Shown here: positions 1 through 64,000 of the stretch, in pieces
Layout: each line of letters begins with the position of its first letter
How positions within the stretch are numbered: the first letter of the stretch is position 1
Assembly (NCBI RefSeq): GCF_028502605.1
Contig: NC_079234.1
Location: 1,674,001 to 1,738,000 of the forward strand
Source of the DNA: Trichoderma breve
Lineage: Eukaryota > Ascomycota > Sordariomycetes > Hypocreales > Hypocreaceae
Direction of reading: 5' to 3'
DNA: 64,000 nucleotides
Made by a program: the position numbers and the translations under genes
Notes under the pieces: generated by a model
Database searches by the model: none
What the model saw: the letters and a program-made list of their open reading frames with translations, nothing else
Told to the model about the DNA's origin: nothing

Positions 1-153
1 CAGGCTCGTGTGGACAGGGTGTTGGATCTGAACGACAAGCTGAACCAGAGACGTTTGCCGGATGCAGTCAAGGCTGGTAATTTTGAACCTTTTCACTTGG
101 ACTGGCTATATGGTGTGGATTTTGAGCAATTGATTGCTGAGTGGGCGAATTGA
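1..153 (+). CDS. C-terminal end of an unidentified protein (partial)
   Basis: The first 50 codons of frame 1 are open and end in TGA at 151-153. The visible tail is mixed charged and hydrophobic (ending FEQLIAEWAN) and looks like a normal C-terminus rather than a chance frame. The 5' part lies outside the window, so neither the family nor the exon structure can be judged. It converges on delta-COP, whose stop codon lies at 678-680. No function is assigned. Confidence 0.5.
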   Translation, partial: QARVDRVLDLNDKLNQRRLPDAVKAGNFEPFHLDWLYGVDFEQLIAEWAN

Positions 154-677
154 TGGACTCTAAAGCTGTTGTATCTATGTAGTTGAAGTTGATTTTTCTT
201 TGTTTCCTTAAGTAGCACCCAAATTGCAAGCGAGATCTGTCAGCGTCCCGGAGTTAGTGTTGTGTGATAAACCCATGCTTTTCATGACAGGTAGGCCATG
301 ATGATACAATCATCAGTCCCACAGCGACTGTAAATAAATCAGATTTGCACATTCCTAAATCAAGAGGCACATTGTTTAGAATCACATCTAGGGAGACCAT
401 AATCAGTTCAGCCATGTGTGATCCCAACCCTGGAATGGCATCAATATTGGCGACTCCTATGGTCATATCACAATCCTGTTTGGCACGACGCAGCGATACG
501 CACCTTGTGTCACTTTTGTAAGAACTTCGCATCACGTCATCATTTGAAGCATTATCTTTCTACACGTTCCCGGAGCAGGGTTACCAAGCGCCCAAGCCTC
601 CCATTTTATAAACCCCATATTGAAAAAAGAAATGACAAGAAAAGACAATCCACGCTTCTAGTATTAACTCTAGTCAT
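154..677. other. Convergent 3' intergenic region
   Basis: This lies between the stop of the leftmost partial gene and the stop of delta-COP. It should hold both 3' UTRs and poly(A) signals. Short open frames occur on both strands but show no protein-like composition. Nothing else is seen. Confidence 0.6.
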
Positions 678-2456
678 CTACTCGACCAAATAGTTGTCCG
701 CTGCGGACTTGACATCCTTTGAGAAAGTAACCTCCTCGTTTTCTTCAATCAGCGAAACGGAAGTGACCTGAGAACAAATATTAGCGACAAAGACTTTCAC
801 CGGGCGCTCAAAATCAGCAGCAAACTTACATCAACATCCACAAATGGTGTTGTCTTGTTGAAACGAATAGTCATGGGGAAGAAGTCGTTTTCATCATTGG
901 ATTCCGCTTCAAACTCAAACGATCCACTGGGGTTCTCATCATCGACTGAACCAATGTTCCACTCCAGTGTGTCTCCCGATACCTCGTAAGAGGCGTCGAA
1001 GCTAGAGACAACAGGCTCGCTTCCTTGGTAAGGAATAACGACACCGACATCTCGCAGGGCATCGCCGCCAGTCAGCTCGTACTCGACCGTGATGTTGTAC
1101 TTGTCGGAGTCCTTGTTAATCCAGACAGTGAACGTAATAGGACAAGCGCTTGCGTCGTCAGCCTTTGGTGAGGCTCTCCATCGTAGGAGTCCTACGCCTT
1201 GGTTGACTGGGAATCCTCGAGCCGCATTGCTCATTTGCAGAACCTTGGAGCTGTTGAAGAGGTTGCGGTCCACGTTGGGATGAGGGCGGAACTGGGCACC
1301 GTGGGAAGGAATAGCGTGCAGGCCGAGCTTAATCTTTGTTAGGCTGGGATCTGAAACTCGCAATGTCAAATCTCCGTTGATTGCAATAGAGTTGACTGCG
1401 CCTTCTCTTGAGAGCTTGGCGCTTATCGTCTCGGCAATTGTGACATGGATGGCATCACGGTCCAGCGTAGTTGAGATTCGCGATTCGGGCTCGGCGGCGG
1501 CAGCAGGTGTTGGCGTGATGAGAGGAGCGTCGTCAGCTCCAGCACCAAGGTCTCCTCGAACCTTTTCGAAAATGTCGGTCGTCTTTGACTTCTTGCCCAG
1601 CTGCATTCCCTTTGCCTTGAGGGTAGATGGCCTAGCGAATTGATTAGCACTATGGAGAGCAGGCAACAGGATCCAATATCACCCACTTGTTGAATGTCTT
1701 GTTCTTCTCAGCTTCGTATGAGTCGTATGCGCTGGCAGCAGGCTGGGAGGGAGGGGTATAGGTAGGATAGACGGGTGTTCGCGGGGCGGCAGGGCGGCCA
1801 CTTCTGGCGGACTCCTTGCGCTGCATCTCCAGCTGCTTCGCCTTGCGTTTCCGCTCCTCGGTAGCCTCAAGCTCTTTGTTCTGTCTCGGTGTAAGCAATT
1901 CAACTCGCCATGGTGACAGAGCAATTGGGTCCATACCCGTGCAATGATTTCCTGGATGCGCTCCTCATGACTCTCCATTTCCAAAAAGGTCCTGATCTGG
2001 CTGATGGTCAGGTTCTCTCGGTAGCCCAATGTGACCAGTTCGTCGAATGCGCTGAGAAGCTCGTAGGCATTTCGGACAATCTCTCTCTCGTCTAGCGTCT
2101 TGCAGGTGCTGGAGACGACCTGGGCGAACAGGTGCAGGGAGTCGATGTCTTGCAGAATGTTGGACTGTCGGTTGGTGATGAGCACCATGTAGAGCTCGTC
2201 GAGAGGTTGGTAGACGAATCGAACGTTGTCCTGCTCGACGATTGTGTGCTGGGTGCCGCTGTCTGCCAGCTTGGGGAACGACGCAAGGAGAGCCTCAATG
2301 CGGGATCTGGGCATCTCTCGAAACTGTCTCGAGAGGACAGCTTTCCCGCCTCGGGTGCAGATGGAGGCCGCGAGAACAACCTGGCCAGCCGTTAGTTGTC
2401 AATGAAATCAACATTAATTCGATTCTCAGGGCATTTTGGAGCTGTGCGCGCACCAT
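678..2456 (-). CDS. RET2: Coatomer subunit delta (delta-COP)
   Basis: Delta subunit of the COPI coat, which drives retrograde Golgi-to-ER transport. Exons on the minus strand are 2454-2456, 1937-2380, 1687-1880, 830-1631 and 678-767, giving 510 aa, the usual length. The N-terminus MVVLAASICTRGGKAVLSRQ is the classic longin-like start of delta-COP (roughly residues 1-140). A Glu/Arg-rich helical linker (ELEATEERKRKAKQLEMQRK) follows. The C-terminal half (about 250-510) is the mu-homology domain, including FRPHPNVDR and GLLRWRA. The oddity is exon 1, which codes only the ATG; the next intron (2381-2453) has a CTAAC branch site and the second exon opens with GTT. Without that intron no Met precedes the conserved N-terminus. 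Introns are 62, 55, 56 and 73 bp. Confidence 0.95.
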
Positions 2457-3545
2457 TTTGGCAATAACGTGTTGTGCACTGAAGAGCAATCTGGGGGAGG
2501 CTTTGGTGGGATGTCCAGATGGTTCAATTGAGCCACGTCTAACTCAGGAGCTGGAGTTTAGTTGCTAACTCAGTGACAAGGCTACTGCTCTCTCTAAAAG
2601 CGACGTCACGTGTTGGGCCTGTGGAGGGGCTTTGAGAGATAAGGTATCGGCTACCTGAAGCTGGAAGAAGAGAGGAGGGCGTTTGATGTTGCATAGACTG
2701 TGGTAAGCTCAGTATATACTCTCCATTTACTCCACAAGTGTTGAAAAAATTATTTCAAGAAAGAGATTTCATATAACACATCTCTGATAGCCCAGTTATT
2801 AATCCATTAGCCGCTCTCAAACTTCTTTGATGTGTTGTTTGCTGCTCCATTGAGCACTTCTCTCAAAGCACAAGCAATAGAGGTATAGAGTACAAACTGC
2901 CACCAATTACCCCTGTCTTTCAATCATCTCAAGTTCTCAGTACCCCTCGTTGCCACAGCCAAGCCTGCAGACTTCAGGTACTAAGCACTTAGCTGACTCC
3001 CATACCCGCTATTCCTCTTTTAGTCAGCTCTCTCACGTGTGGGCCAGCTTTCTCCAGAGATCCAGCAAGCAAAGCTGCCTTTGGAAAGTTTGTTTGTCGC
3101 ATTCATTAGCCTCAGCCGCAACTTTCATCAGGCTGCACTGCATCTGTCAGCATCAACCTCGACTACGATCCCTTTGTCTTCAACTTCCTCTTATACGACG
3201 CGTTTTCCGTGTCGCCCGACCCTGTTTCTTCTTTTCTCTTCTTTTCTCTCGATATCAATGTGTCACTCTCCTGTCGCCAGCCACCAACCTGAAGACACGA
3301 TATCGTGAGTGGCGCAACACTACATCATCTAGCTCTCGACTCAACAAAGGATTGCCCTGGGCATCTCCAACCTTGATCTCCGGAAAGCGCTTCTTTCGCA
3401 TTGCCGTGTAGCTTTAGAAGCTCACGCCTACCTGTAAATCCATCAACCACCGACTTACGACCATCGGAGCATTTGCAATACCTGTCCGAAATTCACACCC
3501 TTGCATTAACGATACAGCAATCCAACACTCAGGCCGTCACACGCC
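2457..3545. other. Divergent promoter and leader region
   Basis: This 1.1-kb region separates two divergent starts, delta-COP (-) and the acidic protein (+). The right half (about 2950-3540) is C/T-rich with many CTC and TTC runs, typical of fungal 5' leaders. An open frame at 2950-3411 has leader-like Ser/Leu/Arg composition and is not considered a gene. No defined binding site is recognised. Confidence 0.5.
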
Positions 3546-6005
3546 ATGGCTGAGATTGAGATGGATGTTGACTTGGCCCCGTCAATCAAGTTTGACGAGC
3601 AGGCTGACGATGACCTCATCGACTACGACATCGATACGACCGAAGATCAGACTCACGAACAATGGCCGTCTCACCAGGATGAGCAAAACTCAAGTGCGCC
3701 AGAGCATGTGCACCCAGTCGAAGATTATGTAGGTACCGAATCGAAAAATACCGAACTCGAACACGACGAAGAACGCTTCCAAGATACGGGAGCAGACCGC
3801 CCTCAGGTCGATGCGGTGTACAACCATGACGACATTGCCGAAGAATCCCACCAGCCGGCAGAAGTAGCCGCCGAACTACATGATGAAAATGTTGCTTTGG
3901 AAACGGAACAATCCAAAGATGTTGTCGTTGTTGAGTCCGAACAGGTAGTAGACGAGATTGACTACGAGGATGGCGATGAAACGGCGACAAATGAGCCAAT
4001 CCATCATCTAGATGAGGAAGAGAATCCTGTGCACGACACTATCACTGTGGAAGGCGTCGCCGATGCCGTTGTAGCAGAGCCCGCCGTACCTCAGCCACCA
4101 ACAGAGCCTGCTGGTAATGCTGACGTGCCGGAGTCAGCAGCTAAAGATGATGAAGATGAAATAACGTGGGAGCATGAGGATGAACCAGAGGCTGCCAGTG
4201 GTGCTGCAGAGACCATTGTTTCCGAGACAGTCATTCCACCCACGAATGAAGGCTCGTACGAGCACCCTGAAACCCAGAATAGTGATTCACACGACCAGGC
4301 GTACGAACAGCACACTAATGCAACGGGCTCTGATAACGAGGAGACCATGGTGGATGGCCCGGGAGAACAAGATTCTGTGGAATATCAGCAAGACGAATCG
4401 CTGTCACAGCCTGAGGAGCCAACCTCTGATGAGCACGATTTCCCAGCCATCACTGTACAATATAAAGGGGACGAATTTCCATTCTTTTCGCAAGATAAAA
4501 CGCAAGGTTTCTTTTCTGACGTATCCGTCCTGGATCACTCAATGGACTCAGTGCTTGCTGGTTTTCGAGCGGAGCTAGAAAATGAAATCGCAGCACAAGA
4601 TGAACTTGTCTTTCAAGTCGACGAACTCGGGCTTGAATTTACAGAGGTACGTTTCCATCTATGGCTGTTTTTCAAAGGAACTAAACTAACTGCTCTGCAG
4701 ACCACAGAACAAAAGTCACTCGCAGCCATCACACTACGACAAGTGTTGGAGGTGTTTGACTTGTTAGTGAAGAACCAAGATCCCGATAGTTCGCGAGTTC
4801 TATACACGTACCTCTTCACAAGGTCGAACGCTAGCAAACGATTTGACTTCCTGGCTGAAAGTGCGGCGGCTGGTAGGGGGCTCGATGAAGTGATTCATTT
4901 ATTTGAGTCTCCTTTTGGACATCATCATGCTGCCGTTGATGCCCATCACAGACATGAGCATGATGATGATCATGATGAGGCTAGCGAAACCAATGATGCC
5001 ACAGAAACTCACGAGAGTGTTGAGGACGATGATGAGAATGATGAAAACGATGCCGACGGTGGCAGTGAAGAATCTGAGCCGTCGGAAGAAGATGAGGAAG
5101 AGGAAGAGGAAGAAACCTCAGCCATCGAAGAACAGCCTGTCGACACTGCGGATCAGGATGAAGAGGAAGAAGAAGAAGAAGAGGAAGTAGAAGAGGAAGA
5201 AGAGGAAGAGGAAGAGGATGAAGATGAGGATGAGGATGAAGACTTCATGAGAGATACCGAAGACTTCATCGCAGAGGTTGAAGAGATTGCGAACCAGGAG
5301 GGAGACTACAGTGATGGCGGGGACGAGGAGTATAAAGATGAACAGCTTCAGGCAGTGGTCGTAGAGCCAGTGAACCATTCCGACAACGCGCATGCAAATG
5401 CAAATGCAGAAGATGCCCCCGATGCAACATACTCATATGGTAAGGCCACCAACATGAAGACAACGTTCGTTCCCTCATCCACTAACAAATCACGCCTAGA
5501 TGATGAAGATGACGATGCCGACGCCAATCCATTCATTCACCTGGAACTTCAAGAGACCATGACAACCGATGGGGGCGAGATTCAGTACGAAGAAATTGTA
5601 CATGTGGAAGGAGGCGATGGAACATCTCGCCAGGTTCCCATGCATCCGATGGACGAATATATTGAGTCCAATGAGCCCGACACTGGCACGACCAACACAT
5701 TGGCCGATAATGCCGAAGCTATCTCTACCCTGCTAGACATTGGTGCGGTGCAAGACGAGGAAATTACCAACGAGGATCTCGCCTTTGATGATGATATGCC
5801 CGAGATCGACTGGAGAGATGGTCCAGACGCTGCCGATGATGCCAAAAACGACAACGACGTGCCTACACCCTCCGGCCTACCAAAACGGCGTCGAACCGAG
5901 GACGAGCAAGGCGCAGAAGACGAACAAGGTAAGCTCACTCGATGCCCCTGACTGCGACAGACGGAAGCTAATTGTTTTGTAGACGTCAAGCGCCGCCGAC
6001 CATGA
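3546..6005 (+). CDS. Acidic fungal protein of unknown function, probably nuclear
   Basis: Exons 3546-4646, 4701-5928 and 5983-6005 give 783 aa. Residues 1-295 are acidic and disordered. About 299-440 is the only globular-looking part, starting FPAITVQYKGDEFPFF and holding regular amphipathic helices. About 475-550 is an almost pure Glu/Asp tract. The C-terminus carries two basic clusters, PKRRR and VKRRRP, separated by an acidic linker and resembling a bipartite nuclear localisation signal. Both introns are 54 bp. Intron 1 could be retained in frame; retention of intron 2 would replace the last seven residues and remove the second basic cluster. Start context is CACGCCATGGCT. I do not recognise the family. 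Histone-chaperone-like or chromatin roles are conceivable for such acidity but nothing here proves them. Confidence 0.85.
5086..5245 (+). repeat. Purine-rich GAA/GAG/GAT coding repeat
   Basis: Imperfect trinucleotide run within the acidic gene that encodes the Glu/Asp tract. The strand is almost pure purine. Length polymorphism between strains would be expected. Confidence 0.85.
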
Positions 6006-6913
6006 TTGATCACATTACACCAAGACTAACGACGATGATTCAACACCCAATCCTCCCCAACATATCTTGTCACGCAGCTACATCTGGATGATACCCAAAC
6101 GGGCGAGATGGCCCATTTAATATAACGGAATACTAACCGCAGTCAACAGCGTGACGTCTAACGATATATATCCGATACTCATCTACGTGCCGTCGGATAA
6201 ACTGTCATACATTTCAACGCTCTTGAACGGAGGCGAATTCCAGGTAGGAATCCAGCGGGTTTACTAACAATCAAGACATTGCGACTATGTAGCTGCAGAC
6301 GACTTCGCTTTTGGGTCGCTCAATGGCCAATTCTTTTTGGCAGCCGATTTTTTCTCGGCCATTCTTCTTTTCCCTCTTTGCTTTTTCTTTTTTTCTTTTT
6401 CCCTTTTTCCTCTCCTTTTTTTAATCCCCAGTCTCTTTGTTTTCCAACCTGGAGTTGGGGGTTCTGATACCACATTCTCTAGATTCAAGAGCCAGATTAG
6501 TATTTGGCACGAGCCGCTGTGCTCGACTTGGATCACTGGAGAAAGGATAGATATTCTACGGGATGGCTCTTGAGAAGTAACACTGGAAGAAAAGGTATGC
6601 CAGGCGAAGGCAACATGGCGTTTTTGGACAAGATGGCCCAGCCCCGATGTTTAAGGTGAAGTATGTCTGCACATAGATTTCGCTAGCTCTACGGACAGAG
6701 GTCTGTTGCACATGTCTTCAATGAACGTATCGAATGAATGAAAGCTGGACCTGAACTTGAGTGAGGGGCGTGATATATATGGCTTGTGCAATGGGTGAGT
6801 GGGTGGATGGGGATGTTCTCGTTTGGTGTCTTGCCTCTTGGACACAGGCTTTATAAGGGCCAATATCAAACCCAGCTTCCATCAAACGGTCACGGGATTC
6901 CCAGACCAACAAA
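6006..6913. other. Intergenic region before the tRNA gene
   Basis: This holds the 3' UTR of the acidic gene and the 5' flank of tRNA-Glu. A pyrimidine-rich stretch dominated by T runs lies at about 6345-6430. Open frames here are low-complexity Phe/Leu/Ser translations of that tract. No gene is seen. Confidence 0.5.
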
Positions 6914-6996
6914 TCCGACGTGGTGTAGTGGCTAGCATACCGCGCTTTCAAATTGAGAGTACCGCGGCGATCCGGGTTCGACTCCCGGCGCCGGAA
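6914..6996 (+). tRNA. tRNA-Glu (anticodon TTC) with a short intron
   Basis: The A box is TGGTGTAGTGG and the B box GGTTCGACTCC. The anticodon stem CCGCG/CGCGG flanks loop CTTTCA...C, giving anticodon TTC (Glu). An 11-nt intron (about 6951-6961) follows position 37, the canonical site for nuclear tRNA introns. The T arm CCGGG-TTCGACT-CCCGG is perfect, the discriminator base is A (6996), and a run of seven T (6999-7005) follows. The acceptor stem TCCGACG/CGCCGGA contains one A-C mismatch at pair 5:68. This could be editable or tolerated, or could mark early decay. The exact intron ends are uncertain by 1-2 nt. Confidence 0.88.
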
Positions 6997-6998
6997 TA

Positions 6999-7005
6999 TT
7001 TTTTT
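6999..7005 (+). terminator. RNA polymerase III terminator of tRNA-Glu
   Basis: Seven consecutive T residues start three bases after the tRNA discriminator base, the standard Pol III stop signal. Confidence 0.85.
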
Positions 7006-9468
7006 GCTCATTTTGCTTATTTTGCTTCTGATCTACTGTTTCACATTGTCCATATTTGTTTTTTGTACGTCTGTCCTTGAGATCCTCTACCAGTAGTATA
7101 CTTCATGACCATGCAAAAGCGTCGTGACAGGATCTTTGACAGCTAAACCCCGATCGCGACAAGCCCCAAATTCCTTTTTCCTTTGTATCCCAAGATCGGA
7201 CGGAGCTTTCCTGGCGCCCGGCTTGACGTGTTTTGCTTTGCTTGGATGCACCACATACTCGGGGAGACGGGGACCAGGGGGGGTTCAATGTTTGCGCGTC
7301 CTAGGTCCACTTATCCAGGGGCTCTTGATTTTGTTTCCTCTGTTTTGCACACAGTTTGACCCCCCTTGAACCCGGTTTGACCAGGGGGGGGGCCCTAAAT
7401 GTGAAGCAGAGCGCAGGTCGATCACTTTGTCGGCACTGTGCAGTGTAAAAAAGCTTGGAAGCGGGCTGGGTCGAGGGGTCCCACCAAGTTACGATTCAGG
7501 GATGAGATGAGGGAGGCAGCCGTTTTGGTGTGGAGAGGAAGACAAAGAGAAATAGTCAATGACAGGCATGTTGTAATGAAGGAAAAGACGATATAAAGCT
7601 GGTGACGACCCCCAGATGGCTCAGATGGTCCGTCAATTTCATTATCCTAGAAGTTCATATCACGAAGCAATAGCCAAGTGTCCTCGTGGGAATGAATACT
7701 GTAGATTTGTTGGGGGGGAATTGGGGATGCATTGAGGCGCAGCATGTTCGTGTCTAAGACGGCCATCTACCAGTCTCGTGATGGATGGAGGTTCAATTCC
7801 GAATCACACGGCGGGTGATGGCTTGAAGCAGTAGCGCTAGTAATGATCACGAATACGGAGTACTGGTATAAAATAGTAAAAGATAAGAGAAGATTAAACA
7901 GAGAAAAAAAGAGGACCGTCATTGGTATTTCGAGGGATTGCTGTTCCCTGCTTTGTACCTTTAATTGATGACATAGTACTGGTAGTTCCATCTACGAGCT
8001 GATGCGACCCTGTGACGAGCCGGCCAATGACGTCTTGGGGAATCGACTTGTAATGAATGCTATTGATCGCGTCCATCCCGGCAGAAGTGCGTGATGAGAT
8101 TGAACTCCATGCGCTGTTTAAGTGCTTTAGGTGGCTCCGCTCATCGGAATTTTTTCTGTTTTTGTTTTTTCGCGCCGCCTTTGTCTCGGGCTACATCAGT
8201 ATGTTGGCATTGATAATATGCTACAAGAAGTGTACGAGTATGGGGGGTTCGTGTTTTGTTTGTGCTTGATGCTTACTTGCATTTACCGCAACTCGGTGAG
8301 TAATAAGTACATAGCCCTTGAGTATGCGAGTAATACCAGCAGTGATATTACGTTAGCACTATGAGCCGAATATTGAGAACCTAAGGAAAACACGAGGAGA
8401 CCCGGCATCATCTTCCCCATCATTTGCAGTTATATTGAACTATCAATACTATAGATGACGCGGAGGACACCAATGTCAAGATCTCCAGCCTTGCCGAAAT
8501 GAACAGCAGCTGATGCTCAGATGAAACAAACCAAACACGATAAAGGCTGAAGCTGCGTCTTGCTCTGCTGTGCTTTGCATGGGGCCAGGAATTGGGATTG
8601 CAGCTAGACTAGGGGTTGGGCAAAAGGGCTTCCCTCCCTCCCTTGATTGCATGCAGTCAATGTGCTTTGGTAAATTGGCTGCTTTCTCTGTACACAGTAC
8701 CTCTCTACCCACATGATGCGTCACCAATCATCAAGTATCATCTACCAGGACAGAGCAAGGGTCCCAATGTTCTTTTTATAGGGCCCTTGGTTTAGGTGCT
8801 GTAAGAAATCAGTGCAGTCACAAATGGCCCGCTAGCCCCTCAGGTACCCGTCTGGTCCCTCCAGCTTAGCGCGCTCAACTGTGCTGTGCTCCAGGGCCTT
8901 GCGCCTCTGTCGTGGCCCGCTGATACCGATGCCCGCGCCCTGTACACGCACTGCCAGAGGCCCAGAAAGACGCTGGTGAGACACGCAACTGATTGATCCA
9001 GTTGAGGTCACTGATCTCATTCCCAGAGGTTCGCCTCCCCCCCTCCATGTCCACTCCCACTCCCCAAAAAGCGCCACCCACTATTACAACCTACGCCTAA
9101 ACCGAGTCCCAACTTTCAATCCAATCCATTGATTCGATCCCATCCAGCCACAAGCCACCACAAAATACATCCGCGATCGTTCCTTTTTTCCTTCTTCTCT
9201 CCTTCACTGCGCAAAAACCATCTTCGCCAGGCCTTTTTTCTACCCTCTTTCTTCCTCTTCCTCTTACCTCTCCTCTCCTTTCACGGCTCGGCGTTGCATC
9301 TGTGCTGCGTTTGCATCTTTGCATTTTTCTTTGCCTTGTAACGAATTGGACGACGAGCAACAGCATCTGGTGTGACTTGGGGAAACAGGCCACGGCACGA
9401 CTGCTAGCACCTTTTGTCGCCTCTCCCTTTCTCTCCCTTGCAGACAAAAAAGGAACGAAAAAAACATC

Positions 9469-9500
9469 ACGACGATCCAAACGACGATCCAAACGACGAC
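9469..9500. repeat. 12-bp tandem repeat ACGACGATCCAA, 2.7 copies
   Basis: Two perfect copies (9469-9480, 9481-9492) and a partial third lie in the presumed leader of the NIPA gene. Confidence 0.8.
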
Positions 9501-9533
9501 AGGAGCCTCGCTCTCTTTATTTCTTTGATGGGC

Positions 9534-9557
9534 CTGATCTGATCTGATCTGATCTGA
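9534..9557. repeat. 5-bp tandem repeat CTGAT, nearly 5 copies
   Basis: Four perfect CTGAT units followed by a partial one, about 300 bp upstream of the NIPA start codon. A simple microsatellite. Confidence 0.85.
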
Positions 9558-9854
9558 CGACGCTTCTCTTACTCTTACGCTCAGCATTTCGACCTTTCGG
9601 CTCCCCCGCCTTCGAGTCGCCGCGAATCCCCAACTGCAGCGTTTTCTTTTTTTCGGCTTCGTCTTCATTTCTTTCGGCACCACGCATTCGCTACGATCCC
9701 GCCCTCGCGCACGCACGCTCATTTTGTCCCGTTCGCGACTCTTCCCTTTTCCAGGGAGCGCTGAGGAAGACTCGATCGACACAACACACCTTTGCATTTG
9801 CATTTGCTCTGCCTCTGTCGCCGGTTTGCGCGCGCCAGAAACTACTCGCTCAGC

Positions 9855-11497
9855 ATGATTGAAGACAAGTGCGTTTGCATCTAGAAGAGGCCTCTTTTTG
9901 GACCAACAGGACGTCGTCCCGCTGACTTTTTTACCCTTGCTCTAGATATATCGGCCTGGCGTTGGCCATGTCATCAGCCTTAGCCATTGGTATGTCCAGC
10001 CCTTGCCCACCATCTCGCTCTGACTCCTTCACTTTTGCAGCGTGTTCATACTGACTCTTGGATCTCTTCAGGCACCAGTTTCGTCATCACCAAAAAGGTC
10101 AGACTCCTTCTGCGGCGGCCACGGCGGTTCTCGGCAACATGCGATGCTCAGCCGGCTCAACCGAAGACTGGAACCTGCTCTGCTGACGCCTTGCACAGGG
10201 ATTATTACAAGCCGAAGAACGACACGGATTCGAAGGCGACGGATTTGTATATCTGAGAAGCCCCTTGTGGTGGGCTGGTATCGCAACCCGTGAGCATTTG
10301 ACACCCATCCCCAGCCCTTTTCACGCACGCGTGTTAACTTCTTCCTCCTCTTTCTAGTTGGTGTCGGAGAAATCTGCAACTTTGCCGCCTACGCATTCGC
10401 CCCGGCCATCCTCGTCACTCCTCTCGGTGCTCTCAGTGTCCTGATTGGCGCCGTCTTGGGATCATACTTTTTGGATGAAGAGCTCGGCACGTTGGGCAAG
10501 CTGGGCAGTGCCATCTGCCTCATCGGTGCCGTCGTCATTGTTCTGCACGCCCCCCCGGACGAGGACATTCAGACGATCGATCAGATTCTGCACTATGCCA
10601 TCCAGCCAGGCTTCCTCTTGTACGCCTTTGCCGTCGTGGCTTTTGCAGTCTTTATGATTTACCGAATCGCACCCGTCTACGGCAAACGCAACGCCCTCAT
10701 CTATCTTTCCATTTGCTCCACCGTTGGCTCCATCTCCGTCATGTCCGTCAAGGCCTTTGGAATCGCTCTCAAGCTCACCTTTGCGGGCCACAACCAATTT
10801 ACGCATCCTTCGACCTACGTCTTCATGATTCTCACGGCAGTCTGCATTCTGACCCAGATGAACTACTTCAACAAGGCATTGGCATCATTCCCGACCAACA
10901 TGTGAGTTTTAGCTTGGTGGACACCAGCCTCGTCTGAGATTTTCTACTTTGTTAGTCGCCAATACTGATCGACGATTTCCCAGTGTGAACCCGCTCTACT
11001 ACGTCACATTCACCACCGCGACTCTCTGCGCTTCCTTCATCCTCTTCAGCGGCTTCAACACCACCGATCCCGTCAACACGCTCTCGTTGCTCTGCGGCTT
11101 CCTCATTACCTTTACCGGCGTATACCTGCTGAACCTTTCTCGAGGAGACCCTCACGGCCAGAGGCTGGTTGCGTCACGCGGTGACTTTGACGCTGCTGGA
11201 ACAGATATGATCTCTGGCTTCCAGACTCGCCGCAGCATGCAGTCCCGAAGGAGCGAAAACACCTCGAGGCACAGTCTCAGCAGCTTTCACGGCGACAGGC
11301 AGGGCCTGATCCGGGCCTATGACGAGGAAGAGGCTGCGGGATTCGGCCTCACCGACCTCGCCGATAGCGATGACGAGGGCCGTCGTCCTAACGGTGCAAA
11401 CGGCTCCAATGGCTCAGCCAACGGCTCGGCGAACGGCAAGAAGCAGTATACCAGCAACGACATTGAGCTCGAGTCCCGAAAGCACTCCGACAGGTAG
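9855..11497 (+). CDS. NIPA-type magnesium transporter (DUF803 membrane protein)
   Basis: Exons 9855-9868, 9946-9989, 10072-10097, 10199-10289, 10358-10901 and 10984-11497 give 410 aa. The N-terminus MIEDKYIGLALAMSSALAIG leads into TM1 and the sequence GTSFVITKKGL typical of the family. The core holds about nine membrane segments with NIPA signatures such as VGEICNFAAYAFAPAILVTP and VNPLYYVTFTTATLCAS. Family members move Mg2+ and related divalent cations at plasma or endosomal membranes; the substrate here is inferred from family. The last about 110 residues are a polar cytosolic tail with Ser/Arg- and Asn/Gly-rich stretches. Five introns (68-101 bp) cluster in the 5' half, leaving very short first exons. 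Confidence 0.93.
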
Positions 11498-12856
11498 TAG
11501 GAAACTTGCTCGACCAGTTTTCTTTTCTTTCTTTTTACAATTATCGAATTACATGAGAGAGGTCAACGTATGATGGATATACCCGCAAACCATTGCCATA
11601 CATCTCTTGTGAGATAAACCAAAAGAGTCGCTCAGAGTGGCCAACCAAATCTGTATATTTGCCATGCAATGCCATTTCTGAAAAAAAAGGGGGAGGAGCT
11701 ATATTTCCATAGCGCAAGGGGGGAGATTTCCAGCCGCGTATGCAGGTCTCAGCTACTGCAAGCCGCTATCAATGTCCGGCAGAAAGAGATGGAGGGCCTG
11801 AGCCCAGGTGGCCTAGGAGGTCTTGTTCTTTGAAGATTCTGCTCCTCTGTCTCTTCTTCGCTTCTTTTTCCTATCTCACCCTCCTCGCTGTCCAAGTTTC
11901 CTGTCATCGTTTACAATGGGAGCAAATTCATGAAAGGGGTTGAGGTTCCGGAATCTACTGTCTTTTTTCTTTACCATTTGCTTTTCTTTATTCCTTTTCT
12001 TGGTGGGGGGAGAGGCGTTTGTGTGTGTACGTGTCTCTGTGGGATAACTTGCTTTTTATTTTACGGTAAACATGACTGATCGGAAAGGAAACTGGATTTG
12101 AAAGCATGCTCCTGTTGTACGATATATATTTTTTTTCTTGGGTTGGTTTGCATTTCTGGTGGCAATGGTAGAAAGAAAGAAAGCGAAGAGAAGAATCAAG
12201 AAATGGGCCGGTTCTATGTGGTCTTTGGAAATGAAAAAGAGTGTGTGAGGGTGACGGAGGGAAGGGGAAGCGAGTGTTGTTTTTCTTTGTGTTGACACGA
12301 TGTGTTATATATACCACAGGCTGTTGAATGGCCTATAACAACGAACGGCCATTTCCTTCTTACTATTATTCTTACATCCCCCTTTTCTTATCCTGTTGAT
12401 TGTAAATTTAGTACTACTTACCTTGTATTACACTTTGTCTGGCTTATAGCTGGATATTATATGTTTATATATACCATACCATATCATGCGGCACGGCAGG
12501 CAGCAGCACTCTTGTGGGCAACGAATGGGGGAGTTTGGCCATGAAGTTATTTTTGTATCATAAGATTCTCGTAAGTCTCACTTTTTTTGTTCTTCACGGC
12601 TTAATGATGTTCTACCAATGCCATGTTTTTTTAAAAAAAGGAAAAACAAGACGAAACCTTTTTCCATGCCCTTTAGCAGATGCAAATGATCAATTGACGC
12701 CTTAAGTTTGACCGCCATCCCTTTGCCCTGTGGCTTGATATATCATCCTCGCAACCACAAAACGTTTGTTCCTTTGCTTTGGTTCTTTTCCTCCCATTTG
12801 CAAATAACACACACACAAAGACCCTTTTTCCCTCACCATTCACCACCGGAAGCATC
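11498..12856. other. Convergent 3' intergenic region
   Basis: 1.36 kb between the stops of the NIPA gene (+) and uS3 (-). It is T-rich, with low-complexity runs near 11510-11540, 12118-12140 and 12630-12665. It should contain both 3' UTRs. No gene or RNA is recognised. Confidence 0.5.
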
Positions 12857-14011
12857 CTACTGCTCCTCAGCGGCGGGCTGGGCCTCCTCAACAGCACCCT
12901 CCTGCTCGGCGACTCGCACGTCCTGGCTGCCCTGGGCGGCCTGGGCGGCCTTGGCGCCGTAGTCCTGGCTGACGGGCTGGAGAACAGCCTGCTCCTCCTT
13001 GGGCTCGATGATGGTGACGGCGTCAGGGAGAGACTTCTGGGGGCCGGCCTTGCCCTCGGGGTCGGAGCCGCGCATGATCTTGACCTTGATACCCAGGACA
13101 CCCTGTCGGAGCAGGACGTGGCGGGTGGCGCTGTCGATGAAGTCCTTTGCGGGCTGGCCAGAGTGGATCATGAAGCCGTCGGTGAACTTCATGGACTTGG
13201 CACGGGCAGCACGGAGCTTTCCAGAGACGACAACCTCGCAACCCTTGGCGCCGGACTCCATGATGAAGCGCAGGACACCATAGCAGGCACGACGAACGGC
13301 AAGACCGTTGAGCAGCTTGTAGCGGAGAGACTCGCACTGGGCGACGGCAGAGAGACCGCGGTTCTGGACCTTGGCGGCGTAGAGGGAGACGGAGTTCTCG
13401 GGGAACTTGAAGCGCTTCTGGATCAGGGAGGTGAGCTCGCGGATGCGGCGGCCCTGCTCGCCGAGGACCTCCTGGGTGTGGGTGGCGCGGACGATGATGT
13501 CGGTGACGGTGGGAGTGACGCGGACCTCGACGCCGGAGTAGCCCTCCTCAGCGAGCTCGCGCTGGAAGAACTCGTTCAGCTCGGCGTAGAAGACACCGTC
13601 GGCGACGAACTTTCTCCGCTTGGAGCTGTAGGAAGAGAGAAATGTTAGTGGTATGGTCTGATATTATATGCAAACGGTGGTAGCTGCAAGGGTTTGTGAT
13701 GCTGGTGGTGGGTTATGGCGGTGGTGATGGTGGTGACAATCCTCCCCAGTATCGCAACGACTCTTTGGATTTTTCGATGTTGATTGATCCCCTCAATGGA
13801 TCAATGCATTGTCCCTTTCCCTTTCCCTCCTCTTGTCCCATATTCTTCTCCCATGTCTTCAACTCTTCCCTGACGATACCATCATCACCACCAAACCACC
13901 AACCACAACCACCATGAAAAAAAACGACGTATGCTTGCTTGTGTATATCGATATAAGAAACGACATGGAGGGGCAATTCTGCACTCACATCTGAGCACCA
14001 GGGTGGGACAT
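12857..14011 (-). CDS. RPS3: 40S ribosomal protein S3 (uS3)
   Basis: Small-subunit protein at the mRNA entry channel. Exon 1 is 13989-14011 (MSHPGAQ plus two bases) and exon 2 is 12857-13625, giving 263 aa. The start of exon 2, [20 protein letters not shown], is the hallmark N-terminal segment, followed by the type 2 KH domain ([20 protein letters not shown]) and the S3 C-terminal domain ([23 protein letters not shown]). The tail is Ala/Glu/Gln-rich. The 363-bp intron after a short first exon is long for this window but normal for fungal ribosomal protein genes. A telomere-like CCCTAA box lies about 200 bp upstream. Antisense frames are long here because of G/C-biased codons and are not genes. 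Confidence 0.96.
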
Positions 14012-15192
14012 TTTGACTGGTAGGGATTCGAAAGTCTGTTGTGTGTTGACTTTGAAACTGGTGATTTCGTCTGGCCGTGCAAAAAGGGAACAAAGTTCGC
14101 GATCTCTTGGGAGGAGGGTTTGGCGGGCTGGGGCTGGCTTGCTTCACACACACTCGCAAAATTGCTTGCTTTGGCCCGCAGGGCAATTTTCGCCTTTTTT
14201 GTGTGGGTTGAGCCCTAACCGGGACGAAGTGGGTGCCTCTCTGGGAGCCGAAGAAAAAATGTGGAATTTGAAAGTGGTACGTACCTGGAGCCGCTAGTCT
14301 GGCATGTACCTTGTACCAGTAGCACCCAGCCGGAGAATCAGTTTTGGCGACTGCCGGCTCTGGGCATTTGATAGAGGCATGCATATCCGTGTAAGTCTAA
14401 CATCGTTCGTGATAAATGAAAAGGAGAGCAAAGCCCAACACAACCTCACCAAAGACATGCAAAAAAAATCTCATTTCAAATCATCATAATTTCCATAACT
14501 CCCATTTCAAGCCACGCTATAAACATTCCCAAACCGCATCCCACAGTCGCTGAGACTGCTGTCTACAATCTACTCGACATTGTTGTTTTACACGCTGCCA
14601 ATCACTGCTTCTTTGCCCCCTTTGAAGCAACGCAGCCATACTCATAACACCCCAACCGCCCGACCAAGAGTGAAATGATCACGCCGCTGATGGAGCATTG
14701 CTATCCAGGGAGCCGCTTGTTTAAATTGAAGTCTGTCATCCCCATATTATAACCCGCTGGTACTTTTGGCTAGCCAAATAATATGAGTTCTTGCCAGAAC
14801 TCATCTTCTATCCGCCTTTGTATGACCTTGTTTCTTTTTGTAGGTAGCCAAAATCTGGCTTTGGCAAGAGGAGTGTATTAAAAGACGAGGAGAAAAGAGG
14901 AGAAAACGTCATGATTATCATATCTATCGTCTGGGCTCATTGTAACCACATCAATCTCATCCTACACGATCATCTTCAATGTCATCATTCACAGCCTTTT
15001 AAAAAAGGGGATGCCACGGGTCTTGCGTCTGTTTGGTTTGAGTTCGAATTATGATTCGGATGATGACTCGGATACGGGATCAACTTCAATCATCGTCATC
15101 TCCGACATAGTACGCGGTCGGACGTAGCGGCGGGTGTTTTGCGTCTCCGTGATCAAATAAGGCGCCGGGCCTTGGTCTGGAAACATGACCTC
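14012..15192. other. Promoter of uS3 and 3' flank of the phosphatase gene
   Basis: Both flanking genes are on the minus strand. The left part is the uS3 promoter and leader; the right part should carry the 3' UTR of the phosphatase. No coding frame of interest. Confidence 0.5.
14211..14220 (-). promoter_or_regulatory. Telobox-like CCCTAA element upstream of uS3
   Basis: AGCCCTAACC here reads GGTTAGGGCT on the uS3 strand, about 200 bp before its ATG. TTAGGG-type boxes bound by Tbf1-like factors are known in ribosomal protein promoters of several ascomycete yeasts. Function here is inferred only from sequence and position. Confidence 0.35.
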
Positions 15193-17667
15193 CTATGTCA
15201 TCTCTCGCATCTCTTGATCGCGAGAAATGGGCGGTGTCGAGTCTTGCGCAATGGGCTCGGTAGCAGGCTCAGCTGGGCGGCCAAAGTTGGACATAACGGC
15301 CTTGCTTATGTTTAGCCCAGCGATGCCATCGCGTAGGGCGGCAAATGCGCTCATCCCATCAGCGGACACGCTGTGCTGCAGGGCGGCCTGTCTATCCTCA
15401 GGCGTCAGGATGGTGTGTGCAGTCTCCACCGCTGTGAGAGCCGACTGACTTGTGGAGAGGCTGGGCGGCCTTGGGCTCGGAGCTGAAGAGTCCGGGGCCT
15501 CTTCGACTCGGGCAACGCTGGGGTAGTTGAGGCTCGAGACGGCGGCCTGCCTGTCGCTTTCCGCAATGGCGGCGGCGTTGAGGGCCCCGTTCATTTCGTC
15601 CTCGGTCCTGCCAAACAGCTGATGCCACCATCGAACCTCTTCAAGACGCGGCAGAATGATGCGCTCTTTCCCCTTGATGTGGTCATCAATTGTCGGGTCG
15701 TAGTCTGGGTTGGTGAATTCGGCTCTCCGGCAGAGGAAGTAGTCCCACACGGAAGACGTCTTTTCCGCCACGCCGGCATCTTTTCTCTGCTTCTCGGAGT
15801 TGTACAAGAAGGTTCCATATTGGCACGAGTACGAGTGGTATAGCAGGCGCCGGAGGAAGCGTTCGTTGAACTCAAAGCGAGTCTTGTTCTGCCGCAGCAG
15901 CTGGTACATGCAGTCGAGGAACTGGTGGAAAACCGGACTAATCATCTTGGGCGAGGTGGCTTCCTCGTCCACCACTTGACCGCTGGCACCCTCACCCATA
16001 GTGGCGAGATCGGCGGCATCTTCCTTATTTGAGGTAAAGAATCGTTTAGCACCACTAATGACGTTTTGGAAGGCGTCAGTCCGGCCGTCGTTCTCTCCGG
16101 GTTGAACCTTGAGACCAGCGAATGCGTCTTTCTGAATGGTAAACCAATCCTCTGAATTGAGATGGCCCGAGCGTAACCTAAACATGTAGCCAAAGGACAG
16201 CCAATCTTTCTCTATGAGGACGATGAAGCCGTCGATAGTGCGATAATAGGGGTCCAGCATGATTTGGGACAAGGCACTCAGTTGGCTGGTACGATCCCAG
16301 CCGTCTGAGCAGTGGATCAAGACGTGCGAGTGTCTGATGCCAACCTGGCGAGCAATGAGGGCTGACCCGTCGAGGATATCGTGAATGTGTCTCAGCCAGT
16401 TGCTCTGGTGTAGAAGCTCGCGGTTGGGAGGCAGAGGAGACAGGTCGGCATCCTTGAGCGCCTCCACCACCTTGAGCAAAGAGTTGCGCATGATGTGAAT
16501 GTTGTCAATGTTAAGGAAGATTTTCTGTGCGAATTTATACTTGTCCATAGGTTCCGAGCCCATCCCCTGTACCTGATTCATTATAGCATTGATTGTGGGA
16601 CGGGCGTCAACGATCAGATTGTTCTGCTGAGCGCCATAGATGAGCCGCTTGCCAGTCTTGTCGTCATAGAGGGCAGCAGATTTCGAGATGAGTTCGTCCT
16701 CGTATCGCTCAGTTTCCGTCAGCTGCGTCTCCAGCATAACGGTGCTGGTGGACACCTCTGCCTGGCTAGACATTGGAGACGAGTCTTCTGAACCTCCATT
16801 GCCTACCGAGGCTGAGAAGGAGGCAGCAACGAGCTTTTCGTCTTGAACGTTGGTCCTCCTGGTAATGCCTGCCAGGGGCTGGGAGCTTCTTGTAATGGTA
16901 CAGTTATTAATGGGGTGGATGTATGAGAGGGCAGGTATCCGGTTTCTCGAGCGAAATTCCTTTGCGTACTTGAGGACATTATCGGAAATCTTGGAGGGCA
17001 CGACGAGAACGGCCGGGTAGGTATCGCAAAAGCTATAGTCCTGATTGATGTTGGTGATCCTCCAGCCTTTGTCGGGGAGCTTTTCACTGATGCCCTGCCG
17101 GCGAAACTCTGCTCTGGGGTCATAGAGATTCCAGCCGTTGACCTCCTTCTCCATCTTGGACGGCTTGTGGCTAAAGGCAAAGAGGTTCTGTACGGTGCCA
17201 AGCTTGCAAGTCCGACACTTGATGTGGTCATAGGCCTCTCTGGCCACTTCGGTGGAGGTGAAGTTGAAGGCGATAAAGGTAAAGTCTCGGCATTGGATGC
17301 GTATGGACGGGGCCTGGCGGGAAGACGGAGGGGTCGGCCGGAAAGTGCAGTGGGAGAGCATGGGATACGTGATCCATCGTTCGCGTTTCTTTGGCGGAGG
17401 TGCCGGCTCTTGGCCTTGTTGCTCTGGCGGTTCGATGGTCGCGCTGAAGACCATGTGGAAGTCGGTCAGCGTCAGCGTGCCTGTGGCCGTCTGGCCGCCG
17501 TTGATGCCCTGGACGCGCTCGATGATCTGAAAGAGCCATGATCAGTGACCTGCGAACATGCGAAACTTGGGTCATAAGGCTTGTAATCTGCTTGTGGTCT
17601 GCTTTGAAGAAACAAGCCAAACTAGCCCCCGGAACTGTGAAATATATCGCACCTTTTTGGCCTCCAT
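15193..17667 (-). CDS. YMR1: Myotubularin-type phosphoinositide 3-phosphatase
   Basis: Exons 17653-17667 (MEAKK) and 15193-17526 give 782 aa. The enzyme class dephosphorylates PI3P and PI(3,5)P2 on endosomal and vacuolar membranes. The N-terminal about 120 residues form the PH-GRAM part (TGTLTLTDFHMVFSA). The myotubularin domain holds NGWNLYDP, EFRRQG, LPDKGWRI and the catalytic CX5R loop HCSDGWDRTSQ, with Cys411 and Arg417 intact, so the enzyme should be active. YRTIDGFIVLIEKDWLSFG follows, also typical. The last about 130 residues are Ser/Ala-rich and probably disordered. The 126-bp intron separates a 15-nt coding first exon from the rest. A longer ATG-started frame beginning at 17454 would lack the first 29 residues of the GRAM region. 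Confidence 0.93.
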
Positions 17668-18298
17668 GATGGGCGCAGGGCACAGGCACAGCGGCTGTGA
17701 TGTGAGAGGAGAGAAGCGTCGTCAGAGCTCCAAAAGCGGCATCACATGGAGAACCTTGGAAGTCGAGCCTCAGCAGGGCCAGCGCTGGCGGGGCACCTGC
17801 CCGGGGAGTGGGGTTATGCTGTTATGCTGGGAGAGCCCCCAAAAGACGTCAGGCGTGGTGGCCATAGCGCCTTAAATAGGTACATGTAGGCACCTGTACA
17901 GGCTGTACTACGGGAGTACAGTGACAACCTCGAACCTTGAATGAAAGGGGAGTGGCTACAGTGGCTACCCTACAAAGATATCAAGGGATCTAATTTCTCG
18001 CCTTGAACTTTCTTTTCACCCCTTTTCCTTTGTTCTTTCACAATATCATCGTTGAGCTGCTAGGCAACCATCCTTTGATGCTACAGTCTACTACCCTTGC
18101 ACCTTTGTGAGACGGTCCTTGACCCGCACCGTTGCAAAACAGCGAATAAATATGTTGGATGAACAAAAGACACCAGCCATGCGTTTTTGGAAAAGATTTC
18201 TACTGCTTTTTTAAACTACCAGATCTACTGTATTTCTCTTTTTCAAAATTTCTTCCTTTCTTGCTCATGAGGTCTGTAACTCTAGCATAGCATGCAGA
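17668..18298. other. Intergenic region upstream of the phosphatase
   Basis: This contains the phosphatase promoter and the 3' flank of the PheRS beta gene. An inverted-looking GTAC-rich cluster lies at 17879-17922 (GGTACATG, CACCTGTACAGG, GGGAGTACAG). No gene is seen. Confidence 0.5.
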
Positions 18299-20378
18299 TT
18301 ATAGGAAAACCTCTAGGTTAATCTCCAAAGTACTGACGGGGAATCTATAAGGGGGAAGAGAAAAGATAGTTAGCATCTTGTATTGTTTCTATTCGTCGAG
18401 ATAGTAAAGGGAAGAATATGCACAAAACATACCTTAGATCAAACTTTTCTAGCACAGTGGGGTGCAGAATGCCAAACTCGCCGATGCGCTGCTCCTTGCC
18501 GCCCAGTCTGAGATAGACGGCGGCAGCGTGGCCGTGGAAGAAGGTGTCCTCGTTGAGCTCTTCGATCCAGTAGCCGTCGGGCTTGACAGAGGCACCGCCG
18601 TCTGTGCCGGCAACAAAGTTGGTGCGCAGCATGAGCATGAGACGATCCAGCAGGCCGTGCACGACCTCGAAACCACTCGACTTGCCACACCAGGCGGCGG
18701 CAAAGTGGCGCTCATTGCGAGCTCTGCGCTCCGACTTCTCGTCCTTGAAGACAACATCGGCGGCCTCGAAGATCTTGATGGGCAAGCTGTGGCTCTTGTT
18801 CTCGCGGATCGTCTTGATCAAGCCGGGCAGCAGGGACGTCCGCACGACCTGGTACTCCAGCGTCTTGGGGTTGGCGAGCTTAACTACCGTCTTGCCGTCA
18901 TCCTTGCGGTTGAGCCAGCCAAAGTTCTCGTCATAGCTGCACAGCGTCAAGGGCATGACCTCGCTCCAGCCGGCCATGGCGGCCTCGATGCGCACAATGT
19001 CGCTCAGCTTGTTGATGGGCAGAGGGGCGGCCACGGTGGCGCTGTTGTTGGGAGAGCTGCGAGGAAGCCTGTTGAAGCCGTAGCAGACAGCCACGTCCTC
19101 CATTATGTCGGCCTGGTGCAGGACATCGGCACGGGTGGGGGGGATGGCCACCTCCAACAGGTTGGGGTCCTTGTCTGATGGGCGGGCGACGTAGGCCATC
19201 TTGGCGAGGAGCTTGCAGAGGCTCTCACGGGACTCGTTGAGGCCGGTGCAGCTGTTGAGGTAGTCGACCTCGGCGTGAGTGACGCGGGGGCGGAGATGGG
19301 GGGTGACGCGGGTCTGGTTGTTGTGGTCCGAGATGATCTTGACGGGCTCAACAGTGAAGGGCTCGGCGCAGTACTCGGAGAACATGGTCACCATCATGTC
19401 GGTGACAATGTCCAGCTTGGTGATGTCGGTGGCAGTGATCTCGATGAAGACGTTGGTGGTGTTGAGGGTGATCTTGGAGTGGTCGCCGTTGATGATGGGG
19501 GGCAGCGAGCAGATGACTCGGTTGGAATCGAGAATCAGGGGGTATACGGGGGCATCGCGGATGATGTGCAGGTAGCGGCCCAGGTGTCGGTCGTTTTCGT
19601 AAAAGGTCATGAGCGTCTCGCCAGTCAGCTCCTGCGTCTGGTTGAGAGGGACAAACTTGAAGTCCTGGGGCGGCAGGGCCTCGTATGTGAAGGGGCCCTT
19701 GATGGTGTCGAGGTCGTGGGTTCCAATGGACACCAGTGTTCGCTGGCGGGCGAGGTTCTGGTGCAGCTTGTCCTGGAGGGCGATGAAGGACTCGTATCGG
19801 TCCTTGGTGAACTTGATGTTGCGCAGGATGGCACCGGACACGTAGGGCCGGACCTTGGATGTCTCAGGAGAGACGGTGATGGTCTGGAGGATGCCATCCT
19901 TGGGCTCTACCACTCTGTAGTTGGGAGGCTTGGTGCGGCCGAGGAAGATGTTGAGGTTGAGGGCAATGCCCTCGAAGCAGAGCATGTCATAGCGGTTGGC
20001 GGGAATCTCAATCTTGAGCTGGGGGGGTTCCTGCTCGCCATTGACAATGGGCCGTTCCTCGTCTTCGGTGTCTTCGTCGAGCTCGATGCCGAATTCGAAG
20101 CAGAGGTCCTCAAACTCGGCCGTGGTGAATCTGGAATTGCAAGTGATTAGACATGTGCTATAAGATGTGCAGGATATAATACTGCATGGGGGGGTATGCA
20201 GCGTATAATGTGTCTATAACAAAGTAGCCTTTGTATGATATCGTAGGCTATGGATGGAGAGAGGGGTGGGAGACGGCTTTCGCATTCGCATTCACAGACG
20301 CAAATGCCCAGCTGAAGAGACATACTTGCGGCCGAGAGCCTCGTAGAGCTTGTACTTGTCGACGGAAATGGTCGGCAT
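18299..20378 (-). CDS. FRS1: Cytosolic phenylalanyl-tRNA synthetase, beta subunit
   Basis: Exons 20326-20378, 18433-20130 and 18299-18344 give 598 aa, matching the fungal family. It joins an alpha subunit as alpha2-beta2 to charge tRNA-Phe. Exon 1 encodes MPTISVDKYKLYEALGRK. The B3/4 editing region includes EIPANRYDMLC and the segment around HLGRYLHIIRDAPVYPLILD. The B5 region contains EVAIPPTRADVLHQADIMED and VCYGFNRLP. The catalytic-like core includes WSEVMPLTLCSYDENF and LEYQVVRTSLLPGLIKTIREN. The short last exon ends in LEINLEVFL. Introns are 195 and 88 bp. Long antisense open frames over this gene are compositional shadows. Confidence 0.95.
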
Positions 20379-21829
20379 CGTGAGGACGAGATTTGATGGT
20401 TCGTGATGCCGGATTTGCGAGTCGTGCAAATTGTCGTCGCTTTGAGTCACAGGAATTTTTGGAGGGACGATGGCGGGGTGATTGATATGGATTGATGGTG
20501 ATAGCGGAACGATGCGGAGGGACTTGGCTGCAGGCGGGGAACGCTGAGGACAGCCAGGTACCTCGCTAACTGGCAGCACAAGTCAGCGCTTTCGCAGGTC
20601 CTGAAATCGGCGGGGTGACGGAACATCGATGCTCCCTTTTCCATTCATCTCACTTTTTTCGTAGCCGCATGTACGTACTCTGTATAGGTACCTCTAGTAG
20701 CAGCCCGTTCTACCAAGGCACGATCCCCGCCTCTGCCATTTGCTGGGCACATGCACTTAGGAGCCCAATTACCACCTTGTATTAAGGCTCACTCATAGGC
20801 ACCGTATCAGTGGCAATTGATGCTAACAAATAGGGCTAGGACACGGGTGAGGGGAATGAGGAGGGGCTAAAGGCAGAGAAATCGGCTGCATCAGCTGTTG
20901 TTTGAAGCTTGCTGTCATTGTACAGCAGCCTTTGAAGTCTATATCACTTTGGTGCCTCAGCCGGACAATCTATATGCCTGTACCTTTGTAGTATGATGAT
21001 GTATTCGATCCATGTCTACCAGGTACCTATGCGAGACTGGTGTAACGTTGAGCAGCATCTTGTACCCTGATTTCACTTTCTTATAGCACCTGACAGCCAT
21101 TTTACCTATATACTCCGTATCAAACCACACTGCACCCTGCATTTCGCTTCGACATCTATCTGCCAACAGGCGGTACATGTAATAACTCGCACACGTACCT
21201 GTACACACGGCAAAGGGGCAAATTACAATAAAAGGACGGGCTACAGGGGCAGCGGGTGGGGGCTCACAGGTACTTGCGTGGCGGGGCACTCCATGTTAGT
21301 GCTCAGGCGACGATCCCACCACCGCCGCTAACGCCCTGCAAGCATCACCGCTTGTACCTCCAGCTTGCTAGTCCCTGTAGCACCTGGCAGCACCGCTATA
21401 ACCGCCTCGCTGCTAGGCTCTTGCTGGGCTCCAACAACAGCTTCGTGTCTCTCGATCCAATCTTCACCCCTCAACTCCGGCACTTCAGCTGTCCACCTCC
21501 AGCCTCGTCCCGCCGCCTCTCAGCCCTGCTTCTCGAGCTCTCCAGGATCCGACTCTCGGCAGCGGCAAGGCGACAGTCGCTGCTCAATTCCGCCCTGGTT
21601 CTGGTTCTGCTTCGGCTTCAGGCTGCGCAAAAGCCATTCGTCCATTGCATCACCAGCTTCATCCCCATCCCTACGCCATCGGCCTCGTCGCTCGCCGCTC
21701 GCCCTGTCAATCCTCGATTCCCAGCTACATCTGCGGTGCTTCAACCGTCTCGATTCGACTCGCTCAACGCGCCATTTTTATTCTCTCCACCGCCCATCTC
21801 CCGCTCTGCCTCCCCCCTCGTGACACGCC
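20379..21829. other. Divergent promoter region, PheRS beta and PP2A scaffold
   Basis: 1.45 kb between two divergent housekeeping genes. TACTCCGTA is at 21111-21119 and TACCTGTAC at 21196-21204. From about 21340 on it is a C/T-rich leader of the PP2A gene with long Ser/Pro/Leu open frames that look like leader translation, not protein. No defined promoter element is recognised. Confidence 0.5.
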
Positions 21830-24262
21830 ATGGCTGAAGCGCCAAACGCAAACGACGAGCTCTACCCCATCGCCGTGCTCATCGACGAGCTCAAGGTATA
21901 TCACGCCCAGTACTCTTTTCTACTCCGTCATCTTCTTCTGGATATAACTTTTTTTGCTCTACTTGTGACGTGGTGCTGACTTTGGGCTCTCTGCTATTCG
22001 CTAGCACGACGATGTTTTGCTCCGACTCAACGCGATTCACCGGCTCTCCACAATTGCTCTTGCCCTCGGCGCAGAGCGAACAAGAGATGAACTGATTCCC
22101 TTCCTCGACGGTCAGTAACAGCTCGATTCTTGCTATAACCATGCTGCCATTTCCATCACTCCCACCTTCTCAACTGCTTGCCTGGTCTTTGGGTTCTAAT
22201 CTGACGTTATGACGCAGAGTCTGTCGAGGACGAAGACGAGGTCTTGGTCGCCCTGAGCGAGGAGCTTGGCAACTTCATCGAATACGTCGGAGGCCCTTCG
22301 TGGGGTCACGTCTTGCTCTCTCCCCTCGAGAACCTCGCCGCCATTGAGGAGCCCGTCGTCCGAGACAAGGTAAGACGCTCAATGACGCTAGCTAGCCCGA
22401 GCGCTTTTGGCTGACGGCGCAAAATTCTAGGCCGTCGAATCTCTCAACAAGATCTGCGAGGAGCTCTCACCGCAACAGGTGGAGGAGTTCTTCATCCCTC
22501 TCACAATCCGACTCGCCAAGGCAGACTGGTTTACGTCCAAGGTGTCTGGCTGCGGTCTCTTTACAGCTCCCTACAAGAAGGTGTCTCCCCCCGTCCAGGA
22601 GCAGCTTCGCCAGCAGTTTGGCCTTTTGGTCCACGATGAGACTCCCATGGTCCGCCGCCAAGCCGCGTCCAACCTGGCCAAGTTTGTCAAGGAGATGCCC
22701 CCCGCTATTGTCATTGAAGAGATGATTCCCCTCTTCCAGCACCTCGTTTCAGACGACCAGGACAGTGTTCGATTACTCACTGTTGAGATTCTCATCGCCA
22801 TTGCCGAGGGCGTGCCCAAGGAACAGCAGGCTAGCCATGGTGTCCTATTGACCTCTCTGCGAAACCTGATTGAAGATAAGAGCTGGAGAGTCAGGTACAT
22901 GATTGCCGATAGGTTCGAAAAGGTCGGTGGCAAGATGCTTGAAACGTTGCAGTCACTCTCCTGTTGCTAACCCTCCGTTGCAGATTGCCAAGGCCGTAGA
23001 CGAGGAAGTCGTTTCTAGAGATTTGGTGCCCGCATTCGTCAAGCTTCTTAAGGATAACGAGGCTGAAGTCCGGACAGCAATTGCTGGTCAGATCCCCGGC
23101 TTCTGTGGCCTGGTGGACCGCCAGACACTTCTCAACGACATCATGAGCAGCGTCGAGGATCTCGTCTCAGACACATCCCAGCACGTGCGTGCCGCTCTCG
23201 GAACCCAGATCAGCGGCCTCGCCCCTATACTGGGCAAGCAAGAGTATGTATCTACACAAGCCCCTTGGAATGTTGCATGGTTAACACGTATGTTTGTAGG
23301 ACGATTGACCATCTTCTACCCATGTTTCTTCAGATGCTCAAGGATGAGTTTCCCGAAGTTAGGCTGCATATCATCTCCAAGCTGGAGCTGGTGAACCAAG
23401 GTACGAAGCATGATGATGTTGTGATGTGATTCAGGGGAATCCTCGTAGAGCTAACAGCATTGGGAAAATAGTCATTGGCATCGACCCCTTGTCCGTCTCG
23501 CTGCTGCCCGCCATTGTCAACCTGGCTGAGGACAAGCAGTGGCGTGTACGCCTTGCTATCATCGAGTACATCCCTCTGTTGGCTAGCCAGCTGGGCGTCA
23601 AGTTCTTCGACGAGAAGCTCAGCAACCTGTGCATGGGATGGCTCGGCGACACTGTCTTCTCCATTCGTGAGGCTGCTACGCACAACCTGCGAAAGCTGAC
23701 AGAGGTCTTTGGCGTGGAGTGGGCAAGCGAGGCCATCATTCCTAAGGTCATGACAATGGGCAACCACCCCAACTACCTGTACCGGATGACCACTTGTTTT
23801 GCCATCTCGGTAAGTTTCGACTTTTATCATATTGTAGCCATGCCTATGATCAGTGACTAACCAGCTTTTGTCTTATTTCCCTGGGTACAGACGCTGGCCT
23901 CTGTAGTTAGCATAGATGTCATCTCCAAGTCGATTCTCCCCATGCTCGACAAGATGACCGAAGACGACATTCCCAACATCCGATTCAACGTGGCAAAGAC
24001 GTACTCGGTCCTCATCAACGCCCTGCAGCGCCTGCCGGAACAGGGCACCCTCTACACAATCGAGCAACAGGGAGCCGGGGCTGCACCGACAACGCCTTCG
24101 CCTCGGGGCCAGGAGCTGATTCAGCAGCGCATCGTCCCGAACCTAACCAAGCTGCAGAAGGATGACGATGTGGATGTCCGTTACTACGCGACACAGGCGG
24201 TCGCCGAGGCTTCAGGAACCGGAGCGTCAGGAGGCGGAGAGCCCATGAATACTTCACCATAG
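21830..24262 (+). CDS. TPD3: Protein phosphatase 2A scaffold subunit A (PR65)
   Basis: Exons 21830-21895, 22005-22110, 22218-22369, 22431-22922, 22984-23243, 23300-23400, 23472-23809 and 23891-24262 give 628 aa. The protein is a horseshoe of HEAT repeats that holds the PP2A catalytic subunit and a B-type regulatory subunit. The repeats are visible as recurring units, for example [23 protein letters not shown] at the start, [50 protein letters not shown] and [13 protein letters not shown]. An insert of about 30 residues rich in Gly/Ala/Pro near [16 protein letters not shown] lies in the last repeats, as is common in filamentous fungi. Seven introns of 56-109 bp are spread across the gene; all junctions keep frame. 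Confidence 0.96.
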
Positions 24263-24855
24263 ATGAGAAAACCCGTAATGAAGCAATGATTTTGTCCCTT
24301 GTCCCTGTCTGTGCTGCAGCGGCTTTTGGTCTCTGCGTTTCGAAAGGTTTTTTTTTTTAATTTTACAATTTTCTGTTTTTGAGTCCTATATCCTTGGACA
24401 AGCTGTGGCGTGAGAGAGTACAAGTTTTGATGCAACGAATCACAGAGGCAATGTCGACTGAGGGCGAATGGATGGATTGATGGATAGGGGAGGGGGCAGC
24501 AAGGCAGACAAGGGGAGAAAGAAAACAAGAGGGGAAAAAAAAAGAACTAAATCAGGTAGTGGATAATGGGCAGCATAAAGGTGGAAGCATTCTTTGTAGA
24601 CTCGAGAGGTGTAATGTAGGGGGCTAAGGTAAACGAACATGCCGTTTTTTTCTTTTTATAAATCATCCGTAGTTCTTCGGTGATGTAATTCGTGCTGTAT
24701 GTTTGCCCATGGTTTCTTACTCGACTGAGCATGCTATTCATCTTATCCAAGGAATTCAAGCTATACAGATATATGCAAATCTAGTCTAAAGCTCCCCCTC
24801 CTCTTCTACATCTTTTATATCAATCACCACATGGTATCATTTTTATCAAAACAAA
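24263..24855. other. Convergent 3' intergenic region
   Basis: 593 bp between the stops of the PP2A scaffold (+) and the methyltransferase (-). It has A/T runs near 24348-24372 and 24533-24545. No gene is seen. Confidence 0.55.
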
Positions 24856-25794
24856 TCACTCGCTCCCAACCACCCCTCTCCTAAAACACAATGTCGTAAT
24901 CGTCTGGCCCTTGACCCCTCCAAATGTAAACGTCGGATACTCAACCCTTCCCACGACGCGCAGCTCCCCATCCTCATCCTCCTCGAACCAGCTCCGCAGC
25001 TCAGGCTCCGTCCAGTTACAACTCGTGACGAGAAACACGCCGCCGTGGGGGTTGAGAAGCTGCAGGAGGCGCTTGCGGTACGTCTCGCAGGGGTTTGCGT
25101 TTGGGTCGGAGGAGAGGCCTGCGGAGAGGCTGATTGCGTCAAAGGTGCCCTTGTCGAGGATGATGTCGAAGAGGGTTTCTTGGGAGGGCGCAAAGGATAG
25201 CGGGGAGGATGCGTCGGAGGGGGAGAGAGGGCCGGCGAGGAGGTCCCATTCCAGAAAACGGACTGATGAAGTCTTTTCTGCTTCTTCTTTTCCCTCGGTT
25301 TCTTCTTCTTCTTGAGCGTCCCTCGTCTCGCCAATTCTCTTCGCCAGCGCAACGCTCTGCGCACTGTAATCCACGCCCAGCATCTGCCCTTCCCACCCGT
25401 CGTCCCTCAGCGCAAACAGTAACTCGCCATTACCGCACCCGAGATCCATCAGGGCAGCATCCTCTTTAGACAGCGGCTTCTCAAGAATATCCTGGTCGTC
25501 TTCGGTGAGGGCGTCGAGGAAGGCGACGATGCGGCCCTCGGCGTCGGAGTCGTCGAACCAGTTTGTGCCGGTGTCGGAGGGGTTGGCGGCGTGGTTTGTG
25601 AGTTCGTTGGTGTAGAGCTTGTCCCAGCTGCGGAGTGAACAATGTTAGGATATGATGTGATATGGTGATGGGGGGTTTTTTTATATCGAGTTGTGATATA
25701 TAAGAGAGTAGGGGGGAGTGGGAGGAGGGGAAACTTGCTATTCTTTGGTACCGAGCTCGGAGGGGTCGAGATGGGCTGGTTTACTTGACGCCAT
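24856..25794 (-). CDS. EFM4: EFM4/METTL10-like protein-lysine methyltransferase (eEF1A)
   Basis: Exons 25739-25794 and 24856-25627 give 275 aa. A seven-beta-strand methyltransferase; yeast Efm4 and human METTL10 methylate a lysine of elongation factor 1A. The diagnostic N-terminus PSELGTKEYWDKLYTNEL spans the intron. SAM motif I is MDLGCGNGELL (Met79 on), followed by MLGVDYSAQSV (motif II acidic residue). The post-motif segment is DIILDKGTFDAISL, and the C-terminal strands contain GGVFLVTSCNWTEPEL. An acidic insert of about 20 residues (EEEETEGKEE) sits in the Rossmann fold after motif II. The 111-bp intron begins GCAAGT and ends CAG: a GC-AG intron. Reading through it gives an immediate TAG, so splicing is required. 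Confidence 0.92.
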
Positions 25795-26599
25795 TGTATC
25801 TGGGGAACTGATTCTAAAAAAGACGAGGCTGTTGAAAAGATGCTTGAATGGGAAGTGATGTGAAATAATTATACTAGCAAAAGATTGTATGTCGATAGCA
25901 TATGGAGGGGCAGCTAAAGTATTGCAAAGTGCCTGCAGCCAGTCTAATTGGGGCGGGTTGGATGTGGTAGGCGGTGAGTGTCGCTGGGTGAGGGGCATTG
26001 CCTCAGCTGCAAACTTGCGTCAGAATCGCATTTGATATTGGATTGGATGATAATTCAGTAACAAGCAGATAAAAGGAAGATGGCTATAAGTCTCGCCGAT
26101 ATAATAATGACATGTCCATGGTTTGTTCCAGGATATGGCAATTACAGTCAAGTACGTTCACAAAGAAAATATGGTCCAGAGACATCGATTACACAAGAAA
26201 CAGTCCAGTTTCATCTATTGATTCAGGCCTCTTCCTCTCTCTGTATGTAGTAGGTAGCCATTATATAGCTACACACCAGATCCAATATCAAGTGTGAAAA
26301 GAAAAAAAAAGGCAAAAAAAGGGTAGTGAAAAAGTAAATGTACACTCAAACGCCTCCCATGCATGACCAGCATATCTCGCGCGCCCACGAGTGACTGCCG
26401 TCATCCCGTTCGGTTTCCCGTCTTTTTCTTTTTTCTTCCAACATAGATATATAAAGAAAAAGACGGTTTCGTAAAGAAAGCAAACAAAATGGGTTCCCAT
26501 CAACACCATGCCTGTGTCGGTTTGTTCAAACAATCCCAAAACAAGTAAAAAACAACATCAAGTAAGGAGTATAACCACCAAAAAGACAGAAGAAACCGC
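25795..26599. other. Promoter of the methyltransferase and 3' flank of eIF6
   Basis: Both neighbours are on the minus strand. A-rich runs occur near 26295-26330 and 26440-26480. No gene or RNA is recognised. Confidence 0.5.
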
Positions 26600-27585
26600 T
26601 TAGTAGAAGCTCTCCACCATGGTGTCTTTCATTGTGGTGTTGATGTTGCTGGGGCCCTGGCCTTCGCCGAGTCTAAAGACGCTCTCGATGACGCTCAACT
26701 CGGTAGACGTGGTGTCGAGTCCGGTGACGGCCATCCAGTCGTTGACCACCATGCCGGCGCCCACGACGTTGCTGCCTCGGTTGACACTGCCGGCCACCAG
26801 GGGAATCTGCAGCAGACTGGACAGCTCGTCCTGGTCCTGGATGGTCGTCTTGGGGTGCACCAGGCCGCCCTGGTTGGAAATGCTCATGTAGCTACCGACA
26901 AGGACGTTGTCGGCGACGGTCTGGCGAAACACTTCGACGCCTAGCACGTCGGCGATAATCTCCTCCGTTTCGCGCTCCAGATCCGGGTGGACCAGGGCAA
27001 TGTGGTCATTGGTGGCAATGACGTTGCCTAGGGCCGACAGACGCTCCTCGATGCGCTGGATGCGCACCGAGTCGGGCAGCGAGTTGCGCAGGTGCTGCAG
27101 CTCCTGGTCCGAAGTCGTCGTGGGCACCAAAAGGCCCTTGCGGTTGCCGGCCGTGAGGCGTCCGATAATGCGCGTGCCGGCGATGGTGGTGCGCACAATG
27201 GGGATGACGTCCTGGAGCTCAGCCTCGAAGACACTGCGAGATATCTCGTTAGGGCTTGTTACCATCGCTGCTGGTTATGGTATTTGATTTACCTGTAAAA
27301 GTTCTCGCTGGCGCCGAGAGCCACCAGGGCGTATGAATTTGTCAACGTCGCAAAGACGCCAACCCTGCAGAAAACCACCAGAGTCAGTCAAAGTCCGGAT
27401 ATCCAATAGTTGAAGAAAGAGAGGAAGAGGGAGAGAACCAGGGAAATCCCAAAGCAATCCGATCCAGGTCGACAAAAGCTCAAGATCCCTCCTCGTTCCG
27501 TCTTCTTCCCCCTCCCCCTCTATCAATCACAAGACGAAGAAAAAACATACTCGTTAGAGTTCTCAAACTGAGCACGAACAGCCAT
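26600..27585 (-). CDS. TIF6: Translation initiation factor eIF6
   Basis: Exons 27551-27585, 27293-27364 and 26600-27233 give 246 aa, the standard length. eIF6 binds pre-60S subunits, acts in 60S biogenesis and blocks premature joining with 40S. The N-terminus [20 protein letters not shown] and the repeated pentein-fold units ([67 protein letters not shown]) are unmistakable. The C-terminus ends in TMVESFY. The introns are 186 and 59 bp; the second has CTAAC shortly before its CAG. A frame starting at 27265 inside that intron would miss the real N-terminus. Confidence 0.96.
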
Positions 27586-27892
27586 GATGCTTGTAGTATC
27601 AACAACACAGTTCTGAATCGGTAGAATAGTGACGGTGTTTAATAAAACAATTAAAGAATTAAAGAAAGCTTCGAATCTAAAGAAGCTTGTCTTTTTTGTC
27701 TGTATGTCGATGTAAGGAAAGAAAAGAAAAGCTCAAATGCTAAACCCGCTAAAAAAAAAGACTGCTGATGCAAGCAAAGTGCCCCGCGGATCAAGTTTTT
27801 TTTTTCTGCCGGAATGGGAATGAAGTGGAAGAGGGGAGACGGACTAAGGCAGTGGTTTCTCAGCGCCTTTTAAGTACCAGCGAGCACTGAGG

Positions 27893-27907
27893 TACCTGTA
27901 CCTGTAC
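27893..27907 (+). repeat. Overlapping pair of TACCTGTAC motifs
   Basis: Two copies share TAC. The same 9-mer occurs in four other intergenic places of the window (21196, 34778, 39650, 40366). Confidence 0.7.
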
Positions 27908-28459
27908 ATGCAATCCTTCAGCGCCTAGCGATGACTCTATCTCTCTTTCAGTGTAACAGGCCGCTGAAAAAACAGCCTGTGTGATTCGCCTTGCAGCAAA
28001 GCCTCATCTCATCTCAGCTACTAGGTAATCTCATGCTCCATTCCGCGCCCCAGAAACAAAAGCAACGATTCAAGATAAAAAAGAATTACAGAAAAATAAT
28101 AATTAAAAAAGACAAAATAGGAAAAAGAAGAGTCACAATCTGCTCACAAGCAGCATAGCGCTGAAAACTGACACAGCCAACCCGCAGTAAACAATTAGGA
28201 TTTGATGTCAAATCAATTCGAGCCCTCGATGACTCAGTCCAGCTTTTAGGGGCCAAAAGTACCTGCCGGGTCATTCCGCGCCACCAAGGGTACTTCAGTC
28301 CCAACTAAGCCAAGACCCTGAAGCTGTGACTCAACATTCAAGGTTGAGATTGGAATCGTGCATTGCCACAGAACAGGGTGCGGTGACTCTTTTCCCCATA
28401 GTTTCATCGCATCGACTTGATCAGAATGGGGAACAAAAATCAATGCCGAAAGAGGCAAG

Positions 28460-28510
28460 GAAGAAAAAAAGAGTGAAAAAAAAAAAAAATGAAAAAAAAA
28501 AGAATGAAAA
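28460..28510 (+). repeat. A-rich low-complexity tract
   Basis: Poly(A) runs up to 14 nt are broken by single G or TG. Simple sequence, no gene. Confidence 0.8.
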
Positions 28511-28848
28511 TATTACACTGAGAGGCGAAATAGGTGTCGCTCAGGTAAAGGTTTGTTGAATATAGTACCTTATATCGAACAATATCCTCTTTTAGGCCCC
28601 TATAGCTTGCATTTACTACCCCCGCTGAGTTTGTTCTTCGAAGATATCGTCATTCATTGGTATAAGATGGATACTATAACAGAGAGGCATGCCATTTCTT
28701 GTTTACCTCTGCACACTTATACTACATTCAGCCCCCAGTATATCCATGCTTGCATCATAAACATCTAGTGTCTCCATACGTATGTTGCAGAATGCGATTA
28801 CAACCAAGACGATCACACTCTACAGGAAAAAAGGTTGTATCTCATGAA

Positions 28849-29982
28849 CTAGCCAAGAAATGCTGGTGGTGGTTCTTCCCATGCGCTCTCTACTGCCGTC
28901 GCCACCGAGGTTGTTGCTAATGCTGTGCCAACGGCGCAAGCGAGGAAAATAGGCACGGCCAAGGGAGGGCATGCAATGGCCACTGCCTCTACAGCGATTG
29001 GAGTAGCAACCATCCATGTAGCCGTAGCCGTAGTTATTGTAGCACTAGTTACTGCGAGATCTTTCCAGCTGGATTCGGGCAAATCGTCCAAGTTGCCGAC
29101 ATTGTTTAGTACTGGCCGGTCATACCCATCCCTTCGAGGAAGATTCAGCCAGACCAGGCATTCCCCTTGTGCTATCTGGCCATCGATGGTCAAGGGAAAT
29201 AGATTCCCAAGGATGACAAAGGAACGAGGGATGACCAGCGTGCAGTATGAGGGTATGAGAAGATGAAATGTGATATTCCTAGCACCGTCCCCGGCTTCTG
29301 CTTCTAGAGCAACTCGGGCACAGAGCATTAACCTGAATATTGCAAAGAGGTCGTTACTAAGACCCAACAAAAGCGGTTGTTTAGATCCAGACTCGTGACG
29401 TATTCTAGCAAAGGCACCGTGCCAATGCGTATCGGGATGGTAGATGAAGAAGCGGTGCTGTCTGAAGCGGTGCTTTCTGAGGCGGTGCTGTTTGAAGCGG
29501 TACTTTCCGAAGCGGTGCTTTCTGTCATCATCCGTACGAGTATACTCTGCCACCTTGAGGTTGAAGAAGTCAAGAACATTTCGAGCGAATCCATCTGGGC
29601 CGCCGCCTCCTCCCGCAACAAGGTTATTATGGATCCTGAGCTGGTCTGCAATACCCTTGAGCTCTCTCCTAATCTGCTCTGCCTGATACATCTTTATGAT
29701 TTCAAGAACGATTGTTGTAGCAGAGAAGAGACTCTGCATCTGATTCCCAATACCACCCCTTTCACTCAGAACCCAAGTAGATGGGGGTGCTTGTGTAGGT
29801 AGTGTTGCGGCAGGAGGTGCTGAGCTCTCAGTCGCAGAGCTTGTGAAGTAGTCGTATGCCCATCTCGCATCACCAGCTAGTTTGCGGGCTCCATCACGGA
29901 CGAGTGGGTAGATAGAAATGCCAGAGCTCGCGGTAACCAAATAGCGGCCTGCAGTGGTGGCGATCCAGCCAAGAGGCGCCAT
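28849..29982 (-). CDS. Hypothetical protein with internal 5-residue repeats
   Basis: Uninterrupted 377-codon frame. The start MAPLGWIATTAGRYLVTASSG lacks a clear signal peptide but is hydrophobic. About residues 80-130 form an amphipathic helical region (LFSATTIVLEIIKMYQAEQI) followed by a Gly run and PDGFARNVLDFFNLKVAEY. Five repeats of five residues (RKHRF, GKYRF, KQHRL, RKHRF, RQHRF) precede FIYHPDTHWHGAFARI. Then come NITFHLLIPSYCTLVIP and a C-terminal hydrophobic Ala/Val/Thr-rich segment (about 315-365) that could insert in a membrane. Its architecture resembles uncharacterised proteins often expanded in filamentous fungi; that is memory, not a search. Function unknown. It may have further exons upstream, but none could be fixed. 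Confidence 0.6.
   Translation of the reverse strand: MAPLGWIATTAGRYLVTASSGISIYPLVRDGARKLAGDARWAYDYFTSSATESSAPPAATLPTQAPPSTWVLSERGGIGNQMQSLFSATTIVLEIIKMYQAEQIRRELKGIADQLRIHNNLVAGGGGGPDGFARNVLDFFNLKVAEYTRTDDDRKHRFGKYRFKQHRLRKHRFRQHRFFIYHPDTHWHGAFARIRHESGSKQPLLLGLSNDLFAIFRLMLCARVALEAEAGDGARNITFHLLIPSYCTLVIPRSFVILGNLFPLTIDGQIAQGECLVWLNLPRRDGYDRPVLNNVGNLDDLPESSWKDLAVTSATITTATATWMVATPIAVEAVAIACPPLAVPIFLACAVGTALATTSVATAVESAWEEPPPAFLG
29449..29523. repeat. 15-bp tandem repeat, 5 copies
   Basis: The unit GAAGCGGTGCTTTCT (plus strand) is repeated five times with 1-3 substitutions per copy. As 15 is a multiple of three, expansion keeps the coding frame of the minus-strand gene, where each unit adds a basic, His/Phe-containing pentapeptide. 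The repeat is open in the antisense frame too. Confidence 0.95.
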
Positions 29983-31225
29983 GGTAGCTTCTCGCGGCTT
30001 AATGTGCGTTTGAACGTTAAGATGTCAGTCAAGGTGAATAAGAGACCCAACAGGAGGACGAATTAACTGGCATATATTTCAGCGCAGCAATCGCGAGCCA
30101 CGCATCACCAGCATCTATGCTCTTGTCCAAAATGATCTGGCCTGGCTCGTGAGAATGCCGCTGATAAAAAAACAATTGTGAGGCCTCATAGATAGCTCTG
30201 CCTTGGCGCCTGATGAAACGAAATGGGAGTTTCCCAACACACCCATTGACCTGGGTGGCCTTCAATAGGTCGCATCTTGTAGTTCTGCCTGCTGTTGGCC
30301 CTTTCCCGAGGCCTCATCCTTTTGTTTAGTTGCGGGCAATAGCTTCAATTGTATTTGGGAGGGTGCATAGCTTGCTAGATTTAGAATTGGACTTGCCAGC
30401 CTTTCCGAATGCCTCTGGGCCTCAAATTTCCTCCATACCTTGGCACAAAGTCAGATCAAGCATTTTGAAGCGAGAGAGCTGATGGAAATTACCTATACAT
30501 AGAAGATCAGATGCTGCTAAACTGTGCAAGATGCCTGCTAATCGAGGTATTGTACCACGTGAGGAAAGTTACAGAGGTGCCCAGGTGGTCAATACAGCCC
30601 TCCAGCTGTTAAAACACTTGAATACACGCTGAAACAAGGCAGTGAGCAACTGATTGAAGTCAATAACCAGCCCTGCAGTTATTTCAACCCGACGTTGTCA
30701 AAAAGAATATTATACTAACTACCGCTCTTAGTCATGCTAACCACAACCTCCCCCCTAAACCAACGCTTCACCCTCATCAGTCTAGACATCACCTCACCAC
30801 AGCTTCCACGACAAATGGCGTAGCAATCATCTCTCATCATCTACTCTAATAGCCTCTCAGGACCGTCCGTCTAGCTTTTTTCTTCTTTCCTCAGACGGCC
30901 CCCCAAGTCTATTTACAAAACACAGCTCAGCCTCGCCTCGCTTCGCTTCAACATGCCCTCATGCCAATCGTCATACAAGTCCATAACCAAGTAAACAGAC
31001 AATAAGGTAACAGTCTCTCTCACCATCCACAGGCCAAGAGAGGTAATTAAAGGAGGAAGAGGAACAATATATCCATTTCGGTCATCAATACCAGCCTCCG
31101 TAGAGAAGAAGTGAATAAATAAAAAAGGAAAAGGAAAAAAATAAACCGAGGGGAAATAAAGGGGTGTCATTTCGCCCTCATCACAATACACATGATGCGC
31201 TCTTGTCACCGCCCTGTTCCGCCCT
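29983..31225. other. Intergenic region, possible gene remnant
   Basis: It lies upstream of the hypothetical gene and downstream of the Gln-rich gene, both on the minus strand. A minus-strand open stretch at about 30029-30300 (containing LPFRFIRRQGRAIYEASQLF and DAGDAWLAIAALKYM) looks more protein-like than its surroundings. It has no ATG start and no clear splice partners, so it could be a missed exon or a relic. Confidence 0.35.
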
Positions 31226-34200
31226 CTACAATGTCCATACCGGCGCCTTCATCAACACCTGTCGCCCTCTTACTTCAATGGCCACAAATCCTGCAAATCG
31301 CACGCGGCCGGAATCTTTGGGGAATCCTTTTTAGTCAACAAGTTAGCAAAAAGTTCATACAAAAAGGATGAAACATAATAACTTACCGGCCTTGCTTGAA
31401 TCTCCGCTGCTGCTGCTGCTCTTATCCTTGTCTGCATCGGCATCCACCTTGGCCTCTTCCTTCTGACCATCGAGAGAAGGCAGTCCTCCCTTTTCGACTT
31501 CCATGAAGCCCGCCTGCATCACGTCTCCCGGCAGAGGATACATGATGGTCACGTCTCGGCTCTCTCGCGGCAAGTTGGCAGCAATGCCTATGGCCAGCTC
31601 CACAATCATCGAGGTGCTACCTTCGACTCCGGCCGGCGGCGGCTCAATGAGGAACTGGTACAGGTGCGCGGCCAGGTTGGTGGTCATCTTGGCAATCAGC
31701 CCTGCGCGGTTGTCTCCCGCTGTTGTCGAGTTGAGCTTGTGCTGCAGCCCGTCCAGCGTCGCCATCCGCCAGTTGACCACCTTGGTCGTCAGCGCGTCAA
31801 ACTCCTCCTGGCTGTGCATGGTGTACGCATTGCCTCGGATGTGGAGCTCAATCTCCTTGAGCTGGCTGCTAAAGGCGGCATCCAAGTCTGGGTGGAAGCA
31901 CTTGTTGAAGACCTCGTCCACTATCCACTTGGTGATGACAGCTCTACCCACCGCAGTCATCTCCTGCTTACCCGTCTTGAGGGCATCGGGGCTGACAACT
32001 TTCTCCAGCCACTGGGGCAGGCGTCGCCAGTCCTTGCGGATGTTGAACGACAGGTTGTTGATAGCGCCGTTAAGTCGGTTGAACCTGTTGACGTACTCGT
32101 TGTCGTCGAGGGCGGTCCGCGATTGCGACATGCGCTGGTTGGCGACGGCATTCTGCAGATGCTCAATCTGGCCATTAAGCTGTTCGATCTGGGACTTGCC
32201 ATCAAAGTAGAGGCGCTTCACGTTCTTATACTTTGTGACTGTAAAAACGAGCAACGTTAGCTGTACACCTTACTTGGATAACCTACATCATCCCCATGAG
32301 TCGTAAACAGAGGCGAGAGGGGAGAGAGTAAAGGAAATAGGAGACAAACGTAGTTCTTTAAATGCCTTTTCCGATTCGGCATTGTCGCGCTCGTGAGTCG
32401 AAGGCTGAGGACTATTCCGGCCTTGATCGCCAGTCGCCGCTTCATACCGCGGGGGAGCACCCGCACCGCCAGCGGCACCGGCGGCGGCAGCACCGGCGGC
32501 AGCTCCAGCAGGCTGTTGGCCGGGCTGGAGAGGTGCGCCGGGTACCGAGGTCATGTTGGAGTTGGTGTGAGTGTGGCGATATCCAGGGGGTGCGCCAGGA
32601 AGGGCCTTGTCAGCACGGTTCGTAGGTGCGCCTCCTCCGGGCGGTGCCATGGCAGGTTGCGAGAGTTGCTGCTGCTGCTGCTGGTTCGTGGGCTGGACGG
32701 GAGGCAGAGTGATGCTAGACACGGATTCTTGTGCCGGCACAGAGTAATGGACGGCAGGTGACGGTTGCTGCTCCAGCTGTTGGTTGAGCGATCGCTGGTC
32801 CGAATCGGGGGCTGGTGACTCGCGTGAGAGCTGAGAGATGGTTTCTGGGTTCTGCTGCTGGTGCAGCTGCTGTTGGCCTAGATGCGTAGTGACAATGCGA
32901 GGGTCTGTCGTCTGCTGATATTGATCTTGCGGTGAGCTGGCGGTGTAATACTGCTGGGGGGCCTGTGGCAATTGCTGCTGCTGTTGCTGAGGGTGGCCCT
33001 GCTGATCGTAGATGGCCTGCTGGGGATCGTACTGAAGCTGCTGATGCTGCTGCTGCTGTATCTGCAACTCAAACTGTTGTTGCTGCTGTTGCTGCTGCTG
33101 TTGCTGAAACTCAAACTGCTGCTGTTGCAGGGATTCCTGAGATGCAAGCACCTGTGGGTGAGCGGACTGGGGCTGCTGCAGCTGAGGCGGCGGCGGGATC
33201 TGCTGCTGCGAGTGGTGATAGTCGTCGTAGGGCGATTGTATCTCGTCGGCGTGCCCCTCACGGATGGTGTTGATGGGCGGCACGGATAGTCGGGGGTCGT
33301 GCTGGAGGCGGGCCTGGTCGTGATCGTAACCGTACTCTTCAGCCTCGCCCACTCCTTGCAGCGGCGATGTCTGGTGGACGGACGAGTTGGGCGTGTGCCA
33401 GTCGCGGTCTGGCTGGGGCGAGAGTCCCGTCTTGACGTTGGGCGGGTTGCTGTGACTGATGCGCTTGGACGGCCTGCGGGCGAGTCCAACGGTGTTGTCG
33501 TAAGACTGAGCTGCTGCGGGGGCGTCGCGGTGGTTGTCGTGGTTGTTGCGGCCGGAGAAGATACCCTTGATGATCTTGCGTGCCGATCGCTTCTCGGGGG
33601 CAGAGCCTTGCGAGGCTTGAGAGGCTGAAGCAGAGGCGGCGGCCTGGCCCTGGTGATGGCCCGTCAGTTCGTTGAGTGACGTCTGCGAGACGTTGAAGAG
33701 GTGGTGGAGCGATGCGCTGTAGCGCTGACTCTGGCGGACGGCGGAGGCGGCTTCAGCAAAATCGCCGGGGGGCTGCTGCTGCTGCTGCTGTGGTGGCGGC
33801 GGCTGTTGCTTCTGCAGCTTGCCCGTGCTCTGCTGCGGCGGTAAAGGTTGCGGCTGTTGATGCGGCTGCTGATGCTGGAGTTGAGGTTGAATTTGAGGCT
33901 GTTGATTCAGCTGATGCTGTTGCTGGAGCTGCTGGAGCTGCTGGCGGCCATCAAAAGCGGGCGCTGGCCCAATGACGGCGGGGTTCTGCACAGGCACAGG
34001 CGAGGGGCCGACGCCGGACGAGCCCGAGTGAAACAGGAGAGCCGGACCAGCACCAACTGCTCCGGACTGTTGCTGAGCTTGCAATTGCTGCTGAAGCTGA
34101 AGCTGTTGTTGTTGCTGCTGTTGCTGCTGCTGCTGCTGCGTCACGTTAAACGACTCGCTGGAGCTGAGGGCACTCGTCCGCAAGGCTGACTGAGGGGTCG

Positions 34201-34387
34201 CGTCGGGGTGCGGCGGGTGCTGCAAATCTGCCTCAGCCGGCGCCGGTGGTGCTCTTGTAGGTTGTTGAGACACAGCTCCGGACTGCTGCTGCTGTTGTAG
34301 TTGCTGCTGCTGCTGTTGTGGCGACGCCTCGGCAACCGCGTGCTGCGAACGGTTGCTGTGCTTGCCCAGGCCTCTGAAGCTGGGCAT
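31226..34387 (-). CDS. Glutamine-rich coiled-coil protein, conserved C-terminal region
   Basis: Exons 32350-34387, 31387-32238 and 31226-31326 give 996 aa. Residues 1 to about 660 are low-complexity: long Gln runs, Pro/Ser/Ala-rich linkers, and one basic patch (EKRSARKIIKGIFSGRN) near residue 265. Residues about 665-960 are folded-looking: a coiled coil (KYKNVKRLYFDGKSQIEQLN) and then a helical domain with SFNIRKDWRRLPQWLEKVV and GRAVITKWIVDEVFNKCFHP. The last exon supplies a conserved-looking end, GRVRFAGFVAIEVRGRQVLM, then KAPVWTL. Intron 1 (111 bp) has the uncommon donor GTTTGT; intron 2 (60 bp) contains GCTAAC. Reading past the intron 2 donor or using another phase gives a different, shorter tail. 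Function unknown. The Gln-rich half is prion-like and could mediate condensation. Confidence 0.85.
32940..34325. repeat. CAG/CAA (CTG/TTG on plus strand) coding repeats
   Basis: Many separate runs of Gln codons, the longest at about 34103-34138 and 33076-33125. CAG and CAA are mixed, which stabilises length. Confidence 0.85.
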
Positions 34388-37300
34388 CCTTCCTCAGTAG
34401 CGATTGACTGATTGATGACCTGGGTCGAGTTGCGCAGGTTTATTTTTGGCGCCGATGATCCAATCTGATGAGCTGGCCTCGCCTATGCGGCTTAGGCGTG
34501 TTAAAGGGGGGGACCCAACCGCTTGCGCTTTGCCTGAGCCCGCTGTACTGTAAGATCAGGTTTGGCTTGTGCTTGTGCTTGTGCTGTATGTACTCCGTAC
34601 TATGCCCTCTAGCCTCGACGCTGTCCTGCACGTCAAATTCAATTTCCTGTTTTCCCCTCCTCTTGCTGGACACAAAACAAAAAGGGCTGAGTTTGTTTGT
34701 TGCTGTTCCTTGTCGAGTTCCCGGGCTTAGACTCGAGGCGGCGGGGGAGCAGTGAGGCTGTGTAGATTACCTGACCTTACCTGTACCTGTGCCTAAGGTA
34801 GTAGTGCGTGCTGTGCTGTGCTAGACGTCTGGTTACAAGCCAGAGAACAGCTGAGAAGATGCGCGAGTTTGTTGCGTGCGGCCGGGGATACTAAGGCTGT
34901 GTCCAATCCAAGAAACAAAAAAGATAGTCGAGAGAGGAGAAAAGACACCAGTCGCAACCTTTTTGTCGCTCAATTTTAAAAAGGGCCTCTTCTGCGGCCA
35001 ATGCCCGCTCTTCAAAAGGCTGGACAGCCGGGGTAGCGCGACACGAGGATGCAGAGGCTTCCTTGTCCCGGTCAGCGAAGATGGATGGTTTGGTTTGAGT
35101 GATTTGACAAGTTTGACAGGCCGTGGGCACGGACGGGCCCTGCTTCTGCTAGTGCTGGCAGTTCAGGTGACGGACTGGCTGGCTTGTTCAATAGTTCAAT
35201 AGTTTCAACAGCCGATGGAATGAAATGACCCAGAATGAGAGAGACGAGAGGTGATCCAGGCAGTCCGGCTTCAAGCCATGAACGGACTTTTGCAGATATC
35301 AACGCTGAAGTGTGCCAAGGCCACGGTCCCCCGGCGGGAAAAGGCTGCTCACAGGGCTGAGTGAGCCCGTTCTTGTCTTGTCCATAATTTTCTCGCCCGC
35401 TTCCATTTTCCTTTTTTCCCGGCCTTTCTGCCTGCTAGGAACAGAATCTTACACCACTCGCATCCGAGGCTGCCAGCAGCTCTCCATCCAAAACCCACCC
35501 ACAGAGCCGCAGGGCTTGCCCAGGATGGTTAAAGTCCTACCAGCGGGTGGGCGCTAGGATCCCAAAGCCCCAAAATCGCCGTGGCTCGTGGGTCTGGAGG
35601 ATATAATTAGAACCCATGTCATTTGATGTCCATTGTCCGGTCCTGTTTTGTTCTGCTCTGTTCGTGGTGGCGTCTGTATTAGTAGCACGAATGCGTAAAT
35701 GGCATGGGGGGTTATGCCTCTTCAGCTGCAACGCGCAGCAACTAGAGTAAAACCTCTGTCGAACAAGGATAGGGGAAAGACGCTGATTGATCGAATCATT
35801 GAATTGAATACTAATCCGCTCACAGGACCCTCGTATCAATCTTCTGTACTGCCACCTTTGTGCCAAGCATTGCACATACTCGACCGGATCACAGCAGCTG
35901 AAAGGGATTGGATTCGATGTCCTCGTAAGATGGGAGGATGATGTTGTACCAGGGCAACAGGGACAGGCAAGTACATGTACGTGGACACATCATGTAATCA
36001 AGACTCATAGCCTGTCAATTCAAAGCCCAGTACTGCTAGGTACCTCTCAGGTAATCCAGTCCAATCATCCGGCCCGATTGAGAGGTACAGATACTCCGTC
36101 ATCCCATACCCAAGCCTGTCTGTTCTGTGTCTCTATACCAAAGACCCTGAACTAGCTGATATCGTCCGCTACCACGGAGCTTGAGCTCTGCATCCTACGG
36201 AGCTGGTGCTAAGCAAAAGGGAGCTCAAGTTTGCAGATCCCCATCTGCCACTTGCTTCTTCCAACTTAACTTCATACTCCCAATTCCATCACATGCCGCA
36301 ACGTGTCCAATTCAGTCCATTGCTGAAGATAAGAAAACGAAAACGGACATCATCGTGCATCCGCATCGTGTCGACCGACCTCCTGCATGTCCCTGCAGAG
36401 CTCATGCACGGGAGGTATAAATAGCAACGCGAACACAGCCATCGGCATTGTATCCTCACATGCACATGCACTTTTCCATCTGCAAATCAGAAGTACCTCA
36501 TCTCGTAAATGGATGAATGATGTGCGAGATACGAAATACGATGGCGATTTACAAAAATCAAGCACATTGAGGTGCATATGCATGCATACTATGGAGCAGC
36601 AACACCTATTTCGTGTTGTTGAAAATCAAGATTCAGCACTCGTCTGGCATCAGGTACCTAGAGAGATGGTGGAGACTGCCGATGTATCGTTGCATCGAGG
36701 CAAAGCTTAACAACCCGATTCTAAAAATGAATCTGATCTGGATCCGAATTAATTTCCTTTCTTGCGCCTACCTACCTAATCTATGCATATAGTGGTGGTG
36801 CGACCTCAGGTTGCGTGGTATCACCATCTCCTACGAGTTGCACGCAGTGTCCAGGACTCCATCAACTGGAGCTCTCATGGATTGAGTGCGGCGGTGCAAA
36901 TGTCCTTTCTACCGCTACTCGTCAATGCAGTTTCCAAACACTTTACGGCTTACCGCCTACCCTGAATTGGAATCCATTTCTCTTTTGAACTGACAATTTG
37001 AAGATGAAGCTCGTCTCAAGCATCATACCTTGGGAGCAGGCACACCATGAAGCCCAAAAAGAGCAAGGCAGGGAAGAAGCTTCATATTCACACATCATGG
37101 CCACTGAATTGACAAAAGTTGACCGGACCATGCGATGCCCAGACACCAATGCCTTGCTCTCACAATATTGTCCATTAACGGCAAAGGCGCATCACCACCA
37201 ATTGCATATCCAGAGCTTCTGGTTTGCCCTCTCTGGCTGTCTTTTGCGGGGTTTCGTGGGGAATCGCGGCTCTAGCGGGGTTGTCGATAGCCGTTTACGG

Positions 37301-37450
37301 AGGTTGTGAGTTTAACACTAAGCTCGAGATTGCAATGATAAGAACATTTGAGATTATTTACTCTTCATCCATCACTTGGATGTGTTCCTCATGGATGAAG
37401 CCTCTATCTTCTGTCCACGGTAGCCAGAACGAACGAATCCAGTCATCATC
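34388..37450. other. Gene-free region before the P450 gene
   Basis: 3.06 kb between divergent genes. GCTTGT is repeated about 4 times near 34565-34587. TACTCCGTA is at 34591-34599 and TACCTGTAC at 34778-34786. Several short open frames exist (for example 36998-37309) but none forms a recognisable protein. The 3' end holds the P450 promoter. Confidence 0.5.
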
Positions 37451-39267
37451 ATGCTGCTGCTCTCTCCCATCACCCTAGTAGCGGCAGCAACCCTGCTATT
37501 TGCCATCCACCTGATTCGACGCCTCACATCTCCATTGAGTAAAATCCCAGGACCGACAGCGTCCAAATTCACCTCCTTGGTCCTCAAGTGGAAGGAGATC
37601 AAGGCCCTCAGGACTGTCTACATCCATCAACTCCACCAGCAATATGGGCCCGTTGTCCGCATCGCACCCAACGAGGTGTCGTTCACGTCTTGGGAAGCTT
37701 TGAAGGAGATTTACTGCTCCGGAGGCAGCGGGTATGATAAGACGGAGTTTTACGATCTGTTCAAGATCTATGGGAGGAGGTGAGGCAATGATCTTGTCTT
37801 TTAACATCTAGAATCAAAATGGCTTACCGGTGATGTTCTTCTCCAGGACCATGTTCACCACGTTGAACAAGGCAGACGTATGTTTCTTGCTGATAGTCTT
37901 ATTGTCAATACGACTCATCTAACATGGATCAGCATGCCAAACGTAAAAGGATTCTCGCCGACCGTTATGCTAATAGCAACGTCATGAAGAGCGCTTCAGT
38001 CGCGGGGGTCCAGGAACGGTCTTCCAAGTTTGTTCGGCGGTGTGCTTCTACTCCAGGAGGTGTATCGGACATTTTTGTAAGTCTAGGCCATATATCAAAC
38101 GCCATTGAGAGACAAAGGCTGACAAGACGTTTCTTTAGATGGGTTTGTCTCAATGACTTTAGAAAATCTGGAATTGATACTGACCGTCACAGCCTTGCAT
38201 GCGTATGCCTGCGATTGCATTACGCACCATCTGTTCCATCCCTACGGTACCGACTGCATCACCAAGAAGGAAGACGAGGAGATGATGCACCAAGTAGCAG
38301 CAGACGACAGCCTGCAGAGCAAGTCGACCCTTGGGCTCTTCAAGCCGAATGCCCTTACTAACAGGATCCATAGATCGCCTCATCTCGCATTACGCCCCGA
38401 CTTTGCATCGTCTGTTCTCTAGAGTGCTGTATCTGTTTGCAAAGCCCCGAGAAACTCCCCTCGCCGATGCCTTTGTATTGGAGACTAGCCAGCTCAGCGG
38501 CACGGCCTCATTCACCCTCATGAGCCGCTTCGACGAAAAGACAGGTGACCTCGACTACATTGACAAAGCAGCAGAGTGCCTCGACCACATGGCCGCGGGC
38601 ATCGACACCACGGGCGACGGACTATGCTTCCTCCTGTGGGAGCTGTCGCAGCCGCGCTCGCTGAGCATCCAGCGCAAACTGGCCGCAGAGTTGCGAGCGA
38701 ACCCCGAGACGCCCTTTGACAAGCTGCCCTATCTCGATGCCGTCGTATGTGAAGGTCTGCGGTGCTTCCCGCCGATCCCAATGTCGCTGCCGCGGTACGT
38801 GCCTCAGGGCGGTCGCTCCATTGATGGGTTTTGGCTGCCTGAGAAGACGGTTGTGAGCTGCCAGGCCTATTCGGTCCATCGGCTCAACAGCGAAATATTT
38901 CCCGATGGAGATGTGTTTAATCCTGAGCGCTGGCTGGAGCTTGAGGGAGATGCAGACCGAAGGAGGATCCAGTTTGCTTTTTCCAATGGAGGAAGGGGCT
39001 GCGTCGGGAAGCAGTAAGTTTTTCGTGCTCTTTGAAAGATTTGACAATGGATACAGTGGCTGACTGAAGATTGATAGTCTGGCTCTCATCGAGATGAAGA
39101 CTTTGTTGCGGGATGTTTATTCCAAGTTCAGCACGACGCCGCATGAGTCCATGCAGGAGGAGGCCATGGCCATGTCGGACCAGCTCATCTCGGCACGGCC
39201 GCTGGGGCAGAAGTGCCTTTTGCGATTTCACCCGCTTGATGTAGACGGTGAAAAAGTGAAGTTGTAA
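37451..39267 (+). CDS. Cytochrome P450 monooxygenase (microsomal type)
   Basis: Exons 37451-37779, 37847-37877, 37933-38076, 38139-38142, 38193-38318, 38374-39013 and 39078-39267 give 487 aa. A hydrophobic N-terminal anchor (LITLV-like, residues 3-24) is followed by the hinge KIPGPTASK. Hallmarks are all present: I-helix AGIDTTGDG, ExxR as EGLR (Glu338, Arg341), the FNPERW motif, and heme loop FSNGGRGCVGKHLA with Cys421. The substrate cannot be told. No polyketide synthase, peptide synthetase or terpene cyclase lies nearby, so it is probably a stand-alone P450. Two features are odd: a 4-nt micro-exon (ATGG) needed to join the C-helix region in frame, and intron 5 (38319-38373), a GC-AG intron with donor GCAAGT and branch CTAAC. 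Confidence 0.88.
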
Positions 39268-41024
39268 GATATAATCAGGAAAGATGAACAATTGAAAGAG
39301 CTTGAAGTCACATGCAATGATTGTAGAAGTCGGTGACAGCAGTGGGCGTGCAATACATACTATATGTAAGTACATGTACCATGCAGTGATCGTTAATGGT
39401 AGCACCACATGCTTCTAGTATTACGGAAAGCCCAAGAGACGACACAACATCAACGCCATCACATGTCTACTAGATACCCAACGGCAACCACTTGCAATGC
39501 GAGGGCAATATCAGGGCAGCACCGCTCGGTTGGTTGGGCGACAATGCCACAATGCCAGCAGAGAATGCAGAACGCAGCTGCAGTTGGCTCCGAGTTGAGC
39601 ATCGATCTGCAATGCAAATACCAGACACCAAACACTGTAGATGCCTCGGTACCTGTACTTGTACTCATGTGTACCTAAATCTCAAAGCCGGGCCATAAGT
39701 CCAAAGTCCGGCGTCGCTTGTGGCCCTGAGTTACCTACTAGGTAGTATGCTCAGTAGAAACATTCCATGTAAGAATTGTGTAGTCTCTGCTCTCTCTCTC
39801 TCTCTGCCCCAGTACCAGTGGCATGATCTTGTTCCATCTTTGTCTCCGCTATATCACAAGCACGTAATAGCTCAAAATGTGCGTCTCGGCCGGCTCTCCG
39901 CAAGAATCTAGGGCACAAGCATGATCCCATCTTGTGCTCCATCCGCCATGCCTCGTGCCATCCTGCAGCTCCGTAACATAAAGTCGTGGGGCAGCAGCCA
40001 GTCGCTGGAACTTTTTTTACAGACAGCCCCCAAGGCTTGCATTTATTATTAGTAGTATCAAGTTACTGCATGTGAGCAACCGCCAGTCCCAGCAGCGCAT
40101 TCAAGCACACGTTTATCCTCGGTGGCCCGGACATGCTCGTTATGCCGCATCTGCCGCAGATTCTCCGAGCCAGCGAACCTAATGCACGCACTCTGCGTCT
40201 GCACAACGCACATGTACCGGTACACGCGGTCGAGCGCTAAAGGGCCCCAGCACCAACGCGCTGAAGACGCAAGTGATGCCCTGCTGTCAGTGCTGTCAGT
40301 GGTCCAGGCTGTCCAGTTGGCGCTGCTTTAGCGGACGATAGCGCCCAGCCAGTTTAACGTTTCGGTACCTGTACTGTAGCGCACCGGATTTTAGCCTCCG
40401 ATTCCTTCCACTAGGCTTCCTTGGTCCTTCTCCAGCCCGTGATTCACCACAGCAAAACGAAAAAAAAAGGAAAAAAAGAAAAAATAATCCGCTTTGCTGA
40501 CAACTCTGCCCCCACTTGGAATCTCTGCCTGATTCAAAATCCCAGCAGCCTCTTGACATTTCTTCTTCTTCTTCCCTTTTCCCCTCATCACAACTCGTCG
40601 TCTCTCCAGAGATTGCATCTGTCAGATTCCCCGAGCATCTTGTCTCGCCCGCTATCCAGCCATCTGCCAGGCCTGCTGACTGTCTAGCCGGTCGCAGCGC
40701 ACTTTTTCCCCCCAGTTCTTTTTTTTCTTCTCTTCGCCTCCACAGCTACCAGCACACAAAAAAATATCAAAAGTCGAACAGACAAGAGACCCCATTCTTC
40801 GTCTTTTTCTGCTCTTCTGGCCAATCTCCTAGATTGTCTGTCCACCAGCATTCTGCCCACTTAGCAGCTCATTGCCGGTACATTGTTGTTTATGTATCAG
40901 CACGATTCCGCCTCCGTATCCAGACGTTTCTTCACGCTGCAGTTATTTCGCATACCGCGGAAACCTAGCAGTCCCGATATTAGATCTGACGGTTGATATT
41001 CCCCTCGATTTCCGATCCGAGTTC

Positions 41025-41090
41025 ATGCCTGTCCCACTGCAATCGCGAATCTGTCCGGTCCGCCCTATGTCCAGTACGCATAACTGTTGA
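41025..41090 (+). promoter_or_regulatory. uORF 1 upstream of eIF5 (21 codons)
   Basis: ATG in weak context (T at -3, C at +4) opens 21 sense codons and ends at TGA 41088-41090, 175 bp before the main ATG. It matters only if the transcript starts upstream of it, which is not known. Confidence 0.5.
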
Positions 41091-41162
41091 GTTGTTCAGC
41101 TTCCCTTTGGTCCTCGACTCGCCCGCTCTATCCGGCGCCAATATACCGTCTCGAGCCTCTTA

Positions 41163-41189
41163 ATGCCTATACCTCCGTCCCAGGAATAA
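41163..41189 (+). promoter_or_regulatory. uORF 2 upstream of eIF5 (8 codons)
   Basis: Weak-context ATG (T at -3) encodes MPIPPSQE and stops at TAA 41187-41189, 76 bp before the strong-context main ATG (A at -3, G at +4). Confidence 0.5.
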
Positions 41190-41265
41190 TTCCAGCCCTC
41201 GTCAATTCAATCCCCACAGACAAACCTCAAGCATCTCACTCTGCCACCCTTTTACAACCGTCACC

Positions 41266-42601
41266 ATGGCTCTCGTCAACGTTCGTCGCGATGTCAGCGA
41301 TGCCTTCTACCGCTACAAGATGGAGCGCCTCCAGACCAAGATTGAAGGCAAGGGTAACGGTATCAAGACCGTTGTCGTCAACTTGTCCAGCGTCGCCCAG
41401 TCTCTTGCCCGCCCCGGTTCTTATGTCATCAAGTACTTTGGTTTCGAGCTGGGAGCTCAGACCAACATCGACCCCAAGGACGACCGTTGGATCATCAACG
41501 GCGCCCACGATGCCGCAAAGCTGCAGGACCACCTCGATGGCTTCATCAACAAGTTTGTTCTCTGCAAAAAGTGCAAGAACCCTGAGACCGACGTTGTCAT
41601 CAAAGACGATCACATCGTGCTCGACTGCAAGGCCTGTGGTCAACGCACCGACGTTGATCTCCGCCTGAAGCTTAGTGGATTCATCCTCAAGAACCAGCCC
41701 AAGAAGGGAAAGAAGGACAAGGCCGAGCGCCGTGCCGCCAAGAAGGCAAAGCAGAACGGCCATGCCAAGGAGAACGGCCACGGCAGTGGCGAAGATGGCT
41801 CCGAGAATGGCTCCAACGATGCCGCCGAGAACGGCGACGTCAGCGATGACGAGTTCCAAAAGGTGCAGGCCGAGGCAACCACTGCCGCTACCAGCGCCGA
41901 AGTCGAGGTTAAGGACGACGAATGGGCTGTCGACATGAGCGCCGAGGCCGTCAAGGCCCGCCAGGCACAGCTCCCCGGCGAGCTCAAGCAGAAGCTCAAC
42001 ATTGGCGACGACGAGGATGAGGACGGCGAGGGCGGTGGCAACACCGTCTACGACGAGCTCGGCAACTGGATTGCCGAGCAGGCTGAAGAAAAGGGCGGCA
42101 TTGACAAGGTTGATTCCATCAACATCTATGTCAAGGCCAAGGAGCTTGGTATCGAGGCCAAGCACCGAACTGTCCTGGTTCTGGTGCAGACCGTCTTTGA
42201 CAAGAACATTGTGGCTCAGATTCCCAAGCGCGCCAGCATGCTCAAGCAGGTTAGTTTCACACAGCATTTCTGTTTTCTAATTAACCAATTTACTAATATG
42301 TCTCTTTTTCCAGTTTGTTACTTCCGAGAAGCATGAAAAGGCCCTGCTTGGTGGTACTGAGCGCCTGGTTGGCGGCCTCAGCAAGGAGAACCCTGACATA
42401 ATCCAGCAGGTCGTCAAGATCCTGCAGCTGTACTACCACCACGACCTCATCACCGAGGAGGTCGTCGTCCCCTGGGGCTCCAAGGCTAGCAAGAAGTACG
42501 TCGACGTCTCTACCTCTCGCAAGGTCCGCAAGGCTGCCGAGCCCTTTATCAAGTGGCTCCAGGAGGCTTCTGAGGAGGAATCCTCGGAAGAGGACGAGTA
42601 A
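41266..42601 (+). CDS. TIF5: Translation initiation factor eIF5
   Basis: Exons 41266-42249 and 42314-42601 give 423 aa. eIF5 is the GTPase-activating protein for eIF2 in the 43S/48S complex and controls start-codon stringency. The N-terminal domain begins [20 protein letters not shown]. The catalytic Arg region is near residues 7-15, and the zinc ribbon uses Cys100, Cys103, Cys121 and Cys124 (CKKC, CKAC). A Lys-rich linker and an acidic Gly/Asn-rich linker follow (about 145-225). The C-terminal W2/MIF4G-like HEAT domain runs from about 250 to the end and finishes with the acidic-aromatic boxes [18 protein letters not shown]. The single 64-bp intron falls inside W2. Confidence 0.96.
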
Positions 42602-43100
42602 AATCGCCCTCCTTTTGACTTGGCAGACACGTCTCTTGTTTATCCTACACCATCACGTACTAGATTGGAACTTGTGATGTGGCAGGAAAAAAGAGGCCTC
42701 AAAAGCTGCCAAGGAAATGGTACAGAGAAATCGGGATTGATCTTATCAGAGACTCTGTTGCCTCATGATTTATTTGTATCGGGCTTGTGTAACAACCGGA
42801 CTTTGTGTATTTAGCTAGATTGTTTATTAATCGCAAAGTGCCCAATTCCACTCTTAACAAGAATCTTGTGCCTTTGTTGTCCGTCTTATGTGATAAAATT
42901 TTAATCCGTCTTATATGGTGAAATCATATGTATCCCAGTTTGACGCCCTTGGGTATTAGACCCGCTCTGTAGCATTTGAAACATGCAGCCATTCTGAAAG
43001 GCAATAACGCAAAAATCGAAGTTCCCTTTTAAATCCTAATCCCGCCATCATCGTACATGTATCCATTGTGCCTACCCTTCCTCTCCCTAGAAAAATCTCT
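42602..43100. other. Convergent 3' intergenic region
   Basis: 499 bp between the stops of eIF5 (+) and the THOC1-like gene (-). A near-repeat, GTCTTATGTGATAAAAT and GTCTTATATGGTGAAAT, lies at about 42881-42926. No gene is seen. Confidence 0.5.
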
Positions 43101-45721
43101 TCACGCCTCTTCTTCGCCATTTGCAGACGGGGCATCGGCCATGTTCGCATCGCCGTTGGTCTCTGCATCGGCTTCTCCCTTGAAAATGAATTCTCCAATG
43201 CTAGCTGCAGTCTTTTCGACGTCGCCGTCATCTACAATGATAGTGTCGAAGAGGTCCTTGGTTTTTTCTTCATCAACGTCTGAGGAGGAAGATTTGATGA
43301 AGATATATCGTGCTGAAAAGTCCATGTCTTTGGCGAATTGCGCGGCCTAGAGGAGTTAGCGATATGTTGTAAAGCATGAAAAAAAAAAAGGGAGAAGAGG
43401 AATAAGGGGATATGTGTACATACCTCGAGATCAAGCTCAACGATGGGAACTTTGCCCGTGTCGACGACAGCATCAACGGCCTTTGTGCTCGTGCCATAGT
43501 CTACACCGTCACGAGTGCCATACTCGATGAGCCGATCGCCGTCTCGCAGCTGATTGAACTCTTGGGCCTTGACGAAGTGAAACGTCTTGCCATTGACTTC
43601 GTCCTCTGCGGGCTCACGGACAGCATGTCGCACGACAGGAGCAAAGACGCCCTTGTGCTCGCTCATGAGCTTCTCCCTCAGGGCTGATGTTGCAACGCCA
43701 GAGGATGCAGATAGGATGATCGGATCGCGATTGCTAGGCATGTCTTCCTCGCTGGCCGTCGGCTCAGCATCTTCCTCATCCTCGTCCCCTTCAACGTCGT
43801 CTTCGAAAATGATGTTAATCTTCTTGGGGTCGTCGATTTTGTCAAAAGACGCCAGCTTGAACCGCGACGCTATCCGAAGGGCTCTCCAGCTCTTGCTCGC
43901 CTTGCCCGCAACAGCCGCGGCCTTGGTCTCGTTATTCGTCGGCATGTCAATCTCAAAGTCGTCATCCGCAATTTTGCTCTTGAATCCATCAAGTTCAGGC
44001 AACTGATAGCGTTCCGCAGACTTTAATTCCTCCATTGCCGAGCCTTCGTCTTCGTTTGCCAAAAAGTCGAGCGGCACGGCATTCAACGGGTTTGGTCTCA
44101 GACGCTTATTCGTCGCCATCTTCTGCGCAGCATCCTTTGACTCGACGAAGCTCGCAGCTGACACCGGGTCGCGCTGGATGGGCGGACAACTGGCCATCTT
44201 CCAAAAGACCCAGTTCTTGTCCCTAGCCAGCACTGTTTCTACCATGCGAAAAAAGTATGGCCCATCACTTCCTTGCTTGAGATAATCTGATATTACCTTT
44301 TTCATGTCGGTAGCCCACTTTGTCTAAAGGGAGGGTAAGTATACGAGCAGGGGAGATTACATAGGATAGAGCTCTTACATTCTCCTCGTTGAGTTGGTCT
44401 GGATAAATGACCGACTTGTTGGATACATTGATGTTGGTTCGCTTCTCCCTTTCTTCTTTTGATAGGGATAAGAGAAAGTCTGTGATGATGAGAGCCTGCA
44501 CGAGAACGTGTCGTCGAAAGGAGAGGTCGCTGATCTGTATGTGGTCTGGCTGTTAGATATTGTCAAGGGGGTGTGCATGTAATACCGCGATACTTGCCTC
44601 AAGCTGGAACAAGTCCTTGCTGGTAAGATACTTGGGATTGAACGCCTCCGGGAGCGTCTCGGTTCCGTCGTCGTCTCTCTTCCGCTTCAACGTCCGCTTA
44701 AGGTTCTCCATCGACTTTGAGGAGTATATGCTGTCTTCGTGGATAGCCTGGAACGCGCTTATCGTGGATTCCAAGCTGCTCTTGAATTTCGTAAAGTGAC
44801 CAGCATCAAATAGTCTCAAGGGTTGGCTGAAGCTCTCTTGTAAAGACCAAAACAAAGGATAAAGTGTGTCAGGATCGAGGGCTTTGCTTGAATCCTGCGC
44901 GCCATTCTTTGCGCCGGTCTTGACATCGCCTTGCTCCTTTGGAGTATCATTGGTGTCGACTTCCATTTTACTGTCGTCATCTTCTGTTGTTTCAAACACT
45001 GTCACGTTCTCAACGTGGTATTCTCCTCGAAGGTTGACAGAGCTCCTGTCTCCCAGAGGGAAACTCTGAAACATAAAGATGAATACTCTTCCACAGAAAG
45101 CCGTATCCTCAGCGCGTGAGAGTCTCCGCAGCAACTCATTGCAGCTTCGGAGAATCACAAGATTCTTCTGCTTGAAGTGTTTGGCCGTGATGCGCTCTCG
45201 TCTTGACTCAAGATAGTCGAATATCTTGCGACATCCCGCAATCGTCTGGCTGTCGAGGAGCTCTTCCACAAGCCAAAACAGCAGCGCGGGGTCGCATTGG
45301 CCATCATCGGAGAGTATTGAAAGAATATCCAGCAGGTTCCACATCTTCACAAATTCTGGGCTATCAATTGAAGTTGTCGCCTTCATGGATTAGTGTTGGA
45401 CGTATGGGGCGGGCAAAAGGTTGCTTCTCGGCTTACGATTAACTTGCTGAAGAAATCGCGAGCCGCTGTTTCTACAAGGGCAAACTGCCGTGATCTGAGG
45501 GTATCTGGAGGCGCATTGTTCTCTGTGCTGCCCGCGCTCTTGGGGCGGGTGAGCGAAGAAGAAACTCGGTCGTGGATGTTGGCAAAGTCGGATTTCGCGA
45601 GAGCAGGCTCGATGGTTGTCGTTTGCTTTGCCGCTGAGGCTTCGTCCAGAAGCTCTGTGAGAAGCCGTCCGAATGCGCCCACGGCTTCGACGCCTGGGTT
45701 CTCTATATCGAGAGCTGGCAT
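43101..45721 (-). CDS. THO complex subunit THOC1/Hpr1 homologue with C-terminal guanylate-kinase-like domain
   Basis: Exons 45437-45721, 44598-45380, 44379-44534, 43424-44323 and 43101-43346 give 789 aa. THO couples transcription to mRNA export and prevents R-loops. The THOC1 core is clear: VEELLDSQTIAGCRKIFDYL, FIFMFQSFPLGDRSSVNLRG, LTSKDLFQLE joined to ISDLSFRRHVLVQ, and SWRALRIASRF. Residues about 608-745 match guanylate kinase order: PIILSASSGV where GPSGxGKS is expected, HAVREP, NGKTFHFV, LIEYGTRDGVDYGTS, VPIVELDLE, ARYIFI, FDTIIVDD. The P-loop Gly and Lys are replaced and the LID helices are missing, so it is probably not catalytic. The tail is acidic. Intron 2 is GC-AG (donor GCAAGT). 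Alternative GTATCG splicing there breaks the frame. Confidence 0.9.
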
Positions 45722-46324
45722 GATGAAAGCAGCCGCGCAAGAGGCACAAGGTTGGCCGTCAAGCTTGGCTGGAGCTCGACACGGATGGCTTGACTGCCCA
45801 GCGAAGATATTTTGAATGCAGCGAAGCCGAGATTAATCGAAATGACGGATCATGAATTAAACGTAGGTGGATTCGGCAGAGGCGATATTAGGGAGGCGGA
45901 GCGCGTTGCCCAGCAAACAAAAGGCTATAGAGCAGAGATGATGACAAGAGAAAGTCGTCGCGAATGGCTCCAAGATAAGATGCGAGATGGGAAGGCTGAG
46001 GACCGCTGATGGCCCCCGTAGTTCCAGGCCACTGCAGGTACAAGCAATTGCCGCGGTGGCTGCGCCGGCAAACAGGTACTAGCCGCGAAAAGATACCTGT
46101 GCCGCTACTGCTCAGCGGGCCCACAGTGCGCAAGGCTGAAATTTTATGCACAGGGACCAGTAATTCCGTCTGCCAGGCGTGGACTCTCAACTTGGCTGCG
46201 CTTTGTATGACCTCGCCGTCCCGTCTCAAGCTTCACCAAAGCTCAAGCTCAAGGCACGAGCTTGTCCTGCAAACGCCGGTCGATCCATCGAGTCTTTTCC
46301 AGCCCATGACGCGACACCCTCGCA
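45722..46324. promoter_or_regulatory. Shared divergent promoter, THOC1-like and Aquarius-like genes
   Basis: 603 bp separate the two start codons, so both promoters must lie here. No TATA box or known element was identified with confidence. A minor open frame (45812-46009) has no protein character. Confidence 0.6.
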
Positions 46325-49300
46325 ATGCCTAACGCGAAGCGATCCAAAAGCTCTGGCGGGCGAGCTGCGGCCACACGCGAGCCGCCAAAAGATACGACAG
46401 ACGGCCGCCCGACGCCAGCAGAGGTGGAGGAGCAGGAGCATCGCTTTGTGCAGGTTGCTCGGCAGCATTGGCTGAAACCCGGCAAGAAGACGGCAAAGGT
46501 CAAGGTCAAGAACGACGTCATCAAGCAGGGCATCTGGGACGTTCTGGAGCAGGATGGCTTCTCGTATAAGCTGCTGCTGCTGTTGGAGAGTCTGCAGACG
46601 TTGGAGAGGTATGGCTGCCTTCAAAATTTATGGGATTCGGTGTGTGAAATCAGTTCTAACGCGGTGGAATAGCTATCTGTGGCCTGGGTATTCTGAGCAA
46701 GCGTCCAATTACCACGTCTTGATACTGGCGTTAATATGCAACGTCAAGAGACGAGAGCACCTCGAGACATGGAGTAAGTTTGGCAGAAGTGGTCCCCTTC
46801 TGAGCTGTGTCCGACAAGAGACTTACGGTACAATCCAGAAATCTTTGAAGAGAGGCCCGACGACTTCTCGTCCCTCTTCCGCCGCATCCTATCCATGACC
46901 CTCGACAGAACATTGTCGACGACGCTGCGAACACACCTCCTCTGCTTTCTCATCCACGCCTTCCAGAGCCTAGACTGTACCATTGTCAGGAAAGAATGCG
47001 CTCCTTTAGTGTCGATTGGCATCTGGCATAACCTGTCCACCGAGAAGCGTCAAGAAGCCCAGCTTGACTCTTCGCCCCATCTCAGAAAGGCTTGGAGGGC
47101 TGCTCAGAAGCGATATGACGCCGCAGACGAAGCTACCAAGGCACGGCTGAGATTTGAGCGTTCATGGCTTTACACCCTTATCCTTGATTTTATCAATCAG
47201 CTGTACAACGAAAGCAGCAAATCAGGTACGTCAATAGGCACCTGAAATACTCATGTCTACCTATGTTCGCCAAGCTAATCTGTTTCTATAGACCAGACGC
47301 TTCTCTACTGCGAACGATTTACCGAGTTCATATCTGACTTGCAAAGCCAATTGCCAACGCGGCGTTACGTGAATGCCCTGGTCCATGATTTACATCTCAC
47401 TCCTCTGATGAGACTGTCTCCGCTATACAACGATGCTGGCAGCGCTCTGCTGCGTGACCTCCATGCACTGCTCTCTCACTACACATTCTTCGCCATCGAT
47501 GACCAGAGTGGCATCCAACTCACCCGAACAGAGGCATTTGACCGGCATTGCTCATTGTTGGGCAAGCTTCAACGAATTGCTCTCAAGCATTTCAAGGACA
47601 AACTCACCATCTTGGCCTTGTCAAACTACGGGTCCATTGACAAGCGAGAAGAATTGATATCACATCTTGATCCCCTCACCGATGATGAGCTGCTCGACTT
47701 GGTGAATCTTTTGGATCTTAGGTCTGCATATCCCGAAAGCCTCAACTTGACCATTGACCGCAAATTTCTCATTGAATTCCTCCTTACTACCTTTGAACGG
47801 AAGAAGACCTTCCAGGAGACTGCCCGGAGAATAAGTATAGTCCCGACTGAAGATACGTTGTTTGACGACAACTTTCAACGGGCGGATTCTTACGATGGTT
47901 CACATCCCCTGGCCCTGCCGAAGCTCAATCTTCAATATCTGTCAGTTGGTGATTTTGTTTGGAGGGCACTAGTGTTATATCGCTGTGAATCCTTTTACGG
48001 AATCCGCAAGGACATCGAGGCCGCGCTGCGTCGTCTTCGCCCGGAAGTCAGGCGGCCCGGCGAAACTCATTTTGCGGGCTTCTCGAAAATGGCCATGCCC
48101 ATTGCCAAACCAACAATACTGGAAGTCGTCCCCGCTCTCGTTGGAGATGATAAGCCATCCCTTGTTCGAGCCGAAGTGTCTTTCGATGCTCGACGCCTAG
48201 GAGACGGTGTGCGCAGGGAATGGGACACTCTTCGGCCTGGCGATGTCGTCTTCTTATTAGCGATACACCCTTCCCCTTCAGCCGGCCAAGCTGCCGCAAA
48301 TGGTAGCAAACCGGCCCAGTCAGAGGCTGAAAAGGCTGGTGTCTTGACGGTGAGAGCTGCTGAAGTGGTTCACATCACCGATGACAGAGGTCGCCATGCC
48401 AGGGAAGGCGGTGAGCGCCTCGACCAGAGACGACGTATCCAGTTGAAGCTGGATTCAGCAACGTACGCACACGATGCTGAGCAAGCGGCAGCCGGCAAGC
48501 CTGACGTATATGCAGGCATTAACCTGCTTCTCCGACGCAATAAAAGAGAAAACAATTTCAAGCCGGTTCTGGAAGCCATTCGTACTCTTGTCCTGTCAGA
48601 AATGCCACTGCCTACATGGCTTCATGAAGTATTTTTAGGTTATGGCGACCCAGCCGGCGCACATTACAAAAATCTGCCCAACAGGCTCAAGACGATTGAT
48701 TACAGGGATACCTTTTTAGGCTGGCAGCATCTAGTCGAAAGCTTACCTGGCAAGACGGTCGAACCTGACGATAATGTTACCGGAAGCTTTGGGCCTCCGT
48801 ACGTTCTTGAAGCCGTCGATAAAACAGAGGAACCCCAGAGCGGGAAGCCATCCAAGAAACGACGGCGCGATGCTGAACCAGCACTGCTCTCGGAAGTGGA
48901 AACCCTCAAAGTTTCAACTTACTTGCCTCCCAATAATGGACCTTACCCCATTGACGCACCCAAGCAGAACACAGTACGGTTTACTCCGGCTCAAATCGAG
49001 GCCATCATGTCTGGATCGCAGCCCGGGTTGACTGTGGTTGTTGGACCTCCGGGTACAGGCAAGACAGACGTTGCCACACAAATCATAAACAACATCTATC
49101 ACAACTTTCCAAACCAAAAGACACTACTCATTGCCCACAGCAACCAAGCTCTCAACCAGCTCTTTGCCAAAATCATTGCATTGGATATCGATGAGAGACA
49201 TTTGTTGCGTCTTGGTCATGGTGAGGAAGATCTGGACACTGAAGGCAGCTTCAGCAAATACGGACGTGTTGAATCGTTTTTGGACAACCGAGACAGGTTT

Positions 49301-50899
49301 TTGTATGAAGTAAAGAAGCTCGCAGCAAGCTTGGGGGCTCCAGGAGCGCACGAGAACTCGGCCGAAACCGCAGGCTACTTCAACGCCGCCTACGTTGAGC
49401 CTGCTTGGGCCAAATTTCTTCTGGTAGCGGAGTCTGGTGCATCCACTGCCTCTGACATTGTGCAAAACTTTCCCTTTCACTCCTACTTTTCGGACGCTCC
49501 CCAGCCCCTGTTCCCGCCGGAGGCAGACCGAGCACAAGTATTGGGCATTGCTCAGGGCTGTTACCGCCACATTAGCAAAATCTTTTCCGAGTTGGCAGAT
49601 ATTAGGCCTTTTGAGATCCTTCGTCGTGAGAAGGATAAGGCCAATTATCTCCTCACCAACGAAGCCCGGATTATTGCAATGACCACGACTCATGCAGCAA
49701 TCAGGAGGGGTGAGATTGCGGCCCTTGGATTCCACTACGACAACGTCATCATGGAGGAAGCGGCTCAAATCACCGAGATTGAAACGTTTATTCCTCTTGC
49801 CATGCAGAAACCCGTTGACGGCGAGTTGCCACTGCAGCGAATCGTGCTATGTGGTGACCACTTCCAAAACTCACCGGTTATCCAGAGTCTGGCTTTCCGT
49901 CATTATGCCAACCTGGAGCAGTCGCTGTTCTCACGACTAGTTCGACTGGGCGTGCCAACTGTTACCTTGGACCAGCAAGGTCGTGCTCGGCCCTCTATTG
50001 CCAAGCTGTACGAGTGGCGTTATCCTAAGCTCGACAACCTCCCCGATGTTCAGACTAACCCAGAGTTCTTGCGGGCAAATGCTGGCTTCAAGTATGACTT
50101 TCAGTTCATCAATGTTCCCAATTATAAGGGGCGTGGCGAAGCTGAACCGACACCGCACTTTATTCAAAACCTCGGCGAAGCTGAGTATGCGGTGGCCATC
50201 TATCAGTATATGCGACTTCTCGGATATCCTGCGGACAAAATCACCATACTCACAACATACGCTGGTCAACGGGCTCTGGTAAAGGATGTACTTGCCCACC
50301 GATGCGCAAACCCTATTTTTGGTCTCCCCAAGGCTGTTGCTACAGTCGACAAATACCAGGGAGAGCAAAATGATTGTAAGTTTATACTTGTCATTGAACA
50401 TTCGAATAACTAGACACTAATGGCTGCTTTCTTAGACATTATTCTTTCTCTGACTCGCACGTCGCGAGTAGGCTATCTTCGCGATGTCCGTCGTATGACT
50501 GTGGCCTTTTCTCGAGCGAGACTAGGACTCTACGTCCTCGGACGCCGAGAAGTGTTTGAAGCCTGTCCCGAGCTCCGACCAGCGTTTGATGTGCTTTTAC
50601 AGCGTCCAGACAAACTCATGTTGGTGACGGGAGAGCTGTTTCCAACTGAGCGGCAAAGCACGGACGAAGATGGTCCTGTGGAAGGAGAAGTGGTCATGGA
50701 GGGCGTCGAGCACATTGGGCAGTATGTGTTTGAGATGACGAATACAAGGATACAACAGCTGCAGGCAGAGCAGGGCGTGCTGATGGACTCTACGATTGAT
50801 GAGGCGGAGGAAGATGGGCAAGAGGGGTATTACGATGAGGAAGATGAAAAGACGCTGGACCCGGATATTCTTGAGGTTCGAGAGGGAGAGGCGAACTAG
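46325..50899 (+). CDS. Aquarius/Cwf11-type spliceosomal RNA helicase (intron-binding)
   Basis: Exons 46325-46608, 46673-46773, 46839-47225, 47292-50375 and 50436-50899 give 1439 aa. Aquarius (IBP160) binds the intron upstream of the branch point in the spliceosome and is an SF1, Upf1-like helicase. The N-terminal about 560 residues are the helical armadillo-like domain (LLYCERFTEFISDLQSQLPT). A beta-barrel and pointer region follow. Helicase motifs: Walker A GPPGTGKT (842-849), motif II EEAAQ (1079-1083, so EE replaces DE as in this family), motif III LCGDHFQNSPV, and VDKYQGEQNDYIILSLTRT with MTVAFSRARLGLYVLGRR. The end is acidic. Reading through intron 4 (50376-50435) would stop before motif VI, so splicing is required. 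Introns are 60-66 bp. Confidence 0.95.
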
Positions 50900-50981
50900 G
50901 CGTCGCGTTTCCGAAGAGCATAGAAATGAAATGACATATATCGAGAGAGAAAAAAAGAGAAACAAGGGATTAATTGAGGAT

Positions 50982-51030
50982 GGGGGGGGGGGGGGGGGGG
51001 GTGTTTAAGGGGGGTGTTTAAGGGGGGGGT
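50982..51030 (+). repeat. 20-nt poly(G) run and GTGTTTAAGG direct repeats
   Basis: G run 50982-51001 is followed by two copies of GTGTTTAAGGGGGG (the second with eight G). The strand has at least three G tracts longer than five and could form a G-quadruplex in DNA or in the 3' UTR RNA. Confidence 0.9.
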
Positions 51031-54000
51031 TTGTATCGAGAATATGAAATTGCACATTTTGTTTGGAGGGACATGCTTTCTTTCCTTTCTTTTTTTTATT
51101 TAGACTATGGCAAAATGATGGAAGATTTCTGATGCGAAGGTTATTTGGCGAAGATGTGCATGTGATTTGATATGGTTGCGTGGGGGATGAGATGAAGTGC
51201 GTCACTGGTCACTAGGAAGCGGGTGATCTGCGACATGCAGATTGTCTGGGTGCAACGCTGTAAGAGTATCGTTATCGTTTTCTTTGCGGTGATGGTTTGC
51301 GTTCTTTTGTATCTTTTGGACTTCTTGCATTACCTCCTTAGGTACTGATCTACAATTGAGGTGAGGCTCTGGTTCTGGTATGGACAGTACCTTATTAGTT
51401 GATATAGCTGTTGGTGGCTGAAGAGGTAGATGCTTACCCGGGAGTAAATAGTTTAGATGGAAAGGGACGTGGATCATGATATAGTACGCTTGTTTTCGTT
51501 ATTGAAGGCGTATGCGTTGATATTCCTATTTTAATCAAGGTTATGAATATTGGGGATTATTGATATTTCACATCAAACCACCCTATTTACTGGCCAAAAG
51601 TGAGGCATCACGAAGAGCACAGGCACAGCACTCTAGGGCCGGCATTTCGGAATTACTATTTGTCTCGGCGAAAAGGATGTCGAGGATCCCGGATTGTCAT
51701 CAGCTGATGGGCGGGCGGCCTCATGCATGTTACTTTTCCAACTGATTTGTACTACCGAGACTGGGATGGGGGATTGGCAAACTGATGGTGGTATAGGCAA
51801 AAAGATCCATGGCGGGTGACGGTATTCTCCATTGTACATTTGATACCTAGGTAAGGTAGATGTGCGCTATATTTATCCCACCTTTTGGCTCTGGTCAACG
51901 CTTATTGTCTTTATTTATTCTGTATTCAATGATGGTAAACCTGTTCAACAAAGCTACCTCTTGAACAATGCTCTAGGTAAACAATATCATTTGATATCAC
52001 CAACTACAGACAGTGCCCTAAGAGTGGATTTCGCACATGGCTCGTTAAAAACAAAGAGCTCCAGTGATGTTGAGCGCTGTGAGGGAGGAAACTTTTTTTT
52101 TTGAGTCATACAGACACACCCCGGGGTACACGGACTAAAATAGTTTCTTCCCTCTTTTTGCGTTTGCATGTGGTGAAATGAAATGGCCCGTTTAGCGGGC
52201 TGCTAATCAAGGCGCTTATTACGGGCGATGGCAGTGATTGGGCTGCTTTGGTGCTTTGGGCGGTGGTTTTTGAATGGATTTCGCACGTTTTGAATGTCTG
52301 AATGTCACCTTTCATTTCGCTGGACGGGGTAGCAGATTTCATTATCTTTTGCATGTGAGGGTTTTCAGCGGTATGCCCTTTATATCTGTATCATACTACA
52401 GATAAAGAAGATGAACCCTGCATGAAAAGATGCTTTGTACCTTACCCACTGGTGGCATTGAGATGCTCTATTCTAGTACAGAGTAAGATATAATCCGTCA
52501 GCAAACCGCCCCGTAGCTATTGTTTCCCCCCTCTGCTGTTTTCTTTCTTTCCTTTTTTTTTTTTTTGCTGGGCCTGGTGGAGATCACCTTGGAAAGCTGA
52601 AAAAAGGAACGGAAAAACAAAACAAAATGTGGCGTAGTGGTACAATGAATAGGTACGTACCAATGCGCCGGAATGGCGGGAACCAAGTGCAAGTAGCAGA
52701 ATTGCCGTCTCAGCTCGAACCAGGTACCAAGTACCCAGTACTGCAGCTCATCAGCCACTCCAACTTCAAACTCAATTTCTGCTTTGTCGAAGATACCTAT
52801 TATATGCTCCTTTCATATTGAGAAATCTCATTGTCTGGACACAAAGATGTTGATACAAATATAAACCATAAAACGATAAAAAGCAAGGTACAAAGGGACC
52901 TTAATTTAGCATTGGGACTGCATGTAGAGACAAACGCCGCGGGCTCGCACACCGCTCACGGCAGAGTAGCCTGGGAATCTCCCTTGAGCTGACTGCATAG
53001 TACAGCGCTGTTCATGGAATATGAAACTGCAGCATGCATTTTTATGCATGTTCAGACCTGGTTTCTATCTTCTCCTTCTGTCCAGAGCCGTGGATGGTGG
53101 CTTTGTTGTTGACGTGGCCCAGCTACTGTGCAGGAGCCCGGAGTATAAACCGCGCTTTGTTAACGCCGACAACGCCATTTGGAAATAAGGGTAGAAACCC
53201 CGGCATCTCTGTGGAAAGCTTCTAAAGTGGAATGACTAAAATGAAAACAATGTAGGGCATTGCCAAACAATCTACTTATTAGGTAGTCCTGCACAAAAGA
53301 TTTGTCGATGAGTCAGTGCCCAACAGCGAATGTCACATGTGATTCTCTGTCTCAAAGACGGGGATCCTGGGGATGGCTTCCTCCGCAGGCACCAACGCCA
53401 CATGAATGGGCTGTGCTAAGGGGAGAATATGCAGCAATGATTCACTGAGATGGTTGTTTCCCATGGCCCTTGAGAGTTTGTTAAAGACGAGAACTTGGGA
53501 CGTTTCTATGATATGTATTCAAGACTTTGATGCCGTAGAGTCGTAGGGTTGCGGGATGAAGTTAAAGTCACGTGCTGATAATATCAAGTAAGCCCACGTC
53601 TTGTCGTTGACGATCCATTCCCTGTGATTTGCTTAGCAAGTAAAGGATCATGCTTTTTCATGTATTGAGCAGTTTGAATGAATAATTTCTAGAAGATCAT
53701 ACAGGTAGATGGACTATTAGATCGGTATGTGCTGTGGTCCTGGAAATAAGAGGTAAAGCGATCTTAGTCTCCGGTATATCCCAAGCCATCAAAAATGACA
53801 TGGATGACAGGATCGACGTAATGCCACCATGAACTACCTCCTACTGGGTAAGTGGCATTTGTAAACCCTGAACATGAGTAATGGTTCAAAAGAGAGTGCG
53901 TCACCAACGACGAGCAGTGAACAAGAGTTTGTTTCCGCCTTGTTTTAGGTTAGGCACAGTTTACCTAATACACTTTTGGCCGTGGAGAGATTCCGAGATG

Positions 54001-54913
54001 CTGGCGGCGCTGAGTTTCCGTGATGCGGACAAAGTTCTGTTTGTTTGTCTGCTATCTATAGTACAGTATGTGTAAAGGAGAGTTCATTGTTTGCCCTGCC
54101 AACCAGTGGCGGTTAGAAGCAGTTGTGTTTTCATATCAAGAGCAGCCAGCCCGATACATTTTCTTCTTCCTCATTCACACAGAATCCTTTGCAGTCAAAC
54201 ATCAAAATCATACCAAGACACAAACACGCTCTCACATTTCTTCTTCTTCTCTGGTATTACCAAGTCAGATACCAGAATATCACCCGCTATCATTACATGG
54301 TACCGTCTAGGTACTTGACACGCCCGCAAACCACCCGCCATCCCTCAAGTACCCGGAGCTTCCCGCTCAACCCCTCCAAACCAAAAAAGCTGGAAAAAAC
54401 CCCAAGCGGCGTGCAGCAGGGAAAGAAAGTCCCAAGTTCCCTAGCGCCACACCCCTCCTCTTAGTGGCCACTGCCCCTTCCGCCCACATCCATATCCTAA
54501 TTCCTGCTGCCCAAAATTTTCTTAGAAAACCTCCTCTCCAACCCTCACCACTCCAGAATCATCCAGTGGCCGGTGGAATCTCCCTTCTCACCTGGTCCTT
54601 TTTCCTCATAGCATTGAGCGTCTTCTGCAGCTTCGGTAACAGAAGATCGATTTCATTGCTCTCCTTTTCCTTCGGACGCCGCGCGGGATCGTAGCCAGCC
54701 AGAGCCTACGGTCGTTTCCCCCACCCGGTCGCTTTCTTTGTCGCTCTCCGTCTCGACCAAGCCAGGCTCGCCTCCCGGTCGAACGAACGAACGAAGCAAT
54801 ATCCTCTCTTGGGCTGTGTTCTTGATTTACTTCGAGAACAGTCTTTTTTTCAGAGAGCTCATCTCTCAGGGATCGTCTCAACGAGATCTGCGGAAAACTC
54901 GTCCCGGCTTTCG

Positions 54914-54933
54914 TTTTTTTTTTTTTTTTTTTT
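54914..54933 (+). repeat. 20-nt poly(T) run in the eIF4G leader
   Basis: Homopolymer of 20 T about 100 bp upstream of the eIF4G start codon, likely length-variable and possibly nucleosome-excluding. Confidence 0.9.
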
Positions 54934-55032
54934 GGCCCTCACTTTTGGCCCCGCCACCAGACCAAAAAAAAATCAAAAATCAAAACACCAACCAATCCTT
55001 CGTTTTCCGCATCGCGAATCGCCTCTCCCCAT

Positions 55033-58000
55033 ATGACGTCGCCTGCGAACCAGCAGACTCCGATCCCGGCGACCACCACCAACGCTCCTACGGCAACTTC
55101 ATATGCCTCCGCAGCAGGTGCGCCAAAGAAGTCCGCTCAGGCGCCTGTAGTTGCGCCCACCTCCAACGCCCCCCTGGTGGTTGGCTCCTCTGCCCAGACG
55201 GCACAGAATGCCAAGGCGGCCTCATCGCCTTCTCCAGTAAACGGCAAACAGCCCGTTCCTCCCGCAGTCCCGGCCGTCGCCCGTGGCTCTTTCAACGGCT
55301 CCGGCCCCGATCACCTTCGAAAAGGCTCCGTCACCATGGCTGCCAACGGCCCTAGCGGCTACGTCGCCAATGGTGGCTCCATTGGCGGTGCCAAGTCTGG
55401 CATCCAGTTTGGCTACGACTCGCCCGCCATGGGACACAGCACTCCTCACGTCGGCCACTCTGCTCCCATCCCGGTCCCCGATGCGAACAACAACCACCGA
55501 GTGCCCTCCCCCGCCCACTCTCCTGCTCCTATCCCGCAGCCCTCTGCTAGCGGTGGCCGACCTCCGTCTAGCCTGCAGCAGCCAACGAACCAAATGACCT
55601 TTGGCAGCCTTGGTAGCGACGGTGATGTAAGCTCCAACCCTCAACTTAGTCCTCCAACTCGATCACAACAACTAACCTGACAATGCTTCTAGCGCCATAT
55701 GAGACAAGGCTCTGTGCCTCCCAACTCGACCCTGGGAAATCAGGGCACACACTTCCGCCGCGAGTCGAGCCATTCCGTCCAGAGCGACAGCAGCCGTGGC
55801 AACTTTGGCCCTCAGAACAACCGACCGAACAGAGGCTCCTTCAACCCCCATGCCACTCAGTTCAACAACCAGATGGGATTCCCTCCCAACAACCAGTTCC
55901 GACCTCCGGGCCAAAACCGCGGCATGCCTCCTCCTTTCCAGCCCGGCATGACTCGACCCTACCCGAACTCGCCTCAACCTGCTCGGAGCCCTGCTCTCGC
56001 AACCCTCAACCCTTCGCTCCCCGGCACGCCGAATATGCCTCCCGCGACGATGCAGCCCAACATGGCCATGCAGAATCCCCCCGCATATCACTATCCGCCA
56101 CCGATGGCAGCTCCTCATCAGCAACAAGTACAGTACCCCTTTCCTGCAGTAGCAACCAAAGTGAATTTAAAGCCCAGTATCAAAAAGATAAAGGGTCGTC
56201 GTGAGCGCGACGGGCCTCTTCAAACGGGACGCCCCTTGAATTCCGCGCGCGAACCATGTACCAGCGATGTTTTGCAGCAGCCGCAACAGCAACCGCAACA
56301 GCAGCAGCAGCAGAATCAACATCGTATGGTTGGCAGTGGCCAGCGTGCAGATACAATGTGGCGTCACGAAAAGAACAACATGCGTCCGGTTTCTAGTGGA
56401 ATTCCAAAGGACTGCCCTCCTCCCTCTGTCCCCCTTGTCAACCCCCCAAGCCATCCAGCTTCGCTTGACCTTTCTCCTGAAAACGGAGGTTTTGAACTCT
56501 GGCTAACATGGAAGAATCAGACTTTCGGTTTCCCCCCGCAGCAGTTTGGCCAGCCCATGCCGTACTACCCCGGCGGGATGCCATACATGGCTCCTCAGCC
56601 CAACACCCAAGCTTACAACCAGCAGTTTGCCCCCCCTACTTACCACCAGCAGAGCCACAGCATGTCCCGATCGCCCTCGCAGCCTGAGCGACCGGTTAGC
56701 GCCAGCCAGCCTAGCCAGCCCGCTATTGTCTCATCAAATCCCGGAGCCCTGAACTCTCAGCCAAAGCCCAACAGCTTTATCAAGCCCAGGAAGAGTGCCG
56801 CGGTTCAAATTAAGAATCTTGCTGGCGAGGTTGTCGATACTTCAACTTTCAAGCAGCCGGCTTCTCCCGTGCCCAGCACTCACCAGACCAAGACTCCTCC
56901 CGTCGTCGCAACATCCACTCCTCCCCAGCAGAAGCTCGACACGCCCACTCACACCCGCACAGACAGCCAATCGCCGTCAAAGACAGCTAAGGAGATCCAG
57001 GACGAGTTGAAGGCCAAGATCCAGGCTGAGATCAAAGCCGCTGCTGCTAAGGCCGCCGCCGGTAATGATACCAAGCCCAAGGAAGAGGAGAAGAAGGAAG
57101 TGGTAGAGGAGCCAAAGGCCGAAGTCAAGCCAGAGGTCAAGCCAGAGGTCAAGGCCCAGCCCGAGGCAGCACCCGAAGTCAAGCCCGAGGAGAAGAAGGT
57201 AGAGCCTGCCGAAACCAAGGTGGAGGCTAACCCTGAGGCTAAGCCCGAGCCTCAACCGGAGGCTCCCGCCAAGGTCGAGACGCCAGCCCCTGAGAAGCCT
57301 GCCGAGGCTGCCAAGACTGAGGAGGCCCCGAAAGCAGAGGAGCCGGCCAAGACTGCCGAGGAGACTGCTGATGAAGAGCTTGAGCGAATCATCCGGGAGA
57401 TGGAGGAAGCGGACGCCAAGCGTGAGGCAGAGGAAGAAGAGCGCCGTAAGAAGAGGGATGCTGAGAAGGCCGCTGCTAAGGCCGCTGAGGAAGCCAACAA
57501 AAAGTCCAATGCCGAAGAAGCGGACCGCAAGCTGCGCGAGCAGGAACGCGAGATGGAGAGACTCGAAGAAGAGAAGGAGAAGCGACGAGAAGCCGCCGAG
57601 TCCTCTGGAAAGTCTCTCTCCGTTGCTGAAGCCCTTGCTCAGATGCGTACTGGTGGTGATGACCAGGGCAAGAAGGACGAGTCTGCTGAGTCTGTTGCTG
57701 ATAAGCTCGCCGACATGAGCATTGGCGACAAGTCTGCCGATGCTGCCGGCCAAAAGGAAAAGCGAGTCGCCAAGCCCGCCGCTCTCAACCTGGCCCCTAT
57801 CAAGACCAGCGCCGTGGAGCCACCTCAGCCCAGTGCTGCTCTCCAGTCTCTGAAGTCGGCTCGTTTCCTCCAGGTTATGGATCAAGACATTTACCCCGAG
57901 GGTATCAAGTCTCCTAACCCGGCCCTCAATGCCGCCGTTGCGAAGAAGGGCAAGACATTCAAATACGACGCTGCCTTCTTGCTCCAGTTCCAGAAGGTCT

Positions 58001-59940
58001 TCACTGAGCAGCCTTCGCTTCAGTTCGGCCAGCAAATTAAGCAGCTGATTGGTGATGGTGATGGCAACCGATCTGCATCGCGGGGCCAGACCCCCAGCTC
58101 TGCCAGGCAAGGATCTCGTGGTGGAGGCGGTTTCCCCGGCGGCACGTTTGGCGTTCCCACTGGACGCACTCTGCCTCCAGGAACCACATCTGCCGACCGC
58201 ATGGCCATTGCCAGTGGCACTCTGCCGCGGCCCCAGGTCAACCCGATGGCGTCTTTCCAGCGTCCCGGCACTGCTTTCCCTGGATCCTCTTCCATGTCTC
58301 GCACTTCTTCCCAGAACATGCGCAACATGCCCAACTCTCCGCGCCAGTCCAGCAGATCCACTCGTGGTAGCCGACGCAACGACATTGCTGCTAAGGAAGC
58401 CCAGGCTGCTAAGACCATGCCTCTTACTGCCGGCATGGAGGTCAAGCCCATTACCATTTCGGCTACTGGCTGGAAGGCTTCCTCCCTTGGCAAGGCTCCT
58501 ACCGCCGCTCCTGTGCCTGGCTCTGGCCAGCTCCTGGACCCTGAGACGGTTCAGCGAAAGGTCAAGGCTGCTCTCAACAAGATGACGCCAGAGAAGTTTG
58601 ACCGCATTGCGGACCAGATCCTCCTCATTGCTTCACAGTCAAAGGATGAATCTGATGGACGCACGCTGCGCCAAGTCATCCAGCTCACCTTTGAGAAGGC
58701 CACCGACGAAGCTCACTGGGCTTCCATGTACGCCAAGTTCTGCAAGCGCATGCTTGAGACTATGAGCCCTGATATTCGCGATGAGAACATCAAGGACAAG
58801 AATGGCAACGTCGTCAGCGGTGGTAACCTCTTCCGCAAGTATCTCTTGAACCGATGCCAGGAGGAATTCGAGCGTGGCTGGACATCCAACCTGCCCGAGG
58901 CCCCTGAAGAGGACGCCGACAAGAAGACTGGAGAGGCTGCTATGCTGTCTGATGAGTACTACGCCGCCGCCGCCGCCAAGCGACGAGGCCTTGGTCTCGT
59001 TCAGTTCATTGGAGAGCTGTTCAAGCTGGGCATGCTTACTGAGCGTATCATGCACGAGTGTGTACACAAGCTCGTCGATTATAAGGGAATTCCCGACGAG
59101 GCCGAGATCGAGTCACTTTGCAAGCTGCTCCGCACTATTGGTGCCAACCTCGACGAGACCGACAAGGGCCGTCCTATGATGGACATTTACTTCCAGCGTA
59201 TTCAGGGAATGGCTGATCTACCCGAGCTACAGAGCCGTATGAAGTTCATGCTCATGGATGTCATTGATCTCCGAAGAGCCCGCTGGGTGTCCAAGGAGGC
59301 CAACAAGGGCCCCAAGACCTTGGACGAGGTTCGCGCGGAGGTGAGTTTCAACCCCCCTTTATCCTTTCTCTCCTTTACTATGGAAATACTAACCAAGATT
59401 AATTTAGGCCGAAGCTGCACAAGCCGCCAAGGCTCAGGAAGCGGCACGAACCACCCAGAGAGGTGGCCCTGGAGGCCGACCTCCTGTTGGCCGTGGCGAT
59501 GCTCGAAACTTCTCTGGAAACTTCAGCCAGCCCGTCAGCAACCAAGTTGGCATGGACGACCTCAGACGTCTGAAGGGCTCATCTGTCAACCGAACCTCAA
59601 GCTCAAATGTCACCCTGGGCCCCGCATCTATGCTGTCCTCTCGTAGCAACAGCGGACGCCGATTTGGACCAGGTGGCGCTCTTGGTCGTCCTGGCGATGA
59701 CTCCAACAGCTCGTCCCGCGCTGGAACTCCTGGCCCAACAAGCTCTAATGCTTTCAGGTAAGCATTCCCGGCTCCTCTCTTCTCCCCCTACCAAACACAC
59801 CTCATACTGATCCTTTTTTCTCTCCCTCTAGCTTGCTAGCCACTATGGATAATGACCACCCGGCCTCCCCTCCGTCTGCTGGACCCTCGCCTCTCATGTC
59901 AAAGGCAGTCCCTGCTAGCGACAAGAAGGACAATGAATAA
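55033..59940 (+). CDS. TIF4631: Translation initiation factor eIF4G
   Basis: Exons 55033-55626, 55693-56127, 56542-59340, 59408-59757 and 59832-59940 give 1428 aa. If 56128-56541 is kept the protein has 1566 aa. eIF4G is the scaffold that binds eIF4E, eIF4A, Pab1 and RNA in the cap-binding complex. The N-terminal third is Pro/Asn/Gln/Ser-rich. A Lys/Glu/Pro/Ala-rich part with KPEVKPEVK repeats is followed by a charged coiled coil (EELERIIREMEEADAKREAE). The eIF4E-binding motif YxxxxL-phi is YDAAFLL (Tyr818 in the short form). An Arg/Gly/Ser linker follows. The MIF4G HEAT domain (about 1007-1250) has TVQRKVKAALNKMTPEKFDR and RRGLGLVQFIGELFKLGMLT. The tail is RGG/Ser-rich. Confidence 0.94.
56128..56541 (+). 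other. Candidate exitron (in-frame retained intron) in eIF4G
   Basis: This 414-nt segment starts GTACAG and ends CCGCAG, with CTAAC about 40 nt before the end. It is divisible by three and contains no in-frame stop. It encodes 138 residues, including a Gln-rich run. Spliced, the flanking exons join His/Gln-rich sequence to QFGQPMPYYPGG. It is five times longer than the other introns of this gene. Confidence 0.6.
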
Positions 59941-61143
59941 AAAGACCCATTTCTTTATTCTCGGTGTCTCTGCATTTTTGGGGGGAATAGACTCGGCGGG
60001 GTTGTGTTTTTTTTCTTGCATTTACAAGGCTTTCATGCGACGTTTTCACTAAAAGTTTGAGCACGCATTTCACACGCGATACCTTTGCCCCATAGACCAT
60101 TTGACCAATCGAGTGGACAGATGTGGCCTCCCTCAAAGAAGAGGAGATAGGGGGCACTTTTTCTCTTTTTTATTTTACTATTTTCTACCGTCTTCCGGCC
60201 TAGGGATTCACCATGCCTTTTTATTCATGATTGTGTTTATACCTTCTTCTAATGTCCCCTTTGGTGTGCTCCAATTCTTAATGTTGAGTGGCTCGGAAAC
60301 GAGAGAGAGAAAATAAGGACACAGTTGATGTCCTCATCTCCCAGCATAAAAAGGGTCATGCGTTGAAAATATGGACGCAAATGCCCCTAGCTGTCAGTTT
60401 TGAGGCCAATCGGCGAGATGATAGAATGCCCACACCCGAGACTTTGTTAAGGGGGGGAAATGAAAGCACAAATGGGATGCGTTCTGTGTTTGGAAGTTGA
60501 CGAGGGAATTTCAAGACGCTCATGGTTGACACAAAAAGGCAAACTGGATGGATGGCTAATACTTTGTTTGGCCCAACAAAAATGACGATGTATTTATGAA
60601 GGAGTGTGTGCAAACAAAAGGGGGGTCGGAGGAGGATAAGACAGACAGATTCGGAACGGAATATGGTTGTGTGGTTTTACAAATTGGGGAGGGAGGTCTT
60701 GATATCTGATATTTATTCCTCATGTTGCCCTTGAGCCAATTTTCTCGTTTTGCAGACTTGTGTCCTTTTTATCTCGCCATGTGTACTGTGTGTATGTCCA
60801 GTGACGTACCGGATGAATAGTTCATCATCTAACAGTACGAGCATCAAATTCTTCAAATCGTTCATTATTTCAATCACATATTTCCTCTCTATCGGTGATA
60901 TAAGTATTTCTTAAATGACTTCTCATGTATACAATATTCATTCAGCTCTTGCTTTGATTACAATTGTATAAGACGTCTCTCCCTAACCAATATCAACACG
61001 GCGAAAGCCAAGTCTCCCACAAAAAGCATGATATATCCCAAGTCCTAAAACTCCAAAGCGCCCTCTCAGATCCGCATAATCACTAATCTTGCCCTTCTTT
61101 TCTTTTTCCTCCATCATGAATGCATTTTTGTCTCGCCCACTTC
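59941..61143. other. Convergent 3' intergenic region
   Basis: 1.2 kb between the stops of eIF4G (+) and DNA polymerase alpha (-). T-rich stretches lie at about 60005-60025 and 60158-60190. No gene is seen. Confidence 0.5.
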
Positions 61144-64000
61144 TCATGAGGCAGCAGCAACAGCAGTCGAGACAGAGCCCAGCATCTTGCTAAACCCAAG
61201 CTTCGTAAACAGCGTGTCCATGGCAACCCATTGTCTACCACACTTATCCAAATACTTGTCAACAACCGTCTTGACAGTGGTAAAGCGTACACGGTTATGC
61301 TCTGCCATCGCCCGGATCTTCTCCCGTTCTTGCGCCGTCAAGTCATTGTTAGCATCGCCAGCTTTAGTCTTTGCCTTGTCTACATCCCACAAGCTGGCAA
61401 AGTAAACTAGTTGATTATATATCGCCTTTTCGGTATACTCGTAAAACATCTTGCCAGTGCAGTCACGCGCCAGACCCTTAGGTCCCAAACAGCATGTGCC
61501 GTAGACGCTCATCTGCCGAGTACGATTGCCACACTGAGGATCATTACAGACGAGCCAGCCTTCGTAGTACCGGGACGTCTGGAGGCGAACCGCATGTTCA
61601 ACCTGCGCTACAACAGATAGTGTCGGGATAACTGCGCTGCAGCCAGGGCAGGTGACGCCAGATGCGGTAACGCGATCAGGGGAGCCCATAAGACCCTCAA
61701 AGTCAGATGTAGCTTTGCATTTGCGGCAGCGGAGAGAGAGGCGTTTACAATCGACGAAACGGACCTCGTCGGGAATCTGAGACTCGAGAGGGTGAATTTC
61801 GAGATCGTCGCTTGAGCCGCTCTGTTGTGTTTGAGTAGAGGTATACCGGCGAACGTCCAAACCCAGCTGTTCAGCTAGCTGTGATGTCGAGGTGCCCGCA
61901 ATATTGGCGCAAAGACGTTCCACAGGCGGGAAGATCTGCTTGGCAATGTACCAGTCCACGTCGGGCTGCAGAGAGGGATCAGCCTTGAGGTCTGGAGGAG
62001 CATAAGCACGCTTCGGCGCAGGTTCTGAGCTTTGGCTGGTGCCCGTAACAATGTAGGAAATCACATCACCCTTGCGGACAGTTTTACCCCTGGCCATGTC
62101 GCGGAGGGCAACTTGCACTTGAGGCATGGAGTCGGCATTGGGATATTCCTTGGGGCCCTTTCCGAGCTGCGTGTAGATGGTGTACTTGGGCACGGGAATC
62201 GCAAAGTCGCGCATCTTAGTAGCGATATCGCGTAGATATTCGTGGATGCGGGCCACGGAAACCTCGATGTCATCTCCAGACAAGATGTCATCGAGCAGAT
62301 GCTTGGAGACTTCCTTGGAGAGCGCGCAGTACTCACGACGCCTCATATCCAAACCCTTAACCTCCATCTTCTCGATGAATTTACCATCCTTTTCAATGAG
62401 GTTAATGGCAGCGTACTTCTTCTTGGCTTGCAGCAAGATGCGGCGGAACACATTGTCAATGTCAATTTCCAGCAGCCTGTACTGCTCATTGACTGCTTTC
62501 TTGAACTCGTTGCCGACCTTGAAAGCGTCTGCAACGTTATCGACGTTGGCATTGATCATGACGGAATCCGTGTCACCGTAGATGACTTGTAGAGATTTGC
62601 TCTCGGCAAGATCCTTGGTGCTACGTAGAATTTCTCGGCCTTTGTGTGTGGTCAAGATGGCGAGGGGGCGAGCGTAGAAACGGGAGCGGGTATAACCCAA
62701 ACAACCGTACATGGAGTTGGCTGTGAGCTTCAAGGCCAGCTGTTTAATGTCCCAAGTGGCAAGCTCTTCGGGCGTGGCCTTTTTATCTTTCATCAGATTC
62801 TTGACTTGGCGACGACGACTGACAAGTGTAGCAATGAGTCTAGGGAGAATGCCCTGGTCCTGGTTAACAGGTACTTCGGGGACAGCGTCTTCATCCTCGG
62901 CCTAAGTGATTAATGTTAGTAAGGACTGATCGGAAAAAAGGATTGTGGATGGTCTCTTACCGATGTTGTTCTATCCACTGTGGTGAAGCAAATATTAAAC
63001 TCCTGGATAATGGAAGGATACAGAGAGTTGAAATCCATGACAAGGACAAATTTGTCATAGAGACCCTTTTCTGGCTCAAAGACAAGACCACCCTTGTACT
63101 TGTCCTTTTTCTTGCCTTCACCTCCCTCTTCCTCGGCATTTTCCTCCTCGGCCTTTTGCCGTCCCTTGAATGTCTGCTTGTCGGGGCAAATGTATTTGTT
63201 ACGGTGGAACTCGTGAAGGAGAATGTATTCGTTTCGCTCAGCGCGAGTACCGGTCAGGGTACGAGCCCAAGAGTTACCAGCCAAGTTAGTTAAGACCTTG
63301 GTGAGAGGCAGCAGCTGCACACTGACAGCCAGCGCGGCAATGTAGTGCGTATCAGCTTCCATATGGGTCACGTAATCCATGAGGCCCTGGCTCTCCTTGG
63401 CCCAGGTGTTGAGAGCAACTTCATTGTCAACATCACGACGGCGGTTGTCACCCGTGAGATATAGGCTGCACATTTCCGTCAAGCTCCATGTCTGACACTT
63501 GAACATGGCAGATTTTCCTGCATCGTTGGCAAGATCGCAAAGCAATCGGCCGGCCATGACCTGACGTTCAGCAAACACGTTGCCGCCAACCTTGCCAATG
63601 GCAGATGGCCACTGGGTTCGTCGCAGTCTTCCGAGCCTCGACCACTGATGGACCTTTTTCTCAAACAGACGATGTAGGAGCACACTGTAATCGACACCTT
63701 CCAGCTGGTGACCAAGAATAACATCGGGATCCGCCACGTCAACCTGGGCCAAGAAGAAACTCAGCAAGTCGGATTCTTGCTTCTTCAAAACAATGGAACC
63801 CCGGTTTTTCTTCTTTGCGAGCGTGTTCTTTACGAGCGTGTCAAAGCCCATGGGAAAGGCCTGTCCGTGAGGTCGAATGACGGTAAACGTTCTGCAAGGA
63901 AGCTTCTCAGCGGGGGTTGTATCGCTGAGATGCACCTTCTCGTAGATTCGCGCACTAATGGCAAGGACTTCTTGCTTGTTCTCCTTGGCATTGAAAGCGG
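61144..64000 (-). CDS. POL1: DNA polymerase alpha catalytic subunit (C-terminal part)
   Basis: Exons 62961-64000 (open at the right edge) and 61144-62901 with a 59-bp intron give the last 932 residues or so. Pol alpha with primase starts every replication fragment. The inactive exonuclease-like domain comes first. Then family B polymerase motif A DFNSLYPSIIQEFNIC, motif B KLTANSMYGCLGY and motif C YGDTDS (62563-62580), all with catalytic Asp residues present. Thumb-region LDMRRREYCALSKE follows. The C-terminal domain has two Cys clusters, CRKCK...CPGC and CNDPQC...CCLGPKGLARDC, that bind metal and contact the B subunit. The N-terminal part lies beyond the window. The frame continues to base 64000. 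Confidence 0.95.

Follow-up and report, generated by a model that had tools for sequence, protein, structure and literature searches.

A THOC1-linked guanylate kinase domain in Trichoderma with predicted loss of its ATP-binding parts and retention of its GMP-binding half

Introduction

The closest described system to the locus considered here is Guk2 of Magnaporthe oryzae (MoGuk2, MGG_06394), an efThoc1-guanylate kinase (GK) fusion reported by Cai et al. in 2017 (PMC5732230), and the fusion itself is already known from that work. In the sections of the paper covered, Guk2 activity is deduced from cellular nucleotide levels, with GDP raised in yeast, and no assay of purified protein appears. 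The deletion mutant is viable, with GMP up and GDP and GTP lowered, and deleting the P-loop has a milder effect than deleting the GK or efThoc1 domain, which would agree with a non-catalytic share of function. The same sections name mRNA export as a role of efThoc1 and attribute the phenotype to GTP synthesis. This was the sole functional paper found on THOC1-GK proteins in a literature search on the fusion and on MoGuk2; the main text of PMC3032688 mentions neither THOC1 nor guanylate.

Non-catalytic domains derived from GK are familiar from MAGUK proteins (Dlg, PSD-95, MPP). As described in the sections covered of PMC3335814 and PMC4718807, these retain the GMP lobe, have a diverged ATP side and another residue in place of the hinge serine, and belong to a larger scaffold; a Ser-to-Pro change at the hinge converts the enzyme into a protein-binding domain. 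Phosphate is contacted by the side chains of one arginine and two tyrosines (PMC3335814). According to Anderson et al. (2016), GK interaction domains occur in animals, choanoflagellates and Filasterea but are missing from every sequenced fungus (PMC4718807, in the sections covered).

Here we describe a THOC1-GK gene in a window of 64,000 nucleotides from Trichoderma breve. Like Guk2, its product has an N-terminal efThoc1 and a C-terminal GK domain in about 800 residues, with a separate GK (Guk1 in Magnaporthe) besides. Guk2 is reported as active and its P-loop is described as present, whereas here the Gly-Lys pair and the LID are gone. What is new, and testable, is the repeated decay of the domain with the GMP lobe preserved and the hinge serine replaced.

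Gene structure and domain identity

A first-pass annotation of the window had proposed a THOC1 homologue fused to a degenerate GK-like domain, and its gene boundaries agree exactly with the start and stop codons in Table 1. All eight motifs that it quoted were found in the protein. Every exon length is a multiple of three, so all introns are in phase 0; intron 2 is GC-AG (donor 44592-44597, minus strand) and the rest are GT-AG. Exon 4 holds the end of efThoc1, an acidic linker and the first ~100 residues of the GK domain. Because the end of THOC1 and these GK residues share one exon, the fusion does not depend on any guess about splicing.

Table 1. Coordinates of the THOC1-GK gene, its protein features and the standalone GK genes; positions without a prefix are those of the window.
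Feature	Position	Strand	Details
THOC1-GK gene	ATG 45721, stop ends 43101	-	789 residues, five predicted exons
Exon 1	45437..45721	-	residues 1-95; GT donor
Exon 2	44598..45380	-	residues 96-356, efThoc1; GC donor AG/GCAAGT
Exon 3	44379..44534	-	residues 357-408, efThoc1
Exon 4	43424..44323	-	residues 409-708, one open frame
Intron within GK domain	43347..43423	-	phase 0; same position as intron of standalone GK at C3
Exon 5	43101..43346	-	residues 709-789 and stop; last GK strands, helix, acidic tail
P-loop position	43685..43711	-	SASSGVATS (613-621), without Gly-Lys
Link at place of LID	43251..43295	-	15 residues (726-740)
GMP-binding lobe	43496..43645	-	residues 635-684
Family RDGD motif	43535..43546	-	residues 668-671
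Standalone GK	C1:7251254		269-residue open frame; genome search
Standalone GK	C3:4852998/4852655		two exons; genome search

The junction inside this uninterrupted exon (44323-43424) bears out the claim of a THOC1 core and a GK domain in one protein. It also led us to reject an artefact of the gene model, with two neighbouring genes misread as one. Other observations agree: both domains are given for every homolog in the domain listing, among the matches listed; many homologs read past the shared splice site, like frames taken directly from DNA; and the genome holds only one THOC1 gene found.

In a Pfam search with E up to 1, the protein matched efThoc1 (PF11957; residues 108-600, E 3e-148, profile positions 1-482 of 490) and Guanylate_kin (PF00625; residues 607-739, E 3.7e-25, profile positions 2-138 of 182) only, with no SH3 or PDZ domain. 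Matches to the PF11957 profile in the whole 38.5 Mb genome were confined to the THOC1-GK exons, and this gene is the sole THOC1/Hpr1 gene found in this Trichoderma (harzianum clade) genome. The closest homolog among the matches listed, P0001, is named Trichoderma harzianum and is 98% identical. In TREX structures, human THOC1 aligns with the THOC1 part (7znk, over residues 120-566 of P0001) and shares its core; no GK match to human THOC1 appeared in PDB sequence searches with this protein or P0001. Animal THOC1 ends in a death domain in place of GK.

The relationship to GK proposed by the first-pass annotation held up in the sequence search and the structure prediction. Searched alone against PDB sequences, the C-terminal segment matched mouse GMPK at E 1.4e-19 and, with the best score, FAP42 (7n6g) at 7.4e-22, far beyond chance, and the GK fold is confident in the structure predicted for ortholog P0001. 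FAP42 is a ciliary protein with an axonemal role. Its several diverged GK-like stretches likewise lie within a large protein, but it has 2540 residues and no THOC1.

Loss of the ATP site and LID in this protein

As the annotation had noted, the Gly-Lys dipeptide is missing from the aligned P-loop, and the GxxxxGK[ST] pattern of guanylate kinase enzymes is absent there. The LID was also rightly called missing: its region has 15 residues here, compared with 36-44 (mostly 41-42) in aligned rows with a LID, and the short link contains no arginine in this protein or P0001. The TIGR03263 equivalog profile gave this protein 69.6 bits against a cut-off of 160.45, a threshold devised for annotating bacteria and archaea, which proves neither activity nor inactivity.

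The other half of the domain is better kept. Relative to mouse GMPK, three lobe positions are substituted: S37 at the hinge is Arg640, R44 is Ala647 and Y53 is Phe656. R41 (Arg644), E72 (Glu675), Y81 (Tyr684), T83, S84 and D103 are retained. The hinge position was cross-checked by 4f4j (Pro) and 1ex6 (Ser), and 9jae is titled as the GMPK S37P mutant. Two of the three phosphate contacts are therefore present, Arg644 and Tyr684, and the third is Phe656.

Judged by these residues, the domain is a GK that lacks the ATP-binding parts and retains the GMP-binding half, and the presence of a pseudo-guanylate kinase on THOC1 is real and well supported. The likeness to MAGUK domains that had been suggested holds in part. 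The pattern of loss agrees, with the ATP site and LID gone and the GMP lobe retained, and serine no longer stands at the hinge. In its place, however, is Arg640 rather than proline, Phe656 stands for one phosphate tyrosine, and SH3 and PDZ domains are absent. With two other GK genes in the genome, GMP phosphorylation ought not to depend on THOC1-GK.

Spread of the domain and repeated losses

The GK domain was present in 239 of 239 and then 316 of 316 proteins among the matches listed. These homologs were the best 120 of 1216, 597 and 1534 matches, and every query contained the GK domain, so that THOC1 proteins that have lost it could be missed. The proteins belong to many genera, which rules out an oddity of Trichoderma. 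In the Ophiocordyceps proteins P0108, P0109 and P0110 (1170-1187 aa), THOC1-GK is joined to a cytochrome P450 (PF00067), possibly through a merged gene model.

We compared 75 full-length orthologs among the matches listed, 57 Sordariomycete and 18 Leotiomycete, with class and order taken from genus names rather than a taxonomy look-up (the labels of P0010 and P0015 are incomplete). Gly-Lys, scored wherever one of the letters S, T, G, A or D came after GK, was present in 46 and absent from 29, which needs at least 10 changes on a THOC1-core tree, also when starred branches alone are counted. Stachybotrys chartarum (P0063) was scored positive through nearby GKS letters and is properly a loss. 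The LID was present in 55 orthologs and absent from 20, with 10 changes needed. This tree was built quickly (LG+G4, one type of support) and puts Hypoxylon beside Leotiomycetes, against taxonomy, and single losses could reflect annotation or sequencing faults. Given the kinase ancestry of the domain, the simplest reading of these changes is as losses.

Relatives vary between what look like intact enzymes and dead ones. The TIGR03263 cut-off was passed by 12 of the 18 Leotiomycetes in the set (5/5, 7/10 and 0/3 in three batches) and by none of 22 Sordariomycetes, namely this protein and 21 hand-picked from the 57, Magnaporthe not included. Beyond this protein, Sordariomycete scores reached at best 147.3 bits in one batch (n=5) and ranged from 81.6 to 121.4 (n=10) and from 55.8 to 95.8 (n=6) in the others.

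Conservation of the GMP lobe and hinge

We defined the lobe as mouse GMPK 35-84 (50 columns). Among the 29 orthologs lacking Gly-Lys, mean column conservation was 0.68 in the lobe and 0.45 in the other 116 columns, with 0.32 for the P-loop and 0.28 for the LID. The 46 orthologs with Gly-Lys had means of 0.70 in the lobe, 0.58 in the other columns, 0.76 in the P-loop and 0.48 in the LID. The lobe thus keeps its level while the rest falls. Fifteen of the 20 best-conserved columns lay in the lobe for the 29, and 13 for the 46. The RDGD motif was found in 66 of 75 orthologs and 292 of 316 proteins among the matches listed; it is missing from mouse GMPK, and inspection did not show it in the yeast and human enzymes or the two standalone Trichoderma enzymes.

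The hinge residue matters because a Ser-to-Pro change there makes the enzyme a protein-binding domain. Serine was found in 15 of 18 Leotiomycetes, and arginine in all Hypocreales (39/39) and Glomerellales (6/6). In the Sordariales group (n=10) the position was Ala in five, Pro in two, and Thr, Val and Ser in one each. Across the 316 proteins among the matches listed, Arg occurred in 225 and Ser in 35.

Standalone GK genes and origin of the fusion

The standalone GK other than that at C3 (L001 1354-2118, 254 residues) has an unbroken frame where the C3 gene has its intron, and it scored 210.6 bits with TIGR03263, above the enzyme cut-off. The introns of the fused GK and the C3 gene share codon boundary and phase 0 (LDLE/AAQF versus IEME/GVKQ). 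The shared splice site is also visible in homolog rows P0121-P0239 (n=119, among the matches listed), 108 of which have a GTS-like motif. In 72 of these 108 the sequence ends at most 60 residues past the motif, and 40 inspected from the 72 had Val directly after the splice point in 38 cases, Ala in one and another residue in one (P0136). Val is what reading into a GT donor gives.

In a GK tree of 23 proteins, five standalone enzymes were separated from 18 fused domains by a branch with support 100/98; the tree is unrooted and does not give the exact donor. Both this tree and the common intron fit a single event that placed a fungal GK gene behind THOC1 and predated the split between Sordariomycetes and Leotiomycetes.

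Possible roles of the domain

The range from enzyme-like to dead relatives suggests that the domain binds something rather than makes GDP. On balance, we think it probable that the GK domain here is no longer an enzyme and now serves as a docking module for THO. The fusion of an ancestral GK gene behind THOC1 would predate the separation of the two classes, and the GMP lobe would have given the fused domain a binding role, from the outset or later. Catalysis may thereafter have been dispensable, with the ATP site and LID lost repeatedly. THO could then use the former GMP pocket, together with the RDGD helix, to dock a partner, which might be a guanine nucleotide or a protein, perhaps a phosphorylated one.

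Several findings speak against docking. The activity reported for Guk2 points to an enzyme in at least one Sordariomycete. In this protein the phosphate site is two-thirds complete, with Phe at the Tyr53 position, and Ala stands in place of R44. Of the 29 orthologs lacking Gly-Lys, 19 retain Y81, and each of the ten Sordariales-group rows has His, Arg or Gln there. The GK domain diverges faster than the THOC1 core among Trichoderma (73-89% and 89-99% identity between this protein and seven others), and identity in the linker (84-97%) is on a par with that in the lobe (86-94%). In the 46 orthologs with Gly-Lys, too, the lobe is better conserved than the other columns (0.70 against 0.58), so that its conservation is not peculiar to dead ones, and part of it may be due to folding alone.

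The same observations bear on whether the tail is a decaying relic, an enzyme that once served an ancestor and is now a harmless tail under little constraint. The many P-loop and LID changes (at least 10 and 10), identity of the domain below that of the THOC1 core and not above that of the linker, and the loss of Y81 in ten Sordariales-group rows would all fit. We nevertheless regard a relic as unlikely, since the lobe and RDGD stay conserved where the P-loop and LID do not, the frame is open with a confident fold, and the domain is kept in all 316 proteins among the matches listed (from queries that all contained it). A non-catalytic lobe still able to bind GMP or GDP, signalling nucleotide supply to THO, would account for retention of E72 (29/29), T83 (28/29), S84 (28/29) and D103 (22/29) in orthologs lacking Gly-Lys and for the altered nucleotide pools of the Magnaporthe mutant (PMC5732230, sections covered). 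Such a sensor seems decidedly improbable given the loss of R44 and the change of Y53 to Phe in this protein, and MAGUK domains keep all phosphate contacts yet bind neither ATP nor GMP (PMC3335814, sections covered).

That the domain is purely a structural cap, stabilising THOC1 or packing within the THO complex with no ligand, would be consistent with a fold that is retained while the active site erodes and with RDGD lying in the GMP lobe, far from the ATP site. We give this little credence, as the outlasting of the ATP site by R41, E72, T83 and S84 would exceed what a mere cap needs. Least credible is a still active kinase, as claimed for Magnaporthe Guk2. The GDP increase in yeast and the mutant's raised GMP and lowered GDP and GTP (PMC5732230, sections covered) argue for it, as do the 12 of 18 Leotiomycete orthologs above the enzyme cut-off, but here the P-loop lysine and LID are absent and the hinge serine is replaced, none of 22 tested Sordariomycetes passes TIGR03263 (Magnaporthe was not among them), and the genome has two standalone GKs.

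A more specific form of the docking proposal, which we consider less likely than not, is that fungi made a non-catalytic GK binding domain within the THO/TREX complex, independently of MAGUKs and repeatedly, whose lobe reads a phosphorylated transcription or export partner. Its starting point would be the enzyme-like THOC1-GK surviving in Leotiomycetes, and one candidate for the partner is the RNA polymerase II tail. Yeast THO binds the doubly phosphorylated tail, with the binding surface unnamed in the sections covered (PMC3828145), which makes a phosphorylated partner a reasonable first test and no more. If this reading is true, one gene family would offer a natural series from enzyme to reader.

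The sole functional paper found treats the fusion as an enzyme of GTP synthesis, which by the residue pattern is hardly possible in many fungi. Guk2-type phenotypes may therefore belong to the THO complex. THOC1-GK would be a second, fungal case of an enzyme turned into a non-catalytic domain, with enzyme-like and decayed orthologs both extant, in contrast to the 2016 statement that fungi have no GK interaction domains (PMC4718807, sections covered).

Neighbouring genes

The divergent neighbour on the plus strand (46325-50413) encodes the spliceosomal intron-binding helicase Aquarius (PF16399, PF21143, PF21144). The start codons of the two RNA-processing genes lie about 600 bp apart, the Aquarius start being judged by eye, and they may have a common promoter region. 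On the other side, an eIF5 gene (41266-42601, plus strand; PF01873) lies tail to tail with the THOC1 gene, with about 500 bp between them. Farther away on the minus strand, a 699-residue open frame (32288-34387) had no Pfam match at 0.001, and a 377-residue open frame (28849-29982) matched DUF6579 (3.7e-12), a domain of unknown function.
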